Shown here: one piece after another, positions 1-64,000 of the stretch | How the letters are laid out: each line of letters opens with the position of its first letter | Numbering within the stretch: the stretch's first letter is position 1 | Assembly (NCBI RefSeq): GCF_030388665.1 | Contig: NZ_CP128846.1 | Span: forward strand, 2,356,001 to 2,420,000 | DNA from: Streptomyces flavofungini | GTDB lineage: Bacteria > Actinomycetota > Actinomycetes > Streptomycetales > Streptomycetaceae | Length of the DNA: 64,000 nt | Direction: 5' to 3' | Notes under the pieces: generated by a model | The model's database searches: none | What the model was told of the DNA's origin: nothing | Seen by the model: the letters and a program-made list of their open reading frames with translations, nothing else | Translations under genes and position numbers: made by a program

Positions 1-518
1 TCCGGGCCGTCCAGCTCGATCCGGCGGGACAGGTCCGAGCCCGCCACCGCGCGCGCGGTGCGGGTGATCCGGCCGAGCGGGGAGAGCACGCGGCCCGCCA
101 TCGCGTAGCCGAAGGCGAAGGCGATGACCGCGAGGCCGAGCAGGGCGAGCAGCGAGCGGCTGAGGAGGTTGTCCAGGGCGACCTGGCGCTGGTGGTCGGT
201 GCAGGCGCTGATCGCCGCGTTGAACTCGGGGATCAGCAAGTTGCCCGAGGAGGCCTGCGGGCAGTTGTCGCTGGTCACCCGGATCTCCTGGCCGCCCACG
301 ATCTTGAAGAGGGGTTCGTTGCCGGTGTTCAGGGCCTGCGCGGCGAGGAGGTAGATGATCGAGAGCAGCAGGATGCCCGCGATCAGGAACATCCCGCCGT
401 ACAGCAGCGTGAGCCTTATCCGGATGGTCGGGCGCAGCCACGGGAACGGCGGGTCGATCTTCCTCGGGTCCCAGGTGGGCTTCGGGGGCGCCCCTGGGGG
501 CGCGGGAGTCGCGGCCAC
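1..518 (-). CDS. cutS: CutS-type sensor histidine kinase (5' part only)
   Basis: This is the N-terminal 172 codons of a membrane sensor kinase whose catalytic half lies beyond the window edge. Reading from a GTG four bases after the cutR stop, the product has a Pro-rich cytoplasmic start, a first transmembrane helix (about residues 36-62, LTLLYGGMFLIAGILLLSII), an extracellular loop of roughly 65 residues with two cysteines, a second helix (LLALLGLAVIAFAFGYAM) and the beginning of a HAMP linker (PLGRITRTARAVAGSDLSRR). This layout is classical for OmpR-coupled kinases. Gene order and near identity of the partner to CutR identify it as CutS, which in Streptomyces senses extracytoplasmic or secretion conditions. 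The paired extracellular cysteines could be a redox-sensitive pair, which is my inference. Confidence 0.85.
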   Translation of the reverse strand, partial: MAATPAPPGAPPKPTWDPRKIDPPFPWLRPTIRIRLTLLYGGMFLIAGILLLSIIYLLAAQALNTGNEPLFKIVGGQEIRVTSDNCPQASSGNLLIPEFNAAISACTDHQRQVALDNLLSRSLLALLGLAVIAFAFGYAMAGRVLSPLGRITRTARAVAGSDLSRRIELDGP

Positions 519-522
519 CGGG

Positions 523-1176
523 TCAGATCCGGTAGCCGGAGCCCGGGACCGTCACGATGACGGCGGGCTCGCCGAGCTTGCGGCGCAGGGTCATGACGGT
601 GACCCGGACGACGTTCGTGAACGGGTCCGTGTTCTCGTCCCAGGCCTTCTCCAGGAGCTGCTCCGCGGAGACGACCGCGCCCTCGCTGCGCAGCAGCACC
701 TCAAGGACGGCGAACTCCTTGGGCGCCAGCTGGATCTCCTTGCCGTCGCGGAACACCTCGCGGCGGTTCGGGTCGAGCTTGATGCCGGCGCGCTCCAGGA
801 CGGGCGGCAGCGGCACGCTGGTGCGCCGCCCGAGGGCGCGCACCCGGGCGGTCAGCTCACTGAACGCGAAGGGCTTGGGGAGGTAGTCGTCCGCGCCGAT
901 CTCCAGGCCCTCGACGCGGTCGCTGACGTCGCCGGACGCGGTGAGCATCAGGACGCGCGTCGGCATGCCGAGCTCGACGATCTTGCGGCAGACGTCGTCA
1001 CCGTGGACGACGGGCAGGTCGCGGTCCAGGACGACCACGTCGTAGTCGTTCACGCCGATGCGTTCCAGGGCGGCCGCGCCGTCGTACACGACGTCGACTG
1101 CCATGGCCTCCCGGCGCAGTCCGGTGGCCACCGCATCGGCGAGCAGCTGCTCGTCCTCGACGACGAGTACGCGCAC
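523..1176 (-). CDS. cutR: CutR two-component response regulator (OmpR/PhoB family)
   Basis: The 217-aa protein has a receiver domain (acidic residues E7-D8, phospho-acceptor D51 in VVVLDRDLP, T79, K101 in LPKPF) followed by an OmpR-type winged helix (about residues 125-217) ending in VTVPGSGYRI, a typical recognition-helix and wing end. Length and sequence match what I remember of Streptomyces CutR almost residue for residue. It is the first gene of a two-gene operon, with cutS starting four bases after its stop, so the two are co-translated. CutRS was named after a copper-related phenotype in S. lividans and later linked to secretion stress and antibiotic production. The start ATG is preceded by a GGAAGGA-like ribosome binding site. 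Confidence 0.93.
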   Translation of the reverse strand: MRVLVVEDEQLLADAVATGLRREAMAVDVVYDGAAALERIGVNDYDVVVLDRDLPVVHGDDVCRKIVELGMPTRVLMLTASGDVSDRVEGLEIGADDYLPKPFAFSELTARVRALGRRTSVPLPPVLERAGIKLDPNRREVFRDGKEIQLAPKEFAVLEVLLRSEGAVVSAEQLLEKAWDENTDPFTNVVRVTVMTLRRKLGEPAVIVTVPGSGYRI

Positions 1177-1492
1177 GTCGCTTGTCCTTCCTCTGTGCCC
1201 GGCGCGCGGACGCGCCAGGGCAGGCCTGTACGTGGAGTGAGACCTCCATCCTGCCCCTTTCGGCCATAAACCGGCTGTAAGGCGGCCTCGGGCCCCGGGA
1301 ATGCGGGATTTTCTGCTCCGGTTGAGGTTTCCGTCGAAGAGGGCGGGGGGAGGACGGCCTTACACCCGCGATCACGCTTCGTATGTGGCATGCCACGACC
1401 TGCTTCACGCAGCGGGCGCCGGACGTGATCGCCCCTTCTCCACGGCACACCCCCGTGCCACCGACCCACGACCCAGCCGAGGGGGCGCAACC
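1177..1492. other. Divergent intergenic region between cutR and the 57-aa protein
   Basis: These 316 bases hold no convincing gene. They must carry the cutR promoter on the minus strand and the promoter of the small protein on the plus strand. A 12-bp perfect palindrome, GTGGCATGCCAC, sits at 1385-1396 and is the only clear dyad. The 5' end of the small gene has a GAGGGGG ribosome binding site just before 1493. Confidence 0.5.
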
Positions 1493-1666
1493 ATGGACGC
1501 ATTCACCGCAGGTCTTCTGCAGCGCATAAAGACCACGGAGTCCGACCTCACGCGGGCCCGCGAGACAGGCGACGACTTCCTGGCCGAGGTCGAACTGGCC
1601 GAGCTGGAGGATCTGCACCGCCTGGCAGCCGAGCACGGCGTGGAGGTCGCCGCCCCGACCCACTGA
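1493..1666 (+). CDS. Small conserved streptomycete protein (57 aa)
   Basis: A short gene starting at ATG 1493 with a GAGGGGG ribosome binding site, encoding MDAFTAGLLQRIKTTESDLT... to EVAAPTH. The composition is acidic and Leu/Ala rich with regular heptad-like spacing (LLQRI, LTRAR, LAEVELAELEDLHRL), so it probably folds as one long helix or a helical hairpin. There is no signal peptide or membrane segment. It is followed within 60 bases by a strong terminator, which supports a monocistronic unit. The longer upstream-extended reading of the same frame has shadow-like composition and is rejected. I do not recognise a function; I believe orthologues sit at the same place beside cutRS in other Streptomyces. 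Confidence 0.7.
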   Translation: MDAFTAGLLQRIKTTESDLTRARETGDDFLAEVELAELEDLHRLAAEHGVEVAAPTH

Positions 1667-1714
1667 CCGGCCCGCGGACCGGGATGTCTCCAGCCGTCCG
1701 GTCCGGGCCGCGCG

Positions 1715-1758
1715 CGACGAAGCCCCGACACCTTCCAGGAGGTGTCGGGGCTTCGTCG
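1715..1758. terminator. Strong bidirectional terminator hairpin
   Basis: A perfect 19-bp stem (CGACGAAGCCCCGACACCT and its complement) closes a six-base loop TCCAGG. It lies between the ends of the plus-strand 57-aa gene and the minus-strand monophosphatase gene, so it can end both transcripts. There is no U-tract, which is usual for Streptomyces terminators. Confidence 0.88.
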
Positions 1759-1814
1759 TGCGCGTGCCGGGTCGCGGAGCTCCGGGCCCGGCTGCCTCCG
1801 GCGTCCGGTCCGGG

Positions 1815-2630
1815 TCAGTCGTGCCAGGCACCGAGGTCGTCGAGGAGGGCCTGAAGGGGCTCGAAGAGGCCGGGCGGGCCCGCCACGGTCAGCTCGCCCG
1901 AGAGGGGCTCTCCGGGGCGGCCGCCGGTCAGGGCGCCCGCCTCCCGGGCGATGAGGTCGCCGGCCGCGAAGTCCCAGGGATTCAGGCCCCGTTCGTAGTA
2001 CGCGTCCAGGCGTCCCGCCGCCACGTCGCACAGGTCGATGGCCGCCGAACCGGCCCGCCGGATGTCCCGCACGCGCGGCAGCAGGTGCCGGACGACCTCG
2101 GCCTGCCGGGCGCGCCGCTCGGCGACGTACCCGAATCCCGTGCCGATGAGGGCCTGCTCGAACGGCGGCGCCGGGCGGACCCGCACGGGCCGGTCGTCGA
2201 CGTACGCGCCCTGTCCGAGCACCGCGCGGAACGTCTCGCCGCGTACGGGCGCGTGGACGACGCCGACCAGGGTCTCGCCGTCCTTGCGGGCGGCGATCGA
2301 CACCGCCCAGTCCGGGCGGCCGTACAGGTAGTTCACGGTGCCGTCGACGGGGTCGACGACCCACTGGACGCCGCTGGTGCCCGCGGAGCTCGCGCCCTCC
2401 TCGCCGAGCACGCCGTCGCCGGGTCTGCGGTCGGCGAGGAAGTCCGTGATCAGCTTCTCGGACGCGATGTCCATCTCGGTGACGACGTCGACGGCGCTGC
2501 TCTTGGTCGCGGCGACGCCGAGGTCGTCCGGGCGGCCGTCGCGCAGCAGCTCACCGGCGCGGCTCGCGGCTTCCAGGGCGACGGCGAGCAGTTCGGCCCT
2601 GAGGGGGTCCTGCGGGGCGTGGTCGGTCAC
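1815..2630 (-). CDS. Inositol monophosphatase family protein
   Basis: The 271-aa product has the full metal site of the Mg2+-dependent FIG/IMPase superfamily: GEE in VLGEEGAS, WVVDPVDGTVNYLYG (the DPxDGT signature) and the C-terminal NPWDFAAGDLIAREAGA (WDxAAG). It should hydrolyse phosphate monoesters of inositol or a related polyol; the true substrate in streptomycetes cannot be read from the sequence. I chose the GTG at 2630 because GAGGAG lies five bases upstream; the longer ATG start lacks a good site. Its start is 27 bases from the end of hemH, so the two may form an operon. Confidence 0.9.
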   Translation of the reverse strand: MTDHAPQDPLRAELLAVALEAASRAGELLRDGRPDDLGVAATKSSAVDVVTEMDIASEKLITDFLADRRPGDGVLGEEGASSAGTSGVQWVVDPVDGTVNYLYGRPDWAVSIAARKDGETLVGVVHAPVRGETFRAVLGQGAYVDDRPVRVRPAPPFEQALIGTGFGYVAERRARQAEVVRHLLPRVRDIRRAGSAAIDLCDVAAGRLDAYYERGLNPWDFAAGDLIAREAGALTGGRPGEPLSGELTVAGPPGLFEPLQALLDDLGAWHD

Positions 2631-2657
2631 GGTGCTCCTCGGTGCGGCGGGCACGGC

Positions 2658-3785
2658 CTAGGCGAACGGGCTGTCGGCGCCCGCGGCGGCGGGCTTGGGG
2701 GTGCGGGCGGGGCAGCAGCCCACGGGGCACAGGTCGTGGCTCGGGCCGAGGGCGCCCAGGGCGCAGGGGGCCGAGGGGCGCCCGCTCTCGGTGGCGGCGC
2801 GCTCCAGGACCAGCTCGCGGACGGCGGCGGTGAACCTCGGGTCGGCGCCGACGGTGGCCGAGCGGCGCACCGGCAGGCCGAGCTCAGCGGCCTTCGCCGT
2901 GGCCTCGGTGTCGAGGTCGTACAGGACCTCCATGTGGTCCGAGACGAAGCCGATCGGGACCATGACCACGGCCGGGGCACCCGCCTCGTGCCGCTCCTGG
3001 AGGTGGTCGCAGATGTCGGGCTCGAGCCAGGGGATGTGCGGGGCACCGCTGCGGGACTGGTAGACGAGCTGCCAGGGGCGGTCGACGCCGGTCTCCGCGC
3101 GGACCGCGTCGGCGACGAGGGCCGCCACGTCCAGGTGCTGGCGTACGTACGCACCGCCGTCGCCGTGGGTGTCGGCGGGGCCGGAGGTGTCGGCCGCGGC
3201 GGTGGGGATGGAGTGCGTCGTGAAGGCCAGGTGCGCGCCGTCCCGGACGTCCTCGGGGAGGTCGGCCAGGGACTTCAGGACTCCGTCGACCATGGGGCGC
3301 ACGAAACCGGGGTGGTTGAAGTAGTGCCGCAGCTTGTCCACGCGGGGCACGTCGAGGCCCTCGTCCTTGAGGGTGGCCAGGGCGGCCGCGAGATCCTCGC
3401 GGTACTGCCTGCAGCCCGAGTACGACGCGTACGCGCTGGTGGCGAGGACCAGGACGCGGCGGCGGCCGTCCTGGACCAACTCGCGCAGGGTGTCCGTCAG
3501 ATACGGCGCCCAGTTGCGGTTGCCCCAGTAGACCGGCAGGTCGAGGCCGTGCTCCGCGAAGTCCTTGCGCAGGGCCTCCAGGAGGGTGCGGTTCTGATCG
3601 TTGATGGGGCTCACGCCGCCGAACAGGAAGTAGTGCTGCCCCACCTCCTTCAGGCGCTCCTTGGGGATGCCGCGGCCTCGCGTCACGTTCTCCAGGAACG
3701 GGACGACGTCGTCCGGCCCTTCGGGGCCGCCGAACGAGAGCAGCAGCAAGGCGTCGTAGGGAGTGGGATCCAGCGCTTCGGACAT
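2658..3785 (-). CDS. hemH: Ferrochelatase (actinobacterial coproporphyrin type)
   Basis: This 375-aa enzyme inserts Fe2+ into the porphyrin ring late in heme synthesis; in Actinobacteria the substrate is coproporphyrin III, so the name cpfC is also used. The N-terminal [22 protein letters not shown] and the catalytic His in [13 protein letters not shown] (about H191) are family signatures. C125 in [11 protein letters not shown] together with the C-terminal cluster [19 protein letters not shown] provides the cysteines expected for the [2Fe-2S] cluster known in mycobacterial ferrochelatase. The start at ATG 3785 ([14 protein letters not shown]) has AGGA eight bases upstream and matches the conserved N-terminus; an upstream in-frame extension looks non-coding. 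It is divergent from an MFS gene. Confidence 0.93.
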
Positions 3786-3948
3786 GTATTTGATCCTGCC
3801 ACCCGCCACTGACAGCGGTGAAACCGCCACCCGGCGGCGCGGAAAACACGGTGCGCCCGCGCCCCGGGAGCCGTAAGCTGTATCGGCCATCTTCACGCCT
3901 TACCGGAGCCCGCTGTCCGAGCGCTCCGCCGCCCCCGCGGAGTCCCAC

Positions 3949-5223
3949 GTGCCGAGCCCCTACCGCGCCATATTCGCCGCCCCCGGCTCCAAGGAGTTCT
4001 CCGTCGCGGGCTTCCTCGGGCGGATGCCGCTGTCGATGATGGGCATCGGCATCGTCACGATGATCTCCCAGCTCACCGGGCGGTACGGTCTCGCGGGCGC
4101 GCTCTCGGCCACCGTCGCGCTGTCCGCGGCGGCGATCGGCCCGCAGATCTCCCGGCTCGTGGACCGGCACGGCCAGCGGCGGGTGCTCAGACCGGCGACG
4201 CTGGTGTCGCTGTTCGCCGTGTCGGGGCTGCTGCTCGCGGCGAAGTTCGAGGCGCCGGACTGGACGCTTTTCGTCTGTGCCGCGTTCGTCGGCTGCGTGC
4301 CGAGCGTGGGATCGATGGTCCGCTCCCGCTGGGCGGCGCTGTACCGCGACACCCCGCAGCTGCACACGGCGTACTCCTTCGAGTCCGTCGTGGACGAGGT
4401 CTGCTTCATCTTCGGGCCGATCATCTCGATCGGCCTGTCCACGGCCTGGTTCCCCGAGGCGGGTCCGCTGCTCGCGGGCGCCTTCCTCGCGGTCGGTGTC
4501 TTCTGGCTCACGGCACAGCGGGCGACCGAACCGGTGCCGCATCCGCGCGAACACCACACCGGCGGCTCGGCGCTGCGCTCCGGGGGCCTGCAGGTCCTGG
4601 TCGCCACGTTCGTCGCGACCGGCGCGATCTTCGGCGCGGTCGACGTGGTCACGGTCGCCTTCGCCGAGGACGAGGGCCACAAGGGGGCCGCGAGCCTGGT
4701 GCTCGCCGTCTACGCGCTCGGCTCCTGCCTGGCGGGCGTCGGCTTCGGGCTGCTGCACTTCAAGGGCGCTCCCGCACGCCGCTGGCTGCTGGGTGTCTGC
4801 GCGATGGCCGTGAGTATGATCCCGCTTCAACTGGCCGGGAATCTTCCGTTTCTGGCCGCGGCGCTCTTCGTCGCGGGTCTGTCCATCGCGCCGACGATGA
4901 TCACGACAATGGCCCTCGTCGAACAGCACGTACCACGCGCGAAGCTGACCGAGGGCATGACCTGGGTCAGCACCGGACTCGCCGTCGGTGTGGCGCTCGG
5001 CTCCTCCATGGCCGGCTGGGTGATCGACGCGGCGGGCTCGCGTGCGGGGTACGCGGTCCCGGGGGTGTCCGGGGCGCTTGCGGTGGTGGTGGGATTCCTG
5101 GGGTATCGCCGGCTGCAACGGCCGGTTCCGCGACGGGGAGGGACCCATGAGCACGGGAACGGGCAGGGGCACGGGAGCGGGCACGGCGGCGGTCGGCTCG
5201 AGACGGCCGGCGACGTGGCGTAA
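3949..5223 (+). CDS. MFS transporter (12-TM, substrate unknown)
   Basis: The 424-aa integral membrane protein starts at GTG 3949 behind GGAG and has about twelve hydrophobic segments split by a central hydrophilic loop (QRATEPVPHPREHHTGGSA). The motif between helices 2 and 3 (RLVDRHGQRRVLRPATL) is the MFS motif A. The C-terminal tail is His/Gly rich (GGTHEHGNGQGHGSGHGGG) and could bind metal, although it overlaps the start of the next gene, which may explain its composition. The overlap of 77 bases with the oxidase gene implies translational coupling. Substrate cannot be assigned; a small-molecule exporter is most likely. Confidence 0.82.
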   Translation: MPSPYRAIFAAPGSKEFSVAGFLGRMPLSMMGIGIVTMISQLTGRYGLAGALSATVALSAAAIGPQISRLVDRHGQRRVLRPATLVSLFAVSGLLLAAKFEAPDWTLFVCAAFVGCVPSVGSMVRSRWAALYRDTPQLHTAYSFESVVDEVCFIFGPIISIGLSTAWFPEAGPLLAGAFLAVGVFWLTAQRATEPVPHPREHHTGGSALRSGGLQVLVATFVATGAIFGAVDVVTVAFAEDEGHKGAASLVLAVYALGSCLAGVGFGLLHFKGAPARRWLLGVCAMAVSMIPLQLAGNLPFLAAALFVAGLSIAPTMITTMALVEQHVPRAKLTEGMTWVSTGLAVGVALGSSMAGWVIDAAGSRAGYAVPGVSGALAVVVGFLGYRRLQRPVPRRGGTHEHGNGQGHGSGHGGGRLETAGDVA

Positions 5224-6502
5224 CTGGGCGGGCACGGTCACCGCGCGGCCCGCGCGCGAGGCGACGCCAGCCTCGGTCGACGAACTCGTCGCCGCGATCC
5301 GCGGGGCCCGCGAGGACGGCCTGACGGTCAAGCCCGTCGGCGCCGGCCACTCCTTCACGGCCACCGCCGCGACCGACGGCCTCCTGGTGCGGCCCGACCT
5401 CCTCACCGGCATCCGGAACATCGACCGCGCGGCCGGCACCGTCACCGTCGAGGCGGGCACGCCCCTCAAGCGCCTGAACGCCGCGCTCGCCCGTGAGGGC
5501 CTGTCGCTGACGAACATGGGCGACATCATGGAGCAGACGGTCTCCGGCGCCGTCAGCACCGGGACGCACGGCACGGGCCGCGACTCGGCCTCGATCGCCG
5601 CCCAGATCAGGGCACTTGAGCTGGTCACCGCCGACGGCCGCGTCCTGACCTGTTCCAAGGACGAGCACCCGGACGTCTTCGCCGCCGCCCGTATCGGGCT
5701 CGGCGCGCTCGGCGTCATCAGCGCGATCACGTTCTCCGTAGAGCCCCTCTTCTTCCTCAGGGCTCGCGAGGAACCGATGGGCTTCGACCAGGTCACCTCG
5801 GAGTTCGACCAACTCGTCACGGAGAACGAGCACTTCGAGTTCTACTGGTTCCCCCACACGGGCAACTGCAACACCAAACGCAACAACCGCAGCGTCGGTC
5901 CGGCCGCTCCCCCGAACCCGATCAGCGCCTTCGTAGAGGACGAACTCCTCTCCAACGGCCTCTTCCAGGTGGCCAACTCGCTCGGCCGGGCCGTGCCCGC
6001 CACCATCCCCACCATCGCGAAGCTCTCCAGCAAGGCCCTGTCGGCCCGCACCTACACCGACATCCCGTACAAGGTCTTCACCAGCCCCCGCCGGGTGCGC
6101 TTCGTCGAGATGGAGTACGCCGTCCCGCGTGCGGCCCTGGTCGAGACGTTGCGCGAACTGAAGTCGATGATCGAGCGCTCACCGCTGCGCGTCAGCTTCC
6201 CCGTCGAGGTCCGCACCGCCCCCGCCGACGACATCACGCTCTCGACCGCCTCGGGCCGCGACAGCGCGTACATCGCCGTCCACCTCTACAAGGGCACGCC
6301 CATGCGCCGGTACTTCAGCGCCGCGGAGGAGATCTTCACCGCCCACGAGGGACGGCCCCACTGGGGCAAGCTCCACACCCGCGACGCCGCGTACCTGGCC
6401 AAGGCCTATCCGCGCTTCGGCGAGTTCACCGCCCTGCGCGACCGGCTCGACCCCGACCGCCTCTTCTCCAACCCCTACCTGCGGCGAGTCCTCGGCGACT
6501 GA
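5147..6502 (+). CDS. FAD-linked D-arabinono-1,4-lactone/alditol oxidase family protein
   Basis: This 451-aa flavoenzyme belongs to the vanillyl-alcohol-oxidase fold. The N-terminal PVGAGHSFT carries the histidine (about H68) that covalently binds FAD in alditol and gulonolactone oxidases; further FAD motifs are SGAVSTGTHGTG and the long ISAITFSVEPLFFLR segment. The C-terminal half (about 190-450) is the ALO domain, ending in the typical HWGKLHT...YPRFGEFTALRDRLDPDRLFSNPYLRR. It should oxidise a sugar lactone or polyol with O2 as acceptor. The start ATG 5147 has GGGGAGGG just upstream and lies inside the end of the MFS gene, so exporter and oxidase are probably co-translated. Confidence 0.9.
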   Translation: MSTGTGRGTGAGTAAVGSRRPATWRNWAGTVTARPAREATPASVDELVAAIRGAREDGLTVKPVGAGHSFTATAATDGLLVRPDLLTGIRNIDRAAGTVTVEAGTPLKRLNAALAREGLSLTNMGDIMEQTVSGAVSTGTHGTGRDSASIAAQIRALELVTADGRVLTCSKDEHPDVFAAARIGLGALGVISAITFSVEPLFFLRAREEPMGFDQVTSEFDQLVTENEHFEFYWFPHTGNCNTKRNNRSVGPAAPPNPISAFVEDELLSNGLFQVANSLGRAVPATIPTIAKLSSKALSARTYTDIPYKVFTSPRRVRFVEMEYAVPRAALVETLRELKSMIERSPLRVSFPVEVRTAPADDITLSTASGRDSAYIAVHLYKGTPMRRYFSAAEEIFTAHEGRPHWGKLHTRDAAYLAKAYPRFGEFTALRDRLDPDRLFSNPYLRRVLGD

Positions 6503-6537
6503 CGCAGGGGCCCCGCGGCTCACGGCGCCCCCGCGGG

Positions 6538-7788
6538 TCACTGCTGCTCCGGCACCTGCTGCTGCTCCTGTACGTCACCGCTCCCGTTGCCGGTGCCGCC
6601 GCCGTTCGACGGGGTCGGCGTGGGCTTCGGGGTCGGCGTGGGGGTGGGCTTCGGGTCGGGCTTCGAGCCGTCGCCGGAGCCGCTGTCGCCCTTGTCGGTG
6701 CCGTTGCCGTTGCCGGTCTCGTCGCCCTTGTCCGTGCCGGAGCCGTTCCCGGAGCCGCTGCCCGAGCCGGTGCCGTCACCGGGCGAGGGCTTGTCCGACG
6801 GGTCCTTGGACGTGCCGTCGTCCTGCTTCGAGCCGTCGTCCGGTCCTGAGGTGTCGTCGTCCGACTGCTGCCCGGGGTCGCCGGTGGACGGCGGGTCGTC
6901 CTTCTTCGACGAGGAACCGCTGTTGGAGAGGGCGTCGCGGATGGTGGTGCTCTTGTCGTCGCCGCTGAAGCTCTTTCCGCTCACCAGCTCGTAGGTGGTG
7001 ATCCCGGCGAGCGAGACCCCGAAGACCAGGGCCGCGGCGACCAACGGCCGCTTCCAGCTGCGCACGCGCGTGCGGTGAGTGGTCCCTTCGGAGAACTCGT
7101 CCGAAGGGACCGCGGGGTCGGCCGGGGCGGGGCCGTGGGGCGGCACGGGGCCGGCGGGGCCGGCGGGGCCGACGGGGCCGACGGGGATCGCGTGGCCGTC
7201 AGGTCCGGCCTGGCGCAGGACGCGGGTCTCCTGGTCGTGCGGAAGGAACTGCATGGCGTCCACGGAGCCGAGCAGCTGCGTGCGCTCGGGGTCGGTTCCG
7301 GCCACGGGGAGCGCGGTGGTGGGGTCGGCCGGGTCGACTGCAGGGAGGGCCGCGGTGGAGTCGGCCGGGTCGACCGCCGGGAGCGCCGTCGTCGGGTCGG
7401 CGTCGGGGACGGACCTCCCCCACGTCGTGGTGACCGGACCGCCGCCCGTGTGGGCCCGCGCCTGGAACGTCTCCGGCACCGGCGTGGCCCGCGTCACCGG
7501 GACCTGCTGGGCCTTCGGCTTGGCCTGGACCGCCACGTCGCGTATCTGCTCGCCCGTACGCGAGAAGAAGTGCTGGAAGACCGTGCCTCCGCAGGTGGCG
7601 ATGCCGCTCACCACACCGGCGCCGAGGATCGTTCCGTAGACGCCGAAGGAGGAGGCGAGCTTGGCGGCCACCACGGCCGCCACGGCGCTCCCCGCCACCT
7701 GCGGCACACTCAGATCGAACCGCTTCTTCTCCTGCTCACCCTCCGTCGCTTGCTTCGGCTCCCCGCCGGTTCCCGGCTTTTCACGCAT
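6538..7788 (-). CDS. Low-complexity single-pass membrane protein
   Basis: A 416-aa protein of unknown function. Residues about 25-70 form a Gly/Ala-rich hydrophobic region (VAGSAVAAVVAAKLASSFGVYGTILGAGVVSGIATCGG) resembling a glycine-zipper membrane segment. The middle contains three near-repeats of PTTALPAVDPAD. A clear transmembrane helix follows a basic stretch (VRSWKRPLVAAALVFGVSLAGITTYELVSG). The last 150 residues are an extracytoplasmic-type Ser/Gly/Asp/Lys tail followed by (KPTPTPTP) repeats and a Gln-rich end, typical of cell-wall-spanning linkers. It is divergent from sepH. Similar proteins occur across Streptomyces; no enzymatic motif is visible. Confidence 0.75.
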   Translation of the reverse strand: MREKPGTGGEPKQATEGEQEKKRFDLSVPQVAGSAVAAVVAAKLASSFGVYGTILGAGVVSGIATCGGTVFQHFFSRTGEQIRDVAVQAKPKAQQVPVTRATPVPETFQARAHTGGGPVTTTWGRSVPDADPTTALPAVDPADSTAALPAVDPADPTTALPVAGTDPERTQLLGSVDAMQFLPHDQETRVLRQAGPDGHAIPVGPVGPAGPAGPVPPHGPAPADPAVPSDEFSEGTTHRTRVRSWKRPLVAAALVFGVSLAGITTYELVSGKSFSGDDKSTTIRDALSNSGSSSKKDDPPSTGDPGQQSDDDTSGPDDGSKQDDGTSKDPSDKPSPGDGTGSGSGSGNGSGTDKGDETGNGNGTDKGDSGSGDGSKPDPKPTPTPTPKPTPTPSNGGGTGNGSGDVQEQQQVPEQQ

Positions 7789-8287
7789 CAGCGGACCTTG
7801 CCTGCCTTTCTCGACATCACGTACGACTTACGCATTCACGTATGAGCTACGCGAGGTACACGAGAAAGGGACGTACGCCCGAAGCGAATAGTTCCGTTTC
7901 TGGCTCTTTCGTGAAGAGCGCCACGTGCGCGCGGGGGACTCACGACATCGGCTGACGCCAACTCCCTTCCCCCGTGAGAAGTTCGGCGGCGTGCCGGTCC
8001 ACCCGGGTGGCCCGAATGGAGTAGTGTTGCGAGCCCTGGGTCCGGTCTCCAGCCAGGGTGCCCGGGGCCAGCCAGGACCGCCGGGAGGGGGATCGCTGCA
8101 CAGGGTGATCGAGTTGGTCACTTAGCGTTGCGAATCGGTAACCGTGCCATAACGGCGGTCCAGGGCCCATGCCCGACACGCCGGGCAACTCGGCAAGGTT
8201 GTGGCAGGCTGCACCCGGGCAGGCCACACTCGACTAGCGGAAGCAGCGACGCACGTGACGTCGGCAGGCACCACCCGGGAGGTCCCC
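7789..8287. other. Divergent promoter region upstream of sepH
   Basis: These 499 bases contain no credible gene. Small reading frames here have no ribosome binding site and no typical codon bias. The part next to the membrane protein is relatively AT-rich for this genome (ATTCACGTATGAGC), as expected of promoter DNA. The sepH ribosome binding site GGGAGG lies at its right edge. Confidence 0.5.
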
Positions 8288-9343
8288 ATGCCCGAACTGC
8301 GTGTCGTGGCCGTCAGCAACGACGGCACACGGCTGGTGCTGAAGGCTGCGGACAGCACGGAGTACACGCTTCCGATCGACGAACGGCTGCGCGCCGCCGT
8401 GCGCGGCGACCGGCCGCGGCTCGGACAGATCGAGATCGAGGTGGAGAGCCACCTCCGCCCCCGCGACATCCAGGCCCGTATACGTGCCGGTGCCAGCGCG
8501 GAAGAGGTCGCCTCGCTCGCCGGGATCCCCGTCGACCGCGTCCGCCGCTTCGAGGGCCCCGTGCTCGCCGAGCGCGCCTTCATGGCCGAGCGGGCCCGGA
8601 AGACCCCCGTGCGCCGTCCCGGCGAGAACACCGGACCCCAGCTCGGCGAGGCCGTCCAGGAGCGACTGCTGCTGCGCGGCGCCGACAAGGAGACCGTCCA
8701 GTGGGACTCCTGGCGCCGCGACGACGGCACCTGGGAGGTCCTGCTCGTCTACCGCGTCGCGACCGAGCCGCACTCCGCGAGCTGGACGTACGACCCGCCA
8801 CGGCGGCTCGTCCAGGCCGTCGACGACGAGGCCCGTGCCCTGATCGGCGAGACCGACGACATCGCGGCGCCCGAGCCCAGCTTCCCGTTCGTGCCGCGCA
8901 TCGCCCGGCTCCCCCGGGACCGGCCGCTCGACCGCGCCCTGGAGCGTCCCGGCGCGCCCGAGTCCGAGCAGGAGCCGGCCGCGCCCGCGGCCGTCGCCGA
9001 GCCGGAGCGAGACTCGCTCACCAGCCTCCTGGAGGCCGTGCCGAGCTTCCGCGGCGACATGGTCGTCCCCGAGCGTCCCACCACGGCACCCGCCGAACTG
9101 CCGTCCGCACCGGAGGAGCCCGAGCAGGAGCCGGAGGCCGAGGAGCCGCCCGCGAGCGCCGCGTCGGCAGGCTCCGCGTACGCGGACGTCCTGATGCCGC
9201 GGGCCGTGGCCAGCCACCGCGACCGCCTCGTCGGCTCCACGGACCGCCAGGCCGAGGCCGACGGCGTCCGCCCCGGCCGCCGCGCCGCGGTGCCGAGCTG
9301 GGACGAGATCGTGTTCGGCACCCGGCGCAAGAAACAGGAGTAG
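8288..9343 (+). CDS. sepH: SepH, FtsZ-regulating cell division protein (DUF3071)
   Basis: The 351-aa product starts MPELRVVAVSNDGTRLVLKA, the conserved DUF3071 N-terminus of SepH. A helix-turn-helix-like motif follows (about residues 55-105, LRPRDIQARIRAGASAEEVASL to RVRRFEGPV), then a conserved segment ending WEVLLVYRV. The second half is a disordered acidic, Pro-rich linker, and the C-terminus is the conserved peptide PSWDEIVFGTRRKKQE. In S. venezuelae SepH binds FtsZ directly, stimulates filament bundling and is needed for regular sporulation septa; the HTH-like domain is thought to mediate protein contact rather than DNA binding. Start ATG 8288 has GGGAGG five bases upstream. It is followed by a perfect terminator. 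Confidence 0.94.
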   Translation: MPELRVVAVSNDGTRLVLKAADSTEYTLPIDERLRAAVRGDRPRLGQIEIEVESHLRPRDIQARIRAGASAEEVASLAGIPVDRVRRFEGPVLAERAFMAERARKTPVRRPGENTGPQLGEAVQERLLLRGADKETVQWDSWRRDDGTWEVLLVYRVATEPHSASWTYDPPRRLVQAVDDEARALIGETDDIAAPEPSFPFVPRIARLPRDRPLDRALERPGAPESEQEPAAPAAVAEPERDSLTSLLEAVPSFRGDMVVPERPTTAPAELPSAPEEPEQEPEAEEPPASAASAGSAYADVLMPRAVASHRDRLVGSTDRQAEADGVRPGRRAAVPSWDEIVFGTRRKKQE

Positions 9344-9421
9344 CGGCGCCCGGCAGGGCCGACGGGCGTGGGGCGCACACGAAAACGCCCGGCGCACGCC
9401 GGTTCGGGCCGTCGAGAGCAC

Positions 9422-9462
9422 AGTGAAGGGCCTGTACGCGAGATGCGTACAGGCCCTTCACT
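9422..9462. terminator. Terminator hairpin downstream of sepH
   Basis: A perfect 18-bp stem (AGTGAAGGGCCTGTACGC) closes a GAGAT loop. It lies 80 bases beyond the sepH stop and also faces the end of the convergent sulfurtransferase gene. Confidence 0.85.
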
Positions 9463-9562
9463 CGTCAACCACAACTGGCTCCGCGCGGTACCCGCGCGCC
9501 GGGGCCGAACCGGGCCTCCCGGTCCGGCCCCGGCGCCGGTGCCGGGCGCCCGCGCCAAGCTA

Positions 9563-9604
<42 letters not shown>

Positions 9605-9606
9605 TC

Positions 9607-10461
9607 CTACTGCGGCTCCGGCCCTGTCGCCACCGGCCGCGCCGGGTCCGAAGACCACTCCGACCACGAGCCGACGTACAGCGTCGCCGGGATGCCCGCC
9701 ACCGCGAGGGCGAGGACCTCGTGGGCCCCGGAGACGCCCGAGCCGCAGTACACGCCGACCTCCGAAGCGTCGGACGCCCCCAGGGACTTGAAGCGGGCCG
9801 CGAGTTCGTCGGCGGGGCGGAAGCGGCCGTCCGCCGCGACGTTCTCGGTGGTGGGCGCCGAGACCGCGCCGGGGATGTGGCCGCCGACGCGGTCGATGGG
9901 CTCGACGTCGCCGCGGTAGCGCTCCGCGGCACGGGCGTCCAGGAGCAGACCCGAGCGGGCCAGCGCCGCCGCGCCGTCCGCGTCGACGCGGCCCACGGAC
10001 TCCGGGACCGGCGTGAACGTGCCCGCCACCGACGCGGTCACCTCCCCGGACTCCAGCTCCCCCGTCCACGCGGCCAGCCCGCCGTCCAGGACCCGCACCG
10101 ACGGATGCCCCGCCCAGCGCAGCAGCCACCAGGCGCGCGCGGCGGCCCAGCCCTGCCCGCCGTCGTACACGACGACCGGCCGGTCCGCCGAGACCCCGGC
10201 CGCCCGCATGACCGGGCCGAAGTGCTCGACATCCGGAAGGGGATGCCTGCCCCCGGCGCCCGCCGGGCCCGCGAGGTCCGCGTCGAGGTCGACGAAGACC
10301 GCCCCGGGGATGTGCCCGGCCGCATGCTCGGCCCGCCCGTCGAAGGGCGGCTCGCCCGCCGCCTTGGCCACGCTCAGCTGCCAACGGATGTCGAGCAGCA
10401 CTGGCGGATTCTCGCTCGCCAAGTCGCTCGCGAGTTCGGATGCGGAGATGATGGCATTCAT
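9607..10461 (-). CDS. sseA: Thiosulfate/3-mercaptopyruvate sulfurtransferase
   Basis: A 284-aa tandem-rhodanese enzyme that transfers sulfane sulfur to cyanide or thiols. The first rhodanese domain (about 5-140) lacks a catalytic cysteine and the second (about 165-280) carries C239 in VYCGSGVSGAHEVLAL. The loop CGSGVS resembles the CGSGVT loop of mercaptopyruvate sulfurtransferases more than the CRKGVT loop of classical thiosulfate enzymes, so 3-mercaptopyruvate is the likelier donor. The domain-linking motif GHIPGAV appears twice, as expected. Start ATG 10461 (MNAIISASEL) has AAGGA eight bases upstream; the upstream extension is non-coding. It converges on sepH. Confidence 0.92.
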   Translation of the reverse strand: MNAIISASELASDLASENPPVLLDIRWQLSVAKAAGEPPFDGRAEHAAGHIPGAVFVDLDADLAGPAGAGGRHPLPDVEHFGPVMRAAGVSADRPVVVYDGGQGWAAARAWWLLRWAGHPSVRVLDGGLAAWTGELESGEVTASVAGTFTPVPESVGRVDADGAAALARSGLLLDARAAERYRGDVEPIDRVGGHIPGAVSAPTTENVAADGRFRPADELAARFKSLGASDASEVGVYCGSGVSGAHEVLALAVAGIPATLYVGSWSEWSSDPARPVATGPEPQ

Positions 10462-10892
10462 GGGCCCCATCCTTGCGCACAGGGTGGCCGCCGCGCTCAG
10501 CTCCGGATACCATCCTCGGCCGGACCACGCCCGGACACGCGGCGTACGGAAACGAGCACGCCGCGTACCGCAGATGGACACAACCCTGCAATCGCGCGTT
10601 AACGGATGAGAAATGGCAAATCGGGCATCCTCCGCGGGGGAGCCCGCGAGCGCGGCGCGGCCGGGGGGGCGCCGGGCTACAGGTGATGCGAGCATCTGCA
10701 CGGGCGGGCATACGCGCGGCGAGAGCACGCGCGTTCGAACAGCGGACCGAAGCGGAATCGAAGCGGAGTGGCAACGGCTGGGCGACGAGGATGACAGCTG
10801 ACAGACAACAGATGCCAGAACTTGAACTCTGTTAGTTGTGGTCCGTCGTCACCCGGCTGTCGAAGTCACGAGGGCCCGAGGAGAGAGTGACG
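10462..10892. other. Divergent intergenic region, no gene seen
   Basis: 431 bases between the divergent sulfurtransferase and VOC genes. Reading frames here lack ribosome binding sites and normal third-position bias. A GTTAACGG sequence and a somewhat AT-richer patch near 10595-10625 may be promoter DNA; I see no RNA fold or dyad that stands out. Confidence 0.4.
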
Positions 10893-11708
10893 ATGACCGA
10901 GGCACGGTGGCCGGCCGACAGACGCGCCCAGGGCGCGCGGCACACACCCGGCACGCCCTGCTGGGTGAGCCTGATGGCGCACGACCTGGCTGCGACCCAG
11001 GAGTTCTACGCGGCGCTTTTCGACTGGACCTACGAGCCCGGGCCGCAGCAGCTCGGCCCGTATGTGCGGGCGATGCTCGACGGCTGCGAGGTGGCGGGAA
11101 TCGGACAACTGCCGGCCGACCGCCACCTGCCCATCGCGTGGACCCCGTACCTGGCGTCGGACGACGCGGACGAGGCCGCCGAGATGGTGCGGCACTGCGG
11201 CGGCACGGTCGGCGTGGGGCCACTCGACGCGGGCGAGGCCGGGCGCATGGCGATCGCGTCGGACCCGGCGGGGGCGGTGTTCGGCATCTGGCAGGCGTCG
11301 CTGCACCTGGGTGCGACGGTCGCGGGCGTACCGGGCACGCCGACCTGGAACGAACTCCTCACACGCGAGACCGAAGAGGTCGCGAAGTTCTACCGGACGC
11401 TGTTCGGCTACACCGAAAAGGCCGCCACCAGCCCCGGGTTGGACTATCTGACCCTGCGCCTCCACGACGTCCCGGTGGCGTCCGTGCGCGGTGTCGGGCA
11501 GGAACTGCCGGACGACCGGGGCGCGCACTGGATGACGTACTTCGAAGCGGCGGACGTGGACGCGTCGGCGGAACATGCGGCCGAGCTCGGCGGCCATGTG
11601 CTCACGCCCGCACAGGACGGCCGGTACGGGCGGATCGCGACGGTCGCCGACCCCGAGGGCGCGATCTTCACGCTCATCCGCTCCGCGCATCCGCGCGCGA
11701 CCGGCTGA
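10893..11708 (+). CDS. Two-domain VOC (glyoxalase/bleomycin-resistance fold) protein
   Basis: The 271-aa product consists of two tandem vicinal-oxygen-chelate modules. The first (about 15-130) begins CWVSLMAHDLAATQEFYAALFDW and ends DPAGAVFGIWQ; the second (about 145-265) begins WNELLTRETEEVAKFYRTLFGY and ends DPEGAIFTLIR. These beginnings and ends are hallmarks of this family in Streptomyces, usually annotated as hydroxylase or glyoxalase without proven activity. Start ATG 10893 follows a strong GAGGAGAGAG. The reaction is unknown; antibiotic-binding or dioxygenase-like roles are possible. The gene is convergent with tdk, only four bases from its stop. Confidence 0.85.
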   Translation: MTEARWPADRRAQGARHTPGTPCWVSLMAHDLAATQEFYAALFDWTYEPGPQQLGPYVRAMLDGCEVAGIGQLPADRHLPIAWTPYLASDDADEAAEMVRHCGGTVGVGPLDAGEAGRMAIASDPAGAVFGIWQASLHLGATVAGVPGTPTWNELLTRETEEVAKFYRTLFGYTEKAATSPGLDYLTLRLHDVPVASVRGVGQELPDDRGAHWMTYFEAADVDASAEHAAELGGHVLTPAQDGRYGRIATVADPEGAIFTLIRSAHPRATG

Positions 11709-11712
11709 GGCC

Positions 11713-12372
11713 CTAGGGGCGCTCCAGGGTGTCGACGGGCAGCACGTCGGGCGACAGCGCGCCCGCGCGCGCGGAGGCCGCCGTCATGCGGCGCCGGTAG
11801 TGACGGCGGCACAGCACCTCGTAGCCCACTTCGTCGGCCGCCTGGTTGACGTCGCCGACGACGATCTGGGCTCCCTCGACGACCATCCGGCCGCCGCTGG
11901 TGCGGGCGTTGTGGGTGGCGCGGGCGCCGCACCAGCACAGGGCCTCGACCTGGAGGACCTCGACGCGGTCCGCGAGTTCGACCAGGCGCTGGGAGCCCGG
12001 GAACAGCTTGGAGCGGAAGTCGGTCGTGATGCCGAACGCGAAGACGTCCACGCCCAGATCGTCGACCACGCGCGCGAGCTGGTCGATCTGCTCGGGCGCG
12101 AGGAACTGCGCCTCGTCGGCGATCACGTAGTCGGCACGGGCGCCGCGCGAGAGGTGGTCGACGAGGTAGGCGTAGATGTCGAGGTCGTCGGCCACCTCGA
12201 TGGCCTCCGTGACCAGGCCGAGCCGCGAGGAGAGCTTGCCCTCCCCCGCGCGGTCGTTGCGCGCGAAGATCATGCCCTGCAGGCCGCGTGCCGAGCGGTT
12301 GTGCTCGATCTGCAGCGCGAGGGTGCTCTTCCCGCAGTCCATCGTTCCGGAGAAGAACACCAGCTCAGGCAT
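11713..12372 (-). CDS. tdk: Thymidine kinase (type II)
   Basis: This 219-aa salvage enzyme phosphorylates thymidine with ATP. It has the P-loop SGTMDCGKST (residues 8-17), the catalytic glutamate in the DEAQF motif (E87) and the zinc-binding set C146, C148 (LCWCG) and C188, H191 (LCRRHYRRR), with the C-terminal lasso region. The P-loop reads GTMDCGKST rather than the common GPMFSGKST, a variant seen in actinobacteria. It is the last gene of an apparent three-gene unit with the phosphodiesterase and the DUF5998-like protein. Ribosome binding is weak (AAAGG about 17 bases upstream). Confidence 0.92.
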   Translation of the reverse strand: MPELVFFSGTMDCGKSTLALQIEHNRSARGLQGMIFARNDRAGEGKLSSRLGLVTEAIEVADDLDIYAYLVDHLSRGARADYVIADEAQFLAPEQIDQLARVVDDLGVDVFAFGITTDFRSKLFPGSQRLVELADRVEVLQVEALCWCGARATHNARTSGGRMVVEGAQIVVGDVNQAADEVGYEVLCRRHYRRRMTAASARAGALSPDVLPVDTLERP

Positions 12373-12464
12373 GGAGGGTTGAGCGCCTTTCGGTGGGTGC
12401 GCGAGGAGGTGCGCGGGGGCGTACGAGGTGGGGTGCCGTCCATGACGTACACGTCGAGAAGCAG

Positions 12465-13706
12465 CTAGGAGCGTACTTCGAGGAGCGGTACGAGTTGTTC
12501 GGCGGGGGTCATCGAGCCGTGGTTGCCGACCATCGCGGACTCCCTCGGCTCCCGCTGGGAGGCGGTGATGAGGACGTCGGCGTGGGCGGCGGCGACGACG
12601 TCCCCGATGCGCCCGTGGACGCGTTCGTCGACGCGCGGACCGAACCAGCCGGCCGCGATCGCCTCGTCCCTGCTCGCCACCCAGAACTGCTCGCCGAGCA
12701 CCTCGCGCCAGACGGCGAGGACGTCGGCCTCGGCTCCGGGCACTGCGTAGACGTGCCGGGCGCGGCCCTCGCCGCCGAGCAGGGCGACTCCGGCGCGCAG
12801 CTCCCAGTCCTCGTCGAAGTCGATGCGGGAGGCGTCGTCGAAGGGGATGTCGAGCATGCCGTGGTCGGCGGTGACGTACAGGGCGCTGCGCGGCGGGAGC
12901 TGCTCGGCGAGGCGCTGGACGAGTCGGTCCACGTACATGAGCTGGCCGCGCCAGGCGTCGGAGTCGACGCCGAAGCGGTGGCCCTTGCCGTCGACTTCGG
13001 CGTAGTACGTGTAGACCAGCGTCCGGTCCGCGGCGGCCAGCTGCTCGGCGGCGAGGTCCATGCGGTCCTCGCCGGAGAGGCGGCCGCGGAAGGTGCCGCC
13101 GCTGAGGGCGATCCTGGTGAGCGGGGTGTGCTCGAAGGTCGGCGAGGACACCTGGGCGGTGTGGATGCCCGCGTCGTGGGCGCGCTGGAAGACCGTCGGG
13201 TACGGCTGCCAGGCGTGCGGGTCGGACCAGGGCTTCCAGCGGAGCTGGTTCATCAGCTCGCCGCTGTCGGGGTTGCGCACCGTGTACCCGGGCAGGCCGT
13301 GGGCGCCGGGCGGCAGACCGGTGCCCACGGAGGCCAGGGAAGTCGCCGTGGTGGCGGGGAAGCCCGCGGTGATGGGGCGGCCGGTGCCGCCGCGCGAGGA
13401 GCCGAGCAGCGAGGTCAGGAAGGGTGCTTCGGCGGGGTGCGCGCGCAGCTGCTCCCAGCCGAGGCCGTCGATGAGGAAGACGCAGTTCCGGTCGGCGGGG
13501 GCCAGCTCGGGGATGAGCGGGGCGAAGCCGTCCACTTCCTGGTGGGCGACCAGGGTGGGCAGGACGTCGGCGAGCGATCCCGTGCCGTACGCGGGCACGG
13601 GTGCGGAGTCGAGGGCGAGCGGCTGGATGTCGTCCCAGGCGGTGGCGGCAGGGGCGGGCGCGGAACGCCCTCCGTCCGGGGCGGGGGCGGGAGACGGGTG
13701 GGCCAT
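12465..13706 (-). CDS. Alkaline-phosphatase-superfamily nucleotide pyrophosphatase/phosphodiesterase
   Basis: The 413-aa protein contains the metal ligands of type I phosphodiesterases: Asp in NCVFLIDGLGW, the nucleophile Thr in ITAGFPATTATSLASVGTG, Asp and His in YAEVDGKGHRFGVDS, Asp-His in YVTADHGMLD and the last His in MVGNHGSMTP. All six ligand positions are present, so it should be an active two-zinc hydrolase of phosphodiester or pyrophosphate bonds. No signal peptide is visible, and the first 30 residues are Pro/Ala rich, so it is probably cytoplasmic. Its ATG overlaps the stop of the upstream gene (TGATG), implying translational coupling. Confidence 0.88.
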   Translation of the reverse strand: MAHPSPAPAPDGGRSAPAPAATAWDDIQPLALDSAPVPAYGTGSLADVLPTLVAHQEVDGFAPLIPELAPADRNCVFLIDGLGWEQLRAHPAEAPFLTSLLGSSRGGTGRPITAGFPATTATSLASVGTGLPPGAHGLPGYTVRNPDSGELMNQLRWKPWSDPHAWQPYPTVFQRAHDAGIHTAQVSSPTFEHTPLTRIALSGGTFRGRLSGEDRMDLAAEQLAAADRTLVYTYYAEVDGKGHRFGVDSDAWRGQLMYVDRLVQRLAEQLPPRSALYVTADHGMLDIPFDDASRIDFDEDWELRAGVALLGGEGRARHVYAVPGAEADVLAVWREVLGEQFWVASRDEAIAAGWFGPRVDERVHGRIGDVVAAAHADVLITASQREPRESAMVGNHGSMTPAEQLVPLLEVRS

Positions 13707-14302
13707 CAGCGGCTGGTGTCCGTGCCGGCCGCGGTGGCCTCGGAGAGGGCCTGGGCGAAGGCGAGGGTCTGGCGGACGGTGTCGGGGCCGTCGCCGGCTT
13801 CGCTGACCCGCAGGCTCAGGTCGTCGGCGGTGGAGCTGCCGGTGTAGCCGTGGTCGGCCTCGCAGTTGGGGTCGCCGCAGGCGGCGGGCTCCAGGTCGAT
13901 GCGGGACACGGCGCCCCAGCCGATGGTCAGGACGACCTCGCGGGGCAGGGATCCGGGGACGTACTTCTCCGGGTTGGCGACGACGCGGCTGACGACCACG
14001 GACGAGATCCGGCCGATCTTCACGGACTCGGTGGAGGTGGTGGCGTACGGCGTCGGGGATGTGGAGTCGGCCGCCTGCTCGTCGGTGTGGCTGACGATGA
14101 AACGGGTGTCCGTGAGGACGAGCACCGTCACATGGCGGCGGACCTCGTTCGCGTCGAACGTGGTCTCCTGGTGGACCAGATACGACCCGATGGTCTCGCC
14201 GCCGATCGCGGCTTCCACCGCCTCGGCCACGAGGGCCGGGTAGTAGCCGCTGCGCTCGATCGCCGCGCGCAGCCCCTGGGTCGTCGTACCGGTCTTTGCC
14301 AT
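13706..14302 (-). CDS. Conserved actinobacterial protein (DUF5998-like)
   Basis: A 198-aa soluble protein starting MAKTGTTTQGLRAAIERSGYYP. It resembles the family I remember as DUF5998, with conserved stretches VTVLVLTDTRFIVSHTDE and VVLTIGWGAVSRIDLEP followed by CGDPNCEADHGYTG, whose Cys/His pattern might bind a metal. The ORF can be extended 105 bases upstream, but that part is shadow-like. It is the first gene of the unit with the phosphodiesterase and tdk; its stop overlaps the next start by one base. Function is unknown; linkage to a phosphodiesterase and thymidine kinase hints at nucleotide metabolism, which is inference only. Confidence 0.8.
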   Translation of the reverse strand: MAKTGTTTQGLRAAIERSGYYPALVAEAVEAAIGGETIGSYLVHQETTFDANEVRRHVTVLVLTDTRFIVSHTDEQAADSTSPTPYATTSTESVKIGRISSVVVSRVVANPEKYVPGSLPREVVLTIGWGAVSRIDLEPAACGDPNCEADHGYTGSSTADDLSLRVSEAGDGPDTVRQTLAFAQALSEATAAGTDTSR

Positions 14303-14419
14303 GCCGCCCATCCTACGGCCCGGCGCCTGGCCCAAGGTGCCCAGTGGCCGCGCGGGCACCCCCTGTGCGCACTCGTCGGCCACGCGCGCGGGGCATCGGC
14401 GGGCCACGGGCGCACGCCG

Positions 14420-17400
14420 TCAGTACGCGGGCAGGGTGCGCGGGCCCAGGTCGTCGCGGGCGGGCGGCGGGGCGAGGCGCACGGTCGCGCTGAGGACGGA
14501 GAGGCCTTCCTGCGCGACGACCACCGGCTCCAGTGAGACGGTGACCACTTCGGGGTGATCGTCGACGAGCCGCGAGAGGCGCATCAGGAGCTCTTCGAGG
14601 GCGGGGGTGTCCACGGGGGCCGAACCCCGCCAGCCGAACAGGAGCGGGGCCGTCCGGATCGACCGGACGAGGTTGCCCGCCTCCCGGTCGGTGACCGGAA
14701 TCAGCCGGTGCGCGGTGTCGCCGAGCAGTTCGGAGGCCGCTCCGGCGAGCCCGAAGGACAGCACGGCACCGGCGACGGGGTCGTGGCCCGCGCGCACGAC
14801 GGTGTCCACGCCGCGGGCCACCATGGCCTGGACGACGGGGCGCAGCTCGGCGGGCCTGCCGAGGGTGTGGGTCAGCTCCCGGTAGGCGCGCCGCAGTTGT
14901 TCCTCGTCGGCGAGGTCGAGGCGGACGCCGCCGAGGTCGGGGCGGTGGCGCAGGTGGGGCGCGGTGGTCTTGAGGGCGACGGGGTAGCCGGCCTCGCGCG
15001 CGGCGCGGACCGCGGTGTCGGCGTCGGGGGCGGCCAGGGCCCGGCGCACGCCGATGCCGTACCGCGCGAGCAGGTCGTGGGCGTCGTCGGCGTCGAGGGT
15101 GACCCCGCGGACGTCGTCGGCCTTGGCCAGGAGGCGCTCGATCAGTTCGCCCGCGCCCTGTTCGTCGATGTCGTCGTACTCGGGCACCTTGCCGGGCTCG
15201 GCGATGTCACGCCGCCACTGGGCGTACTTGACGGCCTCGGCGAGCGCGCGGACGGCCCGCTCGGCCGCGGGGTAGGCGGGGATGCGGTGGTGGGGCGGCG
15301 GGTCCGCGCGGGGGGTGGGGCCCGGCCGGTCGGCCCGGGGCGGGGGTGCGCCGGGTCCGGCCTGGGGGCGCGGTGGAGCGGGCGGGGGTGTCGGTGCGGT
15401 GGGGGCGGCGGGGTGGGCGAGGTCGGTCGGGTGGGCCGGGCCCGCTGGGTGAGCCGTGTCCTCCGGGCGAGCCGGTCCCGACAGGTGGCCCGGGCCCGCC
15501 GCGCGGGCCGCGTCCCCTTGGGGGCTCGATCCCCGCGCACGGCCCGTGTCCCCCTGGTGACCCGACCCCACCGGATGGACCTGGTCTCCCTGCTCCGTGA
15601 CCGCCGCCGCGCGCGGCCCCGTGCTCGCCGCCGCGGACAGGGCCTTCGCGAGGCCGCCCAGCTCCACGTGCACGACCGTGACCGGCTTCGTGGGGCAGCT
15701 CGCGGCGGCGGCGCGCAGGGCCGTCGCCAGGGACTCGTCCTCGCCCTTGCGGCCGGCTTCGCCGAGGGACGGGATGACGGTGACGACGACCGCGTCACAG
15801 CCCTCGTCGGCCAGCGCGGCGGCGAGCGCGGTGCGGAAGTCGTCCGGGGACGCGGAGGTCGTCAGGTCCAGGGGCGGCAGCGGCCGCAGGCCTTCGGCGA
15901 CGCAGGCGTCGTACGTGAGCAGGCCGAGCGACTCGGAGTTGCCGAGGATGGCGACGCGGGGCCCCGCGGGCAGCGGCTGCCCGGCGAGGAGCAGTCCGGC
16001 GTCGACGAGTTCGGTGACGGTGTCCACGCGGATCACCCCGGCCTGCCGCAGCAGCGCCGACACGGTGGCGTGCGGGAGGCGGGTGGCGGCGCCCGCGTGG
16101 CCGGTGGGCGCGATGCCGCTGTGCCGGGCGCCCTGGACGACGACGAGGGGCTTCACGGCTGCGGTGCGGCGGGCGAGGCGGGTGAACTTGCGGGGGTTGC
16201 CGATGGATTCGAGGTACATCAGGGCGACGTCGGTGTCCGGGTCGTCGTACCAGTACTGGAGCACGTCGTTCCCGGAGACGTCCGCGCGGTTGCCGGTGCT
16301 GACGCACGTCGACAGGCCCCACAGGCCCGAGCCACGGCGGTGCAGCCGGGACAGGAGGGCGATGCCGATGGCGCCCGACTGGGTGAACAGGCCGAGGCGT
16401 CCGGCGGGCGGCAGGTCCGGCGCCAGGGAGGCGTTGAGGCGGGTCTCCGGAGAGGTGTTGATGACTCCGAAGGCGTTCGGTCCGATGATGCGCATCCCGT
16501 AGGAGCGTGCTTGGCGGACCAGTTCACGCTGCCGTTCGCGTCCCTCGGGGCCGCTCTCGGCGTATCCGGCGGAGATGACGACGAGCCCCTGGACGCCGTG
16601 TTCGCCGCAGTCGGCGACGGCCTGGGGGACGCGTTCGGCGGGGACGGCGACGACGGCGAGGTCGACGGGGTCGGCGATGTCGCGCACGGAGCGGTGGGCG
16701 GGCACCCCGTCGATGTCGGTGGCCCCTTCGGGGAGGGCACTGTTCACGGCGTACAGCCGCCCCGTGAAACCGGCTCCCAGGACGTTGCGCAGAATGCCGC
16801 GGCCGACGCCGTCCGGGGAGCGGCCCACGCCGATCACGGCGACGGAGCCGGGCGCGAGGAGGCGCTGCACGGAGCGGGCCTCGGCGCGCTGTTCACGGGC
16901 GCGCTGGACGGCCAGGGAGCGGTCGGTGGGTTCCAGGTCGAGTTCGAGGCGTACGACGCCGTCCTCGAAGCTGCGCCGCTGCTGATAGCCGGCGTCCGTG
17001 AAGACCTTGACCATCTTGGTGTTGGCGGGCAGGACCTCGGCGGCGAAGCGGCGGATGCCGCGCTCCCGGGCGACCGCCGCGATGTGTTCGAGGAGCGCGG
17101 AGGCGACGCCGCGGCCCTGGTGGGCGTCCTGGACGAGGAAGGCGACCTCGGCCGTTTCAAAGGGGGCGGGCGCGGAGCGCCCTCCGGCATGGGTGGTGGG
17201 GGGAGACGGGTGGGCGGGCGCGGAGGCGGGGCGGCCCTGGGCGTCGATGCGGTCGAAGCGGACGGTCGCGATGAACTCGCCGCCCACGGTGGCCGCGAGG
17301 CCCACGCGGTCCACGTGGTCGTGATGGGTGAAGCGGCGCACGTCCTTGGCGGACAGGCGGGGGTACGGAGCGAAGAAGCGGTAGTACTTCGACTCGTCGG

Positions 17401-17587
17401 AGACCTGCTCGAAGAAGCTGACCAGGCGGTCCGCGTCGGCGGCGGTGATGGGCCTGATCCGGGCGGTGCCCCCGTCCCGCAGCACGACGTCGGCCTCCCA
17501 GTGGGAGGGGTAGGGGTGCTGATCCGCGGGGGCGGGCGCGGCGCTGTCCGACGAGGTGTGCGCTGGGCCGTCCGCCGGGGTCTGCAT
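14420..17587 (-). CDS. GNAT acetyltransferase fused to NDP-forming acyl-CoA ligase (PatA-type)
   Basis: A very large 1055-aa protein. Residues about 35-205 form a GNAT acetyltransferase (RIRPITAADADRLVSFFEQ; acetyl-CoA loop VQDAHQGRGVASALLEH). A CoA-binding Rossmann domain follows (SVAVIGVGRSPDGVGRGILRN), then ligase domains with SQSGAIGIALLSRLH and a GHAGA loop aligning with the phospho-histidine loop of ADP-forming acetyl-CoA synthetases. After a roughly 100-residue Pro/Gly/His-rich insert, the C-terminal 240 residues are an ATP-grasp domain (GYPVALKTTAPHLRHRPDLGGV). This N-terminal-GNAT arrangement is that of Streptomyces PatA, which acetylates acyl-CoA synthetases. Start ATG 17587 has no clear ribosome binding site. 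It is divergent from ptsH. Confidence 0.88.
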   Translation of the reverse strand: MQTPADGPAHTSSDSAAPAPADQHPYPSHWEADVVLRDGGTARIRPITAADADRLVSFFEQVSDESKYYRFFAPYPRLSAKDVRRFTHHDHVDRVGLAATVGGEFIATVRFDRIDAQGRPASAPAHPSPPTTHAGGRSAPAPFETAEVAFLVQDAHQGRGVASALLEHIAAVARERGIRRFAAEVLPANTKMVKVFTDAGYQQRRSFEDGVVRLELDLEPTDRSLAVQRAREQRAEARSVQRLLAPGSVAVIGVGRSPDGVGRGILRNVLGAGFTGRLYAVNSALPEGATDIDGVPAHRSVRDIADPVDLAVVAVPAERVPQAVADCGEHGVQGLVVISAGYAESGPEGRERQRELVRQARSYGMRIIGPNAFGVINTSPETRLNASLAPDLPPAGRLGLFTQSGAIGIALLSRLHRRGSGLWGLSTCVSTGNRADVSGNDVLQYWYDDPDTDVALMYLESIGNPRKFTRLARRTAAVKPLVVVQGARHSGIAPTGHAGAATRLPHATVSALLRQAGVIRVDTVTELVDAGLLLAGQPLPAGPRVAILGNSESLGLLTYDACVAEGLRPLPPLDLTTSASPDDFRTALAAALADEGCDAVVVTVIPSLGEAGRKGEDESLATALRAAAASCPTKPVTVVHVELGGLAKALSAAASTGPRAAAVTEQGDQVHPVGSGHQGDTGRARGSSPQGDAARAAGPGHLSGPARPEDTAHPAGPAHPTDLAHPAAPTAPTPPPAPPRPQAGPGAPPPRADRPGPTPRADPPPHHRIPAYPAAERAVRALAEAVKYAQWRRDIAEPGKVPEYDDIDEQGAGELIERLLAKADDVRGVTLDADDAHDLLARYGIGVRRALAAPDADTAVRAAREAGYPVALKTTAPHLRHRPDLGGVRLDLADEEQLRRAYRELTHTLGRPAELRPVVQAMVARGVDTVVRAGHDPVAGAVLSFGLAGAASELLGDTAHRLIPVTDREAGNLVRSIRTAPLLFGWRGSAPVDTPALEELLMRLSRLVDDHPEVVTVSLEPVVVAQEGLSVLSATVRLAPPPARDDLGPRTLPAY

Positions 17588-17724
17588 GGGGCCAGAGTAC
17601 GGGTCGCGCGGCCGCCCGGGCCGGGGCAGTGTAGGAGTGGTCGAAGAGACGGCCGGGTAGGGGTCGTACGTCCGTGGTGCGAGGTGACGGACGTCCGGCG
17701 GGAGCATCCGGGTCGGCATGAGAT

Positions 17725-17740
17725 AGTGGTCTAGACAAGT
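17725..17740 (+). promoter_or_regulatory. DasR-responsive element (dre) upstream of ptsH
   Basis: AGTGGTCTAGACAAGT matches the known Streptomyces dre consensus (A/C-rich ends, TGGTCTAGACCA core) at all but two positions. It lies 27 bases upstream of the ptsH ATG. DasR, the GntR-type repressor released by glucosamine-6-phosphate, is known to control the general PTS genes including ptsH, so the assignment is consistent with established biology. Confidence 0.85.
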
Positions 17741-17767
17741 GTGAGACACCTGGAAGGGCAGCAACAC

Positions 17768-18049
17768 ATGGCTGAGCGCCGCGTCAACGTCGGCTGGGCC
17801 GAGGGCCTCCACGCCCGGCCCGCCTCCATCTTCGTCCGCGCGGCCACGGCCGCCGGCGTCCCCGTGACGATCGCCAAGGCCGGCGGCAGCCCGGTCAACG
17901 CCGCCTCCATGCTCGGGGTGCTCGGTCTGGGCGCGCAGGGCGGCGAGGAGATCGTGCTCGCTTCGGACGCCGAGGGCGCGGATGCCGCTCTCGACCGCCT
18001 GGCGAAGCTGGTCGCCGAGGGGCTCGAGGAGCTTCCCGAGACCGTCTAG
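17768..18049 (+). CDS. ptsH: HPr phosphocarrier protein
   Basis: The 93-aa general PTS carrier accepts phosphate from enzyme I at H15 in GLHARPAS and passes it to sugar-specific IIA proteins. S47 lies in the position of the regulatory serine of HPr (NAASMLGVLGLGA), although Streptomyces is not known to use the Firmicutes-type HPr kinase circuit. The protein is full length with the usual fold order. A longer in-frame start exists nine codons upstream, but ATG 17768 gives the canonical N-terminus. A dre site precedes it and a strong terminator follows, so it is monocistronic. Confidence 0.95.
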   Translation: MAERRVNVGWAEGLHARPASIFVRAATAAGVPVTIAKAGGSPVNAASMLGVLGLGAQGGEEIVLASDAEGADAALDRLAKLVAEGLEELPETV

Positions 18050-18090
18050 TGCGCCTGGCGCTCTGTACGCAGAGAACGCCGCCCGGCACA

Positions 18091-18134
18091 TACGCGAGGG
18101 GCCCGTCCTGAATGCAGGACGGGCCCCTCGCGTA
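18091..18134. terminator. Terminator hairpin downstream of ptsH
   Basis: A perfect 20-bp stem (TACGCGAGGGGCCCGTCCTG) closes an AATG loop 41 bases after the ptsH stop codon. Confidence 0.9.
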
Positions 18135-18397
18135 TCCGGCACACGTCTCATGACGCATGGACAGCCGCCCGACCGGCGCATATGCGGTCACCCCACCGGC
18201 ACCTGTGCGGCCGACTGACAGCACATATGCGGTCGACCGACCGACACATATGCAGTCGCACATCCAGCACCCATGCAGTCGCACATCCGGCGCGCATTCA
18301 GCACATATTCAGCGTCCATTCGGCGCATATCCGAAGTCGAAATTCAGGTAGCGAAAGGCGACCGCGGACACGTCCCTATTTGTATACGGCGCCGCCG
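18135..18397. other. Convergent intergenic region between ptsH terminator and GntR gene
   Basis: No gene is seen here. Most of it is the degenerate CATATG-containing repeat tract listed separately; the remainder, from about 18334 to the GntR stop, is somewhat AT-rich (CTATTTGTATAC) and without dyads. Confidence 0.5.
18171..18333. repeat. Degenerate 20-23 bp tandem repeats around CATATGCRGTC
   Basis: About six to seven imperfect units are visible, built on GACCGRCACATATGCRGTCG. Clear copies start near 18171 (GACCGGCGCATATGCGGTCA), 18215, 18240 and 18262, and the tract decays toward CATTCAGCACATATTCAGCG. It is noncoding and lies between convergent gene ends. Confidence 0.7.
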
Positions 18398-19084
18398 TTA
18401 ATTCCGAGCGCTCACCGTGTTGACGGCATGTTGCGAATCCCTCACACGCCCGGCGCGGGGGCCGGTCCGCGGCCGGTGCGCCACGGGGGCGCGCTCGGCG
18501 TGCAGCGCGGTGAGCGTGCGGGCCCGCTCCGCGTCGCCGCGGGCCACGGCGTCGACGACGGCGGCGCGCTCCGACCAGGTCTGCGCGGGGGCGGCCTGGG
18601 GCTCCGCGACGTACATCCAGGCGATCTTGTGGCGGAGCTGGGTGAGCAGGGCGATCAGACTGGGGCTCGACGAGGCCTGTGTGAGCGTCTCGTGGAACCA
18701 GCCGTCGAGCGAGCGGAGGTCCTCGGAGCCGCCGCGCCGGGCGCGTTCCTTGCCGAGCCGGACGAGCCCGCGCAGGACCTTCAGATGGGCGTCGGTGCGG
18801 CGCTGGGCGGCGCGGGCGGCCGCCAGGGGCTCCAGGAGCGCGCGGATCTCCAGGAGGTCGGCGGCGTCCTGCTCGGTGGGCTCGGCGACGCAGGCGCCCG
18901 CGTGCCTGCGGGTGACGACGAAGCCCTCGGCCTCCAGCGTGCGCAGCGCCTCGCGCACGGGGACGCGGGAGACGCCGTAGCGGCGGGCGAGCAGTTCCTC
19001 GGTGAGGCGCGTGCCGCGTTCGTAGACACCGGAGACGATGTCGTCCCGGATGGCCGTGCATACCGAGTGCGCGGGAATGCGCAT
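18398..19084 (-). CDS. GntR-family regulator (FCD/FadR subfamily)
   Basis: A 228-aa regulator with an N-terminal winged helix (residues about 5-68; RLTEELLARRYGVSRVPVREALRTLEAEGFV is the GntR signature) and an all-helical FCD ligand domain (about 75-210; EIRALLEPLAAARAA, DGWFHETLTQASSSPSLIALL). The FCD histidines that bind a metal in this subfamily are only partly visible, so the effector could be an organic acid without metal. An 18-bp perfect palindrome lies 29 bases upstream and is probably its own operator. The gene is alone between the ptsH terminator region and the M23 gene; the target pathway is not evident. Confidence 0.88.
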   Translation of the reverse strand: MRIPAHSVCTAIRDDIVSGVYERGTRLTEELLARRYGVSRVPVREALRTLEAEGFVVTRRHAGACVAEPTEQDAADLLEIRALLEPLAAARAAQRRTDAHLKVLRGLVRLGKERARRGGSEDLRSLDGWFHETLTQASSSPSLIALLTQLRHKIAWMYVAEPQAAPAQTWSERAAVVDAVARGDAERARTLTALHAERAPVAHRPRTGPRAGRVRDSQHAVNTVSARN

Positions 19085-19112
19085 GACGGACCTCCGTTTA
19101 AATGCCCGCGAA

Positions 19113-19130
19113 ACGCGTCGGCCGACGCGT
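19113..19130. promoter_or_regulatory. Perfect 18-bp palindrome upstream of GntR gene (candidate operator)
   Basis: ACGCGTCGGCCGACGCGT is a perfect inverted repeat without spacer, located 29 bases before the start of the GntR regulator. GntR proteins usually autoregulate through such dyads, but GC-rich palindromes are commoner by chance in this genome. Confidence 0.5.
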
Positions 19131-19255
19131 CGAATGGCGCTCGTTCAACGACTCCATCGAGCCTGCCGCCATGAACTCTATTGCAGAAGGCCGGGTTTTC
19201 CGACGGGAGGGCGGAATCCATGGATATCTTTTGGCCAAAGGGGCGCACATGCACA

Positions 19256-19288
19256 GGAAAGCCCCGGCTCGGTGAGCCGGGGCTTTCC
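19256..19288. terminator. Terminator hairpin downstream of M23 peptidase gene
   Basis: A perfect 15-bp stem GGAAAGCCCCGGCTC closes a GGT loop, 31 bases after the stop of the minus-strand endopeptidase gene. Confidence 0.88.
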
Positions 19289-19318
19289 TACGTCCGGGAG
19301 GTTCCCCGGCATCAGGAT

Positions 19319-20146
19319 TCAGACGTTGACGCCGTGCGAGCGGAGGTACGCCACGGGGTCGATGTCGGAGCCGTAGTCGGCGCCGGTGCGGGCCTCGAAG
19401 TGCAGGTGCGGGCCGCTGGAGTTGCCTGTCGAGCCGGAGAGGCCGATCTGCTGGCCCGGGGTGACCGCCTGGCCGACGGTGACGCTGAGGGACGACATGT
19501 GGCCGTACTGCGTGTACGTGCCGTCGTTGTGGCGGATCACGACGTTGTTGCCGTAGGCGCCGCCCCAGCCGGCCTCGACGACGGTGCCCGCGGCGACCGC
19601 CTGGACCTGGGTGCCGGACGCGGCGTGGAAGTCGACGCCGGTGTGGCTGCCGGAGGACCACATGGCGCCGCCGGTCTTGTAGCCGGTGGAGACGTAGCCG
19701 CCCTCGATCGGCGCGACGTAGGAGCCGAGGCGCTTGCGCTCGGCCTCGCGGGCGGCGCGCTCCTTGGCCTCGCGCTCCTTCTTGGCCTTCACCTTCGCGG
19801 CGGCCTCGGCCTTCCGCTTCGCCTCGGCGGCCTTGCGCTTGGCCTCGGCGGCCTGGGCGCGGGCCTCGGCCTCGGCCTTCTTCTGGGCGGCGGCCTCGGC
19901 GGCGGCGTGCTTCTGGGCCGCGGCCTGGGCGTCGACCTCGTCGGCCAGGGAGTCCCCGACGGAGACGGACTGGGTGAGGCCGGTGTGCGCGTACTCCGCG
20001 GAGCTGCCTTCGGCGGCGAGGGCCGGAGCGGCCAGGCCCGAGATGACCCCGGTGGTGGTGAGCGCGGCGACGCCCGCGGCGCTTGCGGTCGTGCGCGAGA
20101 TGCGGCTCGGACGGCGGTGCTTGCCGGTCGGGCGGGTGAACGCCAT
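19319..20146 (-). CDS. Secreted M23-family peptidoglycan endopeptidase
   Basis: The 275-aa exported enzyme begins with a Tat/Sec-like signal peptide (RPSRISRTTASAAGVAALTTTGVISGLAAPALAAE, cleavage near residue 45). Residues about 75-145 form a long Ala/Lys/Glu coiled coil (KKAEAEARAQAAEAKRKAAE repeats). The C-terminal LytM/M23 domain has the zinc ligands HTGVDF (HxxxD) and GPHLHFE (HxH), so it should cut peptide cross-links of peptidoglycan. The coiled coil plus LytM layout resembles NlpD/EnvC-like hydrolases or activators. Its 5' untranslated region is a c-di-AMP riboswitch, placing it in the known set of cell-wall lytic genes under c-di-AMP control in Streptomyces. Confidence 0.92.
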   Translation of the reverse strand: MAFTRPTGKHRRPSRISRTTASAAGVAALTTTGVISGLAAPALAAEGSSAEYAHTGLTQSVSVGDSLADEVDAQAAAQKHAAAEAAAQKKAEAEARAQAAEAKRKAAEAKRKAEAAAKVKAKKEREAKERAAREAERKRLGSYVAPIEGGYVSTGYKTGGAMWSSGSHTGVDFHAASGTQVQAVAAGTVVEAGWGGAYGNNVVIRHNDGTYTQYGHMSSLSVTVGQAVTPGQQIGLSGSTGNSSGPHLHFEARTGADYGSDIDPVAYLRSHGVNV

Positions 20147-20159
20147 GAAGCGGCTGATC

Positions 20160-20315
20160 CTTTCCTTCCTTCTCGCCTACCGGGTTAGCTGACGGGTTCG
20201 GAGCAGGAAGGTCTCCTACGGGCTCCTCGCCTCGCGGCAAGGGGTCCGATTCACCCCAGGGACGTGTGGGTCCCCGGCTCCCCTGGCTCGCGCCGTACGG
20301 GGACTCGGCGATGAC
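20160..20315 (-). ncRNA. ydaO/yuaA-type c-di-AMP riboswitch
   Basis: Read on the minus strand, the leader of the M23 gene shows the conserved ydaO blocks in order: ATCGCCGAGTCCCCGTACGG, GAGCCGGGGACCC, CCCTGGGGTGAATCGG, GAACCCGTCAGCTAACCCGG and TAGGCGAGAAGGAAGG. This matches the motif known to sit in front of resuscitation-promoting-factor and other wall-hydrolase genes in Streptomyces, where c-di-AMP binding turns expression off. Its 3' end is 13 bases from the start codon and abuts the AAAGGA ribosome binding site. Boundaries are approximate. Confidence 0.92.
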
Positions 20316-20616
20316 TGTCCGGTGCCGCGGGCGCGGCTTACTGCCTGACGGACAGCCGGACCGACGCTAAACGTCTCATCTTTCAATCGACAAACGAATC
20401 AGGCCTTTTGTAGCGCACGCCACAGCGCAGACGAGCAACCTCCATGCCAATTCGGACATATGGCGGCATGCAGGGACCCCAGCGGCTTCCTGAGCCACTG
20501 GGGTCCCTGTTCTTACGAGGCATTGATGACGCTATGTCCGGCTTTACGACAGCGGCTCGCCGCCGCCGGTCCGGCACCGCCGGTTCACACCCCGTCCCCG
20601 CCGTCCGTCCCGGCAA
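20316..20616. other. Intergenic region upstream of the riboswitch
   Basis: No gene is seen. It should carry the M23 promoter (AT-richer DNA near 20375-20410, CGTCTCATCTTTCAATCGACAAACG on the plus strand read in part) and it contains the terminator of the upstream M16 operon, listed separately. Confidence 0.45.
20470..20512. terminator. Terminator hairpin downstream of the M16 operon
   Basis: CAGGGACCCCAG pairs with CTGGGGTCCCTG, and the stem continues inward through CGGCT/AGCCA with one mismatch around a TCCTG loop. It lies about 105 bases beyond the stop of the second M16 gene. Confidence 0.8.
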
Positions 20617-22002
20617 TCAGCCGGTGACCACCGTCACTTCACCGATGCCGAGCGCCTTGACGGGCTCCTCGATCTGCGCGGCGTCGCCCACGAGGACCGT
20701 CACCAGGCGGTCCTCCGGGAAGGCGCTCACGACGGCCGCGGTGGCCTCCACGGTGCCCGTCTGCGCCAACTGGCGGTACAGGTGGGCCTGGAAGTCGTCC
20801 GGCAGGTTCTGCTCGACCTGGTCGGCGAGGGTGGCGGCGACGGCCGCCGCCGTCTCGTACTTCAGCGGGGCGACGCCGACGAGGTTCTGCACGGCGACAT
20901 CGCGCTCGGGGTCCGTCAGGCCCTCCGCGGCGAGTGTGCGCAGGACCTTCCACAGGTCGTCGAGGGCCGGGCCCGTGTTGGGGGTGTCCACGGAGCCGCT
21001 GATGGCGAGCATCGCGGCGCCCGTTCCGTCCGGGGCGGAGCGCAGGACCTGGGCGAAGGCGCGCACTCCGTAGGTGTAGCCCTTCTCCTCGCGCAGGACG
21101 CGGTCCAGGCGCGAGGTGAGGGTGCCGCCCAGGCAGTACGTGCCGAGGACCTGAGCGGCCCACACGCGGTCGTGCCGGTCCGGGCCCACCCGGCCGATGA
21201 GCAGCTGCGTCTGGACGGCGCCGGGGCGGTCCACGATGACGACGCGGCCCCGGTCGTCGGCGGTCACCGGGGGCACCGGGCGCGGCTCGGCCGCCCCGCC
21301 GGTCCAGGCGCCGAGGGTGTCGGCGAGGACGGCGTCCAGGTCGATGCCGGTGAGGTCGCCGACGATCACGGCGGTGGCCGTGGCGGGACGGACGTGCCTC
21401 TCGTAGAAGGCGCGTACGGCCGCCGAGTCGATGGCCGAGACCGTCTCCTCCGTGCCCTGGCGCGGCCGCGACATGCGCGCGGAGGCCGGGAAGAGCTCCT
21501 TGGAGAGTTCCTTGGCGGCGCGGCGTGCCGGGTTGGCGGCCTCGTGCGGGATCTCGTCCAGGCGGTTGCGGACCAGGCGCTCGACCTCGCTGTCGGCGAA
21601 CGCGGGCGCCCGCAGGGCGTCGGCGAGCAGGCCGAGCGCCTTGGGCAGCCGGGAGACGGGCACTTCCAGGGAGACCCGGACACCGGGGTGGTCCGCGTGC
21701 GCGTCGAGGGTGGCACCACAGCGGTCGAGCTCGGCGGCGAACTCCTCGGCGGAGTGCTTGTCGGTGCCTTCGGAGAAGGCCCTCGCCATGATCGTGGCGA
21801 CGCCGTCCAGGCCCTTCGGCTCGGCGTCCAAGGGGGCGTCGAGGTGGATCTCCACGGCGACGAGCTGCTGGCCGGGGCGGTCGCAGCGCAGCACGGTCAG
21901 GCCGTTGCCGAGCGCGCCGCGCTCGGGGGCGGGGAAGGCCCAGGGCCTGGCGCTGCCCGCCTGGGGCTGCGGGTGGAACTGCATCGTTGCGGCCTCGGTC
22001 AC
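20617..22002 (-). CDS. M16-family peptidase-like subunit lacking the zinc motif
   Basis: The 461-aa protein has the two-lobed M16 fold: an N-terminal lobe (LGNGLTVLRCDRPGQQLVAVEIHLDAP) and a C-terminal lobe with GGTLTSRLDRVLREEKGYTYGVRAF, the conserved R/Y pair that closes over substrate. At the position of the zinc motif HxxEH it reads IMARAFSEGTDKHSAEEF, so it cannot bind the catalytic zinc by itself. It starts with GTG overlapping the stop of the active M16 gene (GTGA), so the two are made in equal amounts and probably form a heterodimer like other bacterial M16B pairs and mitochondrial processing peptidase. Confidence 0.9.
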   Translation of the reverse strand: MTEAATMQFHPQPQAGSARPWAFPAPERGALGNGLTVLRCDRPGQQLVAVEIHLDAPLDAEPKGLDGVATIMARAFSEGTDKHSAEEFAAELDRCGATLDAHADHPGVRVSLEVPVSRLPKALGLLADALRAPAFADSEVERLVRNRLDEIPHEAANPARRAAKELSKELFPASARMSRPRQGTEETVSAIDSAAVRAFYERHVRPATATAVIVGDLTGIDLDAVLADTLGAWTGGAAEPRPVPPVTADDRGRVVIVDRPGAVQTQLLIGRVGPDRHDRVWAAQVLGTYCLGGTLTSRLDRVLREEKGYTYGVRAFAQVLRSAPDGTGAAMLAISGSVDTPNTGPALDDLWKVLRTLAAEGLTDPERDVAVQNLVGVAPLKYETAAAVAATLADQVEQNLPDDFQAHLYRQLAQTGTVEATAAVVSAFPEDRLVTVLVGDAAQIEEPVKALGIGEVTVVTG

Positions 22003-23375
22003 TTCGCCGTCTCCTCGTCTTCCTCGTCGGTGCCGGCGGCGCCTTCGGGGCCGGTGTCGTCCGCGTCCTGGGGAGCGATGGGTTCGTACACGAGCACCGC
22101 GCGGTTGTCGGGGCGCAGGCGGGCCTTGGCGACCTCCTGGACCTCCTCGGCGGTGATGTCGAGGACGCGCTGGACGGCGGTGAGGGCGAGCTGGGGGTCG
22201 CCGAACAGGACGGCGTACCGGCACAGTTCGTCGGCGCGGCCCGCGACCGTGCCCAGCCGGTCCAGCCACTCGCGCTCCAACTGGGCCTGGGCGCGCTCCA
22301 TCTCCTCCGGCGTGGGGCCCTCCGCGGCGAACCGGGCCAGCTCCTCGTCGACGGCGGCCTCGATGACGGGGACCTCCACGTCGCCGGACGTCTTCACGTC
22401 GAGCCAGCCGAGGGAGGGCGCGCCGGCGAGGCGCAGCAGCCCGAAGCCGGCGGTGACCGCGGTGCGGTCACGGCGCACGAGGCGGTTGTACAGGCGCGAG
22501 GACTCGCCGCTGCCGAGGACCGTGAGCGCCAGGTCGGCCGCGTCGCACGCGCGCGTGCCGTCCTCCGGGAGGCGGTAGGCGGCCATCAGGGCGCGCGCGG
22601 GGACCTCCTCCTCGACGACCTCGCGCAGCTCCTTGCCGATGCGCTCGGGCAGCGAGCCGTCGCGCGGGGGCTGCTTGCCGTCGTGCGAGGGGATGGAGCC
22701 GAAGTACTTCTCGACCCAGGCGAGCGTCTGCTCGGGGTCGATGTCGCCGACGACCGAGAGGACCGCGTTGTTGGGCGCGTAGTACGTACGGAAGAACTCC
22801 CGCGCGTCCTCGAGGGTGGCCGCGTCCAGGTCGGCCATGGAGCCGATGGGCGTGTGGTGGTAGGGGTGACCCTCGGGGTACGAGAGGGCGGTCAGCTTCT
22901 CGAAGGCCGTGCCGTACGGAACGTTGTCGTAGCGCTGGCGGCGTTCGTTCTTGACGACGTCCCGCTGGTTCTCCATCGACTCTTCGTCGAGCGCCGACAG
23001 GAGGGAGCCCATGCGGTCGGCCTCCAGCCAGAGGGCGAGCTCCAGCTGGTGGGTCGGCATCGTCTCGAAGTAGTTGGTGCGCTCGAAGCTGGTGGTGCCG
23101 TTCAGCGAGCCGCCGGCGCCCTGCACCAGCTCGAAGTGGCCGTTGCCCTGGACCTGCTTCGACCCCTGGAACATCAGGTGCTCGAAGAGGTGGGCGAGGC
23201 CCGTACGGCCCTTGACCTCGTGGCGGGAACCGACGTCGTACCAGAGGCAGACCGCGGCGACCGGGGTCAGGTGGTCCTCGGAGAGCACCACGCGCAGGCC
23301 GTTGGCCAGCCGGTGCTCGGTCGCTGTCAGGCCGCCGGAGCCGGCCTCGGCTGTGGCCGTGTGACCCATGGGCAT
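21999..23375 (-). CDS. M16-family zinc metallopeptidase (catalytic subunit)
   Basis: This 458-aa partner has the intact inverted zinc motif HLFEH (in GLAHLFEHLMFQGSKQ) and the distal glutamate in the ELALWLEADRM region, so it is the active peptidase of the pair. The C-terminal lobe contains GSGESSRLYNRLVRRDRTAV. The C-terminus is acidic (EGAAGTDEEDEETAK). No signal peptide is present, so it works in the cytoplasm, probably on peptides or misfolded small proteins. I chose ATG 23375 (MPMGHTATAEAG) because GAAGGGA lies five bases upstream; a longer frame start at 23417 lacks one. Confidence 0.92.
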   Translation of the reverse strand: MPMGHTATAEAGSGGLTATEHRLANGLRVVLSEDHLTPVAAVCLWYDVGSRHEVKGRTGLAHLFEHLMFQGSKQVQGNGHFELVQGAGGSLNGTTSFERTNYFETMPTHQLELALWLEADRMGSLLSALDEESMENQRDVVKNERRQRYDNVPYGTAFEKLTALSYPEGHPYHHTPIGSMADLDAATLEDAREFFRTYYAPNNAVLSVVGDIDPEQTLAWVEKYFGSIPSHDGKQPPRDGSLPERIGKELREVVEEEVPARALMAAYRLPEDGTRACDAADLALTVLGSGESSRLYNRLVRRDRTAVTAGFGLLRLAGAPSLGWLDVKTSGDVEVPVIEAAVDEELARFAAEGPTPEEMERAQAQLEREWLDRLGTVAGRADELCRYAVLFGDPQLALTAVQRVLDITAEEVQEVAKARLRPDNRAVLVYEPIAPQDADDTGPEGAAGTDEEDEETAK

Positions 23376-23793
23376 GTACGTCCCTTCGATCGCGAAATCC
23401 TCGATAAGTGCTGCCAAGTCCTGCCACTGTAAGCAAGGCCTCGGACCCCTGGCGAAGTTCCCGCTCCGCCCTCGGCGTAGTCGGGTTTCGCCCTCGGCGT
23501 GATCCGCCGCGGGTGCGGACGCCGTCCGGCCGGGCGGGTGAGCCGCGGAGGCGGTGGGACCGGTGGGGCGTGCGCTCGGCGCGGGCGCGCCGTGGGGGCG
23601 CCGCCGCGGGGTCGATGCGGGTGGGGCGCGCGGCCGGTGGGCGTGCGGCGCGTGGGCGGTACGGGTGCGGCGCGCGGTTGACGCGCGCTCGGGGCCCGCC
23701 CACTACCGGGTCGTGGTCGGCGTTGTCAGTGGGACAGTCCACAATGGTCGGCGTCAGATCCCGCACTTTGTTGGTGAAGGAGCCGCAGCAGCG
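23376..23793. other. Divergent intergenic region upstream of parC
   Basis: 418 bases with no supported gene. The middle (about 23500-23700) is extremely GC-rich with GGGCGCGCGG-like runs; the right part near 23720-23790 is closer to normal and probably carries the parC promoter. The parC ribosome binding site GAAGGAG is near its end. Confidence 0.4.
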
Positions 23794-26247
23794 ATGGCCC
23801 GCCGCAGCACGAAGACCCCGCCGCCCGACGACTCGTTCGAGGAGAAGATCCTCGACATCGACGTCGTCGACGAGATGCAGGGCTCCTTCCTCGAGTACGC
23901 CTACTCCGTCATCTACTCCCGCGCCCTGCCCGACGCCAGGGACGGCCTGAAGCCGGTGCACCGCCGCATCGTCTACCAGATGAACGAGATGGGCCTGCGC
24001 CCCGAGCGCGGCTACGTGAAGTGCGCCCGCGTCGTCGGCGAGGTCATGGGCAAGCTGCACCCCCACGGCGACGCGTCGATCTACGACGCCCTGGTGCGCA
24101 TGGCGCAGCCCTTCTCCATGCGCCTCCCCCTGGTCGACGGCCACGGCAACTTCGGCTCCCTCGGCAACGACGACCCGCCCGCCGCGATGCGGTACACCGA
24201 ATGCCGCATGGCCGACGCGACCTCCTTGATGACGGAGTCCATCGACGAGAACACGGTCGACTTCGAGCCGAACTACGACGGCCAGGAGCAGGAGCCGGTC
24301 GCGCTCCCCGCGGCGTATCCGAACCTCCTGGTGAACGGCTCCTCCGGCATCGCCGTCGGCATGGCGACGAACATGCCGCCGCACAACCTGGGCGAGGTCA
24401 TCGCCGCCGCCCGGCACCTGATCAAGCACCCGGGCGCCGACCTCGACACGCTCATGCGCTTCATCCCGGGCCCGGACCTGCCCACGGGCGGCCGCATCGT
24501 CGGCCTGTCCGGCATCAAGGACGCGTACGAATCGGGGCGCGGCACCTTCAAGATGCGCGCCACGGTCTCCGTGGAGTCGGTGACCGCGCGCCGCAAGGGC
24601 CTGGTCGTCACGGAACTGCCCTTCTCCGTGGGCCCCGAGAAGGTCATCTCCAAGATCAAGGACCTGGTCGGCTCGAAGAAGCTGCAGGGCATCGCCGACG
24701 TCAAGGACCTCACCGACCGCCAGCACGGCCTGCGCCTGGTCATCGAGATCAAGAACGGCTTCGTCCCTGAGGCCGTCCTGGAGCAGCTGTACAAGCTGAC
24801 GCCGATGGAGGAGTCCTTCGGCATCAACAACGTCGCCCTGGTGGACGGCCAGCCGCTCACGCTCGGCCTCAAGGAGCTCCTCGAGGTCTATCTCGACCAC
24901 CGCTTCGACGTCGTGCGGCGCCGCAGTGAGTTCCGTCGCGGCAAGAAGCAGGCCCGGCTGCACCTGGTGGAGGGCCTGCTCGTCGCCCTCCTCGACATCG
25001 ACGAGGTCATCCGCCTCATCCGCTCCAGCGAGAACTCCGCGCAGGCCAAGGAGCGGCTGATGGAGCGCTTCTCGCTGAGCGAGGTCCAGACGCAGTACAT
25101 CCTGGACACGCCGCTGCGCCGCCTCACCAAGTACGACCGCATCGAGCTGGAGTCCGAGCGCGACAAGCTGAAGGCGGAGATCGAGGAGCTGACGCGGATC
25201 CTGGAGTCCGACGCGGAGCTGCGCAAGCTGGTCTCCGCCGAACTGGCCGCCGTGGCCAAGAAGTTCGGCACGGACCGGCGCACGGTGCTCCTGGAGTCGG
25301 CGGGCGTGCCCGCGGCCGCGGTGCCGCTGCAGGTGGCCGACGACCCGTGCCGGGTGCTCCTGTCGTCGACAGGGCTGCTCGCGCGCACGGCCAACGGCGA
25401 GCCCTTCGGGGAGAGCGACGGCAAGCGCGTCAAGCACGACGTGATCGTCTCCGCGGTGCCCGCGACGGCGCGCGGCGAGGTGGGCGCGGTGACCTCCGAG
25501 GGGCGGCTCCTTCGGCTCTCCGTGGTGGACCTTCCCCAGCTTCCGGACACGGCTTCGGCGCCCAACCTCTCCGGCGGGGCGCCGGTCGCGGAGTTGCTCT
25601 CCCTGAATGCGGACGAGAAGCTGATCTGCCTGATGACGCTGGACGAGTCCTCACCGGGCCTGGCGCTCGGCACCGAACAGGGCGTCGTCAAGCGTGTGGT
25701 GCCCGACTATCCGGCCAACAAGGAAGAGCTGGAGGTCATCACCCTCAAGGACGGCGACCGCATCGTCGGCGCGGCCGAGCTGCGCACGGGCGAGGAGGAC
25801 CTGGTCTTCATCACGGACGACGCGCAGCTGCTGCGCTATCCGGCGGGGCAGGTCCGCCCGCAGGGCCGTCCGGCGGGCGGCATGGCGGGCATCAAGCTCT
25901 CCGACGGCGCGAAGGTCCTGTCCTTCACGGCCGTCGACCCCGCGGCGGACGCCGTGGTGTTCACGGTCGCGGGCTCGCGCGGCACCCTCGACGACTCGGT
26001 GCACACGACGGCGAAGGTCACGCCGTTCGACCAGTACCCGCGCAAGGGCCGCGCCACGGGCGGCGTGCGCTGCCAGCGGCTCCTGAAGGGCGAGGACTGC
26101 CTGAGCTTCGCCTGGGCGGGCCCGACGCCACCCCGCGCGGCCCAGCGCAACGGCCTTCCTGCGGAGCTGCCGGAGGTCGACCCGCGCCGGGACGGCTCCG
26201 GGGTGTCGCTGGCGAAGCCGGTGGCGGCGGTGGCGGGGCCGGTGTAG
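23794..26247 (+). CDS. parC: DNA topoisomerase IV subunit A
   Basis: The 817-aa type IIA topoisomerase A subunit decatenates chromosomes. The winged-helix breakage-reunion domain spans about residues 30-500, with the DNA-linking tyrosine Y134 in [10 protein letters not shown] and the conserved [17 protein letters not shown] and [19 protein letters not shown] blocks. The C-terminal beta-pinwheel (about 520-800) lacks an evident gyrase GyrA-box (QRRGGKG), which supports ParC over GyrA. From memory this is the ParC locus (SCO5836) in S. coelicolor, and parE is in the same window, 14 kb away. The start ATG 23794 has AAGGAG eleven bases upstream. It converges with the COG0523 gene with no spacer. 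Confidence 0.93.
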
Positions 26248-27456
26248 TCAGTCGTCGGAGCCGGGCTCATCCGAAGCGGGCTCGTCCGCGCCCGGGGCGG
26301 AGGCAGCGTCCGAGCTCGGCCCCGAGCCCGGTCCCGCGCCCGGCTCCCCCTCCGGCTCCTGTACGTAGCGCAGGACGCCCCACATGCCGAACTCATCGGT
26401 GTGCGGGGCGTCCTCGTCGTTCTCCCGGCACAGCGTCAGCTCCGCGTCCAGCGCCGTGACGTCTATGCCGGAGCCGATGAGGACGAGCTGGGTGAGGTGC
26501 TTCTCACCGGGCTCCCACGGCTCGGGGTAGAAGCGCAGGAAGCGGCCCACGGAGTGCACCGCGTACCGGTTGCGGGCGTCGGCGGCGCCGAAGTCGACGT
26601 ACCCCTTGATGCGGTACAGCCCCTCGGGCCTGCTGTCGAGGAAGGCCATCAGACGGCGCGGGTTGAGGGGCGCTTCGGAGGTGAAGGAGAGGCTTTCGTA
26701 GCCGGCGTGCAGGTGGTGGGCGGGGTCGTCGCACCCGCAGGGAGCGTGGTCGGCGTCGGTCCGGTCGGAGCCGGGCCCCTCCGCGTTGGGCCCGTCGGCC
26801 CGGTCGTCGTGGTCATGCAGGTCGTCGAAGGACAGCTGCCCGACGCGCTCCCCCACGGGCTTGCGGTCGAGCAGCAGCGCCACGTCGACGCGTCCGTACG
26901 AGGCGGGGACGACGGCCGCGCGGTCGGTGAGGCGGCGCACCTCCGCGAGGATGCGCTCCCGTTCGGCGTCACTCACCCGGTCGGCCTTGTTGACGACGAC
27001 GAGGTCCGCGACGCCCAGGTGCCGGTCGACCTCCGGATGCCGCTGCCTGGTGGCGTCGAACTCGGCGGCGTCGACGACCTCCACGAGACCGCCGTACACA
27101 ATGTTCGGGTTCTCGCTGGCCAGCACCATCCGCATCAGCTCCTGCGGCTCGGCGAGCCCACTGGCCTCGATGACGATGACGTCGATACGGGCGGCCGGGT
27201 CGGCCAGTCGCTCCAGGTACTCGTCCAGTTCGCTGGCGTCCACGGCGCAGCACAGGCATCCGTTGCCGAGCGAGACGGTGGAGTCGCCGAGCGCTCCGGC
27301 GACGGCCATCGCGTCGATCTCGATGGACCCGAAATCGTTGACGATCGCGCCGATCCGGCTGCCTCCGCTGCGGTGCAGCAGATGGTTCAGGAGCGTCGTC
27401 TTTCCGGAGCCCAAAAAGCCGGTGAGGACGACAACCGGAATCTGCTGCTCACGCAC
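26248..27456 (-). CDS. COG0523 (CobW/ZNG1-type) GTP-dependent metallochaperone
   Basis: A 402-aa G3E-family GTPase. It has the P-loop GFLGSGKTTLL (residues 13-23), the metal motif GCLCC (66-70), switch residues IEASGLAEP and the base-specificity motif NKAD (about 157-160). A His/Asp/Cys-rich linker between the two domains (HDHDDRADG...HAPCGCDDPAHHLHAG) should bind zinc or a similar metal. The C-terminal CobW_C domain includes GLYRIKGYVDF. Such proteins deliver zinc or cobalt to client enzymes. The last 40 residues are a Gly/Ala/Asp low-complexity tail. The GTG start at 27456 has GAGGGG six bases upstream. I looked for a Zur box upstream and did not see one. Confidence 0.9.
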   Translation of the reverse strand: MREQQIPVVVLTGFLGSGKTTLLNHLLHRSGGSRIGAIVNDFGSIEIDAMAVAGALGDSTVSLGNGCLCCAVDASELDEYLERLADPAARIDVIVIEASGLAEPQELMRMVLASENPNIVYGGLVEVVDAAEFDATRQRHPEVDRHLGVADLVVVNKADRVSDAERERILAEVRRLTDRAAVVPASYGRVDVALLLDRKPVGERVGQLSFDDLHDHDDRADGPNAEGPGSDRTDADHAPCGCDDPAHHLHAGYESLSFTSEAPLNPRRLMAFLDSRPEGLYRIKGYVDFGAADARNRYAVHSVGRFLRFYPEPWEPGEKHLTQLVLIGSGIDVTALDAELTLCRENDEDAPHTDEFGMWGVLRYVQEPEGEPGAGPGSGPSSDAASAPGADEPASDEPGSDD

Positions 27457-27802
27457 GTGCGGCCCCTCGCGTCAACTCTCATCAAGGTGGATCAAGTCAC
27501 TCAAGACGTGTACACATCGCGGGCGACGATGCTGTACGACGATTGAAGACCGCTCCAGGATATGTGCGCGTAGACGCGCCGGTTGGTGAACGATTGTTAG
27601 CGGCGCTCGCGGGGCACACATTGGGCACGGCGCAGGGAAATGTGGACGCCCTTTCCTTCCGTGCGCCTCCTCTCCGCCTCCCAGCCGATCAGAGCCGCTC
27701 GGGCACCCTGGGAGACGGCAAGCGCCGCCCATCGCTCGCCGGTCCGCGCCCCGTCGCCCCGACCCGACGACCGGCGGACGGTCGCCTGATTCGGGGGTTG
27801 AC
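27457..27802. other. Divergent intergenic region, no gene seen
   Basis: 346 bases between the COG0523 gene and the DUF6082-like gene. ATCAAG occurs twice near 27480-27497 (CATCAAGGTGGATCAAG), and an AT-richer patch lies around 27580-27600 (GGTGAACGATTGTTAGCGG). No Zur-type dyad and no RNA fold were recognised. Confidence 0.4.
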
Positions 27803-28378
27803 ATGACCACACAGAAAAACGGCACAGGAGGGCTCTGTTCCGCGGCCGGGGCAGGACTCGCCCTCGCGGCCGGATGCCTCGCACTCCTGGCCGCCCAGCA
27901 GCGCAAATACGCAGAGCTCCGCGCACGGGCGGACCGGACGGAGCGCGCCGAGTGGCGGCGCGCCATGATGGCCGAGCAGCAGGAACTCCAGCTCTATCTG
28001 CTCCGGAAGGCGATCGAGGACCCCGATCTCGCGGCGGTCTACAGCGTCGCGGAAGCCGATTCACCCACACAGCGGCGCCAGTTCCTGTACGCCAACGCGC
28101 TCTACACCAACGCGGTGCTCGCCTACCGCAGTGGCGTCGTCACCTGGGAGGAACTCCACGGCCACCTGCGGTGGATCTGCACCAACCCGCTCTTCCGCCA
28201 GTACTGGCACGCCACCCGCCACCAGCGCGCCAGCCTGAAGGACTCCTCCGACGAAGCCAGGGTGGGCCGGATGACGGACACCATCATCCGCGACCTGGAC
28301 GAGGCCGACACCGACGAGTACTGGGTGGTGGGTGAACCCCCGCCTGAATCGGACCGGCGTGAACCCCCGCCCAGGTAG
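27803..28378 (+). CDS. DUF6082-like membrane-anchored protein
   Basis: A 191-aa protein with one N-terminal transmembrane segment (LCSAAGAGLALAAGCLALLAA, residues about 11-31) followed by a basic/acidic helical cytoplasmic domain. Conserved elements are YSVAEADSPTQRRQFLYANALYTN, HLRWICTNPLFRQYW and RVGRMTDTIIRDLDEADTDEYW. The WICTNPLFRQYW block is typical of the large streptomycete family I know as DUF6082, often with many paralogues per genome and no proven role. The start ATG follows GGGGG. It is not obviously linked to neighbours; a sequence-divergent C-terminal tail is proline rich. Confidence 0.78.
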   Translation: MTTQKNGTGGLCSAAGAGLALAAGCLALLAAQQRKYAELRARADRTERAEWRRAMMAEQQELQLYLLRKAIEDPDLAAVYSVAEADSPTQRRQFLYANALYTNAVLAYRSGVVTWEELHGHLRWICTNPLFRQYWHATRHQRASLKDSSDEARVGRMTDTIIRDLDEADTDEYWVVGEPPPESDRREPPPR

Positions 28379-28620
28379 GGCCGGTTGGAGCAGCCCGTGT
28401 CCAGGGGTGGGATAAGGAGCGGCTAACCTGTCCCCGCCCCGTCGTCCGCATCCCGGAGGGCGGGCGCCACGGCATGTCCACATCTCGGGGCGACGACCCT
28501 TCCTGCGTCCGAGCCCCTCCCCCTTTGCCTCATTTGCCTCATTCGCATCACCCTCCAGACCCGACACCCCACTACCGCCCCCTACCCCTGACCGTTCACT
28601 CCTCAAGGACCGGGATCCTC

Positions 28621-28857
28621 TTGAAGATCGTGCGCCGCATCGGTGCGTCACCACGGGAACGTGGCAGTCTCGCCGGCGACACCTGCCCCGACATCTTCGA
28701 ACTCAGCAGCGGCGACTTCGCCGTCATCGGGACGGAAGCGACAGCGGCGCTCGACGGCGAGCTCCCCCCTGACGCCGCCCGCGCCCCTCACGAACGCATC
28801 GTGATCGTCAGCCGCGAGACACTCGTCCGCGCGAAGGCCGACATCCCCAACAGCTGA
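28621..28857 (+). CDS. Small conserved hypothetical protein (78 aa)
   Basis: The conserved part reads IVRRIGASPRERGSLAGDTCPDIFELSSGDFAVIGTEAT... to RAKADIPNS, a small soluble protein I recognise only as a streptomycete family of unknown function. The same frame can be extended 147 bases upstream to an ATG, but that region is Pro/His rich and shadow-like. I place the start at TTG 28621, where AAGGA lies upstream; a GTG at 28630 is also possible. The ordered alternation of hydrophobic strands (DIFELSSGDFAVIG, RIVIVSRETLV) suggests a small beta-rich fold. Start uncertain by a few codons. Confidence 0.65.
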   Translation: MKIVRRIGASPRERGSLAGDTCPDIFELSSGDFAVIGTEATAALDGELPPDAARAPHERIVIVSRETLVRAKADIPNS

Positions 28858-28978
28858 CCGCGGCGCGGAGTGATGACCGGCGCTCACCGCGCCCTCTCCG
28901 TCGAGGTCCTCCGGCCACCCCGTTGAGGCCACCTCCGGATGACGAACCCCTCCGCTCGCCCCACCGACCTCGCGCGAC

Positions 28979-29013
28979 GTGAGGCCCGGCGCCAGACCGG
29001 CACCGGGCCTCAC
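28979..29013. terminator. Bidirectional terminator between convergent genes
   Basis: GTGAGGCCCGG pairs with CCGGGCCTCAC across a 13-base loop. It lies between the plus-strand 78-aa gene and the end of the minus-strand citrate synthase gene. Confidence 0.75.
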
Positions 29014-29081
29014 AGCCGTTCCGGCTCCTGCCCTCAGCTGCCTGAGCCCGCCTGGGCCCGGACGGCCCCCGGCAGGCAGCA

Positions 29082-30284
29082 TCAGGCCTCCGGCGTGGGC
29101 GCCTCCGCTCCCTCGGGCACCGGCACCGGAACCGGCGGCACCGGTCCCGCATACCGCGCCGCAGGCCGAATGATCTTCGAGTCCTCCGCCTGCTCGAGGA
29201 GGTTGGCGCTCCACCCGACCACCCGCGCGGACGCGAACGTCGGCGTGAACATCTCGCGCGGCAGCCCGCACAGCTCCATGACCACGCCTGCGTAGAACTC
29301 CACGTTCGTGTGGAGTTCACGGCCCGGCTTGAGCTCCGCGAGGATCGCCTCGACCTGCCGCTCCACCTCGACCGCGAACGCGACAAGGTCACCGCCGAAC
29401 CCTTGCGCGATACCGCGGAGCATCCGGGAACGCGGGTCCTCGGTGCGGTACACCGGGTGTCCGAAGCCCATGATGCGCTCCCCCGCGAGGACCCGTTCAC
29501 GGATCCAGGGGTCGATGCGGTCGGGGGTGCCGATGGCGTCGAGTGTGTCCAGGGCCCGGCTCGGCGCACCACCGTGAAGGGGGCCCGACAGCGCGCCGAT
29601 CGCGCCCACGAGGCAGGCGGCCACATCCGCGCCGGTCGAGGCGATGACCCGGCCCGTGAACGTGGACGCGTTGAATCCATGGTCGATGGTGGAGATCAAG
29701 TACTGCTCGACCGCACGGGCCCGGTCGGCGTCCGGCCGTGAACCTGTCAGCATGTAGAGGTAGTTGGCCGCGTACGGCAGGTCGTCGCGCGGCTCGATCG
29801 GGTCGAGGCCCTGGCCCAGCCGGTACAGCGCGGTGAGCAGGGTCGGCACGACGGCGGACGCGGCGAGCGCGTCGGCGCGCCGCCGGTCCCCGTCGATGTC
29901 GTACACCGGGCGGAAGCCCTTGGCGGCCCCGAAGAGCGAAAGGGCCGAGCGCAGCCCGGCGAGCGGCCCCGACAGCGCGCTGGCCCGGGCGATGCCGGGC
30001 AGGGCCGCCCGCACCTCCTCGGGGAGGTGCCGCAGCGCGGCGGTCTGCCGAACGAAGGCGGGTCGCTGCGTGGCGTCCGGCAGCGAGCCGTGGAACATCA
30101 GGTGCCAGACGTCCTCGAAGCTGCGGGTCTGCGCGAGCTCCACGGCGGAGTACTGGCGGTAGTGGTAGAAGCCCTCGCGCCCCCGGACGTCGCCGAGTTG
30201 GGTCTCGGTGACGACGACGCCCGCGAGTCCACGTGGGACCTCGACGGGAGCGGTGGGGGTGGCGGCGGAGCCATTGATCGGCAT
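29082..30284 (-). CDS. Citrate/2-methylcitrate synthase family protein (CitA type)
   Basis: The 400-aa enzyme belongs to the family that condenses acetyl- or propionyl-CoA with oxaloacetate. The two catalytic histidines are present (H237 in GPLHGGAPSRAL; H276 in GFGHPVYRTEDPRS). At the catalytic aspartate the motif reads TNVEFYAG, so glutamate (E329) replaces the usual Asp; as far as I remember mycobacterial CitA also has NVEF. This may mean low activity or a different acyl-CoA. The C-terminal arm ends in a Pro/Val tail (VPPVPVPVPEG). ATG 30284 has GAGGAAC upstream. It is divergent from an HTH-fused paralogue with a shared AT-rich palindrome between them. Confidence 0.9.
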   Translation of the reverse strand: MPINGSAATPTAPVEVPRGLAGVVVTETQLGDVRGREGFYHYRQYSAVELAQTRSFEDVWHLMFHGSLPDATQRPAFVRQTAALRHLPEEVRAALPGIARASALSGPLAGLRSALSLFGAAKGFRPVYDIDGDRRRADALAASAVVPTLLTALYRLGQGLDPIEPRDDLPYAANYLYMLTGSRPDADRARAVEQYLISTIDHGFNASTFTGRVIASTGADVAACLVGAIGALSGPLHGGAPSRALDTLDAIGTPDRIDPWIRERVLAGERIMGFGHPVYRTEDPRSRMLRGIAQGFGGDLVAFAVEVERQVEAILAELKPGRELHTNVEFYAGVVMELCGLPREMFTPTFASARVVGWSANLLEQAEDSKIIRPAARYAGPVPPVPVPVPEGAEAPTPEA

Positions 30285-30347
30285 GTTGTTCCTCGACTTC
30301 CTCCCTGGACTTGATTCGACTGTCCATGCTTGATTGAGATCCTGTCA

Positions 30348-30366
30348 ATATTGATTGAATCAATAT
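30348..30366. promoter_or_regulatory. AT-rich perfect palindrome with TTGATT direct repeats (candidate operator)
   Basis: ATATTGATTGAATCAATAT is a perfect 9-1-9 inverted repeat in a genome of over 70% GC. TTGATT half-sites recur at 30311, 30330 and 30351, spaced 19 and 21 bases, i.e. about two helix turns. The block lies 21 bases before the ATG of the HTH-citrate synthase and 64 bases before the other citrate synthase, so it can control both. Confidence 0.7.
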
Positions 30367-30386
30367 GCCCATGCAGGTATCGGGAC

Positions 30387-31751
30387 ATGGATACGGTGAC
30401 GCCCATGACGGATCAAGAAGCGGGGCCCCGCGCCTCCGCGCGCGAGGACCGCCGCCTCAGCACCAAGGAAGCCGCAGAACTCCTCGGCGTGAAGCCGGAG
30501 ACCGTGTACGCCTACGTGAGCCGCGGTCAGCTCAGCAGCCGCCGCGGCCCCGGCTCCCGGGGCAGCACCTTCGACCCCAAGGAGGTCCAGGCGCTGGCCC
30601 TCAGGAACAGGCGCGAGCCCGCCGCGGCCTCCGGAGCCAACGAGCTCTCCGTACGCACCCGCATCACGCTGATCGAGAAGGACCGCTACTACTTCCGCGG
30701 TGTGGACGCGGCGGCGCTTGCTCTGCGCCACTCCTACGAAGAGGTCGCGGAGTGGCTGTGGACCGGCGTGCTGCGGCCGGGCATCCACTTCACCGCGCCC
30801 CCGGAGCCGTCCGGCTCTGCCCGTCTGGCCGTGCGCGCGCTGCCGGAGCACTGCGGACCCACGGACCGCCTGCGTGTCGCGGCCATCGCCGCGGGAGCCT
30901 CCGACCCGCTCCGCTTCGACCTCTCCGAAGAGGCCGTCATCGGCACGGCCCGCACCCTCATCCCGACCCTCGTGGCCGCGCTCCCGCCCCTCAGGACCGG
31001 CCACCGGGACGGCGGACCGCTCGCTGGACGCCTCTGGAGCCGCCTCAGCGGGCACAAGCCCGACGACGCCTCCCTGAACGCCCTGGACACCGCGCTCGCG
31101 CTGCTCGTGGACCACGACCTGGCGGCGTCGACGCTCGCGGTCCGCGTCGCGGCATCCGCACGCGCCCACCCGTACGCAGCCGTGTCGGCGGGACTCGGCG
31201 TCCTGGAGGGCCCCCTGCACGGCGCTGCCAGCGGCCTCGCCCACCGCATGCTCCTCGAGGTCCTCGACCGCGGCACGGCGGCGCCCGTCGTCGCGAACGA
31301 ACTGCGCGCGGGCCGCCGCGTCCCCGGCCTCGGCCACCGCGTCTACCAGGGCGAGGACCCGCGCGCGCAGGCACTGTTCGGCCTCCTGGAGACGATGCCG
31401 AAGGCCGGCCCGGCGCTGGCGGCGGCCCGGGACGTGGTGGCCACCACAGCCCGCCACACCGACCTGCACGCCAACGTGGACCTCGCGCTCGCCGTCCTCA
31501 CGGCGTCGTCAGGCATGGCCGCGGAAGCGGGCGAGACTGTCTTCGCCGTGGCGCGCACGGCCGGGTGGATCGCGCATGCCCTGGAGGAGTACGGGGAGCG
31601 GCCGATGCGGATGCGCCCCGTGGGGCAGTACGTCGGGACGCGACCGCCCCAGCCGCTGCCGGAGGCGCAAGGCCTTCCCGGAGCGTCCGAGGGACCCGGC
31701 GCGACCGGCTCGTCCAACTCATCCGGCTCATCCGGCTCATCCAACAGGTGA
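30387..31751 (+). CDS. Citrate-synthase-like protein with N-terminal HTH domain
   Basis: A 454-aa fusion. Residues about 20-75 form an excisionase/MerR-type helix-turn-helix (RLSTKEAAELLGVKPETVYAYVSRGQL) used to bind DNA. The rest is a complete citrate synthase fold with both histidines (EGPLHGAASGLAHRM and PGLGHRVYQGEDPRA) and the catalytic Asp in HANVDLALAV, so the catalytic set looks intact. The C-terminus ends in a Ser/Gly/Asn repeat (SSNSSGSSGSSNR). It probably senses acyl-CoA or oxaloacetate and regulates the divergent citA-like gene and itself through the palindrome between them. Start could be ATG 30387 or ATG 30405; neither has a strong ribosome binding site. Confidence 0.85.
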   Translation: MDTVTPMTDQEAGPRASAREDRRLSTKEAAELLGVKPETVYAYVSRGQLSSRRGPGSRGSTFDPKEVQALALRNRREPAAASGANELSVRTRITLIEKDRYYFRGVDAAALALRHSYEEVAEWLWTGVLRPGIHFTAPPEPSGSARLAVRALPEHCGPTDRLRVAAIAAGASDPLRFDLSEEAVIGTARTLIPTLVAALPPLRTGHRDGGPLAGRLWSRLSGHKPDDASLNALDTALALLVDHDLAASTLAVRVAASARAHPYAAVSAGLGVLEGPLHGAASGLAHRMLLEVLDRGTAAPVVANELRAGRRVPGLGHRVYQGEDPRAQALFGLLETMPKAGPALAAARDVVATTARHTDLHANVDLALAVLTASSGMAAEAGETVFAVARTAGWIAHALEEYGERPMRMRPVGQYVGTRPPQPLPEAQGLPGASEGPGATGSSNSSGSSGSSNR

Positions 31752-31787
31752 AACCGGCTGGTCCGGCCGCGGGTTAGGCTCACCTCT

Positions 31788-32693
31788 GTGAGTACATGCG
31801 CGACCGCCTCGCGGGATCTGGACGAACCTCTGGCGGGCACCGCGGCCACCGCCAGGACCTGGCTGCTCCTGGAACAGCCCGGCCCTTGGGGCGCCAAGGC
31901 GCTCACGTCGAGCCATCTCGATCCGGACGTGGGCCGCGCCCTGGAACAGGCGGCCGAGTCGACCGGCGTGCGGGTCGCCCTCATCCGGCGCCCGGGACGT
32001 CACGCCGACTGCCACACACCCGCGCGGCACCGCGTCTACGCGGCCCACACCACCCCGGGCAACGCCTGGCTGCGCTCCCATGTCGTGGACGAACCACGGC
32101 AGTTGCTGGACCTGGACTTCGCGGCGCTCGGCGCGGGTGACCACGGGGGCTTCGGCACACCGCACACGGGCGAGCCGCTGGCGCTCGTGTGCACGAACGG
32201 CAAGCGCGACCGCTGCTGCGCCCTGCTCGGCAGACCGCTGGCCGGTGAACTGACTGCCTCCGGAGAGGAAGGCGTCTGGGAGATCACTCATCTGGGTGGT
32301 CATCGCTTCTCCCCCACGCTCCTCGTCCTGCCGCACGGCTACGCGTACGGCCGCACCGGGGCGCACGCCGTCAAGGAGATCCTGCAGGCGGTGCGTGAGG
32401 GCTGCGTCGTCACCGAGGGGTGCCGGGGCAACTCCGCCTGGGAACGCCCCGGCCAGGCTGCGGAGCTGGCGGTGCGCACGGCCGCGCGCGAGGACGTGCT
32501 GGGGGCGCTCAGCGTCGTGGGCACGACGGGCGGAGCTCCGCGCTGGGAGGTGACGGTCGCCCACACCGACGGACGGCGCTGGCGAGTCACCGTCGCGCAG
32601 GGTGCCTCGTTGCCGCCGCGTCCGGAGAGCTGCGGGGCGGCGCTGGGGTCGCCCGCGCGGATGGACGTGATGGCGGTGCGGGAGATCGTGTAG
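31788..32693 (+). CDS. Sucrase/ferredoxin-like (thioredoxin-like [2Fe-2S]) protein
   Basis: The 301-aa protein belongs to the Suc_Fer-like family (Apd1/Aim32 relatives), which fold like thioredoxin-type ferredoxins. Signature segments are the N-terminal TWLLLEQPGPWG, the cysteine motif ALVCTNGKRDRCCALLGRP and the histidine motif HLGGHRFSPTLLVLPHG; Cys and His of these motifs would ligate a [2Fe-2S] cluster. The C-terminal region has another conserved cysteine (PPRPESCGA). Start GTG 31788 gives the normal N-terminus. The redox partner is unknown. It follows the HTH-citrate synthase in the same direction, 36 bases away, so they may be co-transcribed. Confidence 0.85.
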   Translation: MSTCATASRDLDEPLAGTAATARTWLLLEQPGPWGAKALTSSHLDPDVGRALEQAAESTGVRVALIRRPGRHADCHTPARHRVYAAHTTPGNAWLRSHVVDEPRQLLDLDFAALGAGDHGGFGTPHTGEPLALVCTNGKRDRCCALLGRPLAGELTASGEEGVWEITHLGGHRFSPTLLVLPHGYAYGRTGAHAVKEILQAVREGCVVTEGCRGNSAWERPGQAAELAVRTAAREDVLGALSVVGTTGGAPRWEVTVAHTDGRRWRVTVAQGASLPPRPESCGAALGSPARMDVMAVREIV

Positions 32694-32876
32694 GACCGCT
32701 CGGGCGGACCGGGCTCCCGGTGCTCGCGGGCGGGGGTCCAGGTGTAGTGATCGAGTAGGGCCGCCGAGGCGACCTCCTCCCTAAGGTCACGCAGGCCAGT
32801 CGGCCGGAGGGCTCCCGGGAGATCCACGCCACACTCCCTTCGGAGCAGGCCGCCCCTCGCCGTACCGTTCGTACAC

Positions 32877-34547
32877 ATGAGCCCGACTCCCCCTGCCCGA
32901 CGTCTGCGCCTCGGCCTGCCGCGGCGCGTCTTCTCGCAGGTGCTGCTGATGCAGCTGGCGATCGCCACCGGGGTGGCCGTGCTCGCCACCGGGCTCTTCC
33001 TCGCGCCGCTCAGCGACCAGCTGGACGACCAGGCGATGCGCCGGGCCCTCGCCATCGCGCAGACGACGGCGGCACAGCCCGGGATCGCCGATGACCTGGT
33101 CTCCTCGCGCCCCGCGGCCGACGGGCCTGTGCAGTCGGCGGCGGAGCGGATCCGCAAGGCCAGCGGCGCCGAGTACGTCGTGATCATGAACAAGGAGGGT
33201 GTGCGCTGGTCGCACACCGACCGCGACGAGGTGGGCAGGGTCGTCTCGACGGACCCCAGCGACGCACTCGCGGGCCGCGACGTCATGGAGATCGACAACG
33301 GCACGCTCGGCCGCTCCGCGCGCGGGAAGGTGCCCTTGCGGAACGCGAACGGCACGATCGTGGGCGCTGTCTCCGTAGGCATCGAGTACGACAGTGTGCG
33401 CGCCCGGCTGATCCACACGATCCCGAGCCTGTTCGCGTACGCGGGCGGGGCTCTGGCCGTCGGGGCGCTCGCCGCCTATCTGATCTCGCGCAGGGTGCAC
33501 CGTCAGACCCGTGACCTCGCGTTCTCCGACATCTCGGCGTTGCTCGCGGAGCGCGAGGCGATGCTGCACGGCATCCGTGAGGGGGTCGTCGCCCTGGACC
33601 ACGGCGGCAGGATCCGGCTGCTCAACGACGAGGCCCAGCGGCTCCTGGGGCTCGGTGCGGAGGCGATCGGGGAGTCCCTGGAGGCGGCGCTCGGCGAGGG
33701 CCGCACCGCCGATGTCCTGTCGGGCCGCGTCACCGGCACCGACCTGCTGACGGTACGCGGCCAGCGGGTCCTGGTCGCCAACCGCATGCCCACGGACGAC
33801 GGCGGCGCCGTCGCGACCCTGCGCGACCGCACCGAACTGGAACAGCTCGGCCGGGAACTCGACTCCACCCGCGGTCTCATCGACGCCCTGCGCGCCCAGG
33901 ACCACGAGCACGCCAACCGCATGCACACGCTGCTCGGCCTGCTCGAACTGGAGATGTACCAGGAGGCCGCGGAGTTCGTGGGCGAGGTGGCGGGCGCTCA
34001 CCGGGTGACCGCCGAGCAGATCACCGAGAAGATCCACGACCCGCTCCTGTCGGCCCTGCTGGTCGGCAAGGCAACCGTCGCCGCGGAGCGCGGCGTGACA
34101 CTCGCCGTCTCGGAGGACACCGCCCTGCCCGACCGGCTCGTCGACCCCGGTGGGCTCGTCACGATCGTCGGCAACCTCGTCGACAACGCGCTGGACGCGG
34201 CGGCGCCCCTGCGGCCCGGGGCCGCGGGCGTCGGGCACGCGCGCGTGGAGGTCGCTCTGCGCACCGAGGGACCGGAGGGACGCACGGTAGTGCTTCGGGT
34301 ACGGGACTCCGGTCCCGGTGTGCCGGCGGAGCAGCGTGAGTCGGTGTTCACGGAGGGCTGGAGCACCAAGGAGCCGCCTGCGCACGGCAAGCGCGGTATC
34401 GGGCTCGCCCTGGTGCGCAGGCTCGCCGAGCGGCAGGGCGGCAGGGCGGCGGTCGGTGCGGCGCCCGGGGGCGGCGCCGAGTTCACGGTCGTACTGCCGG
34501 AGGGGCTCGCGGAGCCACGGCCGGTGGCAACGGAGGAGGCACGATGA
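32877..34547 (+). CDS. CitA/DcuS-type sensor histidine kinase
   Basis: A 556-aa membrane kinase with two transmembrane helices (about 21-43 and 181-203) flanking an extracytoplasmic PAS-like (Cache) sensor (AERIRKASGAEYVVIMNKEGVRWSHT...GAVSVGIEYD), as in kinases that sense C4-dicarboxylates or citrate. A cytoplasmic PAS follows (IREGVVALDHGGRIRLLNDEAQRLLG), then the SPOB-type dimerisation helix with phospho-accepting H343 (QDHEHANRMHTLLGLLELEM) and a HATPase domain (NLVDNALDAAA, DSGPGVP, GIGLALV). Its response regulator overlaps it by four bases (ATGA). Just beyond lies a convergent acetate-type symporter operon, a likely target. Confidence 0.92.
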   Translation: MSPTPPARRLRLGLPRRVFSQVLLMQLAIATGVAVLATGLFLAPLSDQLDDQAMRRALAIAQTTAAQPGIADDLVSSRPAADGPVQSAAERIRKASGAEYVVIMNKEGVRWSHTDRDEVGRVVSTDPSDALAGRDVMEIDNGTLGRSARGKVPLRNANGTIVGAVSVGIEYDSVRARLIHTIPSLFAYAGGALAVGALAAYLISRRVHRQTRDLAFSDISALLAEREAMLHGIREGVVALDHGGRIRLLNDEAQRLLGLGAEAIGESLEAALGEGRTADVLSGRVTGTDLLTVRGQRVLVANRMPTDDGGAVATLRDRTELEQLGRELDSTRGLIDALRAQDHEHANRMHTLLGLLELEMYQEAAEFVGEVAGAHRVTAEQITEKIHDPLLSALLVGKATVAAERGVTLAVSEDTALPDRLVDPGGLVTIVGNLVDNALDAAAPLRPGAAGVGHARVEVALRTEGPEGRTVVLRVRDSGPGVPAEQRESVFTEGWSTKEPPAHGKRGIGLALVRRLAERQGGRAAVGAAPGGGAEFTVVLPEGLAEPRPVATEEAR

Positions 34548-35218
34548 TCGAGGTCCTGGTCGTGGACGACGACGTGCGCGTGGCGGACGTCAACGCGGCC
34601 TACGTGGAGAAGGTTCCGGGTTTCCGGGTGGCGGGGCGCGCGCACAGCGCCACCGACGCGCTCCGCCTCGTCGAGGAACTGCCGGTCGACCTGGTGCTCC
34701 TCGACCACTACCTGCCGGACGAGACAGGCTTGGCCGTGGTCCGCTCGCTGCGTGCGCGCGGCCACCAGACCGACGTGATCATGGTGACGGCGGCCCGCGA
34801 CGTCGCCACGGTGCAGGCCGCGATGCGCCACGGCGCGTTGCAGTACCTGGTCAAACCCTTCTCGTACGCGGGACTTCGCGCCAAGCTCGACGCGTACGCC
34901 ACGCTGCGTCGCACTCTCGACGGCGGCGGCGAGGCGGAGCAGGCCGAGGTCGACCGCATTTTCAGTGCACTCTCGGCCACACCGGCGCCGGACCTGCCCA
35001 AAGGGCACTCGCCCACGACCGCGGAGCTGGTCCGCAGGGCGCTGATGGCGGCTGAGGGGCCGGTCTCCGCCCAGGAGCTGGCGGAGAGCACCGGCCTGAG
35101 CCGGCAGACCGCACAGCGCTATCTGAAGCTCCTGGAGCGCACGGGCCGGGTGCGGCTGAGCCTGAAGTACGGCGACACGGGCCGCCCGGAACACCGCTAC
35201 GCATGGTCGTCCTCCTGA
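34544..35218 (+). CDS. CitB/DcuR-type response regulator
   Basis: The 224-aa regulator has a receiver domain with D54 (VLLDHYLPDE) and K104 (LVKPFSY), and a C-terminal helix-turn-helix (AQELAESTGLSRQTAQRYLKLLERTGRVRLSLKYG, about 172-205) typical of the CitB/DcuR group. It starts inside the stop codon of the kinase gene, so kinase and regulator are translationally coupled. Members of this group switch on carboxylate uptake and use; the convergent symporter and DUF485 genes 5 bases beyond its stop are natural candidates, but this is inference. Confidence 0.92.
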   Translation: MIEVLVVDDDVRVADVNAAYVEKVPGFRVAGRAHSATDALRLVEELPVDLVLLDHYLPDETGLAVVRSLRARGHQTDVIMVTAARDVATVQAAMRHGALQYLVKPFSYAGLRAKLDAYATLRRTLDGGGEAEQAEVDRIFSALSATPAPDLPKGHSPTTAELVRRALMAAEGPVSAQELAESTGLSRQTAQRYLKLLERTGRVRLSLKYGDTGRPEHRYAWSSS

Positions 35219-35222
35219 CCTG

Positions 35223-36815
35223 CTACGCGGCGCCCGCTCCGGTCAGTGAGCGCACTTCCGTCTCCGCGTGCTTGGCCTCGTCCGCCGGATCCGACGAGGT
35301 GACCGTGCCGAACCAGCCCGCGAGGAAGCCCAACGGGATCGACACGAGTCCGGGGTTCTCCAACGGGAAGTACTGGAAGTCCACCCCGGGGAAGAGGGAG
35401 TTCGCGCTCCCGGACACCACGGGCGACAACACCACGAGCACCAGCGCGGGCAGCAGCCCGCCGTAGACGGACCAGACGGCGCCCCGCGTGGTGAACTGCC
35501 GCCAGAACAGTGAGTAGAGCAGCACCGGCAGGTTCGCGGACGCAGCGACCGCGAAGGCGAGTCCGACCAGGAACGCGACGTTGAGGTCGCGGGCGACCAG
35601 ACCGAGGCCGATCGCGACCGCGCCGATCCCCACCGACGCGACCCGCGCCACCGCGACCTCGCTGTGCGGCTTGGCGTTCTTGCGCCGCAGCGAGGCATAG
35701 AGGTCATGAGCCACGGAAGCCGAGGAGGCGAGCGTGATCCCGGCGACCACGGCGAGGATCGTGGCGAACGCGACGGCGGCCACGACCGCGAAAAGAACCG
35801 TCCCGCCCGTGGAATCCGCACCGCCGCCCAGATCGAGCGCGAGCAGCGGCACCGCGGTGTTCCCCGCCGCGTTCGAGCCGCGCACCGCGTCGGTCCCGAC
35901 GACCGCCGCCGCACCGAAACCGAGCACGATCGTCATCAGGTAGAAGCTGCCGATGAGACCGATGGACCAGACGACCGACCGCCGGGCGGCCCTCGCGGTC
36001 GGCACGGTGTAGAAGCGCGACAGGATGTGCGGCAGTCCGGCGGTGCCGAGCACCAGCGCGAGACCGAGGCTGATGAAGTCGAACCGTGAGGTCCAGTCCC
36101 CGCCGTACTTCAGCCCGGGCGCCAGGAACTGTCCGCCGTGCCCACTGCGGTCGGCGGCCGTCCGCAGCAACTGGTCGAAATCGCCGTGGAAGCGCATCAG
36201 GACGAGCACGGTCAGCGCGATCGCCCCGGCCATCAGCAGGACCGCCTTGACGATCTGGATCCACGTGGTGGCCCGCATCCCTCCCATCGACACATAGATG
36301 ACCATGAGCGCGCCGACGCCGATCACCGTCCAGGTCTGCGCCGCATCGCTCGTCCCGCCCAGCAGCAGCGCAACCAGTGAGCCCGCCCCCACCATCTGCG
36401 CCACCAGATAGAGAACGGACACGGTCACCGAGGAAGTTCCCGCGGCGATCCGCACCGGACGCTCCCGCATCCGCGCCGCCACCACGTCGGCGAGCGTGAA
36501 CCGCCCGCAGTTGCGCACCAGTTCGGCCACCAGGAACAGCACGACGAGCCAGGCCACCAGAAAGCCCACCGAGTACAGCAGCCCGTCGTAGCCGTAGAGC
36601 GCGATGAGCCCGGAGATACCGAGGAACGAGGCCGCCGACATGTAGTCGCCCGCGATGGCAAAACCATTCTCCATGGGCGAGAACAACCGTCCGCCCGCGT
36701 AGAACTCCTCCGCGGAGCCGTGCCGGTTGCGGCTCACATACGTCGTGATCCCCAGCGTGACCGCGACGAACGCCCCGAACAGGACCAGCGCCAGCGTCTG
36801 GTGATCCCCCGTCAC
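35223..36815 (-). CDS. Sodium:solute symporter (ActP/MctC-like monocarboxylate transporter)
   Basis: The 530-aa protein has about 13 transmembrane helices and SSS-family signatures: EEFYAGGRLFSPMENGFAIAGDYMSAASFLGISG near the N-terminus, GGMRATTWIQIVKAVLL in the middle and GTAGLPHILSRFYTV. These are closest to acetate, pyruvate or propionate permeases (ActP, MctC). It starts at GTG 36815, overlapping the stop of the DUF485 gene (GTGA), so both are made together; DUF485 plus ActP pairs are common. It converges with the DcuR-type regulator gene with a four-base gap. The neighbouring citrate-synthase-like enzymes fit acetate or pyruvate use. Confidence 0.9.
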   Translation of the reverse strand: MTGDHQTLALVLFGAFVAVTLGITTYVSRNRHGSAEEFYAGGRLFSPMENGFAIAGDYMSAASFLGISGLIALYGYDGLLYSVGFLVAWLVVLFLVAELVRNCGRFTLADVVAARMRERPVRIAAGTSSVTVSVLYLVAQMVGAGSLVALLLGGTSDAAQTWTVIGVGALMVIYVSMGGMRATTWIQIVKAVLLMAGAIALTVLVLMRFHGDFDQLLRTAADRSGHGGQFLAPGLKYGGDWTSRFDFISLGLALVLGTAGLPHILSRFYTVPTARAARRSVVWSIGLIGSFYLMTIVLGFGAAAVVGTDAVRGSNAAGNTAVPLLALDLGGGADSTGGTVLFAVVAAVAFATILAVVAGITLASSASVAHDLYASLRRKNAKPHSEVAVARVASVGIGAVAIGLGLVARDLNVAFLVGLAFAVAASANLPVLLYSLFWRQFTTRGAVWSVYGGLLPALVLVVLSPVVSGSANSLFPGVDFQYFPLENPGLVSIPLGFLAGWFGTVTSSDPADEAKHAETEVRSLTGAGAA

Positions 36816-37312
36816 CGCTCGGCCCCCTGGCGCAGCTCCTGCTCCCGCTTCTGCTCGAACACGGCCCACCGCAGATCGAGCGCCGCTTTGTCCCGTCGCA
36901 GGCGGGCGTGCCGCGCGTACGCCCACGTCAGCAGGAACGTTGTGGCGAACTGCGCGAGGCCCGCGACCATCGCGACGTTCACCGCCCCGTGCACGGGGCG
37001 AGCCATCAGATCCGGTGCCGTCGTCGCGGTCACGACGTACGCCACGTACCAGGTGAAGAAGGCGATCACGGCAGGGACCACGAACCGTCGGTACCGACGG
37101 CGCACCTCCTGGAAGGCCGCGCTCGCCTGCACTTCCAGGTAGATGTCGGCGGCACTGCGCTCCGGCGCGGCGGTCGGGGCCGGTGCGGCGGGCACCGTGG
37201 GTGCGCCGGTGCCGTCCAGCTCGCCCCATCCGGAGGCCAGCTCGTCGTACCACGGATCCTTCAGATCACCGGGCCGGGACCGACCGGCGTCGCGGCCGTC
37301 GTGCTTCTCCAC
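36812..37312 (-). CDS. DUF485 family small membrane protein
   Basis: A 166-aa protein with a Pro/Ala-rich cytoplasmic N-terminus (residues 1-65) and two transmembrane helices (FVVPAVIAFFTWYVAYVVTATT and VAMVAGLAQFATTFLLTWAYARHA), followed by a basic tail. This is the DUF485 pattern, whose members are encoded directly upstream of acetate/glycolate permeases such as ActP and are thought to help their function. I chose GTG 37312 because AAGGAG lies six bases upstream. Its stop overlaps the symporter start. Confidence 0.88.
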   Translation of the reverse strand: MEKHDGRDAGRSRPGDLKDPWYDELASGWGELDGTGAPTVPAAPAPTAAPERSAADIYLEVQASAAFQEVRRRYRRFVVPAVIAFFTWYVAYVVTATTAPDLMARPVHGAVNVAMVAGLAQFATTFLLTWAYARHARLRRDKAALDLRWAVFEQKREQELRQGAER

Positions 37313-37425
37313 CGAACTCTCCTTGTCCGCGGCCTGATTCGGCCGCGTGCCCAAGGATGGACAGATCGGGAAGATCCGTGACTCTTGTCTCCCCGCTCTT
37401 CACCCCATCAGGTGACGCGGGCTCC

Positions 37426-38277
37426 TCACCGCCGTGTCCTGCCCGGAGGCTGAGCGAGGCCGTGCCGGTAGGCGTAACGCACCGCCTGCGCGCGGTCCTT
37501 GAGACCCGCCTTGGCGAAGAGGTTGTTGATGTGGGTCTTCACCGTGGCGGTGGAGACGTGCAGCGCCCGCGCGATCTCCTGGTTCGTCATTCCTTCCGCG
37601 ATCAGCGCTACCACCTCTGTCTCGCGCGTGGTCAGCCCGTCGGGCGGCTCCGCGGGGCGGGTGGCTTCCGTCGGCTCCGCGAGCCGCTCGAGGAGGCGTC
37701 GCTGGATCTTCGGCGAGAGCCCCGCGTCCCCCGAGAGCACGTCCTCGACGGCCCGCACGATCTCCTCACCGCCCGCGTCCTTGGTGAGGTAGCCCCGTGC
37801 CCCGGCCTTGAGCGCCGGGAACAGCGACTCGTCGTCGGCGTACGTCGTGAGCACCACGACCTGCGTGCCGGGATACTGCGACCGGATCCGCCGCGTGGCC
37901 TCCGCGCCGTCGCAGCGCGGCATCCGCAGGTCCATCAGGACCACGTCCGGCGAGAGTTCCGCGACGAGCCGCACGGCCTCCTCCCCGTCACCCCCGGAAC
38001 CAATGACCTCGATGCCCGGCAGCAGCCCCAGCAGCATCACGATCCCCTCACGCACCACGGTCTGATCGTCGACCACGACCACCCGCGCGGGCGGCCTGCC
38101 CCCACCACCCGTGCTCGCGCCCTGCGGAACCACGGCCTCCCCGCCGCTTCCCGCACCTCGCCGACCCGCGACACCAGCACCAGCACCAGCACCAGCACCA
38201 GCACCAGCACCAGCACCAGCACCAGCACCAGCACCAGCACCAGCACCAGCCTCGTCGGGCCCGTCGTTCCTCGTCAT
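37426..38277 (-). CDS. NarL/LuxR-family response regulator with Ala-Gly repeat tail
   Basis: The 283-aa regulator has an unusual N-terminal extension: after MTRNDGPDE come 13 Ala-Gly dipeptides, then a Gly-rich linker to residue 65. The receiver domain follows (VVVVDDQTVV; phospho-acceptor D116 in VLMDLRMP; K in YLTKDAGG), then a C-terminal LuxR helix-turn-helix (LTTRETEVVALIAEGMTNQEIARALHVSTATVKTHINNLFAKAGL). The receiver and HTH are normal for actinobacterial NarL regulators, so the tail is an add-on. It is translated from an ATG overlapping the stop of its kinase (ATGA). Targets unknown; a dyad upstream of the operon may be autoregulatory. Confidence 0.9.
   Translation of the reverse strand: MTRNDGPDEAGAGAGAGAGAGAGAGAGAGAGAGAGVAGRRGAGSGGEAVVPQGASTGGGGRPPARVVVVDDQTVVREGIVMLLGLLPGIEVIGSGGDGEEAVRLVAELSPDVVLMDLRMPRCDGAEATRRIRSQYPGTQVVVLTTYADDESLFPALKAGARGYLTKDAGGEEIVRAVEDVLSGDAGLSPKIQRRLLERLAEPTEATRPAEPPDGLTTRETEVVALIAEGMTNQEIARALHVSTATVKTHINNLFAKAGLKDRAQAVRYAYRHGLAQPPGRTRR
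38172..38249. repeat. CACCAG hexanucleotide repeat, 13 perfect units, inside a response-regulator gene
   Basis: Thirteen perfect copies of a six-base unit encode 13 Ala-Gly dipeptides near the N-terminus of the NarL-type regulator. Because the unit is six bases long, gain or loss by slippage keeps the frame and only changes tail length. Confidence 0.97.
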
Positions 38278-39485
38278 CCCGGCACCTTCAACCGCACCGC
38301 GAAGCCTTCCTGTTCCGGCCCCGCCTCCAGCGAGCCGCCCAACAGCTCGGCGCGCTCCCGCATCCCCAGCAGACCGTACCCGGCTCCCGAAGCGGCGAGT
38401 TCCCCCGACGAACCGCCCGAGTCCCGCACGTCCAGCGTCACCTCCCCCTCCCCGTACTCGAGGAGGACCGTCACCTCGGCCCCCCGCGCGTGCTTGCGCA
38501 CGTTCGTCAACGCCTCCTGTGCCACTCGGCGCACCGCCTGTGACGCTTCCGCCGTCAGTACCCGCCGCTCCCCCGCGACCGTCACCGACGCCCCGTCCGA
38601 CGCCACCAGTTCCCGCAGGAAGTCCTCCACCGGCGTCATCTCACCACGCAGCGCCGACAGTGCCTGGCGAGTCTCGGCCAGTCCTTCCGACGCCATGGAC
38701 CTGGCTGCCACCACACGTCCGAGGATCTGCTCCCGGCTGCCCTCGCCCTCGATCAGCAGTCGGGCTGCCTCCAGGTGGACGAGCTGGGCGGAGAGGCTGT
38801 GCGCCAGCACGTCGTGGATCTCCCGGGCGATCCGCCCCCGCTCGGCCAACGCTGCCGACTCGGCCTCGGCCACACGTGCCGCCCGCTCCTGGGCGAGCAA
38901 CCGCTGGGCGTTGCCCCGGGCTTCCGCGTCCAGCCGCAGCACGTACCCGGCGAGGGCGAGCCCCGTGGTGACGGCCGCCGTCGTCGGCCAAGGGTCCTCG
39001 TTCACCAGGGCGAACGACCCGAGTGCCGTCCCTGTGGCGATCACAGCCGCCCCCAGGGGCAACCGCTCCATCGACATGACGGCGGCAGCGCACCACAGCA
39101 CGGCCGCCGGAAGGTCGAAGCCCGTCGCATGGGCCGCGAAGCCCACCGCCACAACGACACCGATCGACCCCAGCGACAGCCACAGCCGCCGCTCCAGCGT
39201 GGCGCGGAAGAACACCACGAGCGATGCCCCGCAGACGACGATGGCGACCAGCCCCAGCGCGATCCCCCAGCCCGGGACCCCGCCCCGGAACAGCGTGCTC
39301 CACAGCAGCAGGCTGATGAACACCGCACGCACGAACCAGCTGAGCAGCCGCCGGGGGCGGGTCATCCTCTCGCTGGACAGGGCCTCTCGCGACGGCCAGC
39401 GCGTCCAGGTGTCGAGCGTGACGGACGCCCCGTCTCCACGAGGAGCCCCGTGGCCGGCTGGGTCTGTCCCCGTCAGTGTGGGCAT
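38274..39485 (-). CDS. NarL-type sensor histidine kinase (HisKA_3)
   Basis: A 403-aa kinase. A 45-residue hydrophilic start is followed by about five transmembrane helices (residues 47-185) with only short loops, so the stimulus is probably sensed within or near the membrane. The HisKA_3 dimerisation region holds H224 (IAREIHDVLAHSLSAQL) and the HATPase domain has VAQEALTNVRKHARG, DSGGSS and GYGLLGMRERAELLGG. It is the middle gene of a three-gene unit (membrane protein, kinase, regulator) with four bases before it and a four-base overlap after it. ATG 39485 is preceded by GGTGA. Confidence 0.9.
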   Translation of the reverse strand: MPTLTGTDPAGHGAPRGDGASVTLDTWTRWPSREALSSERMTRPRRLLSWFVRAVFISLLLWSTLFRGGVPGWGIALGLVAIVVCGASLVVFFRATLERRLWLSLGSIGVVVAVGFAAHATGFDLPAAVLWCAAAVMSMERLPLGAAVIATGTALGSFALVNEDPWPTTAAVTTGLALAGYVLRLDAEARGNAQRLLAQERAARVAEAESAALAERGRIAREIHDVLAHSLSAQLVHLEAARLLIEGEGSREQILGRVVAARSMASEGLAETRQALSALRGEMTPVEDFLRELVASDGASVTVAGERRVLTAEASQAVRRVAQEALTNVRKHARGAEVTVLLEYGEGEVTLDVRDSGGSSGELAASGAGYGLLGMRERAELLGGSLEAGPEQEGFAVRLKVPG

Positions 39486-39489
39486 TTCG

Positions 39490-39978
39490 TCACCGTACGC
39501 CGCCTGCCAGGGCCGTCGCCGGGTGCAGGGCCCTGGCCCGCAGTTCCAGGACGCCGGCGCGCACCAGCAGTGACGCGGCCAGCGCAACCAGGAGCGCGCC
39601 GGAACCCTGGTGGATGCCGATGAGGAGACCTGCCCCCATGAGTCCGAGCCGGGCGGTTATGCCGACGACCCAGACGACCGCTGTGGATCTGGTGCCGCGT
39701 GTCCACACGGACCCGTCCTGCTCCGTCCAGACGCGGCTGGTCCAGGCCCAGGCGGCACCCATCAGCAGCCCCACGACGATCTCACCGCCGAGGAGCACGA
39801 GGGAGGCCGTCTCATGCTGGGTGTCGACGACACCGGATCCCCTGAGGCCGACGTAGCCGAGCAGGACTGGCAGCAGCCACCAGCGTTTGGAGCCCGACAT
39901 GCGCTGTGGCTGCGTCTGGCGTCTGACGATGAGAACGACTGCGGCGAGGATCAGCAGCGCGTTGGCGAACCCGGGCAT
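39490..39978 (-). CDS. DUF1453-like membrane protein in a two-component operon
   Basis: The 162-aa product has four predicted transmembrane helices (ANALLILAAVVLIV; RWWLLPVLLGYVGL; TASLVLLGGEIVVGLLMGAAWAW; STAVVWVVGITARLGLMGAGLLIG) and a conserved loop TSRVWTEQDGSVWTRGT. Such proteins are annotated as DUF1453 and are regularly found next to NarL-type kinases in Streptomyces, where they could modulate signal input. ATG 39978 has GGAGG five bases upstream; two upstream in-frame ATGs lack such a site. It is first in the operon and is followed by the kinase after four bases. Confidence 0.82.
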   Translation of the reverse strand: MPGFANALLILAAVVLIVRRQTQPQRMSGSKRWWLLPVLLGYVGLRGSGVVDTQHETASLVLLGGEIVVGLLMGAAWAWTSRVWTEQDGSVWTRGTRSTAVVWVVGITARLGLMGAGLLIGIHQGSGALLVALAASLLVRAGVLELRARALHPATALAGGVR

Positions 39979-40107
39979 CACGGCCTCCGATGGCATGCGC
40001 GGACAGGAAGACGACTGCGGAAGCACGCCTTCGGTACGCCTTCGACGCTACGGAATCAGCCTGGTCGGAGAATCGGAGCGAGGGTGGATCACGGGTGGAT
40101 CCGGGAT

Positions 40108-40125
40108 CTCCACCCATGGGTGGAG
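40108..40125. promoter_or_regulatory. Perfect 18-bp palindrome with GGGTGGA repeats
   Basis: CTCCACCCATGGGTGGAG is a perfect inverted repeat 130 bases upstream of the NarL-type operon. GGGTGGA occurs two more times as direct repeats starting at about 40082 and 40093. It could be the binding site of the NarL-type regulator, or a terminator for parE, which ends 148 bases away on the same strand. Confidence 0.5.
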
Positions 40126-40272
40126 ACGCCCGTGAAGAAGGCCATCGGGCGCGCAGAATGGGCGCCCCGAGCGCTCCGGACGCCCCACAGAAGGACGCAC
40201 CCGGCGCACCCGGGGCACTCACACTTCACACGCGCCGCACGGGCCTCACGCACCGCACGCGCCACACAGGCC

Positions 40273-42396
40273 TCACGCGTCGATGCGCGACCGATCCAGC
40301 GTCGCCGCCGAGCTCGTGATGAACTCCTTGCGCGGCGCGACTTCGTTGCCCATGAGGAGGTCGAAGACCTGCTCCGCCGACTCGAGGTCGGAGATGTTGA
40401 TCCGGCGCAGGGTGCGATGCCGCGGGTCCATCGTCGTCTCGGCCAGCTGGTCGGCGTCCATCTCGCCCAGGCCCTTGTAGCGCTGGATGGAGTCCTTGTA
40501 CCGCACGCCCTTGCGCTCGAACTCGAGGAGGGTGTCGCGTAGCTCGCGGTCCGAGTACGTGTAGACGTACTTGTCCTGGCCCTTCTTGGGCTGGATCAGC
40601 TCGATCCGGTGCAGCGGCGGCACGGCGGCGAACACGCGGCCCGCCTCGACCATGGGCCGCATGTAGCGCTGGAACAAGGTCAGCAGCAGGATGCGGATGT
40701 GCGCGCCGTCGACATCAGCGTCGACGAGCAGGATGATCTTGCCGTAGCGGGCCGCGTCGATGTCGAAGGTCCGGCCGGACCCGGCTCCTATGACCTGAAT
40801 GATCGCGCCGCACTCGGCGTTCTTGAGCATGTCCGAGACCGAGGCCTTCTGGACGTTGAGGATCTTGCCGCGGATGGGCAGCAGGGCCTGGAACTCGGAG
40901 TTCCGGGCGAGCTTGGCGGTGCCGAGGGCGGAGTCTCCCTCGACGATGAACAGCTCGCTGCGGTCGACGTCGTCGCTGCGGCAGTCGGCGAGCTTCGCGG
41001 GCAGCGAGGAGGACTCCAGGGCAGTCTTCCGGCGCTGGGCGTCCTTGTGCTGGCGGGCCGCGATGCGTGTGCGGGCGGCGGCGACGGCCTTCTCCATCAC
41101 GGCGCGCGCCTGCGCCTTGGCGTCACGCTTGGTGGACGTCAGGAACGCCTTGAGTTCCTTGGCGATGACGTTGGCGACGATGCGGTTGGCCGCCGAGGTG
41201 CCGAGGACCTCCTTCGTCTGCCCCTCGAACTGCGGCTCCGCGAGGCGCACGGTGACGACGGCGGTGAGGCCTTCCAGGGCGTCGTCCTTGACGATGTCGT
41301 CCTCGGCGACGCGGAGCAGCTTCTGCGCGCGCAGTGCCTCGTTCATCGTCTTCGTGAGTGACCGCTCGAAGCCGGTCACGTGCGTGCCGCCCTTGGGCGT
41401 GGCGATGATGTTGACGAAGGACCTGACCGTCGTGTCGTACCCGGTGCCCCAGCGCAGCGCGACGTCCACGCCGAGCTCCCGCGTGACTTCGGTCGGCGTC
41501 ATCTGGCCGTGGTCGTCGAGGACGGGCACGGTCTCCTTGAAGGTGCCCTGGCCGGAGAAGCGGAGGACGTCGCAGACGGCCTTGTCCTGCGCCAGGTATT
41601 CGCAGAACTCGCTGATCCCGCCGTCGAAACGGAAGGATTCCTCGCCCTTGGTGCCACCTTCACCGAGGCCGAACTCGTCACGCACGACGATGGTCAGCCC
41701 GGGTACCAGGAAGGCGGTCTGACGGGCGCGCTGATGGAGGTTCTCCAGACTGAGCCTGGCGTCCTTGAGGAAGATCTGGCGGTCGGCCCAATAGCGCACG
41801 CGCGTGCCGGTGCGGGTCTTGGGGATCTTCTTGACCTTGCTCAGCCGTGCCGCCGGGTCGAACGCCGCGTCCGCCCCGGGCTTGGCGAAGGCTCCGGGGA
41901 CACCGCGCCGGAAGCTGATGGCGTGCGTGTGCCCGGCGCGGTCCACCTCGACGTCGAGACGGGCCGACAGGGCGTTCACCACGGAGGCGCCCACGCCGTG
42001 CAGACCGCCGGAAGCCGCGTACGAGCCGCCGCCGAACTTGCCACCCGCGTGCAGCTTGGTCATGACGACCTCGACTCCGGAGAGCCCCGTCTTGGGCTCG
42101 ACGTCGACCGGGATGCCGCGGCCGTTGTCCCGGACCTCCACGGAGGCGTCGTCGTGGAGGATGACCTCGATGTGGTCGCAGTACCCGCCCAGGGCCTCGT
42201 CGACCGAGTTGTCGATGATCTCCCAGAGGCAGTGCATCAGGCCGCGGCTGTCCGTCGACCCGATGTACATGCCCGGACGCTTACGGACGGCTTCGAGCCC
42301 CTCCAGGACGAGAAGGTGCCGCGCGGTGTAGTTGGAACCGTCCCGGTCTGCTCCGGTCAGCAACGCTGTGGACGGCACGGACGTCTCGGCGGTCAC
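40273..42396 (-). CDS. parE: DNA topoisomerase IV subunit B
   Basis: The 707-aa ATPase subunit of topoisomerase IV. The GHKL ATPase domain (about 25-235) has EIIDNSVDEALGGYCD, DNGRGIPVD and GGLHGVGASVVNALS; the transducer domain follows, then the TOPRIM metal site with EGDSALG and LLVDADVDGAHIR, and the C-terminal QRYKGLGEMDADQLAETTMDP. The insert-free TOPRIM and the linkage with parC within 14 kb support ParE rather than GyrB (which sits near oriC). The GTG start at 42396 has GAGGAG eight bases upstream. It is divergent from the small DUF7455-like gene. Confidence 0.93.
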   Translation of the reverse strand: MTAETSVPSTALLTGADRDGSNYTARHLLVLEGLEAVRKRPGMYIGSTDSRGLMHCLWEIIDNSVDEALGGYCDHIEVILHDDASVEVRDNGRGIPVDVEPKTGLSGVEVVMTKLHAGGKFGGGSYAASGGLHGVGASVVNALSARLDVEVDRAGHTHAISFRRGVPGAFAKPGADAAFDPAARLSKVKKIPKTRTGTRVRYWADRQIFLKDARLSLENLHQRARQTAFLVPGLTIVVRDEFGLGEGGTKGEESFRFDGGISEFCEYLAQDKAVCDVLRFSGQGTFKETVPVLDDHGQMTPTEVTRELGVDVALRWGTGYDTTVRSFVNIIATPKGGTHVTGFERSLTKTMNEALRAQKLLRVAEDDIVKDDALEGLTAVVTVRLAEPQFEGQTKEVLGTSAANRIVANVIAKELKAFLTSTKRDAKAQARAVMEKAVAAARTRIAARQHKDAQRRKTALESSSLPAKLADCRSDDVDRSELFIVEGDSALGTAKLARNSEFQALLPIRGKILNVQKASVSDMLKNAECGAIIQVIGAGSGRTFDIDAARYGKIILLVDADVDGAHIRILLLTLFQRYMRPMVEAGRVFAAVPPLHRIELIQPKKGQDKYVYTYSDRELRDTLLEFERKGVRYKDSIQRYKGLGEMDADQLAETTMDPRHRTLRRINISDLESAEQVFDLLMGNEVAPRKEFITSSAATLDRSRIDA

Positions 42397-42827
42397 GCGG
42401 TTCGCTCCTCGCTGAATTTCAAGGGAGGCCCTTTGGGGTAAGGGCCCGGCTTCTACTGCCCGTCAGAGGGTACCGAGGCCTGGTAGAGCCGTTGTCACGC
42501 CACCCTCGACTCGGCCCAGACTAGTCCAGAAGCGTACGCGTGTTCGATCGCTCGATGGGGTGAAGCACACATCACGTTCCCTTCCAGGCATGAACCATTT
42601 AGGCTCCGGGCACGTCCTCATGAACAACCGGCAAGCCAGCCGGCACGGACCTGACCTGACAGACAGCGCGAAACCGTACGACAGCAATACGGCACATTCG
42701 CCGCCAACCGGCAGCAGACAGCCACCCCGAATGAAAATTTCGAGGAAAAGCCACGAGCGGGAACGTTTTCGGCCTGGTTGGATGTTGACCCTGGTACGAC
42801 AGCTCGTCGAGCTAGAGAAGAGGCGAC
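42397..42827. other. Divergent promoter region between parE and the DUF7455-like gene
   Basis: 431 bases with no supported gene. It contains a low-GC patch (GAATGAAAATTTCGAGG near 42727-42743). TTGACC at 42785-42790 is a good -35 element for the plus-strand gene, but no clear -10 at normal spacing is visible. Confidence 0.45.
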
Positions 42828-43058
42828 GTGACTACTGTTCTGACCCCCGCGAGCCCCCTGACGGCCGCTGACCGCTGCGACCGCTGCGGCGCACAGGCGT
42901 ACCTGCGCGTCGTCCTGTTGAGCGGCGGTGAACTGCTCTTCTGCGCCCACCACGGTCGCAAGTTCGAGCCGGAACTCAAGAAGATCGCCGCCGAGATACA
43001 GGATGAGACGGAGCGCCTGACCGCTGTGCCGGCCAGCTCATCCGAAGAGGAACGCTGA
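42828..43058 (+). CDS. Small zinc-ribbon-like protein (DUF7455-like)
   Basis: A 76-aa protein starting MTTVLTPASPLTAADRCDRCGAQAYLRVVLLSGGELLFCAHHGRKFEPELKK in conserved order. The CDRCG and FCAHHGRKFEP motifs (two cysteines, then Cys-His-His) suggest a single bound zinc. The family is conserved in nearly all Actinobacteria and usually lies close to the principal sigma factor gene and the topoisomerase B gene, as here. Function is unknown. GTG 42828 has AGAGG four bases upstream, and a strong terminator lies 48 bases after the stop, so it is monocistronic. Confidence 0.88.
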   Translation: MTTVLTPASPLTAADRCDRCGAQAYLRVVLLSGGELLFCAHHGRKFEPELKKIAAEIQDETERLTAVPASSSEEER

Positions 43059-43105
43059 AGCCTCGCACGACGACGAGCGAGCGCCGGACCACCAGACCGG
43101 CGACC

Positions 43106-43141
43106 GGGCGGCTGCCCCTGTAACCCCAGGGGCAGCCGCCC
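43106..43141. terminator. Terminator hairpin after the zinc-ribbon gene
   Basis: A perfect 15-bp stem GGGCGGCTGCCCCTG closes a TAACCC loop, 48 bases beyond the stop codon. Confidence 0.9.
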
Positions 43142-43259
43142 GCTCTCGTTCCTCAGGGGCCCCGGGAACCCGCGATCCCCGGCCGACCGTCCCGCCCGGG
43201 CGGTCCCGGCGCCCAACGAGCCCGTACGGGCCGCCCAGCGCCCCGCACGGGCCGTTCAC

Positions 43260-44102
43260 TCACTGGCCCTGTCTCATGCCCTGTCTCATGGCCCGCAGGA
43301 CGTCCGAGATCCGGGTGTACACCCCCGGGCTGCCCGCGCGGCCGCAGCCGTCCCCCCACGACACCAGCCCGATGAGACGCCCCCGCGCGACCAGCGGCCC
43401 ACCGCTGTCGCCCTGACAGGCGTCCCGGCCACCCTGCGGTTCCCCCGCACAAACCATGGAAGCGGCCATGTACGTGCCGTCAGCACTACCGGGATAGGCC
43501 TCCTCGCACACCTCGTCCGCAAGGACCGTCACGTCAGCGGCACGCAGCGACCGGGCGTAGTCGCCCCGCCCCGTGGTGTCACCCCAGCCGTACACCGTGG
43601 CGCTCGTACCGGCGTTGTAGGCGGCGTCTCCGGCACCCGCTGTCCCGATCACGTGACTCTGCGGCAACGGCTGCGCGAGGGTCAGCACCGCGAAGTCACC
43701 GGCGTTGGTGTAGCTGTCGTAGTCCCGGTTGATCCGCACGCGGCTCACGGAGATCTCGCTCCCCGCGTTCGTGGCCAGATCCTCTCGGTCGGTGATGACC
43801 TTGAGGTCCCGTACGTCACCGACGGGCACCCCGAGGACTTCCTCGCGCATGCAGTGCGCCGCGGTGAGGACCGTCGAGCGCGCGATCGCGACACCGCCGC
43901 AGAACTGGCCCGACCGCGTACCTCCGAACCGGTCACGGCTCGCGAGGGCCACCGTCCACGGACTGTCGGCCACCCGCACCGGCTTGCCTCCGATGATGAC
44001 GCTGTCGGCCGCCGCAGGGGCCGTGCCGGCCAGCGGCAGCGCGGCTGCCGCGACCCCCAGGACCAGCGCGGGCACCAGCGATCGGGCGATGGGTCGACGC
44101 AT
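43260..44102 (-). CDS. Secreted trypsin-like serine protease (S1 family)
   Basis: The 280-aa exported protease has a signal peptide (MRRPIARSLVPALVLGVAAAALPLAGTAPAAA) with cleavage near residue 32 and a mature N-terminus around SVIIGGKPV, like the IIGG/IVGG start of activated trypsins. The triad is H83 (TAAHC), D136 (NAGDFAVL) and S233 (CQGDSGGP). D227, six residues before the serine, fills the S1 pocket position, so cleavage after Arg/Lys is expected. Six cysteines can pair as in trypsin. It is probably a secreted nutritional or developmental protease. The gene is upstream of no obvious operon partner; hrdB ends on the same strand beyond it. Confidence 0.93.
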   Translation of the reverse strand: MRRPIARSLVPALVLGVAAAALPLAGTAPAAADSVIIGGKPVRVADSPWTVALASRDRFGGTRSGQFCGGVAIARSTVLTAAHCMREEVLGVPVGDVRDLKVITDREDLATNAGSEISVSRVRINRDYDSYTNAGDFAVLTLAQPLPQSHVIGTAGAGDAAYNAGTSATVYGWGDTTGRGDYARSLRAADVTVLADEVCEEAYPGSADGTYMAASMVCAGEPQGGRDACQGDSGGPLVARGRLIGLVSWGDGCGRAGSPGVYTRISDVLRAMRQGMRQGQ

Positions 44103-44185
44103 GCGATCTCCTCACTCCGGGTTGCAATCGCACACCCAGAGTCAGCTACGGTCCCATGCCCCGCACGTGCGCCACGCGGGCAGGC

Positions 44186-44223
44186 GAAAGGCCCGGGGTC
44201 CCGTGCGGGACTCCGGGCCTTTC
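44186..44223. terminator. Terminator hairpin downstream of hrdB
   Basis: GAAAGGCCCGGGGTCCC pairs with GGGACTCCGGGCCTTTC with one mismatch around a short GTGC-type loop. It lies 20 bases beyond the hrdB stop codon. Confidence 0.85.
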
Positions 44224-44242
44224 CGGGGCACTGTGACGCGGC

Positions 44243-45784
<1,542 letters not shown>

Positions 45785-45902
45785 GAACAACCTCTCGGAA
45801 CGTTGGAAAACGGCTTCCGGCCCCGTCCACTGTGGACCGGAGCCGACGACCGACGGCTGGGGATTTGGGCCGACGGCGCGGGCGGGGCCGTGGAGCTCGG
45901 AC

Positions 45903-45928
45903 AGCGCCGTGAACGACGGCTGTATTCC
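45903..45928 (-). promoter_or_regulatory. Candidate SigR-type promoter of hrdB
   Basis: On the minus strand GGAAT is followed after 18 bases by GCT, close to the SigR consensus GGAAT-N18-GTT. In S. coelicolor hrdB has a SigR-dependent second promoter induced by disulfide stress. One -10 base deviates, so the call is tentative. Confidence 0.35.
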
Positions 45929-45951
45929 CTCCTCGGCTATCACCTCTTAGG

Positions 45952-45978
45952 TCATCGCGCTGTTCGTAGGAGCGTTAC
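45952..45978 (-). promoter_or_regulatory. Candidate ShbA-dependent main promoter of hrdB
   Basis: On the minus strand GTAAC is followed after 16 bases by CGATGA, which fits the sequence I remember for the promoter used by the ECF sigma factor ShbA, the main activator of hrdB in Streptomyces. It lies about 170 bases upstream of the hrdB GTG. Confidence 0.5.
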
Positions 45979-46440
45979 GCCCAATCTACGTGGCCCGAGT
46001 CACACCTCGTAAGCACTCAAAAGCCTCTAGATGCGGTCAGAAGCGACGAGGGTTCAGTCATCCTCCCGTCGGATGCGCACGTCGGCGCCCTCATGGACGG
46101 GCTTGTGGCGACCCACTCACGGCCGCATCACCATTCCCCGGCATGCATCAACATCCTTCGATGTCCGCCGACGTCCGTGGGGTGTACGCCAGCATCCCTT
46201 TGTGTACGTCAGCGTCCTTCGGCTCGGACCGGTACGCCACCCGGGCGCCAGGGCTCGCGGCCGCTGACCCCGTACGCAGTCATCGGCTTCCCGCGATTCG
46301 CCGCGTCATTCCCCGCCACTGCCGCCGGACCCGCCCTGCCCCTGACGGAGCGCGGGAGTCCGGCGGCACGGGCGGCGGTGTCGAGGCAGCGAAACGATGC
46401 TGCGGGGGCGGGCACGGGACGCGCGCTGACGCGGGAGGGG
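45979..46440. other. Intergenic region between whiH and hrdB
   Basis: Together with the promoter stretch 45785-45978 this is a 656-base gap with no supported gene. About 46146-46222 holds imperfect 20-21 base direct repeats (listed separately). No clear terminator for whiH was seen. Confidence 0.45.
46162..46222. repeat. Imperfect 20-21 bp direct repeats (TGTACGYCAGCRTCCYT)
   Basis: Clear copies start at 46183 (TGTACGCCAGCATCCCTTT) and 46203 (TGTACGTCAGCGTCCTTCGG), with a weaker one from 46162 (TGTCCGCCGACGTCCGTGGG). They are noncoding, downstream of whiH and upstream of the hrdB promoters. Confidence 0.55.
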
Positions 46441-47331
46441 TCAGTGCTCGCGAGGAGCGGGCACCACGCGCTCCACTTCCGGATGCACGGTGAGCAGCTG
46501 CCGCATGGCGGCCTCGGCACCGGCTCCGTCGCCCGCCGCGAGGGCGTCGACGATCCGGGAGTGGTGCACCAGGGAAGCCTCGGTCGGGCGGTCGCAGCCG
46601 GTGACGGGTCCTCCGGAGACGTGGAGTGCGGCGGAGACGATGCCGGAGAGGTGCTCCAGCATGCGGTTGCCCGCGACCTGGATGAGCAGCGAGTGGAACT
46701 CGGCGTCCGCGCGGGAGAAGGTGATCGAGTCGCCCTGGGCCAGCGCGTGCCCCATGATCTCCACCATGTCGGCGAGCCGCTGCTGCACCTCCTCGCGGCC
46801 GTGCCCGGCGGCGAGGCGGGCGGCCAGGGGCTCGATGGTCCAGCGCAGCTCGCTGAGTTCGCGGCGCTGGTCGTCACGCTGCGGGCCGAACGCCCGCCAT
46901 TCGATGATGTCCGGGTCGAGCAGGTTCCAGTCGCTGACCGGGCGGACCCGCGTGCCGACGTTCGGGCGGGCGCTGACGAGGCCTTTGGCCTCCAGTACGC
47001 GCAGCGATTCGCGGACGACGGTGCGGGAGACCTCGAACCGCTGGCCGATCTCCTCCGGGACCAGGGGCCGGTCGGCTCCGAGGTCACCCGAGACGATCAT
47101 CTGGCCCAGCTGCTGGACCAGTTGGCCGTGCAGTCCGCGGCCGCGGTTGCCTGCGGCTCGTCGTCCCACGCGGCCCAGGTCCTGGTCCGCGCCGTCCCAC
47201 AGGGGGGCGACCACGCGGTCGGCGCCGGGAGCCTCCGCGTAGGGGTAGCGGTCGAGATCGCCCGCCGGACCGGCGAGGCCGGCGTCTGCGGAACGGGCGG
47301 TGGTCATCATGGTGTGCGCAAGGGTACTCAC
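46441..47331 (-). CDS. whiH: WhiH sporulation regulator (GntR/FadR family)
   Basis: The 296-aa protein matches WhiH from S. coelicolor throughout: a 60-residue variable start, then RRAAGNRGRGLHGQLVQQLGQMIVSGDLGADRP leading into the GntR winged helix (VPEEIGQRFEVSRTVVRESLRVLEAKGLVSARPNVG) and a C-terminal FCD ligand domain (ADAEFHSLLIQVAGNRMLEHLSG, HSRIVDALAAGD with metal-type histidines). WhiH is needed for aerial hyphae to form regular sporulation septa and is transcribed by sigma WhiG; it may respond to a carboxylate. It is encoded next to hrdB, as in other Streptomyces. GTG 47331 is used by analogy with the known N-terminus (STLAHTMM); its ribosome binding site is poor. Confidence 0.95.
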   Translation of the reverse strand: MSTLAHTMMTTARSADAGLAGPAGDLDRYPYAEAPGADRVVAPLWDGADQDLGRVGRRAAGNRGRGLHGQLVQQLGQMIVSGDLGADRPLVPEEIGQRFEVSRTVVRESLRVLEAKGLVSARPNVGTRVRPVSDWNLLDPDIIEWRAFGPQRDDQRRELSELRWTIEPLAARLAAGHGREEVQQRLADMVEIMGHALAQGDSITFSRADAEFHSLLIQVAGNRMLEHLSGIVSAALHVSGGPVTGCDRPTEASLVHHSRIVDALAAGDGAGAEAAMRQLLTVHPEVERVVPAPREH

Positions 47332-47423
47332 GGATGAGTTGTCGGCTTGGCCCTCAAGTCCCTTGAGGTCTTTGGTGAAAAGCACACGAAAGGGTGATCG
47401 CTTACCTCGCTCCAATTGACGCG

Positions 47424-47431
47424 TTATCGGA
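47424..47431 (-). promoter_or_regulatory. Possible sigma-WhiG -10 element of whiH
   Basis: On the minus strand TCCGATAA resembles the WhiG -10 consensus GCCGATAA and lies about 93 bases upstream of the whiH start. whiH is known to depend on WhiG, but I see no good TAAA -35 at the expected spacing. Confidence 0.25.
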
Positions 47432-47493
47432 AAGAAGTGGCCGCCTCACGGAGAGTTGCGCGCAATGCGGGAACGAAAGCCAGCAGATTGCGG

Positions 47494-49692
47494 TCACCTC
47501 GCCCTGTTTCGCGTCGCCGTGAGCACATAAGCGCAGAGCAGAGCCGTGACGGACAACATCATTGCGCCGCCGACGGGTTGAGCCACCATCCGGAATCCCC
47601 CGGCCAGATACCGCTCGACCCCGAAGGGCCATTCCACGAGCGCGAGCTGACGCAATCGCCCTGGCAGACCGACCGCCGATCGCACAGATGGGCCCGCGAG
47701 CCCTTTCTGTACGAGGGGTACGACGACAACCGGAACGGCGACGACGGCGGCGAGCCCGGCGGTGGTGGAACGGAACACACCGGCCGCCAGAACCCCCGCC
47801 CAAGCGCAGCCGATCATGAAGGTGATCCAACTCGCGCTCAAGGAAAGCCAGTCAGCGGGAACTCCGGTGAGCTCCGGTCCGTATACGAGGTGGAGCACGG
47901 CGGCGTCGCAGCCCACGGTCAGGGCGGCGAGGAGCAGGGCGGTGGCTGCGGCGACCACGAGTTTCGCGGCGAGGAGTCCGAGGCGGCGCGGGACGGTGCC
48001 TCGGTCCGTGGCGAGGGCGGGGTGGCGGAACTCCTCACCGAAGGCGAGTGCGCCCAGAAGACCGGCTCCGAGCGCCGCGGGCGGCAACGGAAGTTCCGTG
48101 GGCCAGGCCGCAAGCAGCCGGGGCTGCGGTGTGTGCCCGGTGCGGCCGAGGAAGACGCACAGCAGCGCGGATACGACGATGACGGCGGCCACCGTGAGGT
48201 ACCCCGTGCCGATTCCGGTGGCACGGCACAGCTCGTAGCGCAGGGGGCGCAGAGGGCCGCGCGCCGGGCGGACGGCGATGGGGGGCGGCAGAGGCGACGT
48301 GGGGGGTGGGGAGGGCCGGGACGAGGATCGGTGCGGATTCGAAGCCTGGGGCCGGGGCTCCCCGGGGGTCTGCGGGGCGGTCGCGGAGGCGGGTGCATCA
48401 TCGCCGTCCAGTGGGCGGAGCGGGATGAGGCGGGGTGAGGGTGCGGCTGGACGTTCCGGCTGATCCTGTGGCTCGTCCCGTGACATCTCCCGGGCCCCGG
48501 TGGCGGACGTCTCGGCCCGCGCGGCGGGCTCCGCCTCTGCGCCAGGGTCCGCCGGAGGCTCCGCGTCAGGCTGGACGGCTCTGGCGTCCTCCCTTTCGCC
48601 GGAGGGGAGTTGAGCGGTCGACGCCGGGTCCGGCGAAGGCGCCAACGGGAGGGGGACGTCCGGCGAGTGGGTGACTTCCGGCAGGACGACGCCGCCACCT
48701 CGCGGGGTGCGCAGGGGGCTCCCGGTGGGTGTGCCGGGCTTGCACTCCGGCGCTGTCGGCTTCGACTCCACCTCCGGCTCACGCTCCGCACCCGAGATCC
48801 GCCCGATGCCCGCCGACGCCCCCGCGTCCCCGATCTCGTCCGCCAGATGATGAACGAGAACGCCGTGCCTGAACGCGACCTCGCCCACATCCGCGCACGT
48901 GCTGCCGTACACCGCAAGCCTGTTGCCGTCCTCCTCCACCACCTCCACGCGCCTTCGGCGTGCGCGCGCCTCCTTGGTCAGCAGGGCGGCCAGACGCGCG
49001 GCGTGCGGCGTCCGGACTGCCACGCGGGGTCGCAGCCTGGTGCGGGCGAACTCTCCTGCCTCCTGGTCGGCGACGACGCGTCCGGCGTCGAGCGTGACGA
49101 CCCGGTCAGCGGTACGCGCGGCTTCCTTGGCGTCGTCGGTGGTGTACAGGACCGCGCCGCCACGGGCCGCGTGCGCCCGTAGGAAGCTGTGCAACCAACT
49201 GCTCTCCCGGGCCGAAAGCCCATCGGCTGGATCGTCCAGGACAAGGGAGTGCGGGTCGGCGAGCAGGGCGCAGGCAAGCGCGAGTCGGCGGTCCATGCCG
49301 CGTGAGAGCGTGCCGAGCGGCTGCTCGCGGAGGCTGACGAGCCCGACGGCCTCCAGGACGTCGTCAGCACGCAGTGCCGGCACGCCGACGGCGGCACAGA
49401 GCATCCGCAGTTGGCCTCGCACCGAGCGGGCCGGATGACCGGGGACTTCACCGAGCAGCACACCCACCTCCCGGGAGGGGTGCGCGATGCGGTGCAGAGG
49501 GCGACCCCTGAAGTAGGTGATCCCGCGGCCCTGTTGGAGTTCGAGCATCAACCTGAGCACCGTCGTCTTGCCCGCGCCGACGGCGCCGAGCAGCGCCGTG
49601 ACACGGCCCGCGTGCGCCTCGAAGGACACGTCGTCGACAGCGGGCGGGAGCTCCTTGCGACTCTTGCTGGTCAGTCCGATGGCCTGGATCAT
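47494..49692 (-). CDS. ABC ATPase fused to ABC-2-type permease via long Pro-rich linker
   Basis: A 732-aa one-chain transporter. Residues 1-215 are an ATPase: Walker A GAVGAGKTT, signature-like LSRGMDRRLALAC, Walker B LVLDDP with Asp in place of the catalytic Glu, and a normal D-loop region. Residues about 215-300 are an accessory domain (VAVRTPHAARLAALL; FRHGVLVHHLADEIGD). A disordered acidic/Pro-rich linker spans about 300-490. The C-terminal 240 residues have six transmembrane helices of the ABC-2 permease class (GYLTVAAVIVVSALLCVFLG, LLAAKLVVAAATALLLAALTVG and others). The fused order plus degenerate signature and Walker B suggest low or regulated ATPase activity. It is conserved next to whiH in Streptomyces; substrate unknown. 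Confidence 0.85.
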   Translation of the reverse strand: MIQAIGLTSKSRKELPPAVDDVSFEAHAGRVTALLGAVGAGKTTVLRLMLELQQGRGITYFRGRPLHRIAHPSREVGVLLGEVPGHPARSVRGQLRMLCAAVGVPALRADDVLEAVGLVSLREQPLGTLSRGMDRRLALACALLADPHSLVLDDPADGLSARESSWLHSFLRAHAARGGAVLYTTDDAKEAARTADRVVTLDAGRVVADQEAGEFARTRLRPRVAVRTPHAARLAALLTKEARARRRRVEVVEEDGNRLAVYGSTCADVGEVAFRHGVLVHHLADEIGDAGASAGIGRISGAEREPEVESKPTAPECKPGTPTGSPLRTPRGGGVVLPEVTHSPDVPLPLAPSPDPASTAQLPSGEREDARAVQPDAEPPADPGAEAEPAARAETSATGAREMSRDEPQDQPERPAAPSPRLIPLRPLDGDDAPASATAPQTPGEPRPQASNPHRSSSRPSPPPTSPLPPPIAVRPARGPLRPLRYELCRATGIGTGYLTVAAVIVVSALLCVFLGRTGHTPQPRLLAAWPTELPLPPAALGAGLLGALAFGEEFRHPALATDRGTVPRRLGLLAAKLVVAAATALLLAALTVGCDAAVLHLVYGPELTGVPADWLSLSASWITFMIGCAWAGVLAAGVFRSTTAGLAAVVAVPVVVVPLVQKGLAGPSVRSAVGLPGRLRQLALVEWPFGVERYLAGGFRMVAQPVGGAMMLSVTALLCAYVLTATRNRAR

Positions 49693-49906
49693 CGCTTCTC
49701 TCGCGGGATGTGCGACCGCTCGGCGGCCGGGGCGAGTCCGCCGGATCGGGGACGGACGAACCCCGTGGGTACCGCAGCAAGATAACGCGACATTTCCGGC
49801 TTTTCGCTCAGGGCATGAGCCGCGGGTGTCAACCGCGGTGCCTGAGACGTCGAGCGGCCCACCCCGTCAGGCAGCCAGGAACGGGCGGTACGCGGCCCAG
49901 GGGCCC

Positions 49907-50668
49907 TCAGACGTCCGGTCGCAGCATCGGCGGGTTGAGGAGCGTGGCGCCCCCCGCCCGGAAGAGCTGAGCCGGTCGGCCGCCCTGGCGGGTCGTCGTG
50001 CCGCCGGTGGGGACGAGGAAGCCCGGCGTGCCCGTCACCTTCCGGTGGAAGTTGCGCGGGTCGAGCGCCACGCCCCACACGGCTTCGTAGACCCGGCGCA
50101 GTTCACCGACCGTGAACTCGGGCGGGCAGAACGCCGTGGCCAGGGAGGAGTATTCGATCTTCGAACGGGCGCGCTCCACTCCGTCGGAGAGGATCTGCGC
50201 GTGGTCGAACGCGAGGGGCGTCGCCTGTTCGCCCTCGCGGCCGTACCCGCCTTGGGCCAGCAGGGCGTCGACCGGCGCCCAGCGCGCGCTGTTCGCGTCA
50301 CCGCCCGCTCTGGGCGCGGGCAGGTCGGGCGCGAGCGCGAGGTGCGCGACACTGACCACTCGCATGCGCGGATCCCGCTTCGGGTCGCCGTAGGTCGCCA
50401 GTTGCTCCAAGTGCGCCCCATTGGCCTGAACCGGGCTGTCCGGATCATGGGCGCAGAGCCCTGTCTCCTCGACCAGCTCCCGCGCCGCTGCCGCCGAAAG
50501 GTCCTCGTCGGGCCGTACGAACCCGCCGGGCAGCGCCCAACGCCCCTGGAACGGTGACTCACCGCGACGCACGGCCAGCGCGCACAGCGCGTGGCGACGC
50601 ACGGTCAGCACGACCAGGTCGACGGTGACAGCAAAGGGCGGGAAGGCCGACGGGTCGTAGGGCGACAT
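49907..50668 (-). CDS. NrtR-like Nudix-winged-helix regulator or hydrolase
   Basis: A 253-aa protein with a Nudix domain (about 10-150) and a C-terminal winged helix (FTVGELRRVYEAVWGVALDPRNFHRKVTGTPGFLV), the architecture of NrtR regulators of NAD metabolism. Unlike many NrtR proteins the Nudix box is complete (GFVRPDEDLSAAAARELVEETGL: G, E, RE, EE and G all present), so it may still hydrolyse ADP-ribose. ATG 50668 gives the conserved MSPYDPSAFPPFAVTVDLVV start. There is no good ribosome binding site, but a dyad TCGTC-N5-GACGA lies 13 bases upstream and may be its operator. No NAD genes are adjacent. Confidence 0.85.
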   Translation of the reverse strand: MSPYDPSAFPPFAVTVDLVVLTVRRHALCALAVRRGESPFQGRWALPGGFVRPDEDLSAAAARELVEETGLCAHDPDSPVQANGAHLEQLATYGDPKRDPRMRVVSVAHLALAPDLPAPRAGGDANSARWAPVDALLAQGGYGREGEQATPLAFDHAQILSDGVERARSKIEYSSLATAFCPPEFTVGELRRVYEAVWGVALDPRNFHRKVTGTPGFLVPTGGTTTRQGGRPAQLFRAGGATLLNPPMLRPDV

Positions 50669-50681
50669 GCCGCGATCATAG

Positions 50682-50696
50682 TCGTCTGCCTGACGA
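50682..50696. promoter_or_regulatory. Candidate operator TCGTC-N5-GACGA upstream of NrtR-like gene
   Basis: A perfect 5-5-5 inverted repeat placed 13 bases before the start codon. Nudix-HTH regulators commonly autoregulate through dyads at this position; the match is short, so chance is possible. Confidence 0.4.
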
Positions 50697-50799
50697 TAAA
50701 CACCTCCTACGTCATCTCCCGCACCATCTACTTCCGGCCCCGCTTCCCGGGGTCCTCGGCCGTCGCCCGCCGCACCCTCCACACCGTCGTCCAGCGCTC

Positions 50800-52905
50800 T
50801 CACACCCCCAACTGCAGCCGGTCGGCCGCTTCCTCGACCATGGCGAGCCCGAGCCTGCTGACCCGTACCGAGAACGGGGCTCCCGCCACCCGCAGCGCCG
50901 TCAGCCCGAGCTCTCCCAGGGGGGCGCTGCGGACGGGGTTCAGCGTGACCGTGCCCGCCGGGGCGTCGGGGCGGATTCCGGCGAGCACCGTCAGGAGCTG
51001 GACCCCGGCGGCCGCGGTCATCGCCGCCGGGCGGCACGCCGCCGGGTGCGGCAGCGGTGCACCGCCTTCCGCGCGTTGCTCGCTCGCGTACATCTCGGGC
51101 AGGCGATGGCCGAAGGTCTCAGCCGCGGCGAGCACTCCGCGCAGCAGTGACCCCGCTTCCTTCTCGTAACCCGCCGCGGCCAGTCCCGCGACCGCGACGG
51201 CCGTCTCGTGCACCCGCACCGCCCCGCTCCGGTGCCCGAACGGGTTGTACGCGGCCTCTTTCACGCCCATGCTCCGCAGTCCCCAGCCAGAGTCCATGGC
51301 CGGGCCGCCGAACAACCTGGCGACCTGTTCCGTCTGCACCTTGTCGAGCAGGCCGGGTGCGAGGGCCCCGGACCCGAGCAGTCCCGTGTCCAGGAGGTGG
51401 GCCGCGCTCCCGGTGAGGTACGGAACCAGTCGGCCGTCCGACAACCGTGCCGCCGCGGGCCTGCCCCCTGCCCGGTCGGCCGCCCAGAACTCCTTCCGGA
51501 ACCGGGCGCGCAGCCGCCCCGCCCACTCCCGCAGCTCGCCGGCGCCCGCACGTCCATGGGCGTCGAGCAGGTCGGCGCCGAGCAGCGCCGCACGGTGGGC
51601 GTGGGCCTGGGTCTCGCAGCGTGCAGGGCCGCCGGGGTGGGGGTCCTGGAGGAAGTCGCTGCTGTCGACAGCACCGAGGAGCCACCGCAGGCACCGCTCC
51701 GCGGGCGCCAGCAACTCCTCCACGTCGGCTTCCGGCGCCCCCCAGCGCCAGGCCTCGGCCAGGAGCGCAGGGAACAGGAGCGTGGCTTCGATGCCCGTGC
51801 AGCCGGGCGGCAGCAGTGGTCCCGCGTTGCGCATCGGTCCCGGGATCATGCCCGCCCGGGACCCCGGTGCGCTGATCTGGCTGCGGGCGAGGGTGCGCAG
51901 TGTGCCGACGGCGAGCCGGGTGCCGAGCGGCAGGGCCATCCGGGCCGCCATCAGCGCTTCGGCGGGAGCGAGACCGCAGCGCCAGGGTGCCCCGGCCGCC
52001 ACGTACACGTCGGTGGGATGCGCGGGGTCCCGCAGCAGCAACGCCCTCAGGTCCGCGGTGGAGGTCTCCAGGAGCCGCCCCACCGTCGGCTCGTCGCCGA
52101 CCGCACGGGCCGGGGACAGCGGGCTGCTCGCGCCGTGTCCCACCGGCCGCACCGGCCCACCGCCGTCCGGGCGCACCCGCAGCTCCACACTCTGGCTGCC
52201 TCCCGGGGGCAGCTGCACCTCCCAGCGGAGCAGCCCGGCGGAGGCCAACGCATCCTTGGGCGCCGGAACGGCGGTGACGACGCAGTGGCCCTTCCCCGAG
52301 GACCAACGCATGCCGGAGTCGTGGACGCTGGCCGGCAGTTCCGGGCCTGCTCGGCCCGAAGCGACCGCGCCCAGTTCCGCGAGGTCCGTGCCGAGCGACA
52401 CCTCGACGGGCAGCCGCAGGGGACGGCTGGCCGCGCTGTGCAGCGTGATCCGCTCCGTGCCGTCCGCGTGCCGGGTCCGCTCCACGACGACGTCCGGATC
52501 CGGCCCGCCTTCGGTGGACGGCAGGACCGTGGCCACGAAGCGAGCGCTGTCGGCCGACAGCATCCGCGCCTGCACGGCGACTGGTTCCCGCCCGGCCACA
52601 CGCACCTGGCAGCGTGACAGCATGCGTCGGCCCGAGCGGTAGAACCCTTCGAGCCCCCGGCCGTTCAGTTGCCCTTGGTCCGTGGAGACGGCCAACGCGG
52701 GCAGCGCGACACAGACCAGCGAGGCATGCACGGGCGGCAGCGCGCCCGGACGACGTGAGACGGCGGCGGGAGCCTGTCCGGCGGGTGGGCGCCGGGCAGC
52801 CGGGGCGGGCAGGCGGATGTTGTTGTCCTGCCCGCCGTCGGATCTCTTGGACCTGCCGGAGAGGCCGGACAAGCCGGTGGCAGGAGACGGGGCGGGAACG
52901 TGCAT
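50800..52905 (-). CDS. Glycogen-debranching-enzyme-like protein (GDE N-terminal and GH-type alpha/alpha barrel)
   Basis: The 701-aa protein has a 60-residue disordered start, an N-terminal beta domain (about 60-290) like the amylo-alpha-1,6-glucosidase N-terminal family (VCVALPALAVSTDQGQLNGRGLEGFYRSGRRMLSRCQ is a hallmark), and a helical C-terminal domain (about 300-690) with YVAAGAPWRCGLAPAEALMAARMALPLGTRLA and SGWGLRSMGVKEAAYNPFGHRSGAVRVHETA, as in glycogen debranching glucosidases. Catalytic acids cannot be assigned by eye. No signal peptide is present, so it may act on intracellular glycogen or trehalose-related glucans. ATG 52905 has AGAGG seven bases upstream. It is a single gene between the NrtR-like and DUF4192 genes. 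Confidence 0.82.
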   Translation of the reverse strand: MHVPAPSPATGLSGLSGRSKRSDGGQDNNIRLPAPAARRPPAGQAPAAVSRRPGALPPVHASLVCVALPALAVSTDQGQLNGRGLEGFYRSGRRMLSRCQVRVAGREPVAVQARMLSADSARFVATVLPSTEGGPDPDVVVERTRHADGTERITLHSAASRPLRLPVEVSLGTDLAELGAVASGRAGPELPASVHDSGMRWSSGKGHCVVTAVPAPKDALASAGLLRWEVQLPPGGSQSVELRVRPDGGGPVRPVGHGASSPLSPARAVGDEPTVGRLLETSTADLRALLLRDPAHPTDVYVAAGAPWRCGLAPAEALMAARMALPLGTRLAVGTLRTLARSQISAPGSRAGMIPGPMRNAGPLLPPGCTGIEATLLFPALLAEAWRWGAPEADVEELLAPAERCLRWLLGAVDSSDFLQDPHPGGPARCETQAHAHRAALLGADLLDAHGRAGAGELREWAGRLRARFRKEFWAADRAGGRPAAARLSDGRLVPYLTGSAAHLLDTGLLGSGALAPGLLDKVQTEQVARLFGGPAMDSGWGLRSMGVKEAAYNPFGHRSGAVRVHETAVAVAGLAAAGYEKEAGSLLRGVLAAAETFGHRLPEMYASEQRAEGGAPLPHPAACRPAAMTAAAGVQLLTVLAGIRPDAPAGTVTLNPVRSAPLGELGLTALRVAGAPFSVRVSRLGLAMVEEAADRLQLGV

Positions 52906-53121
52906 GGGGCGGCCTCTTCTGCGTTGTCTGCGCTGCGGAGACTCGGTCGCGGTGCAGCGGCGCGACCCGGACGTGGGTACCGCCACTCAGGTGAACGGGC
53001 CTGGGCCGCCCCAAGTCACGCACACACCGCAGGAAGCCGCCCATACGGCGGCGCACTGCCGCGACGGCCGCCACGGCCCGGGCCCGCACCGGTCGCCGAC
53101 TCCGGCGCCCGTCTCCCGTGT

Positions 53122-54912
53122 TCACCTGCGGTTCCTCGTGTCCCGCCGGGCAGAAGGCCGCCGGTGCCGCGGCCCCGTTCCCGCGGCACCGCCCGGGCGG
53201 GCCCTCCCGGTGGAACGGGAAGCACGGCGGCAGGCGGGGGACGCGGAGCCGACGCCTGCGTCAGCCCTGGGTTCAGCGGCTGCCACGACGTCGGGGCCCG
53301 CGTCGGAACTGACACCTGCACCTGCATCGGCCCCCGCACCGGCGGCTGTCGCAGCGGAAGCGGCGGCAGCCGGAGTCGAGAGGGATGCGCCAGCGGGAGC
53401 CGGGGCGGCGGTACTCAACCGGTCCGTGGTTTCCGGAAGTTCGGAGCCTCCCAGGAGCTCGGGGACCTCTTCGAGAGCAGCGCCCCGATCGGCACCGAGT
53501 CCGTCGAAGGGAGCGGGGGCCGGGGGCTCCGAGTCGATCGAGGCTTCCGCGTCGATCGGGGCCTCCAGGTCGATGAAGCCCTCCGGGACGAGCGGGACCT
53601 CAGGCTCCTCCGACTCTCGCTCGGCCCGCTCACCACGCAAAATGCGGCGAATGGGCTCGGGATCCTCGTCCGCACCGCAGGCGGGGTGGAGCAGGAGCGC
53701 GAAGGTGTAGTGCGGGTCGGCCTTCAGGGCCATCGTCAGCGCCTCCTGCCCCTCGATGAGGTCGCCCAGGGACCAGGCGACCCAGCCGGCGAGGGTCAAC
53801 GGCGCCGCCGCGTGCTCGTGGAAAGGGCCGACGCAGCGGCGTGCGAGCGCCCGCCAGAGCCTGAGGGCGGGCTTCGCTTCCGCACCCTCCATCCACTCCG
53901 CCGCCCGGTCCCGGGTCGTGCGGTCCTGGATGCCGAGGATCAGAGCGGCCGCCTCGTCATGGGCCAGCAACTCGTCGTCCTGAAGGTCCGCGTCCAGCGG
54001 ATCGCCCTTCACGGGCGCCTCGGCGAGACGAGCCATCACCCGGCGGGCGAGGTCGATCGTCTCGTCGGCGACCTCATCGTGGCCGCCTTCGTCCAGGATC
54101 CTGGGCAGGAGCGCGATGGCCGCCCCGTGCAGCGCGCTCTCCTGAGCAGCTGCGGCCTCGGTTCGCCACGGTGTGAGTCGTGCCCGCAGTTTTCCCTGGT
54201 CGAGGCCCACCAGACGTCCCGAGTACGCGGTGGCCGCCGCGAGGACCGAGGTGCCCGTAGGGAGCATCCGCGTACCCTCTGCCGGGCAGCACCGCTGGTC
54301 AGGGCAGCAGTACGTCCAGAAGCGTCCGTCCGAGATGCAGACGACCTCCAGGACCGGGACGTCGAGACTGCCACAGGCGGTCCGCAGGGCCTGAGCCAGT
54401 GGCCGGAGGCGCTCCACGACCTGCCGCCCGGAGTTCGCGGGGGCGGTCCCCGCCTCTCCCCGCTCGGAATTTCGGAATGCGTCCTCTCCCCGCCCGGAAT
54501 CCTCGAAGGCGCCCCCGGCCACTCCTCGCCCGGACTGCCCGGAGGTGTCCCCCGCGGACCCTCCCGGCTCCTGGCAGAGGAAGGCGACGACGCCGTCCGG
54601 TCGGGCCTCGCGCCGTTCGCAGCCGCTCACGAGACACTGCGCCAGTTGCTCCGCGACGGCCGGCCAGTCCTCCGCACGCGTCGGGATTCCGAGGCGTGCC
54701 CGTCCGCCGAACCGTCCGCTGCGGCCGTGCAGCGCGATGAGGACGACGCTGCTCTCGGGCCTGAAGCCGAGCAAGTACGGCAAGGCGTCGGCCAGTTCGG
54801 CGGGAGTGCGCAGGGTGACCACGGGCTGCGTGACGGGGTCAGTGCCTGGACCTTCGAGGGAGCCTTCGGCGGGGTCTTCGATCGGGTCGACTGATTCGCT
54901 GTGATTCGTCAT
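53122..54912 (-). CDS. DUF4192 domain protein
   Basis: The 596-aa protein carries a DUF4192 domain in residues about 30-390: it begins VTLRTPAELADALPYLLGFRPESSVVLIALHGRSGRFGGRARLG and contains SDGRFWTYCCPDQRCCPAEGT and LTLAGWVAWSLGDLIEGQEALTMAL. The FRPESSVVLIAL stretch and the CCPxxxCCP cysteine cluster are family marks; a metal may be bound. After residue about 430 the chain is a Pro/Ala/Glu/Ser low-complexity tail. DUF4192 proteins are widespread in actinobacteria with no known function. The gene is divergent from a RecQ-type helicase, with two DnaA boxes between them. The ATG at 54912 has a weak ribosome binding site. Confidence 0.85.
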   Translation of the reverse strand: MTNHSESVDPIEDPAEGSLEGPGTDPVTQPVVTLRTPAELADALPYLLGFRPESSVVLIALHGRSGRFGGRARLGIPTRAEDWPAVAEQLAQCLVSGCERREARPDGVVAFLCQEPGGSAGDTSGQSGRGVAGGAFEDSGRGEDAFRNSERGEAGTAPANSGRQVVERLRPLAQALRTACGSLDVPVLEVVCISDGRFWTYCCPDQRCCPAEGTRMLPTGTSVLAAATAYSGRLVGLDQGKLRARLTPWRTEAAAAQESALHGAAIALLPRILDEGGHDEVADETIDLARRVMARLAEAPVKGDPLDADLQDDELLAHDEAAALILGIQDRTTRDRAAEWMEGAEAKPALRLWRALARRCVGPFHEHAAAPLTLAGWVAWSLGDLIEGQEALTMALKADPHYTFALLLHPACGADEDPEPIRRILRGERAERESEEPEVPLVPEGFIDLEAPIDAEASIDSEPPAPAPFDGLGADRGAALEEVPELLGGSELPETTDRLSTAAPAPAGASLSTPAAAASAATAAGAGADAGAGVSSDAGPDVVAAAEPRADAGVGSASPACRRASRSTGRARPGGAAGTGPRHRRPSARRDTRNRR

Positions 54913-54952
54913 GCGCCGACTCTGCACCGGATCCCACCATTCCGGTTGACCT

Positions 54953-54994
54953 TGTGGATAACCATGATCAGGGGCACTTCAAGAGTTATCCACA
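54953..54994. promoter_or_regulatory. Two perfect DnaA boxes in inverted orientation
   Basis: TGTGGATAA at 54953-54961 is the reverse complement of TTATCCACA at 54986-54994; both are perfect matches to the DnaA box, and the dyad extends by one base to TGTGGATAAC/GTTATCCACA. They sit 24 bases apart in the 133-bp gap between the DUF4192 gene and the RecQ-type helicase gene. Confidence 0.72.
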
Positions 54995-55045
54995 GACTGG
55001 CGGACTCGTTCGCCCGATGTCGTACCCATCAGGTTGCATGGAGCC

Positions 55046-57232
55046 ATGAGCAACGAAGACCTGCGCACGGCGGCCGACGCCGTCCTCGCCCGCCTCGTCG
55101 GCGGCCCCTCCCCCGATTCCGGCGAGGCCCCGCCGGACGGCCCCCGGCTGCGCGAGGACCAGTGGCGCGCGATCGAGGCGCTGGTCGCCGAGAAGCGCCG
55201 GGCGCTCGTCGTGCAGCGGACGGGCTGGGGCAAGTCCGCCGTGTACTTCGTCGCGACGGCGCTGCTGCGGGAGCAGGGCAGCGGCCCCACCGTGATCGTG
55301 TCTCCGCTGCTCGCGCTCATGCGGAACCAGGTGGAGTCGGCCGAGCGCGCCGGCATCCGCGCCCGCACGATCAACTCGTCCAACACGGAGGAGTGGGACA
55401 CCATCCAGGCCGAGGTGGCGGCGGGCGAGGTGGACGTCCTGCTGGTGAGCCCGGAGCGGCTCAACAACCCGGACTTCCGCGATCAGGTCCTGCCGAAGCT
55501 GGCCGCGGCGACGGGCCTGCTCGTGGTCGACGAGGCCCACTGCATCTCGGACTGGGGGCACGACTTCCGCCCCGATTACCGCAGGCTGCGCACCATGCTC
55601 GCCGACCTCCCGCCCGGCGTCCCGGTCCTGGCCACGACGGCGACGGCCAACGCCCGCGTGACAGCCGATGTCGCCGACCAGCTGGGCACCGGCGGCGGGT
55701 CGGACGCCCTCGTCCTGCGCGGCCCGCTCGACCGGGAGAGCCTGAGCCTCGCCGTGCTCCAACTGCCGAACGCGGCACACCGGCTGGCCTGGCTGGCCGA
55801 CCACCTCGACGAGTTGCCGGGCTCCGGGATCATCTACACCCTCACAGTGGCCGCGGCCGAGGAAGTGACGGCGTACCTGCGCCATCGCGGGCACACCGTC
55901 GCCTCGTACACGGGCAAGACGGAGAACGCGGACCGGCAGCAGGCCGAGGAGGACCTGCTCGCCAACCGGGTCAAGGCCCTCGTCGCCACCTCCGCGCTGG
56001 GGATGGGCTTCGACAAGCCGGACCTGGGCTTCGTCGTCCACCTCGGCTCGCCTTCGTCTCCGATCGCCTACTACCAGCAAGTGGGCCGAGCGGGTCGCGG
56101 CGTCGCCCACGCGGAAGTCCTGCTGCTGCCAGGCAAGGAGGACACGGCGATCTGGAACTACTTCGCCTCGCTCGCCTTCCCGCCCGAGGAGCAGGTGCGG
56201 CGCACCCTGGACGTGCTGGCGCAAGCAGACCGGCCCATGTCACTTCCGGCCCTTGAGCCTCTCGTCGAACTGCGCAGGTCACGCCTCGAGACGATGCTCA
56301 AGGTCCTCGACGTCGACGGCGCGGTCCGGCGTGTCCAGGGAGGCTGGATCTCCACGGGCAGGCCGTGGACGTACGACACCGAGCGCTACGCCTGGGTGGC
56401 AAAGCAGCGGCAGGCGGAGCAGCAGGCCATGCGGGAGTACGCGATGACGACCGGCTGCCGCATGGAGTTCCTGCGGCGCCAGCTCGACGACGAAGAAGCC
56501 GCGCCGTGCGGGCGCTGCGACAACTGCGCGGGCGGGCGGTTCAACGACAACGTCTCGTCCGCGGCGCTGGAGACGGCACGCGGTGAGCTAGCCCGCCCGG
56601 GTGTCGAAGTGGAGCCGAGGAAGATGTGGCCCACGGGCCTGGCAGCCGTGGGCATGACGTTGAAGGGACGCATCCCGGCCGGTGAACTGGCTGCTCCGGG
56701 GCGGGCCCTGGGCCGGCTCTCGGACATCGGCTGGGGCAACCGGCTGCGGCCGATGCTCGCGCCCCAGGCTCCGGACGGGCCAGTTCCGGACGATGTGTCG
56801 AAGGCTGTCGTGGAAGTCCTGGCCGCCTGGGCGAAGGGGCCGGGCGGCTGGGCCTCGGGGAGCTCCGACGCGGGGCCGCGCCCGGTGGGCGTGGTGACCA
56901 TGGCCTCGCGCTCCAAGCCGCAGCTGATCCAGTCCCTGGGCGCGCGGATCGCGGAGATCGGGCGACTTCCGCTGCTCGGCTCAATGGAGTACGCCGACGG
57001 GACCGGGACCGCACACGTGCCGAGGAGCAACAGCGCTCAGCGGCTGCGAGCCCTGGACGGCACGCTGACCGTGCCGCCCTCGCTGGCCGCGGCCCTCCAA
57101 GAGGCGGACGGCCCCGTGCTCCTGGTGGACGACTCGACGGAGACCGGCTGGACGCTCGCTGTCGGGGCGCGCATGCTGCGGCAGGCCGGAGCCAAGGGGG
57201 TGTTGCCGCTGGTCCTGGCTGTGCAGGGGTGA
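55046..57232 (+). CDS. RecQ-family helicase with C-terminal phosphoribosyltransferase-like domain
   Basis: A 728-aa SF2 DNA helicase. Motif I is [11 protein letters not shown], motif [24 protein letters not shown] (a RecQ hallmark), motif III ATTATAN, motifs [22 protein letters not shown] and QQVGRAGRG. The RecQ zinc site follows with cysteines in [13 protein letters not shown] and APCGRCDNC, then a winged-helix-like region. In place of an HRDC domain, the last 110 residues ([21 protein letters not shown] to the end) resemble a phosphoribosyltransferase: [11 protein letters not shown] and the PRPP-type loop [22 protein letters not shown]. That domain is reminiscent of ComF. ATG 55046 is chosen over an upstream TTG. 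Confidence 0.88.
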
Positions 57233-57444
57233 ATCGGGCTTGGGCGAGGGACGCTCTGGGCAGGGATATGCGCGACGTATCACCGAATACAGGGCGACGG
57301 CTTCAATTGCTCGTTGCCGCAAGCCAGTACGACGGGAAGAATTGGAAGCGCTCCCGCGCGGCTCCCGTGGTCCAGGAGGCCTCTGCCGCGGTGCGCCCCA
57401 ATCCGACGCCGCCCTCAGCAGGGCGTGTAGCCGAAGGGAGGATC

Positions 57445-58080
57445 GTGACCTTCGGATTCACTCCGTCCACAGCGGCATCGACGTCGGATTCATCGGCCGC
57501 CGCCGCGATACCCGATCCCGCTCTGTCGCCCACCCGCCTCCTCGAGCCCGCCGAGTGGTCGGCCGCCGAGATCCCGCTGCTGCGGAACCCTCGCGAGGTC
57601 GTCAGCGGACTGCACGCCCGGCACCTGCCCACTCCGGCCACGGCGGTCGTCGCCGTCCTCGACCAGGAGGAGCGGGTCAGGGCGTCCGCGTCCTTCGCGA
57701 GACGGTCGAGTGTGGCCGACGGCTGGGTGTTCCGCAACGCCCTGCTCGCGCAGTTGCGCCGGGTCATCCCGCACGATCTGCGCCGCCGTACCCCGGTGCG
57801 TACGGCCGTGTTGCTCTACTGCAGGGACGGGGACGGGCTATGGACGCAGGAGGACGGCGCGTGGATGTGGGGCCTGCGAGACGCGTGCACGCTGCACGGG
57901 CTGCGCTGCGGGGCGTACATCACGCTGACCCGGGAGGGCTGGCAGGTGCTCGGCGAGGGCCGCGCGGGCCGTCGGCCGACCGCTGGTTCGCGTCCTGAGG
58001 ACCTTGCCGAGGCCGAGACGCCTCCGCCGCGCATGGGTGGGGCGCCATCGGAGTTGTTACGTCGCGTCGCCGCTCGCTGA
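57445..58080 (+). CDS. Conserved hypothetical protein with a TTA codon
   Basis: A 211-aa soluble protein starting at GTG 57445 behind AGGGAGG. The conserved core runs from PARLLEPAEWSAAEIPLLRNPREVV-like sequence through HLPTPATAVVAVLDQEERVRASASFARRS to RTAVLLYCRDGDGLWTQEDGAWMWGLRDACTLHGLRCGAYITLTREGW. Three tryptophans and a short Cys motif are notable. I do not recognise the family. Codon 205 is TTA (58057-58059), which in Streptomyces makes expression depend on the bldA tRNA. It follows the RecQ gene after 212 bases in the same direction, so it might be part of the same developmental unit, which is inference. Confidence 0.75.
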   Translation: MTFGFTPSTAASTSDSSAAAAIPDPALSPTRLLEPAEWSAAEIPLLRNPREVVSGLHARHLPTPATAVVAVLDQEERVRASASFARRSSVADGWVFRNALLAQLRRVIPHDLRRRTPVRTAVLLYCRDGDGLWTQEDGAWMWGLRDACTLHGLRCGAYITLTREGWQVLGEGRAGRRPTAGSRPEDLAEAETPPPRMGGAPSELLRRVAAR

Positions 58081-58208
58081 GGCATCGCAGGGCTGCGCGG
58101 CACCAGGGTTGGTGCGGGTAGGCCGCTGTCGGACACACCTGGCGTCGCCGAGCACCACGACTGCACCCCTGTGCATCACCACGGGGAACCGACGCAGGCG
58201 TCAGCCGA

Positions 58209-58243
58209 CACCAAGCACCAAGCACCAAGCACCAAGCACCAAC
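58209..58243. repeat. CACCAAG heptanucleotide repeat (4 perfect units plus one partial)
   Basis: Four exact tandem copies of CACCAAG followed by CACCAAC. The array lies in the 299-base convergent gap between the TTA-containing gene and the next minus-strand gene, in noncoding DNA. Confidence 0.9.
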
Positions 58244-58379
58244 GACATCACACGCGACGTTTCGGCCTCACGCGTCACATGGGCGTGCAGCGAGGGACCC
58301 CGCGGGTGGTCGCCGTCCAGCGCGAGGCGGCGCGTGGCGCCGCGGCACGAGGCCGCGGCGTGGCCGCCGGGCGGGAGCG

Positions 58380-59051
58380 TCAGACGCCCGCACCCAGCAT
58401 CGCGTTGATCCGCTGCGGGTCGCCGCAGACGACCAGCAGGGTTCCGGCCCGGGTGAGCGCCGTCGGCAGGGCCGCGACGGCCGCTTCTTCGCTGCCGCCG
58501 TTCAGGGCCACGACGACCACGGGACGAGCCGCGGCACGGGCCAGGACGGCGGCGTCGGCGTAGAAGACGTCGTCGCCCGCATCGTGCTGAGCCCAGTAGG
58601 CGTCTTCGCCGAAGGACAGCTCGTGCGTCGCCCACGGGTGCGGTTCGCCGGTGGTGATCACCAGGACGTCACCCGGGGCGCGGCCCGAGTCGAGCAGCAG
58701 GTCGACGGCTTCCTCGGCAGCGTCCAGCGCACCCTCGACAGAGGCCGGGATCAGCTGAATCTGCGGGAGCGCCGCGGCGGTGTCGACGCCGGAGGCTTCG
58801 GGGGCAGCCGGAGCTGTGGGCTCCGGCGTGGGGGCCAGGGCCGTGGGCCCGGGCTTGGCGGCCGGTTCGCGCGTCGCGCGCTGCGCGGGCGGCGTCGGCC
58901 GTGCGGGACCCGGACGTCCGGGCCGCGGCGGCGCCGCGGGACGCGGGCCGGGTACGGGGCGGGGGGTCGGCGCGTTACGGCTGTTGGCCGGCGTGGCGCG
59001 GGGACCCTGGGCACTCTCGTGAATCTGAGGCTCCTCGGGAATGAGAGGCAT
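58380..59051 (-). CDS. Conserved hypothetical protein with disordered N-terminus
   Basis: The 223-aa protein has a Pro/Arg/Ala-rich disordered first half (residues 1-95) and a compact C-terminal domain (about 105-223) with GALDAAEEAVDLLLDSGRAPGDVLVITTGEPHPWATHELSFGEDAYWAQ, RPVVVVALNGGSEEAAVAALPTALTRAGTLLVVCGDP in order. The alternation of strands and helices (VLVITTG, VVVVALNGG, TLLVVCGD) resembles the C-terminal part of UvrD-like helicases but no Walker motif is present, so it is not a helicase. It may be a remnant or regulator derived from such a domain. The ATG at 59051 gives MPLIPEEPQIHESAQGP, and there is no ribosome binding site, so it may be leaderless. Confidence 0.75.
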   Translation of the reverse strand: MPLIPEEPQIHESAQGPRATPANSRNAPTPRPVPGPRPAAPPRPGRPGPARPTPPAQRATREPAAKPGPTALAPTPEPTAPAAPEASGVDTAAALPQIQLIPASVEGALDAAEEAVDLLLDSGRAPGDVLVITTGEPHPWATHELSFGEDAYWAQHDAGDDVFYADAAVLARAAARPVVVVALNGGSEEAAVAALPTALTRAGTLLVVCGDPQRINAMLGAGV

Positions 59052-59128
59052 GCATTGTTGTCTATCAAACGCCGACGCGACACGCGTCGGCGGGTGGCAC
59101 ATGAGTGCGACCGGAACTGCGGAAAACA

Positions 59129-59830
59129 TCAGAAGTCAAAGCCGAGCTGGCCCTCGATTTCCGGAACGTTTCCCTCCGCCCAGCTGCGGGCTTTCTTGAG
59201 ATGCCGCCACTGGGGCAGCGCATCAAGATACGCCCACGTAAGCCGGTGGTAGGGGGTGGGCCCCCGTTCCGCCAGCGCGGCCTTGTGCACCGGCGACGGA
59301 TAACCGGCGTTGGCCGCAAAACCGAAGTCTGCATGTTCGATGCCCAGTTCGGCCATCATTTTGTCGCGCCGAACCTTGGCGATCACCGACGCGGCGGCGA
59401 CGGCGACGCAGGACTGATCGCCCTTGATGACCGTACGGACCCGCCACGGCGCCCCGAGGTAGTCGTGCTTCCCGTCGAGAATGACCGCCTCCGGACGGAC
59501 CGGCAGGGCCTCCAGGGCACGGACCGCGGCCAGCCGCAGCGCCGCCGTCATGCCCAGGTCGTCGATCTCCTCGTGCGAGGCATGACCGAGAGCGTGTGAC
59601 GTGACCCAGCCCTCCAGCTCCTCGGCGAGCTCGGCACGCCGCTTGGGGCTGATCAACTTGGAGTCGGTGAGCCCTGCGGGTGGCCTGCGCAGTCCCGTCA
59701 CCGCCGCACAGACGGTGACCGGTCCCGCCCACGCCCCGCGTCCGACTTCGTCGACACCGGCGATGATCTTCGCTCCGGTGGTGGCGCGCAGGGAGCGCTC
59801 GACGGTGTGGGTGGGTGCTTCGTACGGCAT
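59129..59830 (-). CDS. rnhB: Ribonuclease HII
   Basis: The 233-aa enzyme cuts RNA in RNA-DNA hybrids and removes single ribonucleotides from DNA. It carries the first catalytic pair D27-E28 in [14 protein letters not shown], the third acidic residue D119 in [11 protein letters not shown], and the conserved [19 protein letters not shown] block with its last carboxylate. The GRGAWAGP stretch is the GRG motif that reads the 2'-OH junction. ATG 59830 gives the usual N-terminus [11 protein letters not shown]; the upstream frame extension is not conserved-looking. Ribosome binding is weak. It is followed downstream on the same strand by the hypothetical gene, 77 bases away. Confidence 0.94.
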
Positions 59831-59936
59831 GGCGCCAGACAGCGTACGCCGCCGATGACCACTCGCGACACCCCGGTTCGCCGAGCTCTGTCCGGTTTCA
59901 CGCCAACGCCCCGCGCATGCGCCTCGGCCTCCCGCG

Positions 59937-60551
59937 CTACACACGCAACAGCGGCACCATGACCTGATCGATCAGGCTGATGAATTCCTCGTCCGTCCAT
60001 TCGCTCCCGCACACCTTGGAGCGATACATCATCATCGCTGGAATCACATCGCAGACGAACGGGTCCATCGCTCCGGAACGCACTTCCCCGCGCTCCATTC
60101 CACGCCGCATGACCTCTCTGATGAGTTCCACACTCGGTCCGATGACACCCTCGACGATCACCGTATGGAAACGCTCCGCAGTTGCCGTGTCGCACTCGTG
60201 AAGAACGGCCATGAGGGCATAGCCGGGGCGTGACGTCATGGCCGCACGCATCTGGCGACACAGTTGCAGCAGGTCCTCACGAACACTTCCACAGTCCGGA
60301 ACTCCCGCCAGGTCCGGCAGCCCGGCCTGCAGCGCGTCGACAACGAGGTCCTCCTTGGACGGCCAGCGCCGGTACACCGCGGCCTTGCCCGTCTGGGCAC
60401 CCGCAGCGACCCCCTCCATCGTCAGCCCGCTCCAACCGACCGTACTGAGCTGCTCCAGCGCGGACTCGAGAATCGCGCGCTCCAGCACGGGGCCCCGGCG
60501 GCGCGAGGAGACCGCCTGCGCGGAGGCAGGAGTCCAACGCGAAGTAACCAT
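59937..60551 (-). CDS. TetR-family repressor of the adjacent MFS gene
   Basis: A 204-aa regulator with an N-terminal TetR helix-turn-helix (about 22-72; [52 protein letters not shown] is in the family pattern) and a helical C-terminal ligand domain (about 80-200) starting with [24 protein letters not shown] 60551 has GGAG eight bases upstream. The gene is divergent from a 14-TM MFS exporter, and two perfect 20-bp palindromes lie in the gap, the classical arrangement for a drug-responsive repressor controlling itself and the exporter. The ligand is probably a substrate of the exporter. Confidence 0.92.
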
Positions 60552-60585
60552 CTACACATCTCCGTTGAGCAATCAAGGCAGATCC

Positions 60586-60605
60586 AGTGAACGCTTGCGT
60601 TCACT
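60586..60605. promoter_or_regulatory. TetR operator 1 (perfect 9-2-9 palindrome)
   Basis: AGTGAACGCTTGCGTTCACT, a perfect inverted repeat with a two-base spacer, 34 bases upstream of the TetR gene start. It shares the AGTGAACG half-site with operator 2. Confidence 0.92.
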
Positions 60606-60634
60606 GTCAGGGTTTCACTACCGTAGGCCGCGAC

Positions 60635-60654
60635 AGTGAACGTCTACGTTCACT
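60635..60654. promoter_or_regulatory. TetR operator 2 (perfect 9-2-9 palindrome)
   Basis: AGTGAACGTCTACGTTCACT, a perfect inverted repeat 23 bases upstream of the MFS GTG and centred 49 bp from operator 1. Identical AGTGAACG half-sites in both show that one protein binds both, and the spacing leaves room for divergent promoters between them. Confidence 0.92.
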
Positions 60655-60677
60655 AACGCACTTGTGGGGGACTCATA

Positions 60678-62234
60678 GTGACAACCTCTCAGTTAAGTAA
60701 AGATCAGAAGCCAGGCGCGGCCCGACGAGAAGGCCGACCCGGTATAGCGCTCACCATCATCGCCGCCTGCCAACTCATGGTGGTCCTGGACGCGACGATT
60801 GTGAACATCGCGCTCCCGCACATTCAGGACGCGCTCAAGTTCTCCACGACAGACCTCACTTGGGTCGTGAGTGCGTACACCCTCACCTTCGGCGGCCTGC
60901 TGCTTCTCGGTGGCCGCGCCGGTGACATCCTCGGTCGCCGCCGCGTCTTCATGACCGGCATCCTGCTCTTCACGCTCGCCTCGCTGCTCGGCGGATTCGC
61001 CCAGGAACCCTGGCAGTTGCTGGCGGCCCGGGCCCTGCAGGGCGTCGGTGGCGCGATCGCGTCGCCCACCTCGCTCGCGTTGATCACTACGACGTTCCCC
61101 GAGGGGCCCGAACGGAATCGCGCGTTCGGCGTCTTCGCAGCCGTCTCCGCCGGTGGCGGCGCGATCGGTCTACTGGCGGGCGGGATGCTCACCGAGTGGC
61201 TGGACTGGCGCTGGGTGCTGTTCGTGAACGTGCCCATCGGCGTGCTGATCGCCTTCCTCACGCCGCTCTACATCAGTGAGTCCGAGCGTCATCCCGGCCG
61301 CTTCGACTTCGTGGGCGCGCTGACCTCGACCGCCGGTATGGCCGCGCTCGTCTACGGCTTCATCCGGGCGTCCGAGGACGGCTGGCGCGACGGTCTGACC
61401 CTGGGGTCGTTCGGCGCGGCGGTCGTGCTGCTCGCCGCCTTCGTCCTGATCGAGAGCCGGGCGAAGGAACCGATCACACCGCTGAAGATGTTCGCCGACC
61501 GCAACCGGTCGGGCACCTATGTGATCATGCTCAGCCTGGCTGCCGCCATGTTCGGCATGTTCTTCTTCATCGTCCTCTTCGTGCAGAACGTGTTGAACTA
61601 CACCCCCATCGAAGCCGGTCTCGCCTTCCTCCCGGTGACGGTGGCGATCGTGATCGGTGCGGGTCTGTCGCAGCGGTTCCTGCCGGTTCTCGGACCCAAG
61701 CCGTTCATGGTGACCGGCTCCGCCATCGTCGCCCTCGGTCTCGGATGGCAGACGTTCATCACTCCGGACAGCTCGTACGTCAGCGGGGTCCTCGGGCCGA
61801 TGGTCCTGTTCGGCTTCGGCATGGGGCTGAACTTCGTGACGCTGACGCTGACCGCGGTGTCGGGCGTCGCCGTGCACGAGGCGGGAGCCGCATCCGGGCT
61901 GCTCAACGCGACCCAGCAGGTGGGCGGTTCGCTGGGCCTGTCCATCCTGACGACGGTCTTCGGCACGGCGAGCCGGGACGAGGCCAAGGAGCAGATCCCG
62001 GACTTCATGGCGAAGGCCTCCCCGGAGCAGAAGGCCGAGTTCGCCAAATCGGGAGAGCTTCCCGCTCCCTGGGGCCACGAGGTGCTGTCCACCGGCATCT
62101 CCACGGCCTTCCTGCCGGCCGTCGGCATGGCCGTACTGGCCCTGATCACGGCCCTGCTCGTGATCCGAGTCCGCAAGAGCGACCTGGACGCCCTCTCCGG
62201 TACGGCGAGCGCGGCAGGTCCAGCGGGGGGCTGA
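60678..62234 (+). CDS. MFS DHA2-family multidrug exporter (14 TM) with TTA codon 6
   Basis: A 518-aa drug/proton antiporter of the EmrB/QacA class with 14 transmembrane helices. Helix 1 carries ACQLMVVLDATIVNIALPHIQ (motif D1 of this family), the 2-3 loop GGRAGDILGRRRVFM is MFS motif A, and motif C (GAIGLLAGGMLTEWLDWRWVLFVNVPIG) follows in helix 5. GTG 60678 lies behind GGGGG. The sixth codon is TTA (60693-60695), which in Streptomyces ties translation to the bldA tRNA and thus to development. Its neighbour is the divergent TetR repressor with paired operators; exporter of a self-made or external antibiotic is likely. Confidence 0.93.
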   Translation: MTTSQLSKDQKPGAARREGRPGIALTIIAACQLMVVLDATIVNIALPHIQDALKFSTTDLTWVVSAYTLTFGGLLLLGGRAGDILGRRRVFMTGILLFTLASLLGGFAQEPWQLLAARALQGVGGAIASPTSLALITTTFPEGPERNRAFGVFAAVSAGGGAIGLLAGGMLTEWLDWRWVLFVNVPIGVLIAFLTPLYISESERHPGRFDFVGALTSTAGMAALVYGFIRASEDGWRDGLTLGSFGAAVVLLAAFVLIESRAKEPITPLKMFADRNRSGTYVIMLSLAAAMFGMFFFIVLFVQNVLNYTPIEAGLAFLPVTVAIVIGAGLSQRFLPVLGPKPFMVTGSAIVALGLGWQTFITPDSSYVSGVLGPMVLFGFGMGLNFVTLTLTAVSGVAVHEAGAASGLLNATQQVGGSLGLSILTTVFGTASRDEAKEQIPDFMAKASPEQKAEFAKSGELPAPWGHEVLSTGISTAFLPAVGMAVLALITALLVIRVRKSDLDALSGTASAAGPAGG

Positions 62235-62241
62235 CGGGGGG

Positions 62242-62291
62242 GCGTGTGTGCCGGGCCGTTCGCGACGGCGAGACCAGCCCGGCACACACGC
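62242..62291. terminator. Terminator hairpin downstream of the MFS gene
   Basis: A perfect 15-bp stem GCGTGTGTGCCGGGC / GCCCGGCACACACGC with a 20-base loop, beginning eight bases beyond the stop codon. It also faces the convergent ADP-ribosylglycohydrolase gene. Confidence 0.85.
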
Positions 62292-62358
62292 GGTCAGCTC
62301 ACCCCTGCGGTCCTCTCACGCATGTCCTCAGCGCACGGATGCCAGCCTCATCCAGCTC

Positions 62359-63279
62359 TCAGCCAGCAGCCACCGGCAGCCAAGCGGGCAGCGGCTCGGT
62401 CCGCTCCAGCCATGCGGCCGGGGGCGCCCCACCAGCTGCGGCCCCGGCTCCCGCGGCGACGATCCCGCCCACGATCGCGCAAGTGGTGTCCATGTCACCG
62501 CCCACTCGCACGGTCGCCCAGAAGCCCTTCTCGTAGTCGCCCAGCGCACGCGCCGCAGACCACAGCGCGAACGGCACCGTGTCGTGCGCCGTCGTGCGGC
62601 GCCCGCACCCCAGCACCGCCGCCACCGTCCCGGCGTCGCCGTAGTCGAGCATGTCCCGGGCCCTGCGCAGCCCGGCACCCACAGCGCTCCGAGGAACGAG
62701 GTCGATGACCCCGTCGAGCAGCGCCTTGGGAGCCGGCGGCCCCGCGGGGGCGGCGGCCAGTGCCGCCGCGGCGGCCACCGCCATGGCCCCTACGACGGCT
62801 TCGCGGTGCTGGTGCGTCGGGTAGGCCGAGATCTCCGCCTGGTGGGTCGCCTGCTCCGGGTCGTCGGCGTACCAGGCACCGAGCGGAGCGATCCGCATGG
62901 ACGCGCCGTTGCCCCAGGACCCCTGCCCCTTAAACAGGGCGGAGGCCAGCTCCCGCCAGTCCCCGCCGCCCCGGATCCGGCCGAGCAACTGGTCCACGGC
63001 AGGGCCGTAGCCCCGCTCGGTGTGGTGGTGCTCGGCGAAGGAGCGAGCCAGCGCGTCCTGGTCGATCCTGCCGTGACCGGCGAGGACGGCCAGCACGGAG
63101 CAGGCCATCTCGGTGTCGTCGGTCCAGGCCCAAGGGCCGTCGGGCAGCTCACGCCCCTTGAGCAGTGGGTAGTGCGCGGGCACGAAGAACTGGGAGCCCA
63201 GTGCATCTCCCACCGCTAGACCACGCAGGCTGGCGAGGGCGCGGTCCAGGCGCTCGTCTGGAGAGAGGTCAGCGGTCAT
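62359..63279 (-). CDS. ADP-ribosylglycohydrolase family protein (DraG-like)
   Basis: The 306-aa all-helical enzyme removes ADP-ribose from proteins or small molecules with two magnesium ions. It begins RALASLRGLAVGDALGSQFF (the conserved GLxxGDALG) and contains AWTDDTEMACSVLAVL (TDDT metal ligands) and VGGDMDTTCAIVGGI (second metal motif), both intact. Length and motif order fit the family. The C-terminus is Ala/Pro rich. The substrate, whether ADP-ribosylated protein or a nucleotide-derived metabolite, cannot be told from the sequence. It is alone, convergent with the MFS gene and 12 bases downstream of the phosphatase gene on the same strand, so those two are probably an operon. Confidence 0.92.
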   Translation of the reverse strand: MTADLSPDERLDRALASLRGLAVGDALGSQFFVPAHYPLLKGRELPDGPWAWTDDTEMACSVLAVLAGHGRIDQDALARSFAEHHHTERGYGPAVDQLLGRIRGGGDWRELASALFKGQGSWGNGASMRIAPLGAWYADDPEQATHQAEISAYPTHQHREAVVGAMAVAAAAALAAAPAGPPAPKALLDGVIDLVPRSAVGAGLRRARDMLDYGDAGTVAAVLGCGRRTTAHDTVPFALWSAARALGDYEKGFWATVRVGGDMDTTCAIVGGIVAAGAGAAAGGAPPAAWLERTEPLPAWLPVAAG

Positions 63280-63291
63280 CGCCCTGTCACT

Positions 63292-63951
63292 CTATCCGGT
63301 GATGCCGTACGGCTCCGGCTCACGCCAGCGCTCAAACGGCCGGTCGAGTGTGTACTTGCCGTCCTCGCCCAGCAGCAGCATCCGTGTCTCGCCATTGCCG
63401 GGATTGGACAGCGACTCGAACTCCGCCACCGACCAGTGGAACCAGCGCATGCAGAACAGCCGCATGGTCAGCCCATGGGTGACCAGCAGGACGTTCGGTG
63501 GGTGGTCAGGGGCCTCGAAGCTGCGGAACAGGCTCTCCAGGAAGGATCCGACGCGGTCGTAGACGTCCGCACCGGACTCACCCTGGGCGAAGCGGTAGAA
63601 GAAGTGGCCGTAGGCGTCGCGGTAGGCCTTCTGGAGCTTGACGTCGTCCCTGTCCTGCCAGTTCCCCCAGTCCTGCTCGCGCAGTCGCGGCTCCTCCCGG
63701 ACCCGCACCCGGTCGGGGTCGAGGCGCAGGGCCCGGAAGGTCTCGTGGGTGCGGCGGTACGGCGAGACATACACGCTGACCCGCTCCTGGCCGAAGAGCT
63801 CCCGCAGGTGTTTCCCGGTCTCCTCCGCCTGGCGCCACCCGGGCTCGGTGAGTGCCAGGGCATGGTCGGGCTCGCGTTCGTAGACGGTGTCGTCGGCGTT
63901 GCCGGCCGACTCGCCGTGTCGGACGAGGACGATGCGCCGCGGTCGTGCCAT
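63292..63951 (-). CDS. Histidine phosphatase family protein (phosphoglycerate-mutase-like)
   Basis: A 219-aa branch-1 histidine phosphatase. The catalytic RHGES motif (LVRHGESAGNAD, H12) is at the N-terminus, a second arginine in SPYRRTHETF, the acid in the middle segment and the final His in LLVTHGLTMRLF complete the pocket. Substrates range from phosphosugars to nucleotides and cannot be assigned. ATG 63951 gives the normal start MARPRRIVLVRHG. It lies directly upstream (12 bases) of the ADP-ribosylglycohydrolase gene on the minus strand and is presumably first in that unit. The remaining 49 bases to the window end hold no feature. Confidence 0.92.
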   Translation of the reverse strand: MARPRRIVLVRHGESAGNADDTVYEREPDHALALTEPGWRQAEETGKHLRELFGQERVSVYVSPYRRTHETFRALRLDPDRVRVREEPRLREQDWGNWQDRDDVKLQKAYRDAYGHFFYRFAQGESGADVYDRVGSFLESLFRSFEAPDHPPNVLLVTHGLTMRLFCMRWFHWSVAEFESLSNPGNGETRMLLLGEDGKYTLDRPFERWREPEPYGITG

Positions 63952-64000
63952 GCGTCGACCCTAGATCGGCGGGCCCTCGGGCGGGTCAGGCGGGTAGCAC

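Follow-up and report, generated by a model that had tools for sequence, protein, structure and literature searches.

Within the window, the whole stretch of 64,000 nucleotides analysed here, the genes of a TetR-family regulator and of a DHA2/EmrB-type exporter are read in opposite directions from an intergenic gap of 126 bp, and two operator sites, O1 and O2, lie between them. Judged from sequence comparison, this locus is an ordinary, well-conserved TetR-exporter divergon for which the assignment of the operators is firm. The account that we regard as probable is that, in some lineages only, this divergon also carries a second layer of control through the bldA tRNA, and that this layer is probably leaky.

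59937 to 60551, minus strand: gene of the TetR-family regulator, 204 amino acids, with TetR_N and TetR_C_11 above the Pfam cut-offs
60586 to 60605, no strand: operator O1, AGTGAACGCTTGCGTTCACT, with 10-bp arms at 60585-60594 and 60597-60606
60635 to 60654, no strand: operator O2, AGTGAACGTCTACGTTCACT, with 9-bp arms, adjoining the putative transcription start of the exporter gene
60667 to 60672, plus strand: ribosome-binding site of the exporter gene, GGGGGA, read from the sequence and conserved over 92 loci
60678 to 62234, plus strand: gene of the DHA2/EmrB-type MFS exporter, 518 amino acids, GTG start, matching TIGR00711 and MFS_1

Two predicted operators and their probable regulator

O1 and O2 share the form AGTGAACG-N4-CGTTCACT with an identical half-site, AGTGAACG, and are spaced 49 bp from start to start, with 29 bp intervening. 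The earlier note had described them as two perfect 20-bp palindromes with identical half-sites, 49 bp apart, between the TetR and MFS genes. The half-sites, the distance, the location and the matching arms all stand, but each site has a 2-bp centre that is not palindromic (TT in O1, CT in O2), and the word perfect, a small overstatement, has been dropped. The form of the sites is in itself not rare, since the window holds six inverted repeats of the 8-N4-8 type with perfect arms; what is unusual is that one half-site is shared and repeated. When up to three mismatches were allowed, three operator matches were found in the window, where shuffles of the window gave 0.22 as the expectation, and these were O1 and O2, both exact, and one site with three mismatches at 36410. 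From base composition, exact sites would be expected about 3e-6 times per 64 kb and 0.0004 times per 9.36 Mb. In the organism's own genome, O1 and O2 are the only exact occurrences of GTGAACGN4CGTTCAC. At up to two mismatches the same genome yields 74 operator matches, compared with 12 for a reversed control pattern, and both of its one-mismatch sites lie within long, GC3-rich open frames. A larger regulon in this genome was considered and rejected on the exact and one-mismatch sites, there being only two of the former and both of the latter falling within such frames.

The regulator itself is well supported as a member of its family, its TetR_N helix-turn-helix domain scoring 45.2 bits against a Pfam cut-off of 24. 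Its closest counterpart by identity (96%) is from Streptomyces alboflavus among the best 80 of 506 relatives, a set from which the window's own record may have been excluded. Among 101 genomes of the same genus, an orthologue of this TetR is present in 54 at E<=1e-50 and the exact operator in 52. Every genome with the operator also has this TetR (52/52), and the operator is found in none of the 47 genomes without it (Fisher p 7e-27, with the relatedness of the 101 genomes ignored). The two TetR-positive genomes of the 54 that do not have an exact site are G012, in which the sites are weakened (locus L022), and G121. This co-occurrence supports the proposal of the earlier note that the palindromes are TetR operators, and the pairing of O1 and O2 with the adjacent TetR is strongly supported by the comparison of genomes. 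As the link is one of co-occurrence, the palindromes could in principle serve some regulator other than the adjacent TetR, but the restriction of the site to genomes that carry this TetR makes such an assignment exceedingly improbable. In one of the 101 genomes, G094, the exact operator occurs a third time, on a different contig (G094:C24:23802-23821), where it may mark an additional target.

Two loci with an unusually wide gap bear on whether the regulator also controls its own gene. In L067, about 2.3 kb separates the TetR and exporter genes, and a pair of sites adjoins each of them, with two to three mismatches in the pair by the TetR gene; this arrangement fits control of both genes. In L085, where the gap is similarly wide, sites were found beside the exporter only, which argues against such control of the TetR gene in this particular genome. 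The intervening segment of L067 (L067:735-2880, roughly 2 kb between the exporter and TetR genes) contains another frame, resembling a membrane transporter, and a small regulator-like frame, both named by eye. Among more distant relatives, a single site with four mismatches was found in L023 and none in L030, so the operator can be traced within the near family only.

A probable promoter within the intergenic gap

The organization of the gap was compared over orthologous loci, 102 of them initially, of which 92 were retained for the counts given below. Those set aside were L090 and L115, with no exporter match at threshold; L050, L053, L058, L059, L067, L085 and L091, in which the gap was wide or the exporter incomplete or disrupted; and L078, an exact duplicate (near-identical rows may remain). 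Because 80 of the 102 loci are the best 80 of 506 TetR relatives, the set leans to near relatives and is not a fair sample.

The O1-O2 pair is kept in all 92 loci with no more than three mismatches in each site, at a distance of 45-49 bp (48 bp in 65 loci and 49 bp in 19). O1 is exact in 73 of the 92 loci and O2 in 89, with one or two mismatches in the other three. The centres of the two sites behave differently: that of O1 reads N-TTG in 91 of 92 loci, the remaining locus having an unread base, whereas that of O2 takes 34 forms. This difference can be explained by two further elements, which look like the -35 and -10 of the exporter gene.

60595 to 60600, plus strand: candidate exporter -35, TTGCGT, within O1, the same in 90 of 92 loci
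60619 to 60624, plus strand: candidate exporter -10, 18 nt past the -35, TACCGT in 60 of 92 loci and TACGGT in 20

The spacing from TTGCGT to TACCGT or TACGGT is exactly 18 nt in 80 of 92 loci, and the transcription start of the exporter gene would then fall around 60631-60635, bordering O2. The centre of O1 would be fixed, and that of O2 free to vary, because the -35 sits inside O1; on this reading, the fixed O1 centre would represent a promoter constraint within an operator. A generic promoter scan called no promoter here, and the case for the -35 and -10 is one of conservation. A terminator-like site at 60723-60708, read on the minus strand, was the one feature that the same scan reported.

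The locus thus presents a divergent exporter across a short shared intergenic stretch that contains the operators, the arrangement by which a TetR/exporter divergon is recognized, together with putative promoter elements. The way in which it works is probably as follows. First, TetR, as a dimer, would bind O1, over the candidate exporter -35, and O2, near the putative transcription start, and with both sites occupied RNA polymerase would be blocked from starting the exporter gene; the oppositely read TetR gene is probably repressed too. Second, a ligand, for which a compound exported by the pump is the likeliest candidate, would free TetR from the DNA. Finally, in species with TTA at codon 6, full translation would probably need the bldA tRNA as well, and this would be a second, lineage-specific and probably leaky layer which does not define the system.

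The position of O2 also invites a different interpretation, in which it would act in the exporter RNA, as a stem-loop at the 5' end, instead of or besides serving as a TetR site. O2 folds into a stem-loop in 10 of 10 loci folded, but every transcribed palindrome would do so, and the same arms recur in O1, which falls outside the putative transcript. The ten loci also have no common fold that hides the ribosome-binding site, for which reason masking of that site by a leader RNA was rejected, and we consider an RNA role for O2 very improbable. For the divergon, what has been gained is a firm operator assignment, with AGTGAACG-N4-CGTTCACT occurring twice at a distance of 45-49 bp, together with a putative promoter, for a gene pair whose TetR occurs in 54 of 101 genomes, so that the repressor could act as a sensor with which to find the substrate of the pump.

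The exporter scored 248.5 bits against TIGR00711, above the curated cut-off of 230.2, and in the NCBIfam comparison, where 25 of 55 families were shown, all except TIGR00711 stayed below cut-off. Models of named drug pumps (LmrA, TcmA, LfrA, QacA/B and others) were among those whose cut-offs the exporter did not reach. A simple hydropathy scan gave 13 segments, where the family is defined by 14 transmembrane helices. Conservation over the 92 loci extends to the GGGGGA, the start codon and the majority of bases in the early exporter codons. Among the latter (60678-60692), all 89 loci with serine at codon 4 use TCT for it, and 73 of the 87 with threonine at codon 2 use ACA, while codons ending in A or T are rare later in the gene. 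That this conservation might be specific to the exporter was rejected, as the start of the TetR gene is similar. In some species the operators persist beside a pump gene in decay: in L090 and L115 the TetR is kept and the exporter is matched over its first 53 and 38 residues only, respectively, and in L091 the exporter match falls into two pieces in different frames.

TTA at codon 6 and bldA

60693 to 60695, plus strand: TTA, codon 6 of the exporter gene, the sole TTA among its 518 codons

The count over all 518 codons confirmed that the sixth codon is TTA and that the remainder of the gene is TTA-free, as had been claimed from a first inspection. A search of the organism's own genome for a bldA-type gene gave one match, read as tRNA-Leu with anticodon taa (UAA), so that the two features by which bldA-dependent genes are recognized in sequence, an in-frame TTA and a bldA-type tRNA gene, are both present. 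A gene with TTA is by itself not unusual, considering that TTA occurs in three of the 42 genes that a rough caller placed in the window and that the number per genome is reported as 51-505 (mean 177) in 213 Streptomyces species (PMC10327506). The crude gene caller used for the window overlooked two genes, those of TetR and RNase HII; the other two TTA genes it called, again roughly, are at 57229-58080 on the plus strand and 9607-10728 on the minus strand, the TTA being codon 277 in the first and codon 43 in the second.

Conservation of the codon is limited. At the sixth position the 92 loci have TTG in 58 cases, TTA in 14, CTG in 6, CTC in 5, GTG in 3, CTA and ATC in 2 each, and TCA and CAA in 1 each, the CAA case (L049) having one extra codon at the start, so that its sixth codon is shifted. 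Retention of TTA in orthologues, found here in 14 of 92 loci, is not essential for a gene to count as bldA-dependent. Even the window's own clade of ten is mixed, with seven TTA and three TTG. A quick tree from which the first 25 codons had been omitted requires six changes of the TTA label, at least five of them forced by the starred branches, a count that does not tell gain of TTA from loss. The proposal that bldA controls the exporter is therefore favoured by the TTA codon and the tRNA-Leu(taa) gene and weakened by the presence of TTA in only 14 of 92 orthologues and of TTG in three of the ten loci of the same clade.

It is possible, although we incline against it, that the divergon is real and the TTA has no regulatory role, being the by-product of an A/T-rich gene start that drifts between TTG and TTA. 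The predominance of TTG over TTA at codon 6 and the mixture within the clade would both fit such drift. Codons ending in A are common near the start, where for example CAA is used among CAR codons in positions 2-10 (34/187) much as TTA is among TTR codons at position 6 (14/72). Opening of the start region was predicted to be cheaper with TTA than with TTG in eight of eight TTA-bearing loci tried, with no consistent advantage of TTA over CTG. A general bias of streptomycete TTA codons to gene starts (PMC4255298) and the mostly poor conservation of TTA codons (PMC10327506) point in the same direction. Against drift, TTA is absent from all 6196 leucine codons after codon 10 and yet present at codon 6. 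At codon 6, TTA makes up 14 of 72 TTR codons, against 0 of 173 later (Fisher 1.4e-8, relatedness ignored), from which it appears that TTA is shunned in the body of the exporter gene and tolerated or kept at codon 6. CAA, by comparison, is frequent later in the gene as well (210/1381), which makes it a weak yardstick. Moreover, relatives still have TTA although 12-39% of their synonymous codons are not those used in the window, as compared over ten equal-length loci, with three of other length left out.

An early TTA has also been taken for a sharp translational switch, a suggestion of the earlier note that found no support here: UUA translation is leaky in some published cases, and the bias of TTA to early positions is general. 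According to the sources, strains deficient in bldA still express several TTA genes, especially when transcription is raised (PMC4932002), and an adpA reporter in a bldA mutant was 15-fold lower and still detectable (PMC3814723). Of TTA genes, 92% have a single TTA, and nucleotides 13-15 or 16-19 are where some of the 11 well-conserved ones are found (PMC10327506). The exporter is like other Streptomyces bldA genes in having a single TTA early in the gene, and its occurrence in 14 of 92 loci is typical, most TTA codons being described as poorly conserved (PMC10327506). Deletion of bldA affects 147 genes, only two of which contain TTA (PMC2000904). The early bias and the leaky cases together make an early TTA a known pattern and mean that the gate can leak. 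A strict gate, by which the exporter would be made only with mature bldA tRNA, could be argued from the TTA at codon 6 and the bldA-type tRNA gene, and strict cases have been reported, such as MoeE5, which has two TTA codons and was undetected in a bldA mutant (PMC3814723). Nevertheless, most relatives have TTG under the same promoter layout, and with UUA translated leakily in several cases (PMC4932002; PMC3814723) we think a strict gate quite unlikely.

Counted against a divergon with a lineage-specific and probably leaky bldA layer, which we continue to prefer, are the L085 locus, the G012 and G121 genomes, the silence of the generic promoter scan, the 78 of 92 loci in which codon 6 is not TTA, and the skewed sample. 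A bolder view is that the TTA at codon 6 is an old bldA gate, kept by selection and lost to TTG in several lineages, and this we consider unlikely. If it were true, the pump would be fully made in TTA species only when the bldA tRNA is ready and in TTG species at all stages, a natural codon-swap experiment on the timing of a drug pump with the TetR promoter otherwise unchanged. In any event, orthologues that naturally have TTA or TTG behind the same conserved promoter offer a clean route to the effect of an early TTA.

Known systems and neighbouring genes

The closest Streptomyces parallel is ActR/ActA of Streptomyces coelicolor (SCO5082/SCO5083). Its genes belong to the actinorhodin cluster, whereas the neighbours here, by their Pfam matches, are genes for RNase HII and an ADP-ribosylglycohydrolase. 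The actA gene probably also carries a TTA codon, in which case the combination of a TetR regulator with bldA is already known; the open-access literature searched gave no match for actII-ORF2 with TTA, nor for bldA, TTA and MFS in combination. As described in PMC3511530, ActR/ActA resembles the present pair in having a TetR-family gene divergent from an MFS exporter, over an intergenic stretch of 110 bp (126 bp here) that was bound in gel shifts, and differs in its sites, which are three weaker palindromes with CCACCGTT. The present locus shares the layout of TetR/TetA, divergent repressor and efflux genes with two intervening palindromic operators (PMC3511530). Unlike those of TetR/TetA, which are 15 bp, the sites here are 20 bp with another half-site, the pump belongs to the DHA2/EmrB family, and a TTA codon occurs in some lineages. 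When the open-access literature was searched with the operator string, alone or with TetR and Streptomyces, none of the titles listed (40 of 963 and 20 of 40, respectively) was on this regulator.

The closest solved relative of the exporter by sequence is EfpA, a mycobacterial DHA2 efflux protein (E 2e-86, residues 25-428), which is nonetheless distant from it. Adjoining the RNase HII gene there is an open frame (58380-59129, minus strand; 249 aa), with no Pfam match at E<=0.001. The Streptomyces coelicolor counterpart of the TetR/exporter pair may be SCO5811/SCO5810. SCO5811 is entered as a transcriptional regulator in a table line of PMC4848846.
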